NCBI RefSeq assembly: GCF_026210795.1
Contig: NC_089442.1
Coordinates: forward strand, 3,810,501 to 3,874,500
Source of the DNA: Rhizophagus irregularis
Lineage: Eukaryota > Glomeromycota > Glomeromycetes > Glomerales > Glomeraceae
Reading direction: 5' to 3'
Length of the DNA: 64,000 bases
In this document: positions 1 through 64,000 of the stretch, piece by piece
How positions within the stretch are numbered: the stretch's first letter is position 1
How the letters are laid out: each line of letters opens with the position of its first letter
Program-made: the position numbers and the translations under genes
Notes under the pieces: model-generated
What the model was told of the DNA's origin: nothing
What the model saw: the letters and a program-made list of their open reading frames with translations, nothing else
The model's database searches: none

Positions 1-275
1 TCCTCCAAGCCTTCCTTCTTTGCTGATGGTGTTGATAACAACATTCATGTGTATTAAAAGCAGGTGTGTAATGGGGTTTCTCACTATAAGGAGGTAAATC
101 TCGTTCTTTTGGGTAATAATATTTGATACAATAATTTTTTTTTTAAAAATAAATAAATAAATTAAATAAATTACAAATGTTTAAACTTATTTCACTTGCT
201 CTTTTAACGTCACTTACCACTAGGGACTTGAGGCTCCTCAAGCGGAATAGCAGTATATCCAGATTTTTCAGTCAT
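1..275 (-). CDS. Partial small hypothetical protein (runs off left edge)
   Basis: ATG at 275 opens a first exon (218-275) that begins MTEKSGYTAIPLEEPQVPS and ends at a GTAAG donor. A second exon from about 105 down to the window edge keeps the frame and reads ERDLPPYSEKPHYTPAFNTH, followed by a Cys-Cys and His/Gln/Arg-rich stretch. I do not recognise the family. The short Pro/Tyr-rich N-terminus resembles the cytosolic head of small fungal membrane proteins, but no membrane segment lies inside the window. The acceptor (AAAAG) is weak, so the exon 2 boundary is tentative. Confidence 0.45.
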
Positions 276-849
276 TATAAATAAAATATTTGTTACGAAC
301 GTTAAAGAAAATTTGGAAAAAAGAAAGGCAGCCACCAAAAAAACTTTAAAATAAACCAAAATGAAACTTAGTGTAACAGAATTAAAAATTTAATTATGTT
401 GTTATTATGTAAATTTTTGTAAATACGGAATTTACGGAATTTAGTCATGAGAACTTCTGCGACATAAACTTGATCCTTGGCTAATTTATGTATTAGTTGT
501 ACTTATTTGTACACAACTTATATTTGTTAAGTAAAAGGCGTTGATTATCACTAACTGTTATTAATATCTGAAATTCCGTTTCCATAAACGGAATATTTCA
601 CAATCATCCATAGTAAAATTGTAAACATAACCGATTTTCACCATCAGATTTTTGATGGATAAATTAATTTATTTATTTTGATTATAATTCTAGAACAGAA
701 ATTTTAACATAGTACATGGCATTAGATTAAATAGATATTATTAATAAATCATAATTCTTATCTAAAATAAAACTACAATTACAATTACATATTTCTTTTA
801 TAATTAATAATTTTTTAAAAAAAATGTTTGTTGGGAGAGTGTTTCTTTT
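276..849. other. Intergenic stretch, no gene seen
   Basis: AT-rich sequence between the 5' end of the partial left-edge gene and the 3' end of the deacetylase gene. I see no coding signal or recognisable RNA gene. It should contain the promoter of the left gene. Confidence 0.5.
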
Positions 850-2774
850 TTAGAAGATCCACTGCATAAATATAGATGCAATTATAAAGCCGGGTATCAA
901 AGTCATTGTATTCGAACTAGTTATTGAGCTTGCCCCACTCTTTTTATTTTCATTAGGTTGACCATTATTAGTACCTTTATTAGAACCACCAGCATTAGTA
1001 CTGTTGTCTCCAGCATTACCCACTGGTTTACTTAAGTCAGTGTATGCACAGTTGGCATCTTGGCAGAGACATTGATTAGCAATGGGATCCCACCAAACTG
1101 AATCACAAGTTGTTGGAACACGGAAACGGTCACCACCTTTTGGAACAGGATTGGCAAGACTTGGATTTTCACTAGGGCATCCGTAACAAGTATTCCATAC
1201 TACAGTGTTGAAATTACAATTTTGTACAAGTCCTTCGTCAACCTGTCCGTTTCCGTCATCATCCAATCCATTGCAGATTTCTTTTCCAATTTTAGGAACT
1301 TGACACGAGAAAGGTGCGAAATCTTTAAGTTGATCTGCTGGAACTGGATTTTTCATCCATTCCAACAATTGTTGACTCGTTACGAACCAAGTGTCCGGTT
1401 GTGCAACAGCCCAATCTAGAAATTCTTCAAGCATTTGAAGATTTTTAGCAGGATCTGTGGCACCAGGAGCCAATGGAACACCGGGAAGTTGGTTAAGATG
1501 AGCAGGATGAAGGAATAAACCGAAGGGTGTTTTTCCTTGTTTTGCATGACGTAGGAAATTGTCCTGTAACCATCCCTTAACTACGTCAGGTGTTCCATCG
1601 AGATGTGGATCCATTAAATGTGGAGTACCCTTATCATCTGTTAATTAATTTAAATTCATGAATTAGCAAAGAATTATAAATTACCTATTCAGCTAAAAGA
1701 AAAAAAAAATCACCTATAATAGCAGCCATTGGGATTTCGAATAAACCGGGATGAATAGTTGTATCACAGAAACCTTTCCAACAATCATTATATAGACCAT
1801 AATCCATGGTATAAGGCCAAGTAGCATCATCTGTCAATGCAGTTGTTGAGGAATCATACAGAATCCCTTGTTGAGCAATTACGTCAAAAGTTTTTGGTTG
1901 CCAATTGAGGAAAGGAGATCGCCACCCCGCTATCTTGCCATTTGGGATACCAGCAAAAGCGTTAAGTGATTTTTTACATCCAATAATTTCATCTATAACA
2001 AATCAAAATTAGAGATCACGTTATAAAACTAAACGAATAATAATTTTTTTTTATAACTTACCATCGAAAGGATCTTGAGGATGTGTCATAGTATGATCTG
2101 CAACCTGTTCAATACATTAAATTTAATTTTTATCTCTTAAAGAGAAAATATACACACAGATATATTAATATGAAAAAAGATCACATACCTCATTTCCAGC
2201 TGCATACCACTGCGTTACCAATGAAAAATCTGTATATTGGATACTAACGTAATAAGTAGCTCTAATTGGACATCTATTAAAAAAAAATATATTATATATA
2301 TTAAAATTAAAATTTTAAATTTTAAATAGGTTTGTTTTTTTATAAATTATAATTACCCATTCGGATTTTTCCTTTTCCCAATAAGGCTGTTTGCAACTAA
2401 AAAAAAAATAATTTTTGTCAAATGGAGAAACGCATGATGAATCACATACAAATTAATATGCTCTTACCTTTTAAGGTACCTTCTTGAACGGAATCATCTA
2501 AATCAAAGAATTGAAATTTATTAAATTTATTATCAACAATATATTATTCTTATAAAAATTAAATAATTTTCTTACCGAAAGTTAAAAGGAAAAATTGAGG
2601 AGTTTTTTCAAGTGGTAAACCACCTGGAGGGTTAACGGAAGGGCAAAAACATTTTGGTGGTTGACAAGCGGTGGGGTCACAAGCAGCAGCCTCAGCACTC
2701 TCGAGACGATTTACGACTCCAAGAAGGGTACAGGTGAGGGTTAGAGAAAGTATTCCCAAGAATTTTTTAACCAT
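850..2774 (-). CDS. Polysaccharide deacetylase-like (chitin deacetylase family), secreted, probably GPI-anchored
   Basis: A multi-exon gene whose product should act on cell-wall or extracellular N-acetylated polysaccharide. The start at 2774 gives a hydrophobic signal peptide (VKKFLGILSLTLTCTLLGVV), then a Cys-rich segment with CDPTACQPPKCFCPSVNPPGG. Exon 1 (2576-2774) joins exon 2 (2468-2497) to create FLLTFDDSV, the NodB-type motif 1 with its Asp pair. A later exon supplies HTMTHP, the metal-binding His motif 2. The last exon (850-1614) holds the C-terminal part of the fold, then Gly/Asn/Ser-rich sequence and a terminal hydrophobic tail, as in GPI-anchored proteins. At least six short introns are present. 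The domain is of the diverged fungal CDA-like type, so activity on chitin is not certain. Confidence 0.85.
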
Positions 2775-3997
2775 TGTTGTTATTAATATTTAATTTTATT
2801 AACAATATAAAAAAAAATTTTCGTAACAAAAAAACTTATATTAATTTAATAAAAAAAATTGTTTTTTTTAATAAGAAATAATAAAAAAAAAAAAATAATT
2901 TTCTTGTAGAAAAAATTAAAAGTGGGAACCTCTAAAGAAAAAAATTTTTTTTTTGAATGTGTTCATCAAACTCGCGGGATAAATTTATACTCGCGACAAG
3001 ATAAATGCTTCCAGACTATTTTTGGTTGCAAATTCTAAAATTACACTGTTGAATAGTTTTAGTAATAAATAAATTAAATAATATTTGTTATTTTGTGTTT
3101 ACTCTTGTGTTAATTAAATAGGTATGTGCGATATGGGTCGTTACTGCTAATCAAACCAGCATACAAATAAAAAGTTTATATTTAATAGAATTTCCTATTT
3201 TGTAAGTAGCTTTTTAGAGCTATGCGGGGAAAAGAAGACTGTATAACCGCGCTCTAATTAATTATGCATATGTAAGTAAATGATCAAAACTTTAATGAAC
3301 ACAACATAATAAAAGGGATGAAATTTTTATCCCTACTGCGAATTTCAAAAATGCCAAGAAATTGGAGAAAATAGAAAAACCTGCTTCCAAATTATATGGC
3401 GTAAAACGATCCTTTATGGAACCCAAACTTCTATAGGAAACGTGAAGGTTTATATATAGAACGTTTCATTTCAAAATCTATTATTATAATAACTATTATA
3501 CTATGATCAAAGGATGCATATTACTACGAAAGGCTAATAGAAGATGCAAAATAAAATATTACTAATTAAAGTTAGTTAATTGGTTAATGTTGCATACCCC
3601 GTTTCTGAATTAAGATTGGTACAAGCTAATTATATGTGGTATCATAAAAATTGGACACAAAAAAAAGTGATTAATCACGTGAATACTACTGCCAAAATTG
3701 GATTCATATTATAGAATATCAAAAAAGAAATTTATCATGTGAAAGATAATTGTAAGTAAAATTAACGGGATTATCGAAGTATAGTTTTTCCGTCTTTATA
3801 AACTGTCTTTCTGCATGGTAGTAACCTTATCTTACTTTAACGAATACTTTTGGGAAAGGACCGGGAGGACTTCTAATAAAGGTTACTATTTTGCTTGAAT
3901 ATGTTATGTGACACAAGTTTATTTTCTCGCAACGATTTACATTATTACTATACTTTATTTGAAATTGATCTATTTTATGGAACGCTATGTCAAAACT
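2775..3997. other. Intergenic region, no gene seen
   Basis: About 1.2 kb between the 5' end of the deacetylase gene and the 3' end of the GMC/hydrolase gene. It has poly-A/T tracts near 2810-2960 and one palindromic TCACGTGA at 3675-3682. Short open frames here overlap the neighbouring gene end and look like chance frames. Confidence 0.5.
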
Positions 3998-6900
3998 TTA
4001 AGAATCATCAAAGGGTTGAAAACCATTTGATGGATGTTGAGCTGTATATCCCCATAAATGTTGGGTTTCTTCCAAGTGATTTAATACTTTGGGAAATACA
4101 TCTTCATTAGCATTTGTTCCCCACCAAACATCGAGATGTCCGTAATTATTAATTTCATTATATACGTAATTATCTGCTCCATTCACTAATCGTAATGCGT
4201 CGTAACTCTTCTTCGTTGACTTTATATCGAATCTATTGATGAAGAAAAATTAATTGAATATAAATAAATAAATAAATATAAATAAATAAATAAATAAACA
4301 AACTTATATTTTATACTTACACAACATTCTTATCTCCATGAATGAAACAAATTGGAAAGTTTAGCCTATTTCGAATATTTTCTTGTGTTACATACACATT
4401 TTGGCCTTGGTAATTTAATAGCAACTCCTTTTTGGATACCTTAGCAAGATGTTGCATAGTAGTGAGATTAACAATACCGACAAATTCATCTTGATAATCA
4501 TGAATTTGCTGGTTAATATTTTCGTGTTGATATAAAGTACCATAACAAAATGATGTTCTATGACATAAAGCATTACGACAAATTTGACCTTTCGATACCG
4601 GATAAAAACGTAATAATTGATCAAGTATTTTGTTGGTTAAATTAGTCTCTGGAGAAGTTCTTGCATCGAATAATGACTGACGTAGTACGAATCTAGTAAA
4701 TGGAAGTATATTTAAACGCATTTTAACTCTATTCCAAAATCCAGCCGAAGGATGCATTGCAACTTGTGAAGCAATAAGGCATCCCACTCCTTCGATTTTT
4801 CTATCTAACAATCCCATAAATGTTGCAATTGATCCAACACAATGAGCAATTATACCAATTTTTTCAACACCGGTAATTTCACGAATTTTTTTAGTCGCTG
4901 CAGCTTGATCTAATCTAATATCATCTAAAGTTTGCTGTTCTTTAGAAGCGATATTTGCAGTTGACAATCGATTGTCAATTAAGAATATGTCATACCCGTG
5001 TTCTAAAAGATAATCCACTATATTATTTTTAATTAAATTAGTTGTCCACATTTCATGCGACATAGCGGCACCATGTACAAAAAGAATTGGTCCTTTTCTT
5101 CCACCCTGATATCTATGCAATAAACTTTTTACATCATCTTCAGCTATAATTTCCCACATCTCTTTTTTTGGTCTACTCTTATAATAAAATGTTTTTGCGA
5201 CTGAAAAGGTTTGAGAATATTCTAAAGGAAGAAATCTAACAAATATATGTTTTAAAATTGTTGTTACAAAAAAATTTTTGAACGTAATCATAGCTTTAAA
5301 TCTTGATTCAGATGTCTCTCCAGTTGCCTAAATGAAGTAGGAATTAAAATAATTTGTATTTTATATAAACATCACCAAATTTTTTTTTTAGTTATATAAT
5401 TATAAACAAGACGCATCTATTTTCTTACCTTGAGTGTAGTTAATTGCTTCAAAAGATCAGAAGGTTTAATTCTTAGAATTCCTCTACCGACAACTTTTCT
5501 TATATCAGCTTCCTCCTCTTCGTCAATATTATCTAAATCATCAAGATGATATATTGTAACATATAAAGTAGTTGTAGACGTTACTTGTTCTGAAAATGTT
5601 CCATTCTTAATTAATTTATATCCTTTGAGTCGGTATTTTGTTCCATCAGTTGCAGACAAATTCAAATCATACATCATTTGATTAGAATCAACATGATCAG
5701 TTCTTGGGATAAATAAACGAAACTTCCCATTAGTAACAAGCAGCGGATCAGGTGACAACGCACGGCACGAAACTGTTCCAGTAATTAATGCAGAATGATC
5801 ATCCATTTCAACTAATGTTTCAACGTTGTATGCAATTATTGTTAACATGAATTGCATTGTCGAATCTGAAGATTTTGCTTGCACTAAAATTTAAATTGCA
5901 TTAGAAATGGTAATTAAATTTATATAAAAATAAAATATTTGTTGTGCTTACGTTCAGCGGCAACATAATCTGCTGATAAAACTTCGGTTGAAAAATAACC
6001 TCTCATAACTTCCGTGAAACTTATTCCACCTTCCAATATATGTCCTCGATTGGTCAAATCGAATTTTCGTTCATAAGATATAAGTGGCTGATCAAAATCA
6101 ATTGGCTTTTTGACAAGATCGTAATTAATTTCCCACCCACGATCTTTTGCTGCATATTCACAAATTCTTTCAGTCAATGCACTAATCGTTAAAAATGGAT
6201 TAACCCCAAGGGCAGTTGGTATAATTGAACCATCACACACGTAAAGTCCTTCATGAAGATTATTACTATCATCTACGAATACTTGGCCTTTATGATTTAC
6301 AACACCATGTTTTCCATTTTTTCCTATACTACAACCTCCAATGGGATGAACTGTAATTAACTCACTTCCCAAAGGTTCAGTCCATAAAGGGGATGGAATA
6401 TAAGTTCCATTAATTTTAATTGTAGCTTCTTCTAATATTTTATTTAATTTACTTACAGTGTCAGAAGCACCTACACCATTATATGATATTTTCAAGCGGT
6501 CATCTACTAATTCTATTTGGCCTGTATTATCGTCATGTGACATGATCAAATAAGTTTGAGTATGTGATGTAGCACCAGTATAAACTCCATTAAATGGCGA
6601 TTCAATTTTTCTCCATAACTTTTTTGCATACTGTGATAATGTAGTGTTTTGTGATTCGGTACCAATTAATAAACTTCCTGCTTCGAGAACTAGTTTGAAA
6701 ATTTTACCCGTAGATCCGGGTATAGTTCCTTCTTCAATCACATAACCTTCAAGTACATTTTCGGCGCTGCGACGCATATCAATAACACCAGTAATACATG
6801 GGCCAACTGGATTTTTCATGCTGGCTGTATTATCTTTAATTGGTCCGACACAATTAACAAGATAATCCGTGTTATAGCCAAGTCCAAATATCTAAAGATA

Positions 6901-8432
6901 ATTTCCATGTATAAAGTATAATTATAAAACAAAATAAAAAATTCAATTGTTATAAATGAGACCACTTACATCACCATTTCCGCTGAATCCTTTTCCCAAA
7001 CGATCGCTAATCTTTAAACCATAAGACTTCGATCTCATTAAGATTTCATTGGAACCAAACGTACCAGCCGCAAGAAAAACAGTATCAGCAATAACAAAGT
7101 AAAGGCTATGACGATTATCATCTGTAAAATTTGTACGTTTGTCCTTTGGAATAAAATACATTAATTCATATGTCAATAAAAATTTTTTTTAAAAAAAAAA
7201 TAAATAAAAATTCTTTTTTAACCTACATCTAACCATTCATAAAATACAATGTATCTTCCGGTTTTTTTGCATTTTTTAATACTTCTTACTTCACATTCAC
7301 AAAATATTTCACAACCGTGATTCCATGCATCGGGTATATAATTCATTAGTGTACTATTTTTACTACCATCATTAATTCCTGTAGCATCATTTCCTGTTAA
7401 CGTAGAAGCACGTTGACGTACTCCCGCAGCATTAACTCGATTTTCGAATGTGACAGTAATAGGAGCCCTATAAAAATTTTTATGATATTCTTCTCCCAAT
7501 AATCTCGCCTGAGTTTCCAAAGTTCTTAATTTCGGTAATTCAGGAAAATGAGCTGGATATTGACATGGTTGAAGCATTTCTTTTGCTCTTTCGTATCCTA
7601 AAAGCATAAAATTAAATTAATACTTAATGTGGCGCAGTAAGTTTGACTACCCCAGCCGCACCGGCAAAAATTTTGCACACAGGGCGTTATGCACTAACAC
7701 GTGAAAATTAACTGTGACGAATAAGGGTGGCGAATAAGTTTTTACCTACTCGAAAAAAAACAGAAACTCAGACGGGTGTGAACTATGTGATGAATTAAAA
7801 GCGATCACGTGACTGTACAAAATTGCCGGTGCGGCTGGGCTAGTTACATACAAAAGAAAAATTACCTCTTTTCATAGAATCATGATCATTTTGAATTTCG
7901 TCAGGCCAAATTGACATTTGCCAGATACGATCATCGGCTTCAAGAGCTACATTTGCATTAATAAGAGATGTACCTCCGAGACTATAATAAATACAAAGAA
8001 AATTTAGATCGGAGTTATTGCAGAAATATCGACTTGAAACTTACCCGCAGGCTACAACAGCATTTTGATCACTACCATTATAATAATGGTACATTCCAGT
8101 TTTTTTACCGAGATGCTTTTCTGGAGAGCTATATTGAATTTCTTTCAAACATTCTTTTAATGTATTTGGATATTCTCCGGGCCATCGTTCTTTTCCTATT
8201 ACAATGAATATAATGAATGTGTTTATTTTTTTTAAAAAGAAAGTCGAAAAAAAATTTCAGAAAAGGTTTGAGATTAACCTTTTTCTAATAATGCAACCCG
8301 TTTGCCGGCTCTTGACATGCGAGAAGCAGCAATTCCACCACCATAGCCTGACCCAATAACCACCACGTCATAATGTAATTTCATTTGATGTATAGGTAGT
8401 GATATGTGAGGATATTCATATTCTTTTGCCAT
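3998..8432 (-). CDS. GMC-type (cholesterol oxidase-like) FAD oxidoreductase fused to alpha/beta hydrolase
   Basis: One large intron-rich gene. ATG at 8432 gives MAKEYEYPHISLPIHQMK, followed by the FAD-binding signature DVVVIGSGYGGGIAASRMSR. Middle exons (7218-7600 and 6943-7176) hold LMNYIPDAWNHG and FLAAGTFGSNEIL. Exon 5920-6819 carries the C-terminal GMC motifs VHPIGGC, GLYVCDGS and LGVNPFLTISALTERI, matching cholesterol-oxidase-type enzymes. A further exon (5417-5884) links to an alpha/beta hydrolase domain (4317 to about 5330): oxyanion motif LFVHGAAMSHEMW, nucleophile elbow IIAHCVGS with Cys instead of Ser, acid region ICFIHGDKN and, in the last exon (3998-4234), the catalytic His in NNYGHLDVWWG. 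The 4317 donor and 4234 acceptor join in frame. It probably oxidises a sterol-like or lipid alcohol. The substrate is unknown. Two separate genes are possible but less likely, because frame and domain order run through. Confidence 0.82.
7637..7848. mobile_element. MITE-like inverted-repeat element inside an intron
   Basis: The intron between about 7600 and 7865 is much longer than its neighbours and contains a GC-rich 20 bp inverted repeat. The left copy at 7647-7666 reads CTACCCCAGCCGCACCGGCA and the right copy at 7824-7843 is its reverse complement with one mismatch. Weaker symmetry (GTAA near 7637, TTAC near 7845) extends outward. No coding capacity and no clean target duplication were seen. 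Splice sites outside the element are intact. Confidence 0.7.
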
Positions 8433-9395
8433 TTTCAATTACGTAAATGCTGATTTGTATGATTATTTCTAAAAAAATTACGAAAATGGACTATATATAT
8501 ACAAATTCAACTTTGAAGTTTCACAAATTATTCCAAAGAATGTTCGTTTATAGGAAACCAATAAAAATATTACATGGTAAAAAGTTCGGCCGGACGGATA
8601 TTAGAAAAAATTCTTTGATAAACCACGTTAATTTAATTTATTATATTGTCCATGTGAAATTAATTGTTTGAAAAAGATCGATCATCATCTATAAATGGAC
8701 TATTGTAACTAATTTATTTATTCATACTTGGAAAATTTTAATTTTTGACGTGTGTTACCTTGTGTTTGGATAATAAAATATATCCTGTTAGAGATGCATC
8801 CGAAATCCGATTATTTGGTATATCATATTAAACGAATATGACGAAAAGGTTCAACCCGACGATTATGGCTGCTATGATTTTCCTAATACGTATTTTATTT
8901 GTATTTGAATTTATGGCTCTAATACTTTGATCGGATTATCCGAAACGCACCTTTACGGTGCTAGAAATGAACTCGATTTTTCTAAATTATTATTTATCGC
9001 GTTGATTATAGGTTAATATTCATAATGTCCACCTGATGCCTAACGAAGAATTATAAAAGATTTTAGCGAAATTGTATTCTGAATCATGCACCAATATAAC
9101 CTGTTTAGGATGCTGTTAAAAAAAAAAATTTCAAATACAGTAATTTCATAATTTTTACTTTAATCATAAATGTATTTTTTCGTTTACGTTTCTTCAGCAG
9201 GAATATTTTTTTTCGAAGTAGAAAGGGTTTAATTTAATTAATTTCAGGCGGAATTAAGTTGAAATTATTATAATTCCGACCGACCGCTCAAAAGCTAATT
9301 TCTCATGTTTGTGTAACAGTTGGGTATAATTAAATCATAATTTTTAATAGCTAACAATTCAATATCGTACTTAATCGTTATTCTTCCAGTAAAAT
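8433..9395. promoter_or_regulatory. Divergent intergenic region between GMC oxidase and SR protein genes
   Basis: About 960 bp between two divergent start codons, so it must hold both promoters. An open frame at 8447-8671 has no recognisable motif and low-complexity composition; I treat it as chance. A CCAG just before the SR-protein ATG may be the acceptor of a 5'-UTR intron. Confidence 0.45.
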
Positions 9396-10515
9396 ATGTC
9401 TTCTTATGGGGAAAGGATGTCTCGCTCGTTATTCGTTTCTGGACTTTCCAGGCGAACAACGTGAGTTATAAAGCGTGATATCCTTATTTTAGGAGATGCT
9501 AATATATTTTTTTCTATAATTTCTGGTTTTTTCTTTGGTCTTTAGTATTGAAGATCTCGAACCTATTTTTAGAGAATTTGGTAGACTTAAAGACGGTAGG
9601 TACTTTATAAGTATTATCCAAACATTTTGAACTATTTTTATTTACCAATTTTTACCTTTTACTTAGTCTATATACCAAGGGACTATTACACCAGGGAACC
9701 AAGAGGTTTTGCGTACATAGAGTATCCTTAAAGACTTATTATTCAAAGTTTTCTTACTGTCGATTAAAGATTCAAGTTTACTCGACCAAAAAGAATTGAA
9801 TGTTTTTTAAAGACTTTTCCATCGGTCCTTGACAAGAAATCGCGGTTTTTTTTCTTCCTTTTTTCAAGATATTATGATGAACGTGATTGCGAAGAGGCTT
9901 ACAGACACGGAACTGTCATATTACATGGGCGAGAATTGACTGTAGAATTTGCACGTGGATCCAGAAAAAGTAATGTCCTTTTCTTTTAATTTGATTTAGT
10001 ACCAGTTATAATATCATTTTTACTATAATTCAAAATTTAGCCCCTCGAGAAATGAGAGGCAAAGATAATAGGTAAGTTTGATCATTGAATTTACTGATTA
10101 AATTGAATTCAAATTAAAAATTTAATTATACTTTTTATAGGTATTCTCCAATGAGACGGGGAAGATACGAAATACCTGAAAATTCTTACAGACCAAGGTT
10201 TATATTTGGTGATTAGATTTCAAAAAAGCAAATGATAATTAAGTAAATAAATCTTCTTTTTGTTTGTTGTTTTTTAGACGTAGTCGTAGTCCTAGCCCCA
10301 ATCGAAATCGTAGATCGGGATTAGATTATAGAAAATATGATGGCGAACATGATAGAAGACGTTCTGGTCGATATCGTTCTCGCTCAAGATCATATTCTCG
10401 TTCGCCATCTGAACGTCGTAGAAGGTCAGAACAAGTTAATGGTCATCCTAAATCTCGTTCCAGATCTCCTAATGATTTACAACCGACATCAGAAATGAAG
10501 GATGAAACTACATAG
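9396..10515 (+). CDS. SR-type RNA-binding protein (one RRM plus RS tail)
   Basis: Seven exons join in frame. Exon 1 (ATG 9396) gives MSSYGERMSRSLFVSGLSRRTT with the RNP2 motif LFVSGL. Exon 2 adds IEDLEPIFREFGRLKDG. Exons 3 and 4 provide RGFAYIEY (RNP1) and the rest of the RRM, ending LTVEFARGSRK. The final exon (from about 10277) encodes an Arg/Ser-rich tail with repeated RSRSPSP-like dipeptides, ending at 10515. RRM-plus-RS proteins of this size act in pre-mRNA splicing and mRNA handling in the nucleus and are usually regulated by SR-protein kinases. The tail offers many RS/SP phosphosites. The family is clear; which fungal SR orthologue it is cannot be told. Confidence 0.85.
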
Positions 10516-11057
10516 TTTTTTTTTCTCTCAATGGAAACTTTTAGGCTTGATTATGAATAAAACGCAAATTTTTCTTTGATTATCTTGCTTGTAACAATTT
10601 TATGCATAGTTTGATACAGGAAAGTAATTATCTTCTATGTGGTTCCACAAATTATATAGCACAAACACTTTTTAATTGACGCTATGTCATTTTCTTTAGT
10701 TTGTTAGGTTTAATTAATTATACGTACAAATCACTTTTTTTATCTTACTGTATTGTTACAAATTTTACAAATTTGAAATTAACGGATTACATCGAATAGA
10801 ATATAATAATAATTCAAGAATTTGTGTTCGTTTATAAATAATAACAATAGATTATTTTATACTGGATTTCGCGTGTAGATAGAACTAAAAAAATTAAAAC
10901 TGATTATTTTGTTTCTAAAAAAAATTGGGATTATATCTATTTGGTCCAGTTATTTACAACAAGTTTTTTTTTTGTTAAATAGGAATATTGATAACTGATG
11001 TTCTTGATGATTTAATTGATTTAATGATTTAACAATCTATAAGAGTTATATGCGAAC
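10516..11057. other. Convergent 3' ends, no gene seen
   Basis: AT-rich spacer between the stop codons of the SR protein (+) and Mtq2 (-), probably holding both 3' UTRs and polyadenylation sites. Nothing else is visible. Confidence 0.5.
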
Positions 11058-12135
11058 TCAACGGGTATTTCTCCAAAATTTCAAGATCAACTGTTTTTCT
11101 CTTCCTGCTAAACGCGATAATAAAACCTAAAATAATATTAATTAACTGATTTTACAATAAAGAATCACTTTTTTGACATAAAATCTTACTTCTGATTGTA
11201 AATGATAATTATTTTTCATTATTTCACAAACTTCATTTGGTTTATTTTCATTAATTAATAAAAGATAAAATACACCTTTATCCGATAATAATTTCTATAA
11301 TAGAAGAAAAATATATATATATATATATTTTTAATATTTTATTAAATTAATTTATTTTAAATAAGAAATACTTAACATCAACTAATGGTAACATTTTGTC
11401 AATAATTTCTCTTCCATCAATTCCACCGGCCCATGCTTTCTCAATAATACTTTTTGATAAGTATAAATCATCAGAAGTAGTAACAACATAAGGTGGATTA
11501 AAACATAATATATCAATTGAATGATAAAGCCTTGGTAAAAGACCATTTACTAAATTGGTAGTAATAGAATCTAATTGGATCTAATTAAATTTTAATTTTT
11601 AGTAAAGATGGGAAAGAAAATTTATTAAAATCACGTGAATAAGTACCGAATTATGATATCCCGTCTTATTAGTGATGGCACTTGCATATGGATTTATATC
11701 TGTACATATTAAAACTTTTTTTAAAAAATATATATATAATATAAATGTTATTTTTATGTCCATAAATAAATAATCAAAAGAAAAAACTCACGTGCTGTTC
11801 CATCACCAAGTATTTTTCCAAGAAATGTTGATACGCACCCTGTACCTGATCTAATAATGATGATAAATTATTACAAAAAGATTTCTTTCTTTCTTTTTAC
11901 TAACTTTACTAACCCAATTTCTAAACATATACAAGGTTTAATCTCATTTCTTAAAAATTCAGCATCTTTTTCAAGTGCATCAAGCAATAAAAATGTATCT
12001 TCTAAATAAAGACAGCTATTTAATCATCTTTAGTTTTTTGTAATTAAACTTTTTAAAGCAAAACTTACCTGCTGGTTCATATACAAGTTCATAGTCTCCG
12101 GGTGATAAATGATCTAAGTTAGGAGTTGGTATCAT
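11058..12135 (-). CDS. mtq2: eRF1 glutamine N5-methyltransferase catalytic subunit (Mtq2/HEMK2/N6AMT1)
   Basis: SAM-dependent methyltransferase that in yeast and animals methylates the GGQ glutamine of cytosolic release factor eRF1, working with Trm112. ATG at 12135 gives MIPTPNLDHLSPGDYELVYEPA, then EDTFLLLDALEKD. Joined exons create the SAM-binding motif EIGSGTGCVSTFLG, and LICTDINPYA follows. The diagnostic NPPY motif is in DILCFNPPYVVTTSDDLYLS, and AWAGGIDGREIIDKMLP matches the conserved HEMK2 segment after it. The last exon ends LAGREKQLILKFWRNTR with a stop at 11058. The length is about that of human N6AMT1 (roughly 210 aa). It is head-to-head with the related enzyme Mtq1. Confidence 0.9.
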
Positions 12136-12563
12136 AGTTTTTAATTAATAAAAAGTTCGAGGAATATAGGTGAAAGTATTGTATCATTGAGGATACGTAT
12201 TTAACAATGAGATGTATTGATTTATTGAATAAAGAATTATCAGTTATGATTATCGAGGGAAACCTGTTTATCAAGGATCGTCTGCACATCCGATTATACA
12301 TCCAATGAAAGTAAACCAGATTGCCTTTATTTCTTTATCAACCAATAAATACGATGGTAGTTATGTAAGTTTTTAAGCCACTGAATATATTCATGAAAAA
12401 ATTATTAAAAATTTCCAAGGAAAAACTAATAATTTTATAATACTTCGTATTTTAACAAAAAGAGAAATTATTCTGAATTTGACGAGCGATGATTAACCAC
12501 CTAAGATATTAAATCAATGCGTTTTTTTTTCGTACAGAAATAAATCCACGTATATCCAATGGT
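12136..12563. promoter_or_regulatory. Shared divergent promoter region of mtq2 and mtq1
   Basis: The 428 bp between the two divergent ATGs is the only space for both promoters. It is AT-rich. I found no convincing TATA box or binding site, so the bidirectional promoter is inferred from spacing alone. Confidence 0.5.
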
Positions 12564-13541
12564 TTGTTCAACATGCAACATATGATTAAAAGATTGCTTT
12601 CAGCGAATGGAAATAATATAACTCAAGCCAAGCAAGAATTGAGATGGCTTACGCAATATGTATTACAAAAAACGAGAAAAAATTTCTTTTTTCTGTCAGA
12701 AGAAAAAAATTTAAATGAAATTGAAAAAAATTTATTAAATGAGTTAATTAATGAAAGAGTAGAAAAATCAAAACCATTACAATACATACTTGGTACACAA
12801 CCATTTTGTGATTTAGAAATCATCACTCAATCACCTGTATTGATTCCAAGATGGGAAACAGAGGAATGGACAAGCAAAGTTATTTCGATGCTTGGACCAT
12901 TTCTTCAAGAACGAAAAGGTAAAGAAAGAACAAAATTTGAAATCTTAGATATATGTACAGGATCAGGATGTATTGCATTATCACTTGCTCATCATCTTCC
13001 AACAAACTCGAGTAATATACATGGTATAGACATATCATCTAACGCACTCTCATTAGCAGAATTAAATTATTTTACATTTAATTCCAAAAATCAATTAAAA
13101 AATTCGGTAAAATTTTCTAAATTAGATATTTTAAACGCGACAGATAATGAAATTGATCTATTTATTAAAGATTCCACGGAAAGTGGAAAAGGATTTAACA
13201 TGATATTATCTAATCCACCTTATGTTACTAATGAAGAATATAAAACATTAAAAGATGATGTTAAATTATGGGAAGATAAAATTGCTTTAGTCGCTGAAAA
13301 AGATGGAACCGCATTTCATGAACGTATCGCGTATCATACTACTCGAAATAACGGATTATTACGCTTCAAAGATAGTATACAAAATTATTTACCGCAGTTA
13401 ATTATGGAAATCGGTGGAAGTCATCAAGTTAGGAAAGTTATTAATTATTTAAAGAGTTGTGGCTTTAAACATTTGGAAGTTTGGAGGGATGCGGCAAAAA
13501 AGGATCGATGCGTTGTTGCAAAATTGCAAAATTTTGGATGA
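12564..13541 (+). CDS. mtq1: Release factor glutamine N5-methyltransferase, PrmC/HemK type (mitochondrial Mtq1)
   Basis: Intronless 325-codon frame. PrmC-family enzymes methylate the GGQ glutamine of class I release factors; the fungal Mtq1 acts on mitochondrial RF1. The N-terminal helical domain (residues 1-90) ends with KPLQYILGTQPFCDLE, the family's Y-I-x-G-x-x-x-F substrate region. VLIPRWETEEW matches the conserved PRxETE segment. SAM motif I is LDICTGSGCIALSLAHHLP, and the catalytic motif is NPPYVTNEEY (about residue 220). The C-terminus reads LIMEIGGSHQVRKVINYL. The first ATG, used here, gives a short Met/Lys-containing leader that could help mitochondrial import, but this is not strong. 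Confidence 0.9.
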   Translation: MFNMQHMIKRLLSANGNNITQAKQELRWLTQYVLQKTRKNFFFLSEEKNLNEIEKNLLNELINERVEKSKPLQYILGTQPFCDLEIITQSPVLIPRWETEEWTSKVISMLGPFLQERKGKERTKFEILDICTGSGCIALSLAHHLPTNSSNIHGIDISSNALSLAELNYFTFNSKNQLKNSVKFSKLDILNATDNEIDLFIKDSTESGKGFNMILSNPPYVTNEEYKTLKDDVKLWEDKIALVAEKDGTAFHERIAYHTTRNNGLLRFKDSIQNYLPQLIMEIGGSHQVRKVINYLKSCGFKHLEVWRDAAKKDRCVVAKLQNFG

Positions 13542-13734
13542 TCAGGAAACTGCGGGACTGCCAAAGATGGTAGCAACTACAACCCTCTTATATTAAAAAA
13601 GTTAGTTGTAATACGTAGATTTTAATATTTGTAGTTACCTATTATAAAAAAAAAAATAAAATTATAATTTTCACCGCATACTTTTTATTATACTTTCGTT
13701 AAGTTTAACTGTTTAAAGTTTGCAAGTCAAAATA

Positions 13735-15403
13735 ATGTTTACCCCTACTCGGCATGGTTTTATTCGCGGAGTTGATAAAATAGCCAATTCGGTTATTTTC
13801 GCTATTGGCCCCGTATTTATCATATTGGCCATAGGCTTGATCGGAATGGCAGCATTGACATATTTTACAGTTGTTTTTCCTTATTTTTATCAATGGGATG
13901 ACGATTATATTTGGACAAAATTTTCTTATTATGCTGGATTATTATTTAGTATATATATGATAGTTTGTATCTTTTTTCATTATTATATGGCAATTAGAAC
14001 AAAGCCTGGAGGTGTATTAAATGCTGGAACTGCTGAAACGGTAAGATACATTCAATGCTTTTAATTATTTAGAATTAATAAAATTTAATTGATGTGAAAT
14101 TATTTTTTATGTAGGAATCAGATGATCCAACACTACGAGAATTATTTATTGAATTGGAAGAATATCAAGTATTTCCGAAAACATGCAAAAAATGTAAATT
14201 AATTTATATGAAATTTCTTAATTTTATTAATTTTATTTATTTTATTTTATTTTTTTTAAAAAAAATAATAATAATAAGGCCACCTTCCAAAACCTGAAAG
14301 AGCACATCATTGTTCAGTGTGTAAAAAATGTGTATTAAGATTTGACCATCATTGTCCATGGATAGCGAATTGTGTTGGACATTTTAACCATAGATATTTT
14401 TTACTTTTCATGACTTATTTGGTGGCCTCTTGTTTTTATTTTGTTGCTGTTGGGTGGAAAGTTTTTTTGATCAGTCTTGATTTTGAAGCTGAGGTGATTA
14501 TAATTAAAAATTATTTTGGAGGCTCTTAACGCAATATAAATTGAGTCTAATTAAACGCTTTTCTTTTTAAGTGGAACTATTGGATGCCAAGACCTTATAT
14601 GGCCTTATCATTTTTGCTTGCTGTCGCAATCGGAATAGCATTAGGTATATATAATTTGTCTATTATTTTACAGTTTAGAAATTAAATATTTTTTCATATA
14701 ACATATAAAATGTTTTATAGGAGGAATGTGTTCATGGCATTATTATTTAGTAAGTTTAATTTTTCTCTTGGATTTATTTAAATCTTTTTTTTTATTAAAT
14801 ATATTATATATATATATATTTTCAGGTTTTCACATCACAAACAACAGTAGAATTTTATAATAATCAATACGCAAAACGGTCAGCTCGACAAAAAGGAGAG
14901 GTAATAAGATAATTTGTTTAATCATTTAATCAATATCAATTTAAAATTTTATGAACTTTAAAATTTAACTATATTATTTAGGTATTTGTAAACCCATATG
15001 ACGTGGGATGTTTAAACAATTTTCGTCAATTCTTTAATGTTGGCCAGAATTAGTGAGTTATCATTTATCTTTATTTTGAATATATTTCTCACGTGATCTT
15101 ATTTTTTTGAACTAAACTTTTTTTTTCTTTTTTCTTTTCTTTCCTTTCCTTTTTTTTTTAAAAAAAACAATAGCAAATAGTAAGTGAAAAAAAATTACGT
15201 TACTTTTCTATTAATAAATAATTTTTAATTATGATTTGAGTGTATTTTATTTATTAATACGTTTTATTTATTGTATTTTTTTAAGCCCAATATATACGAT
15301 ATTTCTTCCTATACCGATATTACCGTCAGGTAACGGTAAAGTATGGGAGAAGAATGCAATGCAATATACAACAGTTAATGATATTTCAGATGATACCGAC
15401 TAA
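13735..15403 (+). CDS. DHHC-type protein S-palmitoyltransferase (ZDHHC16-like)
   Basis: Integral membrane enzyme that attaches fatty acids to protein cysteines in the ER/Golgi system. ATG at 13735 ([20 protein letters not shown]) leads into two membrane segments in exon 1. Later exons give CKKC and then the [27 protein letters not shown] followed by [16 protein letters not shown], with an intact DHHC. Further hydrophobic exons follow, and the C-terminal region has [15 protein letters not shown] (the TTxE motif) and [16 protein letters not shown]. The stop is at 15401-15403. At least eight exons. The CRD sequence is closest in my memory to ZDHHC16-type enzymes, but the subfamily call is tentative. 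Confidence 0.85.
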
Positions 15404-18344
15404 ATATATAACACCAGCATTTATATATATATTCGTCGTAATGGCTTGTTAAAGCTTTAACGTTTGTATATATTTACTTTCATAGACGTAATAATTATAT
15501 TAATCAAAATATGCGAGATTTTTTTTTTTGTATTTATTATATCTTTGATCAAAAACTTCATCACATTTTATATTATTTTTTATTCCCTCTCATGTATAAA
15601 AATTATTCAAGGGTTTATACGCGTAGACTTTTCCTTAAATGGTATTAATTTGAGGTCAATGCGTGTAAAAAAAAAGTATATAATTTGTTTAGATATTCTA
15701 ACTAAATAATTTAAATTGTAACCAAATCGGATGATTAAAAAAAGGGGAGTATATATAAAAGATAATTCACTGTTTAAATTAAATTATATTAATATAATAC
15801 AAATACCGTTTTTATGATGTTCATTAATTAACAATAAAATAAAGATTTTTTAGAAATAGATGCAATATTTTTTTTTTTTAATCGAAATTAACTCACAGTT
15901 AACAATGTATCAAAAATTACTATATATAGATTACATTAATTCATGGATTTCATGCTAGGTAGATCATTTTGTATAACCATAAAACTCACGTGTGAATTTT
16001 TTTCAACTATAAAGGGAGAAGTCGGAATGTTTGCGGAATTAACAATGACGCAATTTATTATGTAATCAATGAATAACAAAACAGACAATGATTTACATCG
16101 GAAAATTTTAGAAAGTACAAAGTTTTATAGCATGAGAATTTGATAAATTTCAGCTGCAAATTAGCCGCGTTGTTAAAAATTCTACTTTACATTATATTTA
16201 TTATTATTAGTATGGGGTCCGTTATTTATTTAAATAATACAATGAAAAGGTGGTAAATTTATAATTAATATTTTTAATTAAGGTAATTATTTGAAAGAGG
16301 AGGGAAAGGTTGTGTACGTACAATAATAACAATAAACAAAATAATAATAATAATATAGATAATAAATAATGATAATTGCGGAAATGTTAAAGGTCGTGAT
16401 ACACAATTAGTAATTGACATGCAGATGTGTTACTTGAATGTATTTCATAAAAAGAAATATTATGAAAGACAACAACAATATATCATTGTAATAATATGAA
16501 CTTTTTCTCTCTTTTTTTTTTTCTTCTTTTTTCTTTTTTCTTTTTAGAAAGGGAAAATGAAAAAGAAAAACTTTCACAGAACTTCTTTTTTTTTTTTTAT
16601 TTATATAAATTTAACTTTTTTACAAAATGATAACAGGTTTAATAACCAGAAATTAAATTTCTATGAATGAGTTTCCTTTTAAAGTTGAACGTAGTACAAT
16701 TATTGTTATTTAATATAATAGTAATAATAATATTTATAAATAAAATCTGTCAAATACCAGATAAAGTTAGAATTGAAGCAGTTTTCATTATTAATAAAAA
16801 AGAAACTCCGTATAAACTTTTACAACCTTTTTTTTTAAACTTAGTTTAGACTAACTGATGATATTCACATTGTTTCAAGCAGATCTTAACGATTCTCCAA
16901 GCTCAACTAAATTGACTAATAATCAATTGGGAAAAGTATTTATTTTTCTTAAGCAGGTACATAAAGTTTTATTTTGGTTTTGAGGGAAAGTGATATTAAC
17001 TTTATCAGGATTAAATAAAAGGTGAGAAAAAAATTTTGTTAATTTTCGCATGTGACCAATCGACAATTTCAATTAGGGTTGATCGTCACTAAACATTTTC
17101 CTGTGATTAAAAAAAAAAAAAATATTGCAATGGAAATAAAAAAATGTAACATTAAAAAAGAGATTGTGGAGAAATAATTTCATTTTTCTATTTGTTTAAA
17201 TAAAATATGGAAATATATTCAATAAGAAAATAATCCAATCATAAAGAAGAACTGCCGTGCAAAAAAAACAACTTTACACCCTCATACGGTTTGCTGTTAC
17301 TAATAATTATGTTAAAAAAAGATTTTATTTAGGCGCAGAAGAGATGTTAATTGAACAATATCTGTTTTTATTTTAGTTACACAAGTTTACATTTTACAAC
17401 ATGTGTACATCCTATCGTATTTCTAACGTTCTACATGTTCATTGTGTCACCAAATGGGCAGACAATTTGCAGAAATCACAGACTTGGGCGTGAATTATTT
17501 ACTGGTTAAGTCAGTCATATTTATATCATGCATACCCCCAAATAATAAACAAAAAGACGCAAACCTCGAATTTACTTTTTTTTTTATATTATATAAAAAA
17601 TTATATAACATGTATACAACATGCATGTATATTGTATATATATTTTTAACTACTACTATTATTATTACTTATTATTACTTTAAATTTTACATAATTTATA
17701 TTATGCTCAATACGTCATCGTTGTAAATGGCAACCTTTTTTTCTTTTTTTTATTTTATTTTATTTTATTTTTTTTTATCTTAACACCCTACTTTCACACT
17801 TTGCCACATTTTTTTTTGAGGTTACATTATTAGTTTTGAAAAATACGGCTGATCAATCTTTTCTGCCCCTTAGCGCTCGCTCTGTTCGACTATTTTACTA
17901 AGAGTGACTACATCAGTTCAAATATTTTCATATTATTTATTGAATAATTTAACTACATTACGTTCAACTAAATTCTTTGTTACCTTCTGTTACAAAGAAT
18001 TTATCGGTCTTGTTATAATAATCTTTTTAAGAGAAAAAGAAACCAAAAACTTTTTAAAATTTTATCAGGTAAATTTAAAATTTTAGTTCTCTCTCTCTCC
18101 CTTTCTCTTTTTTTTTTTTTTTACTCTTTTTACTTCACCCCCCAATACAGAACTATTAAGGTATTGCTTATTTAGTTCTGTCATAATAAAATTTTGAGGG
18201 ATACAATTTTTTTTCATTTTTATTTAAAAAAACCTACTAGATAATAAGGATCGATATATAAATCAGCACGTATTTTTTTTTAATTAATTCTTAAATATTT
18301 CTTTTTTCATTATTTCATTTTTTTATATTTATAGTTAAATCTGA
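15404..18344. other. Long intergenic region upstream of the GATA factor, no gene seen
   Basis: 2.9 kb of AT-rich DNA with homopolymer T/A tracts and short microsatellites (for example (TTTTA)n near 17750-17780 and a CT-rich tract at 18085-18130). No frame here has a recognisable motif. A pyrimidine-rich stretch ending in ATAG just before the GATA-factor ATG suggests a 5'-UTR intron, so part of this region may be a long leader, common for fungal nitrogen regulators. Contains a CACGTG at 15987-15992. Confidence 0.5.
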
Positions 18345-20593
18345 ATGGCTCCAACAAAACTTAAGATCAAAGGCAATAAAGCATTCTCACTGTTATCGAT
18401 AGAAACTGACGAAGATTTATCTAAAACATGGCGTTTAATGACAAAAGTAAAAGATTCACTGGAATATGGAATGCGTTTGGAAAATTTATCTTGGCGACTT
18501 TGGTTCATGCATCATCTTATGGTCCATGGAAATAAATCTATATCTCAAACACAATTTAAAAAATTATCCACTGCTACAACTAAAAAATTAGAAAATGAGA
18601 AAGCAACCAATTTAAAACATTTAGCTGCTCCACTTTATCGACCTCCTAAAGCACAAGAAATTTTGGAAAAGAAAGGGAAGAAGAAATATGCTAAAAAACC
18701 TAGCATAAGCGCTGTTGCTAATGTTGGATCACAAGTAAAGAAAACTAACCAGAAGACTAAACATATCAAAACTGCTTCAGAATCTGTTTCTACTGAAATA
18801 ACTGCTTCTTCGACCAATAATAATAATATTAATGATAATAGTACTGAAGTTAGTGATCATTCACAAAATGATTATGGAAATAATAAAGAAATAATTACCT
18901 CGATTAATGGCCAAAATAATGCTGAATTATTGGAGTTGGATTCACTCGAGGACAATCATATGAGTTTAAATAGTAGGTTTTTTTAAAAAAAATTATTTAT
19001 TTGTTAACTTATTAATTATTGTTATACCCTAATGTCTTTATATTTTCTTTTATTAAGTTGGTGTAGATGATATTTTCAGATACAATGAAGCAAACCAAGA
19101 ATTTTACTTACGTCAATATACCAATGATCAAGATCCATATCAAGTCGTTTCATTGCCAGGAATTTTCACTCGATCGTTTGATGCTCACGCTATATTGGAT
19201 CCTAATAATCAGCAACCTACAATGATGGTCGAATTTAATGATGTTATGAGAGTTCATCCACATCATCATTTCTATTCTTCTTCCGACTCATCAGAACCAC
19301 CTTCTCCTACGGATTGGTATCCTTCGCAAAATTCGGAATTGCAATCAAGTATACCATACCCGATGAACGTTGGGCACGATGCTGTTTACGTTAGCAATAG
19401 TGATCATTCACCTTCACATATCAATGTCGGTCCTATGTCATTAAATACTTCACATGATACTCCAATAAATACTCCATTAAATACTCCTCTCAATACTCCC
19501 ACTACTGCTGAACATCCACACGGAAGTCTTTCAAATATTTTGTATATGAATCAATATCCTGAACAAAATAATACAAATAATGCATCAATTTCTCTTGGAC
19601 AACAACAGCAACAGCCGCAACAAGGATCGGCAAAATCAGTGTCATCATCAACTTCTCCAAATTCCACCACATCATCGATGGATGTGCCGTCTGCTGCTCG
19701 CCCTTCTGCTAATAATTCAACAGGCTCATCAACATCTGAAAATAGTAGACCTAAAAAGGCTCATTCTAATGGTGAACAACAATGTTTCAATTGTGGCGTG
19801 ACGTCGACTCCTCTTTGGAGACGTTCGGCCAACGATGAACTTTTATGTAATGCTTGCGGTTTATAGTAAGTAATTATATTTAACAATATACATATATATT
19901 TTTATGATGCAATCGTTGTTCAATTTTATTAATCACATATTTCTCTTTTTTTTATTAAATTAGTCTGAAATTACACAAAATGGCTCGTCCTAAGACTATG
20001 AAGCCACATATTGTACGTAAGGATGCTCGTGATGATGAAGCTGCACAACCAGTCTGCTCTAATTGTGGAACAATGACTACACCATTGTGGAGACGTGATG
20101 AAGAAGGACAAACGCTTTGCAATGCCTGTGGCTTATAGTAATTATTATTAATATGTTTATTTAGTATTTATTATTTTTTTTTTAAAAAAAAAAATAATTA
20201 ATTAATCCTATTTATTTTAGTTTTAAATTACATCATGAGAGACGACCGTTGTCCATGAAGACCGATGTCATAAAGAAACGACAGCGATATGAGAATGGAC
20301 AAGCGCCTAATCGTCGAGGAGGGAAAAAACAACGCTCACAAGATATAAACCAACAAGAGGCTCAACCACAACCGCCACCACAAAGTCAACAAGCACAAGT
20401 TGTATATGAACCTAACGGATCTATGGCTGTTCCTTCAACAACGATTCCTTCGATAGGATCAATTTCAGTTGGACAGTCGTCTCCCCCAGGTTTAGCCATG
20501 CGCCAATCTTCTACAACTACCACCGCGAATACTACCAACACTACTACTACTACTACTAGCAACACTAACAACAACATCAACGGATATCAATGA
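18345..20593 (+). CDS. GATA transcription factor with DUF1752 domain and two zinc fingers
   Basis: Nuclear DNA-binding regulator. The N-terminus (residues about 25-55) has [20 protein letters not shown] followed by [13 protein letters not shown], the DUF1752 signature of fungal AreA/Gaf1-type nitrogen regulators. A long Ser/Asn/Gln/Pro-rich middle (19059-19760) probably holds activation regions and contains a short [14 protein letters not shown] repeat. Finger 1 is C-X2-C-X17-C-X2-C ([14 protein letters not shown], 19786-19859). Finger 2 has the same spacing ([14 protein letters not shown], about 20056-20136). Both continue GLY-x-KLH after an intron. A basic stretch follows finger 2 ([16 protein letters not shown]), then a Gln/Pro and Thr/Asn-rich tail. 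AreA itself has one finger; siderophore repressors of the SreA type have two but lack DUF1752. I therefore call a nitrogen-type GATA factor with a duplicated finger, target genes unknown. Confidence 0.88.
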
Positions 20594-22169
20594 GATCACT
20601 CCATAATAAGAATAAAGTAACAAATACTTTATTCTTATATTTATATTTTTTTTTCCTTTTTGATGATCCTTTTCTTAATTATTGACTAAATTAATTTTAT
20701 TATATATAAAACAACCCCCAAAAAGTCTTGGTTACAAACCAATATATACAAATATCATTATCAATTGAACATTTTTGCAAAATGTCAAGAAAAAAAATGA
20801 TATTTTGTTAGGACTTTTAAAATCTTTTTCTTTCGTTTAGCTTACATTAAATTTAATAATCAATCCTTCACAAAAATGTCTTTACAAAGAGCATATAATT
20901 ATTCACTATCGCAACAATATAACACCATCATCACCCATCATCATCTCCTTAATATCGCATCAAATTCAAACAAAAAAAAATGTATTCTCGTTCAATTTAA
21001 TAATTCAATTGTAAACGATAATACATTAAGAAACGAATTGTATAAATAATATCAAAAAAAAAAAACAAAACAAAACAAAAAGAAAAAAAAAACGAGAGAA
21101 CAAAAAAAGTTTCACAATTTATTTAGACGGTCTTAGGAATAGATTTAATGCTAGTGTTTCGTATTAGATGTATTTATGTGAAAATTGGATACATTTTCAT
21201 TTTTAAGATTATGATGATGAATCCAATTCCATTATTCCCATGCATGATCCTCTAGTATTTAGTAGTGATTCAAGTGTTGGATCTTTTATTTTTGTATATT
21301 TATAGTCAGGTGGGAAAGCTTTCATATTTCTTCTTATAATCATTTTTTTTTCTCTGTAAATTTTTAATGCTCTTTTTTTATTATTATTTATTTATTATTA
21401 TTTTCCCCTATTTGATTATTTTACATTATACAATCATTATGCGAGATTATGATTAAATTTTTTATGATAAAAAAAGAATTTTTTTCACATTCATATATTC
21501 CTTCCTTTCATAAATTATTTCCTTAAAATTTCGAAACTCCTTCTATTTACTATACAAAAACGTTTAAAAAAAACTTACTATTCATATAAATTCAAACCCA
21601 AAAAAAAATCCTAACTCTTTCCTTATAACAAGAACAAAAAAAATTCTTTTTCTATGGTTATGCTCGGATGATTTTTCTTTTTATTTATGCTCCAATACTT
21701 TTTCTTTCTTTGAAATTTTTTTTTCTTGAAACTTTTTTTTTTATAATTTTTTCTTTTTTTCTTGTAATTCACTTTTTGTGTGTATATGTAAATAAAATAA
21801 ATAGCACTTTCCACACACATTCATATTTAAAAAAAAAAAATTTTTTTTTTATAATGTATTGTTTGTTATCATTAATTTTATCGTGTAAAATCAAAGAAAT
21901 AAAAAGATTAGTTAGTAAACTTATTAATTATTTGAAGAATTTATATCCTCTATAAAGTATCCGTTCAGATAATTTTATATGGCCACAAGATTTTTTCGTC
22001 ACAATGAACAATCAATTTTCATAAAGAAAAGATGTTCATTCAAAGAACAAGGATGATTTTTATCATCATCTGGAAAAAAAATAAAAAATTTTTTTTTCAC
22101 TTACGTATCATATAGTCCAAAAAAAAACGTGACTAATGACAAAAAAACGAGTTCCTTTCATAATGTTAT
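20594..22169. other. Convergent 3' region, no gene seen
   Basis: About 1.6 kb between the stop codons of the GATA factor (+) and the orphan gene (-). Dominated by A- and T-homopolymer runs. Open frames at 21623-21955 are low-complexity Lys/Phe products of these runs and overlap on both strands, so I do not call them. Confidence 0.5.
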
Positions 22170-22983
22170 TTAAACAAATCTTAAGGGCAAAACAGGCCAA
22201 TAAACCACTTCTTCGTCTCGTCGACTATTATTTGTGGCTTTATTAGAAACATTAAAACTTTGAACAAACGTAGAATTAACTGCCGCTTCTAGTGTATTAA
22301 TGATCGTGCAAGAGTCTCCATACAATTCTTTTGATTCCACGCAAGGTTGATTATGAAATGACGGAATAATTGATGGATCAGGTTCCGTGTCAAGGTAATT
22401 ATCATCTGTTGATGATGCTTGACTTTGTAAATTATCATCATTATCATTATTATCATTATTGTCATTATTATTATTTTTTTTTTGACTTTGAAATCTCTTC
22501 CGCAACTTGGAGAAAAATATTTTTTTTTTTCAAATTTAATGTTAATATAATTATGTGAGATACTTGTTCTATTAAAGGAGAATCGAAATCAAATAACTTA
22601 CGTTGTTGTTTTCTTAATTCAGAGAAACGGAACATTGCTATTGCTTCTTCACTTAACACAAACTCAACTCCTTCAGCCTTCTCTTCTTCCCTTTCTTCAT
22701 AATATTCCTCTTGATACTCGTAATTTTCATACTCTTCGGGCTGTTGTTGTTGATATCTACTTCCTTCTTCTACACCTTCCTCTTCAACTTTCCATGACCA
22801 CCATGGTGTAGTTGAATTAAGCGCATGAAAAAAATTCCTATTTTGTATAAAATGAGTATGATGAAAGTCATGGAAACGAAGAAATTTTTGTGTAGTAGTT
22901 TGAAAGGCAGGAGGTGGTGGAGGGTGGGGTGGGGGAGGATAAAATTGAAGATAATAATTTGGAGGCAGTTTATAATAAGACAT
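22170..22983 (-). CDS. Orphan low-complexity protein, proline- and acidic-rich
   Basis: Two exons, 22564-22983 and 22170-22505, joined in frame through a short 58 bp intron (GTATCT donor, CCAAG acceptor), giving about 251 residues. An alternative GTAAG donor nearby does not keep the frame. The protein starts MSYYKLPPNYYLQFYPPPPHPPPPP, has a Trp pair (TTPWWSWKVEEEG), a Gln/Glu/Tyr-rich stretch (EYENYEYQEEYYEEREEE), and an EAIAMFRFSELRKQQRK segment that could be helical. After an Asn/Asp repeat comes a more complex C-terminus (YLDTEPDPSIIPSFHNQPCV, ending VVYWPVLPLRFV). I do not recognise it; no signal peptide or membrane segment is visible. It may be lineage-specific. Confidence 0.6.
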
Positions 22984-23145
22984 ATTTATTATTTGAAACA
23001 GATGTTACCAAACTAAAACTAAAAGAATAAATTCTTTTATGAATCATCGATCTGATTAGATCTTGGCACGTGTTCATGATTCACAAAATGTTAATTATAA
23101 AAAGGACCAAATGAATTAAAATTAGTTGTTCGAAATATCATAACA

Positions 23146-24324
23146 ATGACAGATGATAATTCGGTTTATAAGAAACTTGAACTTTTAAAATCATTCTCAG
23201 CTTGTGATGTATGTCAGTTATAAAGTAGAGAATTTTTTTTTTCTTTTACAAATGGTTTTCCTCAAAGTACTTTTGAATTCAATTTTTAAAAATAACCTAG
23301 ATAACCATTTATGAAGAAAAAAAATTTGTAAAAAAATTTTATCATGTAACTAAATTTCAAGAATTTAATTTAGGTTGCCGATGCTCTTCTCAGATTAAAA
23401 CATCCTCTAGGAGGATATCTACCTGACATTGTTATGTTTTCACCTGAATATCAATCAGGAGATACTAAACTTGTTGGTCCTGTTTATACTGTTAAAGTGA
23501 ATTTTTTTTTTTTTAAAAATAAAAAAAGAAACTTTATAAAAAAAAATTTATAGTTTCGAACAAGTTTCAAATAACTTTTATTTATGTGGCATAATAAATA
23601 GCTTGTACCGAAATCCGATACAACTTCACCTAAAATAGATAAATCTTATGTATGTTCGCTTCACTAAATAATTGTGATTTCGATTTAAAAATTATAAATA
23701 GATCTAATAATATTATATATAGGTTGATACAGTTCCTTCCGGTAGTGTAGTGTTTCTATCTACTCCGCAAAGTATGTTTTTGTTTTAAAAAAAAAAATAA
23801 TTTTAAAAAAGATTCCACTATTTTAAAGATGAAAAATAAAATTAAATTATTATTATAGATTCTGTAAATGCCGTTTGGGGAGGATTAATGAACACAAGGG
23901 CTAAAATACTTGGAGTAAGAGGTGTTGTGGTAGATGGTAGAGTACGAGATCTTGACGAACTTCGATCTGATGAAACTCCAGTATGTAATTCGGGATTACA
24001 AATATTTTTTTTAAAAAAAAAAAACTAAAATATATACAGGTTTTTGCTAGAGCGGTTTCAATTTTATCTTCAAGGGAATTTACACGTCTATCTGAACTTA
24101 ATATTCCAGTAACTCTTAATGGAAATCATGATCCTCCGATAAAAATTAATCCTGATGATATTATTCTTGCGGATTTAAACGGTGTCGTATGTATCCCTAA
24201 AGACTTATTGGATCAAGTTCTAGATTCATGTGAGAAACATACTGTGATGGATAAAAATCTTAAAAATGCTTTATACGAAGGAATGACTTTAACCGAAGCA
24301 AAATCTATACATAGAAAAGGTTAA
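23146..24324 (+). CDS. RraA-like / HMG-CHA aldolase family protein
   Basis: Multi-exon gene encoding a small soluble protein of the RraA fold. ATG at 23146 reads MTDDNSVYKKLELLKSFSAC, then DVADALLRLKHPLGGYLPDI. The active-site signature is GGLMNTRAKILGVRGVVVDG followed by RVRD, matching the GG...R...D-G-x-x-R-D pattern that binds Mg2+ and pyruvate-like substrates in 4-hydroxy-4-methyl-2-oxoglutarate aldolases. The C-terminus has INPDDIILADLNGVVCIP, conserved in RraA proteins, and ends HRKG at 24324. Bacterial relatives are aldolases/decarboxylases or RNase E inhibitors. Eukaryotic members are usually presumed to be oxaloacetate decarboxylase or HMG aldolase, not demonstrated here. Confidence 0.85.
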
Positions 24325-24625
24325 TTATGTATATATTTACTTTTTGAGTTTATTGATCTATCTATCGGCTTACAGCCGTGTTTATGAGTCTATCTTATAT
24401 AATTTCCTTTATTAAATTAAAAAAAAAAGGATCTTGTAATAATTATTAATAAAATTTATATATATATATATATATATAAAACAAACCATTTTTTCAGTAA
24501 CATAGTACTGTATTTTACAAAATTTTACTATTTTAACAAAATCATCATATAATAACGAACCCTTTTTATAGCAACTTAACAATTTATAAATAATTTTTCT
24601 AATTGATTATAAAAATTTTCGCTTG
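24325..24625. repeat. Convergent spacer with TA microsatellite
   Basis: 301 bp between two stop codons; contains a (TA)n run around 24458-24477 and nothing else recognisable. Confidence 0.5.
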
Positions 24626-27600
24626 TTACATAGCATCGAAATTAACAAATCTTGAAGCCTTTCTTTTTTCATTTTCATCTTCTCTCTACCAAATAAGAAA
24701 AAAATTATCAATATAAATTTAATAATTAATAATTAAATATTTTAAAGTTAATTATCTTTTAATTACCTTTTCAATATAATTTAATGTAAATACAACAATA
24801 GCTAAAATTATTGTTACAATAACTAAAATCAATAATACCCATGGTATCCAATCACCTGGATGAATATATAACTCTCTTGACCATCTATTAAAAGAGAGCA
24901 TCGTATGTTAAGTGAATTGTGTAAATATCTGAGCTGATTTAGCTATTACTTACGTTGATGTATCATATACTCCTGCTGGCTGATAAGGAATAATAATAAG
25001 TTGTGAATTAGGTATTACTCCTGCGAAACTGGTAAAATATGCACTCTAACAATATTAAATTTTTGATTAGTAAAAAAAAATATGAATTTATCACCAAGAT
25101 AAAAATTATTACATAATTATGACAACATATATAATATATTTTTCCGTCCAATAAATAATACATAATTACCTGATTTCTTGAAACTCCAACAAATAATTCT
25201 TCAACATAATTATTTGTACGCCCAAGTCCAAAAAGTGAATATGGTGTTTGTAAAGACAAATATCCACTTTGGAAATATTGTGCAACTATTTTTACATATC
25301 ATAAATATATTAATATTCATTAAAAGGTATAATATAATCTAAGTTTAACATACCTTGATTTGCTCTTTTCCTTCCAGAGGTATCAAGTACAGTGAATTTA
25401 AATTCTGCACCAGGATAATTCACTCCATAACGCTATAAAAAACATAAATGAAATATTTTTATTTATTTCCTTTTTTTTACCTTTACAAATAATAATAAAC
25501 TATAACTAACCTGTTTATGTGCCACCCCATTTAAAACTATTATAATAAAATAATACACGTGATTTAATATATTTAAACATAATAGGTATATAATTAATTC
25601 AACTACATACCTAAAGTCTTAAGGAAGAATGCATCATTAAAGTAATTGTTATGTATCATTCGTACACCTCTTGATGCTGTTTTATCACCAGTAGCAGTAA
25701 GTACTAAAATATCCATTGTTCCCTAATAATAATAATGAGTTTCATATAAAAAAATTTTCTCATAGGTTGAATAGTAAAAAATTAAAAATCTCTTTACATC
25801 TTCGTCAAGATCCAGAAAGGCAGCATTTTTGGCATTTTTGATATCACTGAGAGGCTGGGCACCATCATTAACTTTAATAAATGTTCGTTTTTGTGATGCG
25901 ACTGCCGAAGAAGAACATTTGCGATTTGTACATAAAATTGATTCTAGCAATGTTACATGTGATCCTTTGGAATTTGAAGTAATCACGAGTAAATCCGGAT
26001 ATCCATCAAGATTGTAATCACCTAACAAAAAAAAGTGTCAAATAAAATGTACAATAATAAACAAGAGCTAAAAATAAAAATATCTTTACCAATACGAAGA
26101 GAAATTGGTAAAATTCCGTTAAAATCTGGATCCAATAATACAATATCTTCTCCAGCAGGCAACTCGCTCTGAAGATCCAAGATAACATAACCCTGACATT
26201 CAAATAGGAATATTAATTATTCATAACATATTACATTATTTTATTATTACTCTTTATAAATGTGTATATAAATCTTAACTTACGCCATTTGATGCATCAG
26301 TTGTCATATCAAAATTGAAACTATCATCCGGTATACATAATTCCGATGCTTTTCGACAATCCTTAGAATCTTTATTCTCACATAATGGCATTTGTCTGTT
26401 ATATGCTACATGAATCTTGCATCCGTTGTTACATACTGGAAACACCATGTCTAATGTTCCATCACCATCTAAAATGAAATACGTAAGAATAATTGAAATT
26501 ATATGCTCCTAACTTCTCAGATAAGAAATTAACTTTTTAACAAACCCATATCTGCAAACGATATTTGACCAACGCCTTGTGGTAAATCGCCAGACTTGCT
26601 AAATACATAACCATCCATCGTATTCGTCCATATTTGATACGTTAATTTTCCAGAAGTGTCTTGGCATGTAAGAAACAAATCTATAAAGTATATATAAATA
26701 TTTTTTTTATTTTTTTATATATTTAATTATTGTATTTCCCAAAAAAAATTTTATTATTTACTTTCATACCTGACTTGCAATCACCATTAAGATCAATGAA
26801 AGCATTAGAATGTGGATCTGACAATGTACAAGGTGGAACATTAGAATCAGGCAGTATAGGTAACGGCACTCTAAAATAAATAAAAATATTCAATTAATGT
26901 TGTCATATTTTTAATTTCTCATTCGAAATTTATTAACATTCTCACACTTCAAATAATTCTTGTGTAGTTTCATTATATATATTCCGCCATATCGAAAGCT
27001 TCGTATTATTATCAAAACTATGTCCTATTAAATCAATTTTCATATCACCATCAAAATCAAATGGAATGGGTTGTTGATATGTTGCTGGTTTTACATTAAT
27101 AAAATTAGGATCTAATATCATATATTATTCAGTTAGAGTTATTCTTAATGTATAATAATTTAACAATATAGAAATAAAATATTACTAAATGTGTCATTTT
27201 CATATCCAAAATACACTCGCATTAAAAGAGGCTCTTGTTTTCTATTGTTACTTAATGGATTGGTCTGTCCCATAACTAAAATATCCAAATTCCCGTCATA
27301 ATTATAATCTCCCGGTAATATATTTGTAATTATAAAACTATTTTCTTCATTTGGCAATATTGTTATATCTGCATGTGGTGCTTTGGTAAATTTATAATTC
27401 GCTATAGATGATAAAAATTAATTTTTAACAAATATAGTCCTTTTTTAAATAATGAACACAATAATTAATAATTTACCATGATTCCACAAATAAACACTTA
27501 TAGACCTTTGATCTGAACTTAACACTAATAGATCTGTACTGATTTATTCAAAAAATTAAAGAATTCGATAAAAAGATTCATTGGCGATTCAAGTAATAAA

Positions 27601-27808
27601 GTAAAAATCTAAAACATGCTCACTATTTATCAGAATTGAAATCTGCAAAAGCCGCTACTGTTCCCGATATATTTCCTAAGCCAACGTCATTTATAAGATA
27701 AAGCCCACTACTTAAATACTTTTCACGTTGAAAGAATGAATGTGTTTGAAGAGGTAAAAATATTAATAAAACTAAAAAGCCAAAATATTTTACAAAAAAA
27801 GGAAGCAT
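24626..27808 (-). CDS. FG-GAP repeat type I membrane protein, ITFG1/TIP (Linkin) homologue
   Basis: Long multi-exon gene. ATG at 27808 gives a signal peptide ([20 protein letters not shown]). FG-GAP/Ca-binding style blades recur along the chain: [26 protein letters not shown] (27160-27357), further Asp-rich repeats, and [17 protein letters not shown] (25723-26028). A conserved membrane-proximal region contains [12 protein letters not shown] and [20 protein letters not shown]. One membrane helix follows ([20 protein letters not shown]). The short cytosolic tail ends SRFVNFDAM, very close to the FHFDAM end I recall for animal ITFG1. The animal protein works in cell adhesion at the surface; the fungal role is unknown. 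Many exons have D-x-D-G-D loops consistent with an intact beta-propeller. Confidence 0.85.
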
Positions 27809-30216
27809 CGTAAAAAAAATGAAATAAAAATAAATAGCCCAAAATAATGAAATTATGATGTTTCAAATTCTATCAAATGAAAATTACAAATTATAAAAAA
27901 AAATAAATCGTTGCTCATGATCTCGACCAGAAAAAAACTTCTTTGGATCAGTAGCTTTTTTTGGTCTTTAAATTCGTAACAATTAAAAATAATTTATCAA
28001 ATTGACGAATTATACTAAAGGCAGTGCAAAAATTTGATAATTTTTGTTGTATTTGTGGCTTAAAAAAATTTCTATTTATATCCTAATTCTTGACGTGGCT
28101 TTCAAATCGGGCGGTACTACTTTTAATTCCTGGTTCAAATTACGGTATTTAAGAATTAAATTAACAACAGAATAAATTTCTCGGTTACAGATTAATCTAA
28201 TAAATTATATCTTTGGATTTTGGTTTATGTTATCCGTTTTGGCCTTCTTATATTTCTTTTGACAGAAAAAATTCATTTAAACATAATTCTGATAATATAG
28301 AAATGAAGTAATATTTATTAACAACTTTTTCGATCGCAACTAATGAATCGATAAAGAATTTCCATCATATTTCTTTCCTACACACTTTCAAACAGTTTTA
28401 TCATTCAATCTGCCAGATTATCTTCAAATTTCAATATTTTCCTCACAACAAAAAAATAGCAACTCAATTAAACTTGATAGACGGTACGAAAGTTTGAAAC
28501 TTAAATTGTCTCGCTTAGAATGTAAATAGGTATTCAACATCAATTTCGGTCAAGTTGAACTAGTACGAGTTTGAAAATTATTTATAAATCCCTTTTAAAT
28601 AAATTTAAAACGGATTGGTAAAAATTTGCGCGAAATTCTAGCACAAGAATATTTACAAACCCATGGCACAATTATTTTTAACCTGGAAGAATGAAAATTG
28701 GCTTATTATGTAAATAAGCACATAACAGAAAGTAAGTGGCTTATAATATGTAAAACAGTTAAATGTCAATTCGAACTCACAAAGACGGGTAATGCAAATA
28801 GCAATAGATTTACATAATTTTTTAACTTTTAGGATGGATTTGCGTCTTACTAATGGACCTCTAGCGGTAGAATAATAAAGGAATTTTCATTCTACCTACT
28901 GTCTTTAGTTCCTAAGCTTGTTTGATGAGCTAAAGTTATCAGTAAGATTTGGAATATCCAACGGATCAAGTGATATATCCACAATCTACAGAGCTAGGAT
29001 AAAACGAATAAAACGCTCCGTTTTATCTAACGTGAAAGAAAAGGCTAGGATAAAAGGGATGTCCATTGATTGGTTACGTATTTAAAAAATATATTGATTT
29101 TGCTCCAATAAGACAAGTTCCAATCAATAATTCCCGGACTATCATTTCTTACTAATGAGATCGACGAATCTCTTAGATGCTAAAAAAGTATCATCTTAAA
29201 TATCTTTTATGATTTCCCTTTTTGTAAATAAATAAAAGAAATCTAAACACAATAATTGTTTTTTTTTTAATATATAAATAAATTTGCATAAATTTGTACA
29301 ACAAAAACAAAAACTAACCGAAATTAAAATTCCATAATTCCGAATTTTTTTTAAGCATAAAAAAGTATTAAAATTTCAAACGAAATAGATCATTGAATGT
29401 TTTCTTGGATTATTTATGCATATTATTTTAATTTTTTTTTAAAAAAAAGAACTATAATATTTGACGGCGAGATCGAGAGTTATTTAGTATATAAAATTTC
29501 TCGCCATGAGTAATATGATTTTAAATGATCTCTTATTTCATCAAAATCTAAACTTTGAGGTCATTCCACACGAAAAATAACATTTATTGTTTATTTGTTA
29601 TTTGTTATATACATGCATCTCCTGTTTCAGAATGAAGTATAACCGACTCTTTACACAAGAAGAAAAAATGAGTGGTGTTTAAGTTAATTAATATAAATAC
29701 AAGCACGCTACTTTTTGTTGTGTAATGTATTAAAAATAGCCATAATTTTTGTGCGATGTAATTTGTAACAATTTACACTGATCAACTTCAATTGTAACGT
29801 TATTGATATACAGTAACCAAAATTTTGTTTCCTTTACAAAAATTGCGAATTGCGCCGGCCTGTGCCCAAAAAAAAAAAAACGAAATTTATTTTCTTTTCA
29901 ATTTTAATTGCCATAATTTTCAAGGCAATTTTTAAGATCATACTTTGATCCTTGGAAATATATATTTTTTTTTACTTGGTGTGTCGGCGGCGCTCAAAAA
30001 ATATTACAATCTTTGTTTCTCTTTACCTTCTTTTCTGATAAGACTGCGTCTTATATTTATGTCCCAAACAATTGGTTTCTTGCCAAACTTTAATTTCCAA
30101 CCTGCATCTTCATTCGTATTTTAAACAACAATAGGCTTTTTTTCATTTAATAGACTTGCATTGCAAAGGACAATTTAGGTAGTTGACCAAACGTTCTATA
30201 TAGATCTATTTTTAGT
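27809..30216. promoter_or_regulatory. Divergent intergenic region, no gene seen
   Basis: 2.4 kb between the divergent starts of the ITFG1-like and Sec7 genes. It holds both promoters. I found no coding frame with a recognisable motif, no tRNA-like fold and no clear inverted repeat. Confidence 0.45.
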
Positions 30217-33200
30217 ATGGTTTCAGTAAATGATAGAAAGCAATTAAACAAATACAATGACCTTTCAATGAAAAGTTCTATAATTTCTCAAATACCTCCA
30301 AATGATAATTTAGCGAAAATCACGGCAAGTTTTGAAGAAATTGTTCAACCACCACCATATGATAATAAGTTGCAGTCATCAAAATCAAAAAAAACACCGT
30401 CATCATCAACATCAACATCACCAACAATTATATCAACACCTGAGTCAGATCCGGCAACGAAAATTACAAGGACAACTACAACCACTACGGTTACCACTGT
30501 CACCACAACGACCATATCTGCTAAAAATTCACCGGGGCAGGGCCCACTTTACCTTGACTTTGGAGACTTTAGTATATCTCCAATTGAGCCTGATAAGCTC
30601 GGTAGTAGTGGTGAAGATGGTAAAAACAAACATTTATCTTCATCATCCCAAAAAACACCATTAGTATCTCTTGACAATAATATTAATGTTAATGATCCTT
30701 CATCTATTACGATCGTCTCATCAAAAACTTCAACCGATCCCGTGAAAATTCAACAAGTTGAAGAACTTTCCCCTACTTCAACAACTTCTTCTTCTAATAC
30801 ACTTTCATCCGAATCACGGCGTCCTTTTCCTCCTCCTAGACTAGGATTAAAAGGTTATCAAAAATCTCATCTTGAAAATTCGGAACCTTTTAGTCCACGG
30901 AGGCAGCATTATCTTAAACGTATTGAATCAGCTCCTGTTATGCCTAATTTATCCAGTGATGTATATTATAGCGATATGCTTCTATCTACAAAGTCTATGT
31001 ATAATTTAAATCATTTGGATCAAAAAAATACTGTGCCACTGGAAAATAAATTGAGTACTGAGACACCGAAACAATATCTCGAAAGGATGCAATTTACTTT
31101 ATCAAAATCAAAACTTCCTTCCATGCTAGCAAAAAAGTATATTTTAAATTTTAAATTATGTTTTTTTTAAGTGTCATTCTGACTTAATTATTTACTATAA
31201 CAATAGATCAGACTCTTTCCATCAAGCTGTTCTTAAAGAATATATGAATGCTTTTGATTTTGAAAAGGATCCTATTGATATTGCATTACGGTAGACAAAT
31301 TATTTATTTTTTTTCAAAGAAAAAAAAAAAAATATTCCGTTGAATTCATTCTGACTAGAGTTTATTTAACTTCATTCCAGAAAATTCTTGATGGAATGCC
31401 ACCTTCCAAAAGAAACGCAACAAATTGATCGTGTTATGGAAGCTTTTGCTAAGAGATATCATGAATCTAATCCTGACTTGTATGCTTCTTCAGGTATGTA
31501 AATTTTGCGTGAAATAAGAATCTGTTTTTCTTTTAATGGAGAAAATTTTATTAGCAATAATAAGTTGATGAGTGATGAAAATCAAAAAGAGTTAGCAAAG
31601 AGTTATCTAAAAGAGTTTAACCATTTTTTGACACATTTCTATACATGCAGATACCCCATACGTTCTTGCATTTTCTTTACTAATGCTTCATACTGATGCA
31701 TTTAATAAGAGCGTTAAACGTAAAATGACAAAGGAAGAATTTGTAAAGAATACACGCATTGATGGTGTATCTTCTGAAATTTTAGAGGTATTTAGGATAG
31801 CAAAGTTCATGCTTTTTTTTAAAAAAAAATGGTTAGTTAAATATGAACTTTCTTGGTAGATCCTTTATGATAATATTACATTCGCACAATTCATATACGC
31901 TGATGATGACATTGACGTGAATGGTCAAACGATACTTGAATCGCCAGCAGATCATAAGCAATTAAGGATTTTTTCTTCTGCTAAAGAACGACGTAAATCA
32001 ATGCGTATAAAAAATGATCCTTACACAGTTATTCAGACTGTAAGCAGTTTTTCGGTCATAATTAGCTATTAGATAAATAATAGAGAGAATATACATTAAA
32101 AATTATATATATATATTTTTTTTTCAGAAAATTCCAACCGAATTTAAACCAGCTATAAGACATTTAATTCCTATAGAGAATCCTTATCTTTACATGGGAA
32201 CACTTCCGTCGTTGGATACTGGAAATTTGCATCGGGCATTTGCGAGTGCACCTTCGGTTAGGGTTACAGGTGTTCAAACTCGTCGTAATGGTGAAACTTT
32301 AAACCCCACAAATACTTCAATTCAACCTTTAGATGAAGAAGACGGTACTTTTGTCCTTAAAATAACCAAAGGCGGTAAATTGGGTAGAAAAGTGGACATG
32401 GTTGAAGGTAAAAAGAAGAGTGGGTTTGTAAGAAGTTGGAGGCAATACGGCGTGATATTAAGCGGGAGCCAACTAATGTTCTTTAAAGATGAAGTTTGGT
32501 TTAATACTCAGATGGCCGAGATATATGATTCAAAGGTACTTACTATATTAAATTATAATTATTCTCTGTGAGTTGACTTAATTTTTTGTTTCTTTCTTCT
32601 TGCTCTGTAAATATAATAGAAGTCGAAAAAGCCTCCAATTTTAAGACCTGATGTTATTCTCATGACGGCAGAATCAGTTGCTGTATATGATAAGACTTAT
32701 ACAAAGTACCCGCATGTCTTCCGACTTGTGTGTCCTAAAGGTCATCAGTATCTTTTCCAAGCTGAAAGTGAAGATGAAATGAATGATTGGATTACAAAAA
32801 TCAATTATGCTGCAACTTTCAAGACCATTGGTTTGAAAATAAGGAATATTAATGTCCGATCAATAAAGGAAAAAAGGAATCCGCAAAATTTATTATTTAA
32901 CAACAAACTTGGCGACCATAATTCAAATGAGGCTAATGGAAGAGCAAACGTTTTAAGGGTGTGTTAAAAAAGAATTAACAAATAATTTTAAAGTAAAATA
33001 CTATAATAATATAATTTCTTCTTTTCTTTATAGTCTAAACTTGATGAACTCCAAAGTAAAATATCAGCATTAACATCACAGCTCCAATTAGATGTGCGTT
33101 TCAGGAATAATTTATTCCTTATGATACCATATAAGAACACAACACGAGATCGTATTATACAAGTTGCTCATGTAGTAGCTCAAAAACTTAAGCACACCTG

Positions 33201-33795
33201 CCTTGAGCTTAGTCGGCTGGTTTGCTATCATGAGATCTTAGAAAAAGAATTATGTGCCACTGTTATGGACGATGATAATTACTGGCAAAATAGAAGAAGT
33301 ATGTACAGACTTGGTGAAAGCACTATGGAATTCGAGCCGTTTGGTAAAGATATAGTAGAAACAACTTTAAGATTTACAGAGAAACCTGAGACAGATAATG
33401 ACAAGAAAGAGAAACATACTACCATGACCTTATTACCAATGTCTTCAACGTCATCATTGTCCACAATGCCATGCTTAACCCCAAGTTCTTCGATTACAGA
33501 TTCTACGCCTCCAAGATCACCAGATAATGAAAGAACTTTCAGCATCTCACAGACTGAAGTTGAGTTGGAAATTAAACCTTCAGATGAAGATAACAGAAGT
33601 ATCTTTAGAGATGATTCATCTAGCGTTATTAGTCTCGATTTTGAAGATGCTCAAGAAAGTTTTGAAGAATTTAATAGTGAAACAAATGAAAAAGAACACG
33701 AGAAATTACAAACTAGTGTACCTACAGTAGTAATTAATCATGAATACGATGATGATGATGACGATGATGTATTTGTAGATGCTGAAGATTGGTAA
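30217..33795 (+). CDS. Sec7-domain ARF guanine-nucleotide exchange factor with PH domain (Syt1-like)
   Basis: Exchange factor that would activate ARF GTPases in vesicle traffic. Exon 1 (30217 to about 31136) is a Ser/Thr/Pro-rich disordered N-terminus of about 300 residues. Later exons encode Sec7: [20 protein letters not shown], then [20 protein letters not shown] with the catalytic Glu finger in LPKETQ, then [20 protein letters not shown] with [12 protein letters not shown], the second Sec7 signature. A PH domain follows (from about 32340: [17 protein letters not shown], then [20 protein letters not shown] and [14 protein letters not shown]). The tail (33094-33795) has a coiled-coil-like segment, Ser-rich sequence and an acidic end ([14 protein letters not shown]). 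The Sec7-PH order is like yeast Syt1. Confidence 0.88.
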
Positions 33796-34403
33796 TAGAA
33801 TAGCGTAATCTAAGCTAGGAATTCTTGGGGGAAGGGAAAAGCAAAAGTATTTATTTATAGTTAAACTTTTAATGAAAAAAATTTTAATTATTTATTGTAA
33901 ATTGTATTGATAATTTTTTTTATATATACATATTTTTTTTTGTGAACAAAAAAAAAAAAAGAAAAAATATTTAAAATGTAATTCTATATAATCATTGTTT
34001 CCGAATCTTATTTTTTCTATTTGGATTTAATGTAATTTAGATCTTTTTATTTGTTAATGGTGAATTTGATCATCAAAAAAAAAGAGAAAAATAAAGATTT
34101 AGAATAATTGTATCGATTAAATTTTCTTTAGTTATTAGTAAATCACGTGATAAAAAAGATATATTTACATTAGAATATTTTTTAGGATTAACAATTCCGG
34201 AAAATCAATGTGAATGAACATCGGTGCATCATTACGTAAGTTTAACAAGACTCCGATTTTTTATTAAAGCGGAATAATTTAGCTTTTATGATGCAATTCG
34301 ACGATCAAAGTTTCGTTTTTTAAAATATTATCTTCTGCTGACTTTAGAATAAGCCATCTTTTTTCTTTATTATTCTTTGATTTATATTATAGTAACCACC
34401 AAA
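33796..34403. promoter_or_regulatory. Intergenic region with TCACGTGA upstream of the E2 gene
   Basis: 608 bp between the Sec7 stop and the E2 start. A palindromic TCACGTGA (bHLH/Cbf1-type core CACGTG) lies at 34143-34150, about 255 bp before the E2 ATG. Poly-A tracts fill the rest. Confidence 0.45.
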
Positions 34404-35340
<937 letters not shown>

Positions 35341-35947
35341 ATAATAATCATATGCCGTTTGATTTGTACGATTTGTTGATGGAGTTTATCTGAAATTATT
35401 GTTTTGGGAAATAGACTTATATACTTATATATTTGTATACCAATTTAATTGTTTTTATTGCAATTTTGTAAAGAGAGATTTTTTTCAAGTAAAAAAAAAA
35501 AATTCTATTTGTGTCTAATTTTCTCTTTAAAAACATGTTACAATACAGCAAATCCCAACTAAAATTAATTACTCTTTTTGAATTCGTTACACCAAATTTC
35601 TATTTTCATATCCTTTAATAATTCTTAATTTCTATATTTATTCTAAGAATATGAAAAACTTTGCGATAAATCTGTTTTGAAGTTAGGCGGAATGTAAACG
35701 CGTAATAATTACTCTCACGAAATCGGAAATTGATGGCTTCCATAATAATCGAATGCTTTTCAGTTTGCACGAAAATGTTTAAAATATTTATATTTTACTC
35801 GAAATCAGAATCCGTGTGAATATGTAGTGACAATTTGTTAGAATTAGATCCTCGATTTTGCATTGTGCTTCTAACGCAACAAATCGCGACACAAGGTTTA
35901 TTGATCGGCCTGATCATTTTTAAACAACTCTGATTGGATACTATTGA
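35341..35947. promoter_or_regulatory. Intergenic region, no gene seen
   Basis: Spacer of about 600 bp between the E2 and the Swf1-like gene, AT-rich, with nothing recognisable. Confidence 0.45.
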
Positions 35948-37860
35948 ATGAGTAGTAAAAACTTGTTTCCTTGTATTTATTTAAATTCCAAGTTCAAAAT
36001 ACTTGTCTTGAAAAATGGTAAGGTTTTTGTGTATATTTTAGGTTTAATTAAAGATAAGATGATTTATAAATTTTATATTCTTTGTAAAGGATTTTTTTAT
36101 AGGAATTACATTATATTTAGCGGTTCTCTGTTTCTTTATTTTTGTGTTGATAATGGGCCCGTCTTCACATTTCAGGTACGTACTTGCTTATACGAATCAT
36201 TATAAATTTATATTTGACAATATTTAATTTAATTTAGAAATGGCCCAATTGGAAAATTAAATCATTTTTTTACAGTAACATTAATTGAATGGATAGGGTG
36301 AGTTAATTACGTTAACTTCGAATATTTTTCGATTTTTCTAAATTACTTTGTTAAAAATTTAGACATTCTTATCGAAAAGTTTGTGAAGGTCGTACAACAG
36401 AAACTTGCGATCGGCTTTGCGTTTATTTTATGGAAAAAAAAAACCCAGTGTTAGTGGTAAGAATGTTTGTTGTTTATGATAAAGTCTTACACATGATTTT
36501 TGAATTATTATCTACTTTTATATTGTATTCTAACAAGTAAATCGTTTTATATTTAGATAGTATATTTAACACTTCTAACAGGGTCAATTTTATTATTTTA
36601 CATAACTGCATGGCCTAATATTCCTGGTCACTATCTTTCTGATGTGCATAAGTAAGTAGTGTACGTGTCAAGAAATGATAATTCTTTTTAACATTAAACT
36701 CAGACAATATATATGTTGATTAACTATAAATAAATTACATCCCTCAATTAGATATCTTGTTCCGATAGTTATATTCTTTACATATGCGTCATTTTTTATA
36801 GCATGTAAGAGTGATCCAGGCAAGGTTACAAGGGAGAATGTTATTAAAGCTTGCAAAATGTTCGAATATGATTTTTTGATATTCGAGCCAAAAGAATGTA
36901 AAACATGCCTATTTCTAAAGTAAGTTTCCTAAAATATGTAAGATCATTAAATTTATAACTTTTGATTAATGATTTTAAAATTAGGCCTGCTCGTTCGAAA
37001 CATTGTTCTCTATGTGAAATGTGTGTCGCAAAGTCTGATCATCACTGTGAGTTGATAACTAATATTAATTATATCGTTATATTATTTAAGTGCAATCAAA
37101 ATATTTAATTTTATATTCAGGTTCATGGATTAATAACTGTGTTGGTTTGAAGAACTATCGCTATTTCCTTCTTTTTCTATATGCTACTATTCAAATTTGC
37201 TTTTACGGTGCATATTTGATCTATCACATATTTTTGGATATAGCCAAGAAAATGAATTTAGCTGAGGCCTGGATTACTTCCATACAGACTGGAAGAAAAG
37301 TTAAGATTTCAACATATCAGGCTGCACTGGTATGCTAAATACTATTTAACATATTATTGGGAAAGATTTTGGTAATTTAATTAATTTGATATTGTTTTAT
37401 CATTATTTACCAGTTTTTAATTCACCATGAAAGGGTTCTTGGTGCATTAGGTATTTTTGCACTTCTTGTTGGATTGGTCATATTAATTTTCTTTTGTTAT
37501 CAACTTAGTTTGGTATATAATGGCACAACAGCAAATGAAGCATTTAAATGGGAAGAAATAGAAGAAATAATAATGACCGGAGATCTTTGGGTTTTTGAAA
37601 GAGAAATTGAAGAGGAATCTAGAAGGAGGAAAAAGAAGAATAAAGAGGTTTCAATAGTTAAAGGTAGGACAACTGCTATCTATTGGATACAGCCTGCTAG
37701 ACATCGAAAAAATAAGTCATCAGAAGGTGAAAGCGAAGCTAATGGAGAAAATAGTAAACAACTCGGAAGGCAAGTCAAATCCATGTCTGAAGTACGCAAT
37801 ATTTATGATAAAGGACTTTGGGGTAATTTTAAAGAAACGGTATTCCCACCTTCTTTATAA
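35948..37860 (+). CDS. DHHC palmitoyltransferase, Swf1/ZDHHC4-like
   Basis: Second palmitoyltransferase of the window, of a different subfamily. The N-terminal exon is uncertain: an open frame from 35948 ends [20 protein letters not shown] at a GTACGT donor and gives a first membrane segment. Later exons hold [20 protein letters not shown] and [20 protein letters not shown], then [20 protein letters not shown]. The CRD reads [20 protein letters not shown] followed by [17 protein letters not shown], with DHHC intact. In the C-terminal part [14 protein letters not shown] is the TTxE motif. A Lys/Arg/Glu-rich tail ends at 37860. In yeast, Swf1 palmitoylates cysteines near the membrane span of SNAREs at the ER. 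Confidence 0.85.
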
Positions 37861-38300
37861 CATTATTCAAATTGGTAGTTACAGTATAATATATTTATTT
37901 TTTAATAATTTGTATATTTGTGAAGATTAAATCCATAGAAACTATTTTATCACATAAATATATTGATTAAAGATATAAACATTTACAATAATTTGTCATG
38001 TGAATAGTGAATAACAATCGATGTAAAAATAATACCGTGACTTTTTTTTTTGTCAAACTTTATCCTAATCAGTGATTAAATCAGCAATTAATCATAGTGT
38101 AATCTCGTGAGTATGATGATCAAAAAGCCCGACTTTTTTGAATTTTTCGAAATTTATTGATAATAAATTTTGGTATGATACCATATCATAGATATAAACC
38201 TGGCGAGAAAATTTAGGTCGAGAGAACTGAAGTAAATAGCTTGCGTGTTCAAAGACAATAAATTTTACTGTGAATTTTCATCAGACCAAAAGATTTGACT
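37861..38300. promoter_or_regulatory. Intergenic region, no gene seen
   Basis: 440 bp spacer upstream of the importin gene; it should hold that promoter. Nothing recognisable otherwise. Confidence 0.45.
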
Positions 38301-41300
38301 ATGACTACTGATACGACGGAGAAGTTTTTAGCCGAAGTGAATACTTTATATAATTCGCAAGACAAAGTAAGAAGAGAGCAAGCTGACTCTTGGTTACAAG
38401 CTTTTCGGAAGACGGTAAATTATTGGCGATTGCTGATCTAAGTTAATGACAACAAGCTTTGTTAGATTTCTTCACAAGCATTATAAAGATTCCCACCTTT
38501 TCTTTTATAATGTCGTCAACTGCAGTCGGAAGCTTGGACGATAGCAAATCAAGTGTTAAGATCTCCTCAATTAACACCTCAATCGGAAGCGGCGCGTCAT
38601 TTCGCAGCAGGTACTTTTCGGCAAAAGGTATGTTTTTTGTATTTATTTATTTTTTTTTCTTTTAAATCTTTGACGCGTTACTATTCAATTTATTCAATTA
38701 TTAATATTTTTTTTGGAATTAACCTATTACATATCGATTATTAACAATAAAGATAATTCTTGACCTACATCAGCTCGATGCAACAGCTCGCAATAACCTC
38801 CGTGATTCTCTTTTAGAACTACTCTACCAATATCGTTCTGGTCCTCGATCGATTGTTACCCAATTATGTATTTCCCTAGCGTGCTTAGCACTTCAAATGC
38901 CCGAATGGCAAAATGTTTTACACCAATTCACAGAATTATATGGTAAGAACCCGGAAACAGTAACTTGTTTGCTCGAGTTTCTTAAAATATTGCCAGAAGA
39001 GATTAATACAAATAATCGAATACCTATATCGGTAAGTGGGAACTATCTTGTCCTTTAATTAGGATTTCGTTATTATAATTCAATTAATATCTATAGGATA
39101 AAGATTATCGTGTGCGATCCAGGCAATTGTTGACTGATAATGCCAATGAAGTTTTACAAATGCTTTTGGTTTATTTACAAAACTCGGGTAATTGTATTTA
39201 AAAATCATTATCTAATTAAGTTACAATAATTATATCCTAATTTATTATTGGCTTTTAGGTACAAATACTGATTATCAAAAAAAAGTGTTTGAATGTTTTC
39301 ATAGCTGGTTACAGTCTGGAGAAATTGCAATTGGAACTTTAGAAAAAAGTCCATTTTTAGGTCTTTCATTTGATGCTCTACAATCGGATGAATTATATGA
39401 TATTGCAGTTGATGTAGTATGTGGAATAATTAATGAAACGCGGGAAATTCCTGAGTCAATGCCAATAATTGAGCAAATATATCCAAGATTGCTGCCTTTG
39501 AGAGCAGCATTAAAAAGTGCAATGGAAGAAGAAGATGACGACAAAGTACGAGGATATTGTAGAATATTCACACATGCCGGGGAATCATATTTGGATCTTG
39601 TGGTTCAGCATGCTGACGATTTTAGAAGTATTGTAGAAAGTATAGTTGAGTGTACAGCTTATCAAGATACAGAAATAGTTAGAATAACCTTTTATTTCTG
39701 GCATCGTTTAGCCGACACATTGTATCAACCACGTCACGCGAACATTAGAGATAAATTTAAGGATATATATTCCAATTTGGTTGATATTATGATCAAACAT
39801 TTGCATTATCCAAAAGATCTTTCAACTTGGTCTGCTGAGAAACGAGACGAATTCCGCGAATTTCGGCATGTAATGGGTGACGTTCTTAAAGATAGTTGTT
39901 TGATTTCTGGATCTGCAGAGTGCTTGTCCAAACCATTTGCCACTTTATCAAGGCAACTCGCAGATTCAGCAAATGGAAAGACTGTAGACTGGCAAGAAAT
40001 TGAAGCACCATTATTTTCTTTACGTGCTATGGGATCTGAAATAGAGGATGAAGAAGACGTTTATTTGCCACAAATTATGCAACTTTTGCAACAACTGCCA
40101 GATCATCCAAAAATTCGTTACGCAGCTACTTTGGTGATTTCAAGATATTCTTATTGGACTAGGTTTCATCCACAATTCATTCCATATCAATTAAATTTTA
40201 TTTCTTCTGGATTTGATAATGAAGAAGTCTCTGCAGCAGCAGCATTAGCATTGAAATATTTATGTAAAGATTGCAGTGAGGTATATTTTATATTATTTTA
40301 ATTTTCATTACTTTTCAAGTTGAATAATCTTTATTAACTCTTTTGATTTTATAGCTGCTGATTGAATATCTTCCACAACTTCACCCTTTCTATCTTAACG
40401 TTACGAATACACTTCGTGGGATAGATTTATTTGAAGTGACAGAGGCAGTTTCGCATGTTGTTGCAGCTGTTCGTCCAGCAGAACTACTAAAAGCATTACA
40501 AATGTTTTGTCTTCCAATCGCACAATGGCTACATGAGTTTGCTAATAAGGGTGCTTCTGCGACCGATAAGGAGATTAGGTTTGCTTGTGGTAAGCAAGAT
40601 TACCATATGATTTATTGTTGAATACTTTTAATTTTTTAAAGAAAATATTAATATAATCTCCTTCTCCTTCAAAGATAAACTCGAACAATTTTCAATAATT
40701 ATTAGGGTAGTTGCTGACCCCAAAAAAGAAACCAGTACGGCAGATGTGAATACTGGTCTAGTTCATCCTTGTATTACTATTATACAAGAATTATGGCCTG
40801 TATTTGATCTACTTTTGGTTCATTTTGGATCTGATTCTCATTTATCAGAGAGTCTTTGTAAATGCTTTAAATACTGTGTTGTGTTTTATCGAATTCCTTT
40901 TAGACCGTTGCTTCCTGACCTAATGGAACGTTTAGTTACAGTATTTGGTCAAACATTTTTGAGTTGCTATTTGTGGGTTGCAACCAAGTGTGTTCAGGAA
41001 CATTGCGATGGTGAAGGAACAGAAATGACAATGGCAATGTTATCTTTTGTTGAAAGATTAAGTGTATCAATGTTTAATCTTTTGAATGGAAAAAAACCTG
41101 CTGACATCCCTGATGGTATTTTAATGTATTTATATATCAAAGTAATTTATAGTCGTCTATTTTAACAAAAAAAAATTTTTTTTTATAGTAATTGAAGATT
41201 ATTTCCGTCTTAATCTTGCGCTATTTGACGCACCTATTACTTATTCACAATCGGCCATATTCCCATCAGTATTTCAAGCTGGAATTTCATGCCTATCAAT

Positions 41301-41869
41301 ACAACAACCTGATGCGCTATTTGCTATTATTTTGTTTTTTAATAGGTTGCTTAATTTTAGAGAAAATCAAAAACAGCAACGACCACCTTCCGGTGTACAA
41401 ACTAACGTTACTATTACTCCCACATCACCTACGGAAGCTTCTCTGAGTGCAGCCTCAGCGATTCATGATACTTTATGGAAGCAATACGGTACTTCATTCC
41501 TTGAAAACATATTCAAAGGTCTTATGTACACTTTTCCAAGAGATATTCAACACGCCGAGATTCATGAAATATTGTCGGCTTTGTCTAAATTATACCCATT
41601 GGAATGTAAACAATGGATATCCGAAATTATTCAGCAACTACAAGATTCTAATTTAACATCAGAAGCAAAAAACAGCTTTATAAAAGATTACAATTTGTAA
41701 GTTTATATTTTGTTCGAATATTTCTAATTTATAAGATTTCACATTAATTTTTTAATATAGAGCGATACAAGAACAAGATTGGAATAAGCTACGACGCATC
41801 ACCAATGACTTTATCGCTGTCTTTAGGCGGAGACATCTAGCTTCTAGGCAACGCAGGGATAAAGAGTGA
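38301..41869 (+). CDS. Importin-beta family nuclear import receptor, Mtr10/transportin-3-like
   Basis: Karyopherin that in yeast imports mRNA-binding proteins such as Npl3 and in animals imports SR proteins. The start at 38301 gives MTTDTTEKFLAEVNTLYNSQ, then DKVRREQADSWLQAFRKT, an importin-beta N-terminal repeat. Exon 2 has SEAWTIANQVLRSPQLTPQS, then AARHFAAGTFRQK. All following exons are HEAT-repeat helices, the largest at 39259-40279. The C-terminal motif regions FLENIFKGLMYTFPRDIQHA and DWNKLRRITNDFIAVFRRRH match the end of Mtr10/TNPO3 proteins; stop at 41867-41869. Around 930 residues, normal for the family. The SR-type protein at 9396-10515 is a plausible cargo class, by inference from the family only. 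Confidence 0.9.
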
Positions 41870-42587
41870 ATTAATTGAATTTAGCTAACAATTTCATTAT
41901 GTTTTAAATTAAATTTTCAGAATGAGCAAAAAATTGCAAAAAACATAATCAAACCAAATAATATAGGATTCATTTAGGTAAAGTATTGTACAATAGTTTT
42001 CATGATACAAGAAGAAATATGCGAATTAAGATTATTTCATGTTAAGTTATTTTTTAATTTGGCATCATGAAGTCTATTCATTTTGCTTTTTACTTTGTTA
42101 ATTATTATTATTTTTTTTTCTTTTTTTTTTTGAATGTGATTAATAAACTGTTTGAATGATTTTTTAATCGTCATTCGCTTCATTATATTTAAATATATAA
42201 ACCACTTTAATAAATTAGTAAATAAACTAAACCTATATTAATTGTAAATAAACCCAAAAAACTGTTTCTAGAAGCAAAAACGCCATACGACACGTGGCGA
42301 TCATTGCAATAATATTCCGTAAATACTTTACTGAGAGAATTTCTATAAATTCCTTTTCTCATTCATAAACTATTGTTTGTATTACAGAAAATTGAATTAA
42401 CGTTCTATTCGGATGATTCTTTATAACTTATTCCAAATACAGTTACTGTATTTCGATAATGCCGGAACCTCTAATGATCCATAAACTCCGATCAAAAAAT
42501 TATAAAGACATTGAGAATTGAACCTTTTTCCTTACTTCTTTCCCTCTTTTCAATTATTTCAATTATTTCTTTTAAATTAAATTAAAG
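41870..42587. promoter_or_regulatory. Intergenic region, no gene seen
   Basis: About 720 bp between the importin stop and the histidine phosphatase start, with poly-T tracts; a pyrimidine-rich stretch (42520-42575) precedes the ATG. Confidence 0.45.
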
Positions 42588-43505
42588 ATGTCACTTACTT
42601 TATATATAGTAAGACACGGAGAACGTATGGATCATGTAGAGCCAAGTTTTGTTTACACTTCACCTACGCCTTTTGATCCACCATTGACTCCAAGAGGAAA
42701 ACGACAAGCCAAACAAACTGGTTCTTATATTTATACACTTCAACAAGAATCTATTTCTAATGATACAAAAAGGAATGCAAAATTTTTTATTATAACAAGT
42801 CCATTTGCACGTACAACAGAAACGGGTATCGGTATTGCAGAAGGAATATCTGCGTCAGAACCAAATTCAAAAATAAAATTTAGAATTGATTCGTCATTAG
42901 CAGAATGGCATACTTCAGCTTATTTTCCTCAAGCTGTACCAAATAGTATCATTAGCAAAAGGTTTGAAGAGATACATGAGAAGAGTGGCAAAGAAGATAA
43001 TAGTAATTATCCTTTTGAAGTTGATTTTTCTTATACACCAGTACTTAATGAACTTCCTAAATATCCTGAAGGAATACATGAAGTACTTAAAAGATGTCAA
43101 AGTGCTTTGGCAGGAATATCATCTCCATTCATTCAACAAATTAAACAAAGTAGATCATCTGAAGATAGTGAAAAGTTAGATACTGATGTAGTATTAATTA
43201 TGGTTACTCATGGATGGTGCTTTAATGTTATTCAAGAAGCTTGTTCTAAATCTGCTGGTTGGAAGGAAGCTGGATTTTGTGCAGTATCTAGAGCTAAATG
43301 GATACCAAAAGAAGATTCTGAAGGTGTTGAAGGTGGTGGGATCCCCGATATCACAGTCAGTGATGTTAACGATACTGATGACAGTGAAAAAACTGAAATT
43401 GAAAGGAAAAATGAAGAAGCTATTAATTCTTTAAATGCTGTAAATCCTGATGGAAAATGGATCATAGACGTCAGTGCAAATACTGATCATATAAAAGGAA
43501 TTTAA
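42588..43505 (+). CDS. Histidine phosphatase superfamily (phosphoglycerate mutase-like) protein
   Basis: Intronless 305-codon frame. MSLTLYIVRHGERMDHVEPS holds the RHG motif with the phospho-accepting His near residue 10. TPFDPPLTPRGKRQAKQTGS is the conserved LTxxGxxQA segment. ITSPFARTTETGIGIAEGIS carries the second catalytic Arg, and VVLIMVTHGWCFNVIQEACS the second catalytic His. These are the core residues of branch 1 histidine phosphatases. The insert between them and the acidic Asp/Glu/Ser-rich stretch near the C-terminus suggest a regulatory-type phosphatase (UBASH3/TFC7-like) and not glycolytic mutase. Substrate unknown. Confidence 0.85.
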   Translation: MSLTLYIVRHGERMDHVEPSFVYTSPTPFDPPLTPRGKRQAKQTGSYIYTLQQESISNDTKRNAKFFIITSPFARTTETGIGIAEGISASEPNSKIKFRIDSSLAEWHTSAYFPQAVPNSIISKRFEEIHEKSGKEDNSNYPFEVDFSYTPVLNELPKYPEGIHEVLKRCQSALAGISSPFIQQIKQSRSSEDSEKLDTDVVLIMVTHGWCFNVIQEACSKSAGWKEAGFCAVSRAKWIPKEDSEGVEGGGIPDITVSDVNDTDDSEKTEIERKNEEAINSLNAVNPDGKWIIDVSANTDHIKGI

Positions 43506-44846
43506 AAATATTACACTTTATTTTTCTGTATATTTCATTAAGCATTTTTTTGTTGTTAAATAATATAAAATGAAAAAATAAATAACTTGTTTATAATTTA
43601 TGTAAAGTCGTATAATAAACAGATTCAATAAAATTTATACTTTAACAGCAAATTTTTGTTTCACAGGTGGCTACACAAAATTATTTTTTTTGCTGAAATA
43701 TTGATCTAATTGTAAATTAATAGTAATTTATGAGTAGAATAAGTTTCCTTAAATGCAAAGTTTGGTAAATACAAGTTTTACATATTTATATTTATAAATG
43801 TCCAGTATTTTTTTAACTGACCAAATTATAATTTTGGCCGGAATTAAATTATGTAATAATGGTTACCACTTATAAACTCTAGCAAATTCCCTTTAATTTT
43901 TTACATTAAATTGTAAATTCAGAAAATTCATTATATAAAATTATTTCTTAAATTATATATATAATATTAATAAAAAAGCAAAAAGTAAAAAGTAATAACT
44001 TACAAAACAAGAAAGTTTCAAGTGTAAAAAGCAAAAATTATAACTAATTAAAAGATAAATAATTAATATTATATTATATTACAATTGTTATTGTTTTATT
44101 ACTATTGATAAAAATATAGTTATTTTTAACAATGCAGATATCACTTTGATAGATACTTTACTTTTAGTTGTCAAAATGAATAGTTATTCAATTCTTTAAT
44201 AATAATACACTAATGAATAACTTTTTTTTTATTAATTTATTATAAATGTGGTCTTGTCATATTATAACTACTATGCTTACTTACATATACTAAACTTATA
44301 AAAATAAGAAGAATAAAATACATATAAGAATTAAGCATTATGAAACATGACTACTTTCTTTAAAAAAAAATCGATCTGTTACCTAAACAATCATATCATC
44401 ATTACAAACAATGATACAAATAAAATTTTTAGGTAACTGTCAAGATCCACCTAAAAATTTGCCCAATGCAGTTTTAACTAGAACCTGTATTTTTCTTTTT
44501 AACTAAAAGCTAGCTACATGTAAATACTACCAGGATCCTGAGCAATATATATATAGGTAACAAGAAAGGTCAAAATTTTTATAATAGCTCTACGCAAGGT
44601 TTTTATTAAAATAAATAAGCAAACTCAACATGTGACTTCACAAATTGCCCAAAAATAAGCAATCTAACCATATGACTTTTAATAAGCAAATCTATAGGCC
44701 CATGCATAAATATAAATTACAGGATGCTATTGGCTTAAGAGATCAAAAGCAGCGCTGGCTCAGCTATTTAGTAATTAATTATTTTAGCTTTTTAATAAAA
44801 AGTTAAATTTATATTTTATTATTTTACTCATTATTTTTATAATAGG
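43506..44846. other. AT-rich transition region, no gene seen
   Basis: 1.3 kb with no recognisable coding frame, full of A/T runs and short direct repeats. It is the start of the gene-poor part of the window. Confidence 0.5.
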
Positions 44847-45252
44847 ACATGATGAAGGAGCGTCTTTATGAGAAAAATGTGGATTTTGCTTTAAGTTATA
44901 GAATCCAAAAGACCTTGGTAACATCCCAAGTTGTTCGTGCTGTAAATATTGTCTTTTATTATTATTATTTTTTTTCAAAAAGTTTATTGATAGCCAACTA
45001 ACTTTTCATTGTAGTTTAAGAAGAAAGCTCCCGATTTTCCTGTAACTGCAGGTGACTGAGCTGTTAAAGAAATGTTAATCAGTACCATTTAAAAAAAACG
45101 TGAGTTATAATAATTTTGTAAATTATTTGTTTTATTTTTGTTATTAATCATTTGTTATTTTATTTTTAGGATACTATTTAAACAAAAAAAAAATCGATCT
45201 CTTCCAGTGCAAGAAGAGGCAGCAAAAGAAGTGCAAGAAAAAGCGGCACAAA
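44847..45252 (+). pseudogene. Possible short orphan gene or gene remnant
   Basis: Three candidate exons join in frame with acceptable splice sites. The first, from 44847 after ATAATAG, reads DMMKERLYEKNVDFALSYRI then QKTLVTSQVVRA; the second (about 45016-45050) reads FKKKAPDFPVTAG; the third (from about 45170) reads YYLNKKKIDLFQCKKRQQKK and ends in a Cys/Lys-rich tail before TAG. In another frame the third part reads as a Gln/Glu/Ala repeat (VQEEAAKEVQEKAAQKVQEE) with stops at intervals up to about 45410. I cannot decide which frame was used and see no start codon exon; most likely a decayed or very young gene. Confidence 0.25.
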
Positions 45253-45419
45253 AAGTGCAAGAAGAAGTAGCATGACAAGAAGAAACACGAAGAACACAAG
45301 AAGAATCTCCAGTACTTCCTCTGCAATAAGAATCTTCTTTAGAAGCACCACAAAATAGCCAAAAAAAAAAGGAAGACGTGAAAGAGGTAGAAAATGAAAA
45401 ATATAGATATTAAATACAG

Positions 45420-46370
45420 TCTATATTAGTCAGATAACCCGTTATTTGCAATTTAAACATGTTTAAATAATAAAAAGTAAATTTTACTTTATCATTCCTA
45501 ATAAAATAATGGTTATAATGCTGGTAGAATTGAATAAATCAGATAACCTATTATTTGGTAAATTTATTAATTCTCTCTAAAAATAGTTAAACGCGGATTA
45601 TCTATTATAATTAGTGTAGTTAAAAATAGTAAATATTGCATTATTTATTAAGATCTTTTATTTATTTATTACCGTTTGACTTTTTTATCTTTAGTATTTA
45701 TTTTTCTTTCTTTTATTAAACTTTTATTAAAAAGTACTTTAATACTTTGCTTATGTGTTTATTTTTTGTTAAAAAGTTACATTAATATTGTGTTTATATT
45801 TATCAATAAAAGGTTTTTAAAGCTGTTAAATAGGTATGAAAATAGAATATATTTATATTTTCAGATTCTTTATCACACAATATCCTATTGTGAAGTCTAA
45901 AGAGTCAGTTACGTATCTTCTTTACAACAGGGTGTGGTTGAGGCTTACTAGACTATGATGTTACTTAAGGGAGTATGTAGAAGATATTCGCCAAATCTCA
46001 TGTTATAATTGCATCAGTTATAGTAACGTATTTTTTTTTATATTTCGCAACGCAATATTACAAAAATTAAGCAAAAGATAATTTAGTAGATATGTATCAG
46101 TCTTTATAAATTATTGCTATTCCATAACTATCTTTTTATATTTTTTACTTTTGAATATATATATTAGAATAATATACCATATGTATTTTTTCATATGATA
46201 TTCTTTTGGGTAAGTAGATCTCAAGTTATTATTATAATAAAGTACAGAATAAGTCTTTTGTAACTGTCTTTCTTTTCATAATTATGTTCAATATTATTTA
46301 TGCATTTATTCAAACCATATTATCTTAAAAATGAATTCTTGATGTTATTAAAATGTACACAAAAAATTAA
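45420..46370. other. AT-rich region, nothing recognised
   Basis: No frame with a recognisable motif. The frame at 45676-45900 is Phe/Leu/Tyr low complexity from T-rich DNA and not supported. Confidence 0.5.
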
Positions 46371-46600
46371 TTTATTATAATTAAAATAACCTTTTTTAAC
46401 ACACTGAAAATAATTAAAATATAATTAAACCATATCTATAACATGTATATTAAATAATCTTTTTATTATCAAAATGTACAATTTATTATAATTAAAATAA
46501 CCTTTTTTAACGCACTGAAAATAATTAAAATATAATTAAACCATATCTATAACATGTATATTAAATACTCATTGCATAATCTTTTTATTATCAAAATATA
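46371..46600. repeat. Two-copy tandem duplication, period about 111 bp
   Basis: The block starting TTTATTATAATTAAAATAAC at 46371 is repeated almost exactly from 46482, including CTTTTTTAACACACTGAAAA (second copy with G for A) and ACCATATCTATAACATGTAT. The second copy carries a short insertion (ACTCATTGC). A partial third start is seen at about 46612. Confidence 0.75.
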
Positions 46601-46958
46601 CAATAAATATTAGTTTATTATAAATTAAATAATCTTTAATTCAACTAAAAATATACATTGTTTCGATTTGAATTATAATTAATATATTATTAAAATGTAT
46701 GTAAAGTATACTGAAATTGCATTTTAATATATTCAAATATACTTTTTAATATATAATATATCCGTTTATTATACTTAAACTAAAGTAGAAATTAATAATA
46801 AAATAAATATAAAATATTTACACTTAAAATATACTTAAACGGACAAAATTTAAGGATGTTTTGTAGGTTATTTCCATATCAAAAACAATATATTTAAACA
46901 TATTTTCAGTATTAATTATGTATATAATTAACTTATAAAAAATATACCCAAATTATAC

Positions 46959-47480
46959 TTAATTGCCGATTCGTCTAAGAACGGCACTGCGTTACTAATA
47001 AAATTCGGGGTTAAATTTGCCGATTTTGTGCTAGAACACAATCTTCAGAAAAGGATATTTTCATAGACGATATATTAACTATAAATAAAGTCATATGATA
47101 TACTGAAAAAATACTTGAAAAAAAAGAATTTGCAAAAAAAAATTATACGTTCATATGCAAAATAATGAGTTTACTATGTACGCGCGTCAGATTTACACCT
47201 TAAAATGTAAGAAATTTCAATATTTTATTTTACTATATTATGTTATTTACATTACAAACATATATTTTTTGGCTTTCTAAGCTTTTTTAAAGACTTTTTT
47301 AAAATATTTTTCTTTATAGAACTAGTAAAAAATCGAAGGGTACTTTTATTTGTGAAATGGGTGAAATGGGTGAAAGTTTATCCCGTGCGTGAGATGTAAA
47401 AAACGGGGTTTTTTATTATCGTTAATATCCCCGAATTTTATTAGTAACGCAGTGCCGATTTTAGACGGATTGGCAATTAA
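46959..47480. mobile_element. 522 bp inverted-repeat element with 52 bp termini and TTAA ends
   Basis: Left end 46959-47010 and right end 47429-47480 are inverted copies, 48 of 52 positions identical by eye, sharing CACTGCGTTACTAATAAAAT. Each end has TTAA directly outside TTGCC, so the TTAA may be a target duplication (as in piggyBac-type elements) or part of the termini. The interior has no coding frame, so the element is non-autonomous. Confidence 0.75.
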
Positions 47481-48456
47481 ATAATACATTTATTAAACTT
47501 TATATATTATTAAAATTCAGTATATTTTCAGTATACAATTTTTCTTCCTGGGTTGGGAAGGGTATCTCCTACCGCTATGAGCTTTCACTCCATTTTGTGC
47601 CTTCTCTGTATGAGGATTTTATAGTGATTATGAAAGGGTTTGGCTTTTGTTTTTATTTGCTTTTAATGTTAATACAATGATAATATAATATGGATATTTG
47701 AGAAATTTGATAGTTATATCCATACGGGTGAGTATAGCTAATTTAGAAAATAGTTTTCATTTTTATAAAGCTAATTTTAATGTAAGCATATATAAACCAT
47801 TAAATTATAAAATAAAAATAAATAAATAAATAAGAGTTTACAATATAATGTTCTAATTCTAAATCTGTTAAATTTGAATTGATTCTTCAATCTGGATTGA
47901 AGTCAAATATCTGTATCTGATATTTTTAGACAGATGGATCCATTAATAAATTCAGATGGTAATCTTAAGATACTGATTCAGATGATATAATTATTTTATA
48001 TTTCAAATAAAGATTAATAATGATTAATGAGAATATTACAAAAATTTTATTGGATGAATTCAAATAAATCTTAAATTAGGAATAGATTCTTTAAAAAATT
48101 TTATTATAATATTTTAGTTTTCAAACTTTCTTTTTTAAAGAAAAAATAAAATAATTGTATTTAATAATAATAATAATAAAACTAATCAGAATTCTTAAAT
48201 CATAGAAAATGGTTAAAAATTTAAGTGAAAAAAAACCTTATATAAGTTTATTTAATAGATGATTATTTTAAAAAGGATACAAAAAATTAAAAAGTTTAAT
48301 AATATAATTAAGTATCCAAAAGCTTTAATCTTTTATAATCAATAATTTATGATACATATACTTTTACATTATTAATATTTATGCAAAATAAGAGAATACA
48401 AATAAGATTTTAAGATTAAATTAGATATCTCTACTATTTAATTTTAAAAAAGTCTT
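47481..48456. other. AT-rich region, nothing recognised
   Basis: About 1 kb of low-complexity DNA between two inverted-repeat elements, with a (AAAT)n run near 47815-47830 and no coding signal. Confidence 0.5.
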
Positions 48457-49850
48457 TATTAAAATAGGACCCCGCTTACTTCTAATAAAGGTCTCCGGGC
48501 AAAATTTCAGATTTACTAGTAATTTTACCAACCTTTCTTATCTCATAATTTTACCATATATATATAGTAACCTTTTAAAATTATATTAAATTTTACCTTA
48601 GATTTTCAGAGACCTAAATTTTTTTAAATATTAAATAAACAAAATATTTTATAATCATTACAATAAATTTTAAAAATTTTTTATTTTACTAAGTTTAATT
48701 CTTATTCTTTAAAGATAAATAACTTTTATTAGTAAAAAAAGTACTTTGAATTACAAAAATACTATAAAAAAAATCTTAAAGACACACATCTTTAACTTTA
48801 CTTCGAAACTATTATTCACTTACTTTCTTTAAAAAAATCTAATTAATTTTTTTTTAAAAAAAATAAATTCGTAATTGGTATTATTATGAAAAAATGCTCG
48901 TACCCCATAAGTATTAATCCAACTGCTATGAAAATATTTATCTAAATATTTTCGACCTTGCCGAACAACTTTACTTAAGCATGAAAAAGTGATTTCATTT
49001 GACCAAAGTGCCCAAATTACGCCCTATAATCACTGATCGGGAAAATAAAAAAAATTAAAAGTGCGAAAATTGCTCGTATTCCGTAAATATTAAACTGATT
49101 CTTATGAAAATTAATATTTAGGTAGTTTCGATCTCGCCGAACAATATTACTTAAGCTTAAAAAGGTGATTTCATTTGACTAAAATGCCCAAATTACGCTC
49201 CGAATTTAATAAACAAAAAACGTAAATTTTAAGTTAATATTAAAATAAAAAAATGCTCGTATGCAATAAATATTACTCCAACTGCTATAAAAATTCAAAT
49301 ATAAGTAGTTCGACCTTACTAAACAACTTTCTTAGATAGTAAAATATGATTTGATTTAACCAAAGTACTGAAATTAAATTCTGAAGTTGCTAATTGCTGT
49401 ACGAATTTTTATATTTTAAAAGCTAATTTTTGTAATAATTTTCAAAAAGATAGTGCTAATGCAAATAAAATTAAAAATATAAAATGGTTTTTACAAGTAT
49501 AAAGAAGAGAATAAATTTTTTATTTTGAGAAAAAATTATAAAACGTATATTACCAAATATTGTAATAATTGTTGTACAATATTTCAAATTAGTATATATA
49601 AGGTAAATATTAAATTTTATATACAATTTTACTTTATTATTTACCGAAACATTTGTAAACTTATATTTGATTTTACCTTATAAAACCGGAAACCTATTTT
49701 AACTTTACCTTACATATCCGGAGACCTTTATTTGTCATATATATAATTTTACCTTTATCTATTAAGAGACCTAAAATTTTTTTTTAATATAAATTTTACC
49801 TTATATTTTCGGAGACCTCTATTAGAAGTAAGCGGGGTCCTATTAAAATA
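48457..49850. mobile_element. Non-autonomous Mutator-like element with 10 bp target duplication
   Basis: A 10 bp direct repeat TATTAAAATA flanks the element exactly (48457-48466 and 49841-49850). Directly inside are inverted termini: GGACCCCGCTTACTTCTAAT from 48467 and its reverse complement ending at 49840, matching for about 32 bp through GGTCTCCG with one mismatch. Subterminal copies of a TTTTACCTTAT...GGAGACC motif line both ends, densest at 49670-49815. The interior has a three-unit tandem repeat and no transposase. Target duplications of 8-11 bp are the hallmark of Mutator-like elements. Confidence 0.8.
48896..49400. repeat. Three diverged tandem units of about 180 bp inside the Mutator-like element
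   Basis: Units start with GCTCGTA at 48896, 49072 and 49255 (periods 176 and 183). Each contains a version of ATTTTCGACCTTGCCGAACA, ACTT...CTTAAGC and GATTTCATTTGACCAAAGTG followed by CCCAAATTACGC. The third unit is the most diverged. Confidence 0.75.
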
Positions 49851-50151
49851 TAATATTATTTTTATAATTTTATTTACTTTTTATATATAATTAATATAAA
49901 AAAGTAAATTTCAATACTACAATTCACTTTTTTTTTATATAAAATCAATATAAAAAATGATTGAATCCTAATATTGCAACTCACTTTTGTTATATAGAAT
50001 CAATAATTTCAGGTCAATAAGTTATTCAAATTATATTAATGTTACAACTTAAATTAATAAATTCAGGTGAGTAATCAGGTCAATCTGTCAGATTACTTGA
50101 ATTTAGTCAATTTATTCAAAACTCTATGTTCCATTAATTTGCAGAAACATA

Positions 50152-50326
50152 TACAGTCAAACCTTGATATAGTAAACCCTTGATATAGTGAATTTTTCAG
50201 ACAACTATAATAAATTTCCCTTACTATAATGAATTAACCAATCAAATCTCTTAAAATCTTCACTATAGCCTTATAGCGAAGTTGAAGTCTGGAATCTAGG
50301 GTTCGTTATAACAAGGGTTGACTGTA
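50152..50326. mobile_element. 171 bp pogo/Tc1-type MITE with TA duplication
   Basis: TA dinucleotides at 50152-50153 and 50325-50326 flank an element starting CAGTCAAACCTTGATATAGT and ending in the inverse, ...AACAAGGGTTGACTG. Terminal repeats of about 26 bp with several mismatches. The sequence resembles the CAGTCAACCCT ends known from pogo-like transposons. No coding capacity. Confidence 0.85.
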
Positions 50327-50734
50327 ACTAACTATATTTATGATCGAAATAAATCTGCATTCTTTGATGAAAAAATTAATCTTTTACATAAATATTGGAT
50401 AGTATTGGATTTGAATGTGATTTTATATATTCTTTAAAATTAAAATCATTATTATTAATGATTAAATATTAAATAATCTACAAGATTACCAATTTAATTC
50501 TAATCAAACTTGACTTTTTTTAATTGCATTAACAATTAAAGTAGTTAGATGATCTGTTTATTATTATATAAGAGGAATTACACATATCATGTAATATTCA
50601 GTTTTACTCCCCTCCCCTTTTTTGTCAGATTTAATAACCAATCAAATTATAATATTTATAAATTATATAATTTTATTAAGTATAACATAAGATTTTGGTT
50701 ATTCCCTTTCTCTCTTTAATAATCACGTAATATG

Positions 50735-50996
50735 TATGTGTAAGTAAGGTTGCTTGTCTAAACCTCTTCAAAATCCTACGATTAGTTTCGTCAAAATTTT
50801 ACTATAGATTTATTATAGTTTCGGCAGAGTTTCGGCAGTTTCGGCATTTATAATAAGTTTCGGCAGTTTCGCCTTTCTCCAAAGTTTTGCCAGTTTTTTA
50901 ATATAACTTTAATATAGTTTCGGCAGAATTTCGCTTTTCGGTGAAACGCCATCTTGCCTAAACCCCTAGGTTTCGGCAAGCAACTTTATGTGTAAG
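50735..50996. mobile_element. Small inverted-repeat element with 10 bp target duplication and TTTCGGC repeats
   Basis: TATGTGTAAG occurs at 50735-50744 and 50987-50996. Between them the left end (GGTTGCTTGTCTAAACCT, from 50748) and the right end (AGGTTTCGGCAAGCAACTT) are imperfect inverted copies. The interior repeats GTTTCGGCAG or variants at least five times. Non-coding, 242 bp. Confidence 0.7.
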
Positions 50997-51287
50997 CTTT
51001 TTAACCATCTTATATAATAAATAATAGATTAAAATTTCCAATTTTTTTTGAGTAAAATTGCGCACTAAAATTTTTTTAAAGAAATTAATATGATAATGAA
51101 AATCAAGTATTTAAAATAGCAATATTACTTAAAAATATAAATAAACTTAATAATTATGATTATTTGAAAAGAAAGTTAGTAGTAAATTAGATGTAATGAA
51201 AATAGATTTGCTATTTTACCATATGGAATTATTTGAAACTATATATAATACTTTTAATGTCAAAAGGGTTGATAAATAGGTAAATAG

Positions 51288-51433
51288 ATAAACTGTACTG
51301 TACAGTCAGCTAAACTGTACTGTACGAAAATATTTCAGCCAATCATAACTCATTATATACTTTTCAATTTTTTTTATTTATTATACAATAAAATCTGATT
51401 GGTAAGTTCTCACTTTATACAGTACAGTTTATA
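51288..51433. mobile_element. Short MITE with TAAACTGTACTGTA ends
   Basis: Left ATAAACTGTACTGTACAG (51288-51305) and right ATACAGTACAGTTTAT (51417-51432) are inverted copies about 145 bp apart. A further GCTAAACTGTACTGTAC lies just inside the left end. No coding frame; target duplication likely TA but not certain. Confidence 0.65.
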
Positions 51434-51755
51434 TATATACTTAATACAATATTTGTTACTACTGTCAACAGTAATGATTATAAACACAGGTCAAAAAGTA
51501 AAAAATTAGTCACCAATCGGTCACCAATCAGGTAGTTGATTGGTAATTGATTGATAACTGATTGGCATTTTCGCTAAATACCGGTACCACTCACCAATCA
51601 GGCAGTTTGCTAATAACTTCTGATCTAGTGATCAGAAAAGAATGAAATATAGCTCATTAGAATTGTCTCAACAAATGGTAGTAAAATCACATTTCTAGGA
51701 TTAATAGTTAATAAAAAATTAAATAAAATATAAATGACACAGGTCGAAAGCTGCC

Positions 51756-51807
51756 AAATCGGGGACCATCTAGGCTATCCTAAAAGGACCTAGATGGTTC
51801 CCGATTT
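51756..51807. repeat. Strong hairpin near the left transposon end
   Basis: AAATCGGGGACCATCTAGG (51756-51774) is followed after 14 bases by CCTAGATGGTTCCCGATTT (51789-51807), 18 of 19 pairs. A second hairpin, CTGGATATCAATA / TATTGTTATCCAG (51907-51919 with 51930-51942), follows. Confidence 0.8.
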
Positions 51808-52340
51808 TTTTTTATTTATTTTTGCAGGGTATCCCGATTGGTAACTATAAAATGGCCCCAATCGTTAACGAGCAAGGTTATCAATAAAGCACTTATTGTT
51901 TCGCAACTGGATATCAATAGGATTGACCTTATTGTTATCCAGTTTTTTTTTATTTACTTGTTAGATTAACCTATTGTTATCCATTTTTCTTATTTAGTAG
52001 CTTACCGATTGATGTCATTTTGGTTAATTGTATCAATATATACACATAATTTATTAAAAAGTAATCAATAGGCTATGTCCGATTGTAAAAAAATTAAAAT
52101 ATAGAATCAATACATGCTTTCGATTGATTCCAAATTGCTACTTAATTTATCAATTTATTATATCAGATTTATATTACACGCAATTAATTAATTTCAATTT
52201 ATTATATATTATTAGATGTAAAATTAGCAGAATATTTGTAATATTAATACTACTAGTCTAAAATATTCTATATGACTAATATATTATGATAGTTAATTAA
52301 ATTTTATATAAGAATTTTAATAAGAATTTTATTTGACATT

Positions 52341-52540
52341 ATGGATCCCTTCAACCGATTTTGGTTTCTTTCTTTTCGAACGGAAGGTCCCAATATCATC
52401 ATCATCATTATGGATCCCTTCAACCGATTTTGGTTTCTTTCTTGAATGGTGTCCAATATCATCATCATCATCATGGATCCCTTCAACTGATTTTGGTTTC
52501 TTTTCGAATGGCGTCCAATATCATCATTATCATCATTTTC
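52341..52540. repeat. Three-copy 64-68 bp repeat, decayed coding end of accessory gene
   Basis: ATGGATCCCTTCAACCGATT starts at 52341 and 52409, and the third at 52473 has one change (CAACTGATT). On the minus strand they read as KKPKSVEGIHDDDDDIG-type repeats in one frame. The first unit in the minus direction is one base short, so the frame breaks there. Confidence 0.7.
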
Positions 52541-52606
52541 TCTATATTTCTTTAACTCCCCAGTTATAATCGATAACATCGATCCTTTGTATCCAGATCT
52601 CGTTCA

Positions 52607-55117
52607 TCAAGGTGCGTTTAATGGAGCAGTTTCCTCCCCCGAAGCATACTGAGAATTATCAAAAACTCGTTTTCATCTTCTTTTATCAACTGTTTGCTGA
52701 TAAAATAATACATCCAAATAGTCTGTTAAAAATATTCGCAACTAAAAAATACAATCGGATTACCAAAGTAGCTAATATAATGTACAATTTGCAAAAATTA
52801 TTTACTTACGCAATCACTTCTCCACTTGATATCTCGTATTACAATACGATTTTCATTTGAATCATTGTCCGAATCAACTTCGGACTCCTCTGGACTATGA
52901 TACGCATTTTTTAACATGATTGGATTGAGTTCCGATTTCTTTAACTTTGAGACAATTGGATCGTCTAATAGTTGTAAATGTCTGACCATGTTCGTTCGTC
53001 TTATTCGTTTCTATTCTCTCAATTTTAATGGCTAATTAGCTAATGTTTCATAAATAAACTCAATTAATATAATATTACCTCGCTTTGGCGTGAATTGCCA
53101 TGTTTTCTTTTGGTTTCTTCAGTTTGCTCAGATTCGGATTTCTCTTTTTTTAATAAATCTTCTCTCTGATGGCGGTGGCGCTGATAAATCATTTCGTATA
53201 GCACACCTTCGCTAACCGGATACGCGTTGGTATCTAACACTTTGAATAGAACGGGAATGATTATTTTCGTTACCAGATCCTTCTGCGACTCGAAAGTTTT
53301 ATTGATGTCGAGTTGACTGCCTGTAGGCATACGTTTGATATTCCATTTTACTTCTCGCTAAATATTTATTTGTGTTAGTTTCATGCATTTAAATAAATTC
53401 GAAATTAAATAATTACTTACACGCAAGTTATCTTTCGTATCTTTTGGTAATTCTGTTAAACTGCGATAAGTTACTTTCCTGGGAGCAGCTGGACTAGAAT
53501 CAGTTTCCAATCCGCTAGTTCTCTCTGAACTTGAATTTGACCGAGAATCTGATCGAGAAGTTGATTGTTTTCGTTTTCTTTGCTTCTTAGACTTCTTAGA
53601 TTTGGATTTCTTTTTACTATTCTTGCTATTTTTTTTTGGTTGGTAGCTTTCATCATCGGAAGAAACGACCTCAGTAGATTTGTTAGAAGCTTTAATGGAA
53701 GATGATTTCTTAGACTTCTCGGGCATCTTGGATTTCTTTTTACTTGGTTGATGATCTTTTTTACCGCTTTCATCATCAGAAGAAACAAATCCAGTGGGTT
53801 TGTTCCTAAAATCTTTAATAAATAATGACAGATTTGATGTATCCTGGAGCTTTGGCGCTCGATTCTGGTACCTTTAATGTTTGCTCTTTACCGCTCTCAT
53901 AATCAGAAAAAACAAATTCAGTGGGTTTGTTCCTGGAATCTTTAATAAATAATGATGATGATGTATCCGGAGGTTTGATTTCAATTCTGATACCTTTGAT
54001 GTTTCTTTCTTTACCGCTCTCATAAAGAAAACAAATCCAGTGGGTTTGATGGAAGCTTTAATAAATAATGATGATGTATCCTGGAGTTTAGTATTTAATT
54101 CTGATATCTTTGATGTTTGCTCTTTTTTACCGCTCTCATTACTATCAGAAGAAACAATTTCAGTGGGTTTGTTTGAAGCTTTAATGGATGATGATGATGT
54201 ATCCTGAAGTTTGGCGCTCGGATTCGATATCTTTGATGTTTGCTCTTTACCGTTCTCATTACTATCAGAAGAAACAATTTCGGTAGGTATGTTGGAAGCT
54301 TTAATGGATGATGACGATGTATCCTGGAGTTTGGCGCTCGATTCTGACATCTTAGTTTGATTATCTTCATCATATTTCCTCAAACATTCTAGCAAATATG
54401 TCAACCGATTACTTTCACTAGTAGAAATTTTTGAATTTTTTTCTTAAATGAAAAATTGGTAAATAGTTAGTTCGTTAAATAGTTTCATATCGTTAACGAA
54501 TAGACGATAAAATTGTTGAGGTTTCGTTAAATACTCAGATAATCGTTAACAAAACAGACGAAAAAGCGTTAAATAGTTTTATATCGTTAACAAATAAACG
54601 ATAAAATTGTTGAGGTTTCGTTAAATACTCAGATAATCGTTAACAAACAGACGAAAAAGCAATGTTTTATATTCGTTAACAAAAAACGATAAAATTGTTG
54701 AAAGTTACGAAATACTGATAATCGTTAACAAACAGACGAAAAAGCGTTAAATAGTTTCATATCATTAACAAATAGACGATAAAATTGTTGAGATTTCGTC
54801 ATTATACATAAATATGTTACACAGTATAGAATGTAACCGATTGGAATGAAGCTTACCAATTTCGTAGGCATGCTCCAATTCAGGGGGCAAAACCAAATGG
54901 AATGGACCATTCTCCCTTTCATTGGTATGACTTTGGGTGCGACTTTTGGTATTTGATCTGGTTCGGCTTCTGCTGATTCGATGACTTTTAGTATGTGATC
55001 TGGTACGGCTTCTGCCAGTTCGATGATGTGATTTGGTTCGGCTTCTGCTGGTTCGATGACTTTTAGTATGTGATCTGGTATGGCTTTTACCTGACCTATC
55101 ACTTTTATGACTTTGTT
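52607..55117 (-). pseudogene. Decayed RS/K-rich accessory protein gene of the transposon
   Basis: Five exons can be chained on the minus strand: 54857-55117 (RS-rich: KSHTRSHTKSHRTSRSRTKS, then GPFHLVLPPELEHAYEI), 53421-54442, 53079-53357 (REVKWNIKRMPTGSQLDINK, then ESQKDLVTKIIIPVLFKVLD and YEMIYQRHRHQREDLLKK), 52810-53010 (MVRHLQLLDDPIVSKLKKSE, ending RIVIRDIKWRSDC) and 52607-52648 (YASGEETAPLNAP, stop). The second exon contains about six copies of a 37-39 residue repeat (SAKLQDTSSSSIKASNKPTE, then IVSSDSNESGKKEQTSKIS). Copies 3 to 5 carry small deletions and a stop that break the frame. A Lys/Ser-rich stretch follows. No first exon or start codon was found above 55117. Function unknown; the position opposite the transposase suggests a second transposon protein, perhaps nucleic-acid binding. 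Confidence 0.6.
54473..54803. repeat. Four tandem copies of about 85-95 bp in an intron of the accessory gene
   Basis: Units end with CAGACGAAAAAGC at 54567, 54660 and 54745; each includes AACGATAAAATTGTTGAGG-type sequence and GATAATCGTTAACAAACAGA. The array lies between the 54857 donor and the 54442 acceptor, so it makes the intron unusually long. Confidence 0.75.
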
Positions 55118-55321
55118 CTATAATAAAAGATTATTGTAAAAGAATTATTATTGTACCAAAAATTAACAAATGAGAAAAAGGGAGAATTTTTTTTTTAAGA
55201 AAAAATGGCCTTTTTATGTCTATTTTTTTGATCAGTTTTTCTTTTGATCAATTTAATTACTCCGGATATACTATTAAGCTAACTTATACTATTAAACTAT
55301 TTAACTTATACTATTAAACTA

Positions 55322-56372
55322 TTTTCCAAACAAATCGAGTGATATAATCTAATATTATACTTAACTTTGCCAATTTTAAAAAAAATCAGAATAATTAATC
55401 GAATACTATACTAATTTTACTTAATTTTCCAAACAAATCGAATGATATAATCTAATACTATACTGAATTTTGCTTAATTTTTCAAAAAAATCAGAATAAT
55501 TAATCGAATACTATACTAATTTTACTTAATTTTCCAAACAAATCGAATGATATAATCTAATACTATACTGAATTTTGCTTAATTTTTCAAAAAAATCGGA
55601 ATAATTAATCAAATACTATACTAATTTTACTTAATTTTCCAAACAAATCGAATGATATAATCTAATACTATACTGAATTTTGCTTAATTTTTCAAAAAAA
55701 TCAGAATAATTAATCGAATACTATACTAATTTTACTTAATTTTCCAAACAAATCGAATGATATAATCTAATACTATACTGAATTTTGCTTAATTTTTCAA
55801 AAAAATCAGAATAATTAATCGAATACTATACTAATTTTACTTAATTTTCCAAACAAATCGAATGATATAATCTAATACTATACTGAATTTTGCTTAATTT
55901 TTCAAAAAAATCAGAATAATTAATCGAATACTATACTAATTTTACTTAATTTTCCAAACAAATCGAATGATATAATCTAATACTATACTGAATTTTGCTT
56001 AATTTTTCAAAAAAATCAGAATAATTAATCTAATACTATACTAATTTTACTTAATTTTCCAAACAAATCGAATGATATAATCTAATACTATACTGAATTT
56101 TGCTTAATTTTTCAAAAAAATCGGAATAATTAATCGAATACTATACTAATTTTACTTAATTTTCCAAACAAATCGAATGATATAATCTAATACTATACTA
56201 AATTTTGCTTAATTTTGAATAAATCGGAATAATTAATCCAATACTATACTAAATTTTGCTTAATTTTCCAGACAAATCGAGTGATATAATCTAATACTAT
56301 TAAACTTTGCTTAATTTTGAATAAATCGGAATAATTAATCTAATACTATACTAAATTTACTTAATTAATATG
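55322..56372. repeat. 105-bp satellite array, about ten units, dimeric
   Basis: TTTTCCAAACAAATCGAATG-type unit starts occur at 55322, 55425, 55530, 55635, 55740, 55845, 55950, 56055, 56160 and 56264, an almost constant period of 105. Each unit is two related halves of about 53 and 52 bp: one with TTTTACTTAATTTTCCAAAC, the other with TTTTGCTTAATTTTTCAAAA, both ending near AATACTATACT. The central units are nearly identical and the outer ones diverged, typical of unequal exchange. It separates the two divergent transposon genes. Confidence 0.9.
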
Positions 56373-56508
56373 AATTTTATACCGATTGATTAACGTAACA
56401 GCGAACTTTCAGTATTAAGAAAAATTATTGAGTCAATTCTGATATAATGCGTACCGATTCTATCTTGAATAATAAGTTATAATCTGATATATTGCAATTG
56501 ATAATAAT

Positions 56509-59500
56509 ATGCCACCAAAACCTGCAATCAAACCCAGAAAAAAGGTCTCGTATCATTGTGATGAATGTAACGGAAAATTAGTTGATCTAAGAACAAAAGT
56601 AAAACACGAGGCTGAATATGAGCAAATGAATCGTTCATCAAGATCTACAAAGGTCAGTAAATCAGTATCAAAGCGAGTTCAAATAGACAATAATGATGAT
56701 GAAACTTCAAACGCATCCTCAAGTTCATCGGGTTCATCAAGTTCATCAACATCCGAATCACAAGAACCAATTCACATCCCGACTAAACGAGAAAGAAAAG
56801 AGAAATTTAAAGCAGTGGAATCGGCTGTTAATGATGTATTGATTGATGAACTTGATAACGAAGATACTGGCTTCAGCTCACCGATTGATGACGACCAAAG
56901 TGAAGACTTGAATGATGAAACTTCTGATGATGAACGATTCGCTGCTCCTGAATTAGAGGATTTTGGCGATAATGAAGATTTCATATGTGCTGATTCAGAT
57001 GTAGAATTTTCTGAATCTTGGATACTTATATGGATATTTAAGTATCAATCAAGATTCCGTCATTCCGAGGTTTCCATATCTTCCTTGATTGGATTCTTTA
57101 GCCAAGTATTGAAAGATGCTGATTCAAAAAGATTTGCTAATTTCCCATCCTCATCCTATTCTGCAAAGAAATTGCTACGCATTGACAAGGCAACAAAAAC
57201 ATATGCTGTGTGCCCGAAATGTAACAATCTGTATAAAATTAGGGAAATTTTAGGACAAAATGAACAAGTAACGGAAGCGTCACCAGAACTCAAGTGTAGT
57301 CGAGTTGAGTTTCCTAAACATCTGATGAAAAAGTATAGGGAGGTTTGCGGAGAGGAATTGCTAAAGAACGTTCCAGTAAATAATGGTTATATAAAGCGTC
57401 CTCGCATAGTATTCCCTATGCCAGATTTAAAAACACAAATTTTTACTATGTATTAACGTCCTAATTTCGAATAAAATTTAGCAAAATAGGCAAATCGGCA
57501 TGTTAACGGAGATATATTAGCAGACATTTATGATGGAGAGGTTTGGAAAACATTCAAGTCGGATGATACCCTATTTTTTACGCCCGAACTCGCTGATTCC
57601 AATCTAAGAATAATGATTAACCTCGATTGGTTTCAACCTTTCGATCGAACAATATATAGCACGGGTGTGATTTATGGGGTAATATGCAATCTTCCTCGTG
57701 AAATACGATTTAGACAGGAGAATATGCTAATCCTAGGACTACTTTCAGGACCGCACGAAGTACATGCAGATAACATAAATCATTTTTTATTGCCAATTAT
57801 TACGGAATTACTCGAATTTTGGACAGGAGTTATTATAAAAATGCCGAATAATCCAACTGGCAAAACAGTACGAATGGCAATTATCTGTTGCAGTAGCGAT
57901 ATTCCTGCTGCAAGAACATTATGCGGCCATATATCAGCGTTGGCAGCTTGTCATCGGTGCTGCAAATGAGCTAACAATGGTAATTTTAGTAATTTCAATG
58001 ATATGACTAATTGGTTTAAACCAAGGGATTTAGAAGATTTCTGACAAAATGCTATTGCATGGCGTAATTGCAAAACAAAAGATGAAAGAAATCAGTATGT
58101 TTCAAATCATATGTGCCGATTTTTGAAATTAGTCTAAATTAAGATTTTTATAAAAATTTAATATTTTAGTAAGATTAACATTACACAAATCTAAATTAAA
58201 TATGTGTTACATATTTACGTAACTCAGATTTAATAAAAAATAAAAAAATTTTTTTAATCAATATTCAAAAATAACGGTAATAACCACTTCTTTTTCCCCA
58301 TCACTCCCATCACTTTTCCATCATTTTTCTATTCACTTTTATTAAATATGACAAAAAAGTTTATAAGCAAATATAGCAGTTATTTTTAAGTGGTAAGTAA
58401 AAGAAAAAACTTAATATTTTATATACATAGATAAGACATATTTTTTCATAATTTTTAGCTTTAATTTATTGTTTTTTCTTTGTAAAAAATACATGCAAAT
58501 AAAAAATAATTATGATGTAAAATAGTTGTAAAATGAATAATAAGATATTCTTTTTTTTAAAATAACTAATTATATATTTGTTTTTTATCTTTTAAAATTA
58601 TTTCATTAGATTTATTCTACTAAAATCCTTAAATGGCAAATAAAATCTTTTAAATAAAGTAAAAGAATTTGGGATTCTTTTATGAAAGCATTTTTTGGTA
58701 AGAAATAAAATTTTCAGATCGGACTTTATGCAGGTGACAAAATCGTGCATTATTATTCCTGGAGATATGCTAACGTCATCATTTTACATTCATTTGAAAG
58801 CTGAGAATTTGCTCTATCGTAAGAATCAAAGATCAGGAAAATTGGATCACTGGATGAGGCGTAATTAACGATCAAAGTCAAATCAAATTTAAAAATTAAA
58901 AATAAATATATTAGACGTAATTATTCACAATCCAGTGATTCAATTCATTCGATTTTAGGCTTATTAGATAGACCTCAATTTTCTCTTTCAAATGAATATA
59001 ATTTCATTCGTGTAGCTTGCATCTACAGGTATTTAATAAATTTTTTTATATCAGATTTTATCAAATTTATAAAATTTTATATTAATAATATAATTGATGA
59101 TTCCTAAACATCTACATAAATTAAACGAATTATTTTAAATTTATTTTAAAGATAAAAGTTGGCATCACCTTAGGGAGCAAAGATCATTCAAATTGAATCA
59201 CTATATGTGAAGTAATTAATGATCAAATTTAGATAAAATTCAATAATATACTGAACGTGATTACTGAACAACTAGTGATTCAATTCACTTGATTTTAGAT
59301 TCATTAGATAGATCTCGATTTTCTCTTTCAAATGAATGTAAATTTATTTGTATAGCTTATTTCTACGAAGAATTATCAATGATTTTGTCATGAGAGTTAT
59401 ATTTGATCTTTTAAATTTTAATGATATCTTATATTAAAAAAAAATTAAAAATTATATAATTAATTAGTTTTTTTTGCATTATCTGGTATAAATTTATTAT

Positions 59501-61122
59501 TCTTATATAAATGATAATTTATATTTGCTTTAATAAAATTATTTTTGTGTAAAAAAATTAGATTCCAAGGATCGGCCCATATGAATCTTGTTAGGTGGAC
59601 AGAATTGTTAAGATTACCCTACTTCAATCCAATCAGACATTGCGTCGTAGACCCAGTGCATAATTTATTTCTCGGAATTGCCAGCTGGATTGTAAAACGT
59701 TTATGGATTGATGGAGGAAAAATATCTAAGGACGATTTTAAAATTATGGAAAAACGAGCGGAAGCTATTAAACTGCCAGCCGACATGGGTCGAATTCCAA
59801 ATAAAATATCGACAGGGGAAGGTTTTTTTGGATTCACTGCTGATCAGTGGAAAACCTTCATTTTGGTGTATTCAACACCAATAATGTGGGATTTGCTATC
59901 AGTGAATGATCGTGAAATTTTAGGAAATTTCGTAAGAGCCTGTTCCTTGTTGGTTTGCCGAATCATTAATACCAATAAAATAAATGAGGCCCATAACAGA
60001 TTACTCAAAATTGGTCAACTCATTGAAGAACATTATGGTGAAAATTTAATTACACCAAATATACACCTTTCTTTGCATATAGCCGAATGCTGTCGTGACT
60101 ATGGTCCAATATACTCTTTTTGGTGTTATTCGTTTGAACAAATGAATGGGATCTTAGGTAAATATTTTAATAATGAATGTCTCGGATTTTAATTAATATA
60201 TCATAAATTTGCCCTTTAGATTCCTATCCCAATTCAAAACGATATATTGAACCGGAATTGCTAAGAATTATTGTGCAGAATTGCAGAATCAATGATCTTA
60301 ATTCAATCGGGCAACCAGAAGCTTGTTAATGGTCTTAAGTTAATTGAACCTCGGCAAACAACTGGTTCATTAGCGGTATATGATGACCTCAGATTAGAAG
60401 AATTGGTGCAGTTCAAATGGATTTTTTGCAGCGAATTAGAAGATACGATCACTGGCAGTGAAATTTATCCGGACAATTTATTAAGTCCAATTAAAAACCG
60501 TGTTGATTTACCCGACAATTTGTATGAACAGTTGATTACTTATTATAATGAAGTTTATGGTGAAAAGATGGATGTTGAATTCGGCTCCATGTCAAATCTG
60601 ATCAGTCGAGGTTTACAGAATAATTCGTATGTAGTTGTTCAACCAATAATTAATCAATGCGGAAGAATTCAAGTGGCAGCTGAAATTTTTAGATCCGCGC
60701 TAGCACCTCGATATAAGAAAAATTCTTATATTTTAGCAAAATTTACCCAAGATAACGAATCGATTGAATTATACCCAGGAATGGTGCAATTTTATTTCGA
60801 GCATGTATTGCGACTTCCAACTATTGGTGAAAGAACGCACAAACTTGCTTACGTCAAATGGTACCTACCGGTTAATGATCATCGAATTAGATTTTACTGC
60901 CGAGCTGAACAGGATGATGACCGCAGTGTTAATATTGAACTCTGAAAACTTAATGAATTTTATGAAATGTCTCGTGATAGTATAATTCCAATTCATAATA
61001 TTTATAGCCGGTTTATTCCTACTAATTTTACAATCGGAACAAATAACAATAATAATAACAGCAGACGGAAGGCAAAAACTTATATGGCAGTAGTACCGAT
61101 TAATAGGAAGTTCCATTTATAA
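56509..61122 (+). pseudogene. Tnp2-like (EnSpm/CACTA superfamily) transposase, inactivated
   Basis: Start MPPKPAIKPRKKVSYHCDEC (zinc-binding-like CDEC...H). An acidic/Ser region follows, then WILIWIFKYQSRFRHSEVSI, YAVCPKCNNLYKI, LDADIYDG-like and INLDWFQPFDRTIYSTGVIY, and NLPREIRFRQENMLILGLLS. Later come CSSDIPAARTLCGHISALAA and LRLPYFNPIRHCVVDPVHNL followed by FLGIASWIVKRLW. These are hallmarks of Tnp2-type transposases. The copy is dead: in-frame stops at 57454, 57469 and 57484, at 57967, at about 58042 and near 60940. A frame shift lies near 60310, and a 1.46 kb insertion at 58114. An intron at about 60155-60220 is plausible. The expected C-terminus continues past the last stop to 61122 (YMAVVPINRKFHL-like). 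Confidence 0.85.
58114..59577. mobile_element. 1.46 kb element nested in the transposase gene
   Basis: The transposase reading is split here. CATATG stands on both sides (58108-58113 and 59578-59583), consistent with a target duplication. The ends are weak inverted repeats (TGCCGAT at the left; ATCGGCC at the right). Leaving out the insert and one CATATG brings the two transposase parts into the same frame. Inside are two direct copies of a roughly 190 bp block (58838-59030 and 59178-59370) sharing GATTTTAGGCTTATTAGATA-like and TTTTCTCTTTCAAATGAAT sequence. No coding frame. Confidence 0.7.
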
Positions 61123-61326
61123 TTTCTATTATTAATAAATCGTAATAAATCAGTTATTTTATTTTATACTTGCCAAGTATACTTAGTGAATATTCATATC
61201 AAATGTATTGTCAAATATTATAAATTTGGTAAAATAATGTAATATATATGTATGGTATTATAGACCAACGGATTAATTTATAGCTACCAATCGGTTTATT
61301 CCTATTAGATTCAGTTTCACATATAG

Positions 61327-61881
61327 TAATAAACTAAATATGGGTATCGAAACTCCTAAGAGCATTTCCGAACGTTTCTTTGCGTTTTGCATATACGAAT
61401 CGAAACTCAACCCATAACCTAAACTTCTACCGAAACTCGAAACAACTTCTGATATTCCGAAACCTATCCCGATATCCCGAAACCAGCATTACCCAATTAA
61501 ATTGCTTAAACAACTGTGCCATACGTCATATTGACGAAATCACGTGCTCAATAATCATCAAGAAATTCATAATACCCGACGCTATGTGAGGATTGAGGAA
61601 TATAATGGAGTGAACAAATTCTACCCTAATAGTTATATAGTTAATTTGGATTTAATGTTAGGAATAATTTAATAGTGAACAAACTATTAGAAATTGAACT
61701 TGATACCTTTATTTAAGATTTACTGTAAGGAAAACTAATAAAAATTTTGGGCATATTTCGGTTTCAGGTCGGGATTCGGGAATTGGAAAAATATATGCAT
61801 TTCCGAAACTCTATTTCGTATATACCGAAACCGATAGAGTTTCGGGAAGTTTCGGTTTCGTTACCCATGTTTATAATAAAC
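61327..61881. mobile_element. 539 bp element with 8 bp target duplication
   Basis: TAATAAAC at 61327-61334 and 61874-61881 directly flanks inverted ends TAAATATGGGTATCGAAACT (from 61335) and the complement of TAAACATGGGTAACGAAACC (ending 61873), 16 of the first 19 positions equal or close. The interior is rich in CCGAAAC/GTTTCGG copies. Eight-bp duplications are typical of hAT elements and possible for Mutator-like ones. It lies inside the 10.9 kb transposon and so is younger. Confidence 0.75.
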
Positions 61882-62354
61882 CAAATGATGACTATTGAAT
61901 AATTACCTAATTTATTTAAATTAATAAATCCTTTCAATCCGGATAGCCTAAATTTTTACATAGTTATCAATCGGGTATATGCCCTATTGATTACTAATTT
62001 TTGGCTAACCTATTAGTTTAATAGTTACCAATAGGGTATATGCCCGATTTTTTAGCTTTCGACCTGTGTGATGTATTTTTATTTTTATATTTTACTTAAT
62101 TTCTCACCAAGTATTAATCCTAAAAATGCGATTTTACTACCATTAGATTCACCTTGTTAAGACGATTCCAATGAGATATATTTCATCCTTTTCTGATTAC
62201 TAAATCAAAAGTTAGCAAACTGCCTGATTGGTGACGGTATTTGGCGAAAATGCCAATTAGTCACCAATTAGTCACCAACCAGTTACCAATTAGCTACCTG
62301 ATTGGTGACCGATTGGTGACTAATTGATGCCTGATTTTTCACTTTTTGACCTGT

Positions 62355-63170
62355 AAAACCTAACATTAGTAGATAGGTCAAGTTGTTCAAAAATGTAATC
62401 TGATCAAAAATTCTTGCCCAACATCTCATTTATAGATTGAGATAATGCATAATTTATAAGCTGAATGTGATGTTTAAGGTCTTATTAGCAGATTTACTAT
62501 AATAACATATAATAATGCCAGTAATAATAACTACTCTTTATTAAAAATTAGGACTTTTAATATTGTTAGTGTTACCTAATACTGAGTTTTTTGTAACCAC
62601 TATCTCAACAACAGAGAATCAATTCATGTAAATCCTAATTCAAGATGTTGTTTAATTCAAGTGTGTGCAGTTGGAACAGGTATTAATAATCAATCTGCAA
62701 GAACCACTTACATTAGTCATTGCCCACAAATTCTAGGTATCTAACTGGAATATATATTTTTACAATTGAGCCTACAGAGAATGCAGATTGCAGAGTATAA
62801 TTTACTGGTTAATACTATATAATTATATTAATTTTATGCAATACTACAAAACTCTATAGTATAGTAACAAAATATAGTGTTTTAATTATTTTATGGTTTG
62901 TGCAGAGTTTACTTCTTCATAATTGAATTTAAATCATCTGAAATTTGACCACCAATATTACAGTATAATTAATATTTATAAATCTGTAAAAAAAATTTTC
63001 AAGTATTTCAAGAACAGTATTTTTGGATATATTCTTGGATATTTTAATATTTGTTATACTGTATAATGTGATATTTATGTATTTGAAAATTTGAGATGTA
63101 TACTCAGCAAAAAATACTGTCAAATCAAATCATGCTATACTGAACTCAGCTGACACTATACTAAACTCAG
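62355..63170. other. AT-rich region right of the transposon, nothing recognised
   Basis: No coding signal. A short direct repeat TATACT(G/A)AACTCAGCT is seen at 63136-63172. Confidence 0.5.
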
Positions 63171-63174
63171 CTAG

Positions 63175-63650
63175 GCTTTTCATTTCGCCGAAACCCATCT
63201 TATTGAATGGATATTTCGTCGAATGGATATTTTGCCGAATGATCATTTCAATGTTTCACTGAATAATTATTTATTCCATTTGGTTATTTTATTGTTTTAT
63301 ACTAAAATAGTCATAAAGAATTTTTTCTAGAAAAATTAAATTTATCTCGTATTAATCTTTTTTTAACTTACTTTTTCGTGAATAAATGTTTTCAGGATTA
63401 TAAAATTATTTATTGCTTAGCAATTAATATCAGTTACTTGAATGTTAAAGTGATAATATCCTGGAAAAAAAAAAAGAAATCTAAAAATAATTTATTTCAT
63501 TACGCGATGAATATTTTTCATAAAATGTTAATCGCTACCATCTTCGGCGAAATGGGCTATTCAGTGAAATGGATTCGATAAAATGCACTTTCGGCGAAAC
63601 ATTCTTTCGACGAAATGGCTTCGGTGAAATGGATTTCAGAGAAATGTACC
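63175..63650. repeat. Inverted array of CATTTCGNCGAA motifs
   Basis: The left part (63179-63245) holds CATTTCGCCGAAACCCATC, ATATTTCGTCGAATGG and TTTTGCCGAATGATC. The right part (63540-63640) holds the complementary forms TTCGGCGAAATGG, TTTCGGCGAAACATTC, TTTCGACGAAATGG and TTCGGTGAAATGG. The halves are in opposite orientation around a 290 bp AT-rich centre. Probably a non-autonomous inverted-repeat element; exact ends not found. Confidence 0.55.
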
Positions 63651-64000
63651 ATAACCTATTTTCACAATAAATAGTATTAAATATTAAAAAAGAAAAAAAA
63701 TTATTAACTATTCAGTTATTAGAGTTTAATCAAATTATAGTACAATATAGATGATTTTTAACTGGTAAGTTGACTGTTAGTGAATTTTTTTTGACAAATT
63801 TCTTAACACAGATACTAAAATGTTAACAGTCAGCGGTCATGTCATTTGACTTGCTTTTTACTATATAAAATTTTATTTATGAATAATTATAATTATAAAC
63901 AGTTCTAATATAACATGAAATTTTTTCATAAACTAAGCATTTATATCTAAGAATTATTTTGAAATCAGCTCATCTGTATAGAGTTTTTTACCTTGTCACG
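63651..64000. other. AT-rich right edge, nothing recognised
   Basis: No coding frame or repeat recognised to the window end. Confidence 0.5.

Follow-up and report, generated by a model that had tools for sequence, protein, structure and literature searches.

A 64,000-nucleotide stretch of the Rhizophagus irregularis genome (hereafter the window) contains, between long inverted arms, the relics of two divergent genes, which raises the question of which of these parts belong to a single transposon and what its second gene might contribute. The first-pass annotation had described the arms, a Tnp2-like transposase relic on the plus strand, an RS/K-rich multi-exon gene (hereafter accessory) on the minus strand and a 105-bp array between the two genes. 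All four are present and are listed here with the other features.

51485-51734: left half of a palindromic MITE of about 536 bp (CACAGGTCAAAAAGT...), split by the large element
51735-51737: 3-bp target duplication TGA, left
51738-62068: EnSpm/CACTA element proper, with terminal inverted repeat CACAGGTCGAAAGCT(G/A), CAC..GTG ends and borders common to close copies
52600-55117, minus strand: accessory gene, broken, multi-exon and RS/K-rich, exon limits approximate
about 52600-52770, minus strand: accessory C-terminal exon, with in-frame stops
about 52810-53009, minus strand: accessory domain B exon
about 53079-53357, minus strand: accessory domain A exon
53430-54443, minus strand: accessory acidic/K-rich repeats
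about 54859-55117, minus strand: accessory RS-rich exon
55321-56366: intergenic 105-bp array (dimer of 52/53-bp units), 10 copies, 96% matches
56509-61120, plus strand: transposase gene, broken, limits approximate
about 56509-57452, plus strand: transposase N-terminal exon
57490-57969, plus strand: Transposase_21 (PF02992) exon, E 1.5e-14, over the Pfam cut-off
58111-59583: 1.47-kb insertion interrupting the transposase gene, from comparison with close copies
59584-60192 and 60265-60945, plus strand: further transposase parts
61352-61873: insertion of about 0.5 kb with inverted ends ATGGGTA(T/A)CGAAAC, from comparison with close copies
62069-62071: 3-bp target duplication TGA, right
62072-62354: right half of the palindromic MITE of about 536 bp

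A large element inside a palindromic MITE

The palindromic arms at 51486-62354, about 280 bp each, had been taken for the long terminal repeats of a single large transposon, and they are indeed inverted, 73-100% complementary in blocks and begin with CACAGGTC. However, blastn (rows of at least 60 bp) found them in none of the five close copies, the inner ends carry a duplication of their own, and the joined arms match the free-standing MITE through the junction in all 16 MITE copies fetched. Joined without the element, the flanks match 14 of these 16 copies from one end to the other; the empty site, with the element removed, is an intact MITE. The close copies, the inner inverted repeat and duplication, and the empty-site comparison thus rule out the arms as element ends, an exceedingly improbable reading: they are the two halves of a MITE. 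The 16 copies were chosen among the stronger matches of a genome search with the left end, which gave at least 143 matches, mostly back-to-back halves by eye, with 40 of 429 candidate places scored. Identical 3-bp flanks were read by eye in 12 of the 16, and CACAGGTCRAAA has 818 occurrences genome-wide, its reversed control 16.

The element at 51738-62068 has its own 15-bp inverted repeat (CACAGGTCGAAAGCT...AGCTTTCGACCTGTG) and a TGA duplication, and starts with CACAG, not CACTA. Its borders were mapped by blastn of window positions 50486-63354 against the five close copies, again with rows of at least 60 bp. The left border (51737/51738) is common to four of them (C23a, C23b, C5 and C6), the alignment of C13 beginning inside it at 52240, and the right border (about 62068) is common to three (C23a, C13 and C23b), the alignments of C5 and C6 stopping before it. 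Both ends are visible in C23a (duplication TAA) and C23b (duplication ATT). In the same comparison, positions 50743-50988, outside the element, also match C23a. CAC..GTG inverted termini occur in the window, C23a, C23b, C31, C12a, C12b, C11b and C12_786, and the 3-bp duplications of eight elements are TGA, TAA, ATT, TTA, ATA, ACG, CAC and ACC. Window apart, a script recognised such ends, flanked by a 3-bp duplication, at 7 of the 22 loci fetched, many of the fetched stretches stopping before the element ends.

The non-CACTA termini had been taken as a sign of an undescribed lineage, an argument that finds no support in the real ends, of CAC..GTG type and flanked by a 3-bp duplication, or in sister elements of the same genome, which begin with CACTAGTCGAAA. 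The window family (CACAG) lacks a literal CACTA start, which one sister element, C12_786, has at both ends and another, C12b, at one. Its absence is not disqualifying, because CAC..GTG ends with a 3-bp duplication are reported to be consistent with EnSpm (Kojima 2025; PMC12730594). The Transposase_21 match, the ends of the 51738-62068 element and its TGA duplication therefore identify an EnSpm/CACTA element, and the region is a decayed copy of this superfamily, inserted centrally in a palindromic MITE that is related to it and non-autonomous.

No interruption is seen at the site of the 0.5-kb insertion in C13, C23a and C23b, the three copies whose alignment runs across it, nor at that of the 1.47-kb insertion in four of the five close copies; C6 has there a different, unmatched sequence of about 2.6 kb. 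The relative C16 also matches Transposase_21 in Pfam (E 1.1e-10). Shorter arrays of the 52/53-bp unit are present in four of the five close copies, with about 120 bp of the unit in C6. Among the loci run, intergenic arrays were confined to the window family and the C9_796/C28_760 family, and the central array was accordingly rejected as a general feature of the lineage.

Linkage and co-divergence of the accessory gene and the transposase

The suggestion of the first-pass annotation that an EnSpm-like transposon owns a second, divergent gene agrees both with its close copies and with the surroundings of accessory loci across the genome. A search with the transposase exon gave six copies of at least 88% identity, all of which carry the accessory exon in the same divergent layout. 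The pairing held for these copies and failed for short window-like fragments with one gene, such as transposase C-terminal fragments with no accessory match listed (C8:5294754 and C23:3701825) and accessory fragments with no transposase match (C22:2800690, C10:2727069 and C9:1431396). Of 216 accessory loci across the genome, 143 have a scored transposase match no more than 12 kb away (random mean 8.2) and 117 are upstream of it and divergent (random mean 2.0); the random control took contigs outside its table to be about 4.5 Mb long. Both checks proposed in the first-pass annotation, for copies with the transposase alone and for accessory genes outside such elements, thus favour its reading for the most part. 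The other 73 loci had no scored transposase nearby; when four were fetched, one contained a transposase fragment and the other three had no transposase inside the 6.5-7 kb read.

Accessory homologues were also present at all 11 loci chosen from the transposase-exon search by their long open transposase frames, upstream and divergent at ten and downstream on the same strand at one. These loci include the near-identical pairs C9_796/C28_760 and C11_821/C20_813 and so represent about nine families. C31, C12a, C11a, C16, C15 and C12b were excluded from this count because they had been fetched for known accessory matches. Within it, C11b was recognised by eye and then put in profile A1, its own profile match being by construction, and the accessory gene of C2_786 surfaced only after 8.4 kb more sequence. 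Counts are lower bounds, as 150 candidates were scored of 617 for the transposase exon, of 232 for the accessory exon and of 408 for the transposase C-terminal part, and 150 of 393 and 150 of 311 in two further genome searches; from the 393-candidate search, 100 of 155 matches were carried on, the omitted rest being mostly short repeated groups.

The accessory family gave no convincing match in Pfam, in NCBIfam (a weak test, this being a prokaryote library) or in a PDB sequence search, and thus no homology to a known family in these resources. A PDB profile match at E 0.31 was rejected, and a DYN_lid Pfam match in the C12b core (E 0.0014, under the cut-off), seen in one of five cores scanned, was taken as chance. 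An AlphaFold model of domain A from one sequence, with two helices, was too poor for use (pLDDT 66.9, pTM 0.30). Two accessory paralogues are present in 13.8-kb relatives.

Distances between accessory genes follow those between transposases (Mantel r 0.76, p 2e-4, 14 families), and the layout stays mostly divergent in families with transposases sharing 53-72% identity with that of the window. The two trees agree on the sister groups C12_786+C9_796, C2_786+C3_812, C11b+C28_748, C27_854+C26_746 and C15+C31 paralogue A. They conflict in the pair C12b+C11_821, found in the accessory tree only (support 0.18), and in the placement of C16 and the window family. Between families, pN/pS was 0.26-0.54 in each of the 20 accessory exon pairs compared, with pS mostly near saturation. 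Within the window family, pairwise pN/pS was 0.40 for accessory exon A and 0.39 for exon B; when each change was counted once, none of seven stretches had a significant deficit and the changes resembled neutral decay, so that selection inside this family was dropped as a claim. The claim of constraint is consequently drawn from the between-family comparisons: between families, accessory proteins are under protein-level constraint. This uncharacterised family appears to have diversified together with the transposon lineage.

Possible roles of the accessory protein

We consider it reasonably probable that the accessory protein is a TnpA-like partner of the Tnp2-type transposase. The transposase would cut at the CAC..GTG ends, with the accessory protein as its dedicated DNA-binding or assembly partner, like TnpA in maize Spm/En, recognising family-specific subterminal motifs and either joining the element ends or regulating the shared intergenic promoter. 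Its variable RS-rich, acidic or coiled-coil-like N-termini may serve oligomerisation or nuclear targeting, and the same machinery would mobilise CACAGGTC MITEs in trans. Subterminal 7-mer arrays exceed every interior sample in C31, C12a and C12_786; they are moderate in C11b (14 of 442 random samples as high) and weak in C12b (41 of 434), and do not reach significance in the window copy (183 of 456), C23a (120 of 447), C23b (275 of 456) and C2_786 (155 of 472).

The divergent layout leaves a single intergenic region common to both genes, with arrays there in two families, and maize TnpA reportedly restores activity to a methylated promoter (PMC1636069). The accessory protein might accordingly act outside the transposition complex, as a regulator or anti-silencing factor at the promoter and terminal region. 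This seems unlikely, since its occurrence at each relative examined and its co-divergence with the transposase fit an obligate partner at least equally well, and Pfam recognised neither a chromatin nor a methylation domain in it. An action on RNA, in splicing or export of the intron-containing transcripts of the element, would be in line with the multi-exon appearance of the accessory genes and with their RS content: RS/SR dipeptides per 50 residues reach 25 in C3_812, 16 in C2_786, 12 in the window copy and 9 in C11b, whereas 1215 ORFs from these loci average 0.9 and those reaching 10, seven in all, are without exception accessory ORFs. However, a marked RS-rich N-terminal run was found in 4 of 15 accessory genes tested, the remaining 11 having runs of 2 to 6, and Pfam recognised no RNA-binding domain in the conserved core (domains A and B), which makes this role quite improbable.

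An accessory gene without any role, captured as a passenger from the host or from another element, would account for the 73 loci away from scored transposases and for the three fetched ones with none in the sequence read. It is very improbable in view of the mostly constant divergent layout across the diverged families, the correlated divergence of the two genes and the constraint between families. It is also conceivable, if quite doubtful, that the accessory family represents an undescribed class of transposon proteins, RS-tailed in several families and with two paralogues in some elements, that would be an obligate partner of a large EnSpm lineage and would tie transposition to the processing of RNA or to nuclear-body targeting.

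Comparison with known two-gene and two-protein transposons

CACTA elements are textbook two-protein transposons. Those of maize (Spm/En) and soybean (Tgmt*) are reported to combine a TnpD-like transposase with a TnpA-like DNA-binding protein (PMC2613891, PMC1636069), the role that we favour for the accessory protein. The elements studied here share with them a Tnp2/Transposase_21 transposase, CAC-type inverted termini, a 3-bp duplication, a second element-encoded protein and, in some relatives, what appear to be family-specific subterminal motifs. By contrast, the second protein comes here from a separate, usually divergent gene, whereas theirs is produced by alternative splicing of one transcription unit; the accessory protein is without recognised Pfam similarity, some of its N-termini are RS-rich and some elements carry two paralogues. 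Kojima 2025 (PMC12730594) describes EnSpm families that likewise have CAC..GTG ends, 3-bp duplications, fungal hosts and an extra gene, but the extra gene described there is a TET/JBP dioxygenase, whereas ours belongs to an unrelated protein family.

Plavaka transposons, which are CMC-related and reported to be prevalent in R. irregularis (PMC11075540), share the host species and a related transposase superfamily. Their reported termini are TGT..ACA with a 2-bp duplication or CATCA..TGATG with 2-3 bp (PMC12730594); the ends here are of neither kind, being CACAGG..CCTGTG with 3 bp. PIF/Harbinger elements have a similar two-gene layout, with a DNA-binding or second protein, such as the Myb/SANT partner reported for Nuwa (PMC12730594), and two-gene members are reported to mobilise MITEs (PMC2836001). 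They differ in their transposase superfamily, and Pfam gave the accessory protein no Myb/SANT match.

Since no Pfam or NCBIfam model recognised the accessory family, the gene sets of arbuscular mycorrhizal fungi may hide such transposon genes. The history of the TnpA-type second protein is hard to follow because these proteins are little alike between CACTA elements, as reported for En-1 TNPA and Tam1 TNP1 (PMC2613891). Here, a single genome contains numerous families in which a second protein can be recognised, encoded by its own gene and tracking the transposase in its divergence. Their family-specific ends, together with MITEs bearing the same termini, therefore make the pairing of protein and terminal motif testable.

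Borders of the large element and its host repeat

The search covered 146,748,485 bases in 32 contigs, the window corresponding to C14:3810501-3874500. Inverted arms, two divergent genes and a 105-bp array, as reported in the first-pass annotation, are all present in the window. The outer arms (51485..51734 and 62072..62354), which had been taken for the ends of the gene-bearing element, are unmatched in all five close copies found elsewhere in the genome (blastn, window with flanks). The left border shared by these copies lies at 51737/51738 (four of five; C13 is devoid of the left end) and the right border at ~62068 (three of five; C5 and C6 are devoid of the right end), both by blastn. At these inner borders the large element bears the inverted repeat CACAGGTCGAAAGCT(G/A), with TGA on either side, and two close copies, C23a and C23b, have identical ends with the duplications TAA and ATT, respectively. 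Taking out the large element and joining its flanks through one TGA leaves 536 bases, which align over their whole length with 14 of the 16 MITE copies fetched, and none of the 16 copies shown has an insertion at the junction; identical 3-bp duplications stand beside the CAC..GTG ends in 12 of them (flanks read from the alignment). With 40 of the 429 candidate places in the genome scored, the left arm has at least 143 matches, most of which look by eye like back-to-back halves. The outer arms were thus rejected as part of the large element and belong to a separate repeat, a palindromic MITE; since the joined flanks match MITE copies and the arms are absent from the close copies, the large element must have inserted in the middle of this MITE, with which it shares its first eight bases.

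The sequence CACAGGTCRAAA occurs 818 times genome-wide versus 16 for its reversed control, with many close inverted pairs among the 100 places listed. These pairs are ~75 to 530 bp apart (e.g., C1:5957419-5957493 and C1:2687940-2688048), which suggests that several MITE size classes may have the same ends. Outside the element, 246 bp at 50743-50988 match the flank of C23a at 95% (blastn), probably as an unrelated dispersed repeat, judging by its place.

Decay of the window copy and its relatives

The window copy is dead, as its transposase is split by an insertion, it carries a second insertion, and in-frame stops interrupt its presumed last accessory exon.

Features of the transposase side of the window copy
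57490-57969, + strand: Transposase_21 domain (domain search), also present in the relative C16
58111-59583: 1.47-kb insertion splitting the transposase; four of the five close copies run through this place without a break, and C6 has other sequence
61352-61873: second insertion, ~0.5 kb; place uninterrupted in the three close copies that span it

Short inverted repeats, CATATG(T/G)GCCGAT, bound the first insertion, and comparison with the uninterrupted copies reveals no clear target duplication. The second insertion is bounded by the inverted repeat ATGGGTA(T/A)CGAAAC, lies between near-repeats TAATAAAC(T/C)AA, and perhaps belongs to another MITE family, one whose duplication is long. A number of other tandem arrays, of 242, 263 and 52-104 bp, flank or invade the C6 copy (L005/L006), and a close transposase C-terminal piece lies ~17 kb from it, at C6:4386039.

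Among the 150 transposase candidates scored, out of 617, the most distant relatives share 53% identity over exon 59518-60192. In sister families the ends read CACTAGTCGAAAT or CACTGGTCGAA and are flanked by 3-bp duplications; a script detected such ends at 7 of the 22 loci fetched, many of the fetched stretches stopping before the element's ends. Among the relatives, C31 (13.8 kb) and C12a (13.9 kb) are 97.6% identical to each other and have the duplications TTA and ATA, respectively; they carry one divergent accessory gene and a second one downstream on the transposase strand, with 39% identity to the window exon. The C31 paralogues share only 32% identity over exon A, a conserved domain exon, and occupy separate branches of the accessory tree, and hence are not a recent duplication.

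In C31 the 7-mer CAATCGG is present 17 times within the two 400-bp terminal stretches and 7 times elsewhere, and in C12a 21 versus 8 times; in the related C12_786, AAATCGG is present 11 versus 4 times. None of the random interior samples reached these counts (0/471, 0/475 and 0/434, respectively). Terminal 7-mer enrichment was weaker in C11b (14/442 interior samples as high) and C12b (41/434), and terminal 7-mers were not special in the window copy (183/456), C23a (120/447), C23b (275/456) or C2_786 (155/472). A second family has an 89-bp array between divergent genes (L036:4533-6199; C28:91500-101800, L045+L017), unrelated to the 53/105-bp intergenic array of the window family.

Occurrence and layout of the accessory gene

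The conserved accessory exon (53064-53357, - strand) has at least 91 matches in the genome, and the top six (93-100%) are each found upstream of, and divergent from, one of the six 88-100% transposase matches. Merging the matches of two genome searches yielded 216 accessory loci, a lower bound, of which 143 have a scored transposase match within 12 kb and 73 have none. The linked loci comprise 117 upstream-divergent, 17 downstream on the same strand, 6 downstream on the opposite strand and 3 upstream on the same strand; random placement (300 draws) gave means of 8.2 linked (maximum 16) and 2.0 upstream-divergent (maximum 7). In 11 loci picked by transposase frame, representing about nine families, the accessory gene is divergent upstream in 10 and downstream on the same strand in C2_786, where it was found after the fetched stretch had been extended. 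One of four fetched loci scored as devoid of transposase contains a transposase fragment in divergent layout; the other three have no transposase within the 6.5-7 kb read. Near the window family, transposase pieces alone occur at C8:5294754 and C23:3701825, and accessory pieces alone at C22:2800690, C10:2727069 and C9:1431396. Tandem repeats of 123 bp, a multiple of three (53760-54347), and of 63-69 bp (52337-52537) lie inside the accessory gene region.

The accessory protein and its co-divergence with the transposase

Aligned cores of seven accessory genes share ten invariant columns and the motifs HRHxR, NSRR, YHSPExSE and WRS, plus APxWTxSGY where its exon was included. RS/SR dipeptides in the best 50-residue stretch number 25 in C3_812, 16 in C2_786, 12 in the window copy, 9 in C11b and 2 to 6 in the remaining 11 accessory genes tested, against a mean of 0.9 over 1215 ORFs of these loci; the seven ORFs that reach 10 are all accessory. 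The N-termini of C31B and C12b look coiled-coil-like by eye. Across 14 families, transposase and accessory distances are correlated (Mantel r 0.763 using C31 paralogue A and 0.75 using paralogue B; p 2e-4, the lowest value that 5000 permutations allow), and the two trees have five sister groups in common, some placements differing. Between-family pN/pS is 0.26-0.54 for accessory exons (20 of 20 pairs) and 0.21-0.30 for the transposase (6 of 6 pairs), values of which only the direction counts because pS is mostly near saturation. Changes within the window family look neutral.

In published work (PMC8647823, PMC11075540), CMC-EnSpm is named among recently expanded or expressed elements in R. irregularis, and Plavaka is described as prevalent; our literature search, limited to open-licence papers, found no description of the accessory family. 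We lean modestly towards the reading in which the accessory protein of this nested EnSpm/CACTA copy would be a TnpA-like partner of the transposase, with confidence slightly lowered because one-gene fragments exist near the window family. In itself the window element, a decayed EnSpm/CACTA copy lying within a MITE, is ordinary. What it leads to is uncommon and open to test: a second protein family that diverges in step with the transposase throughout a large lineage of fungal CACTA elements.
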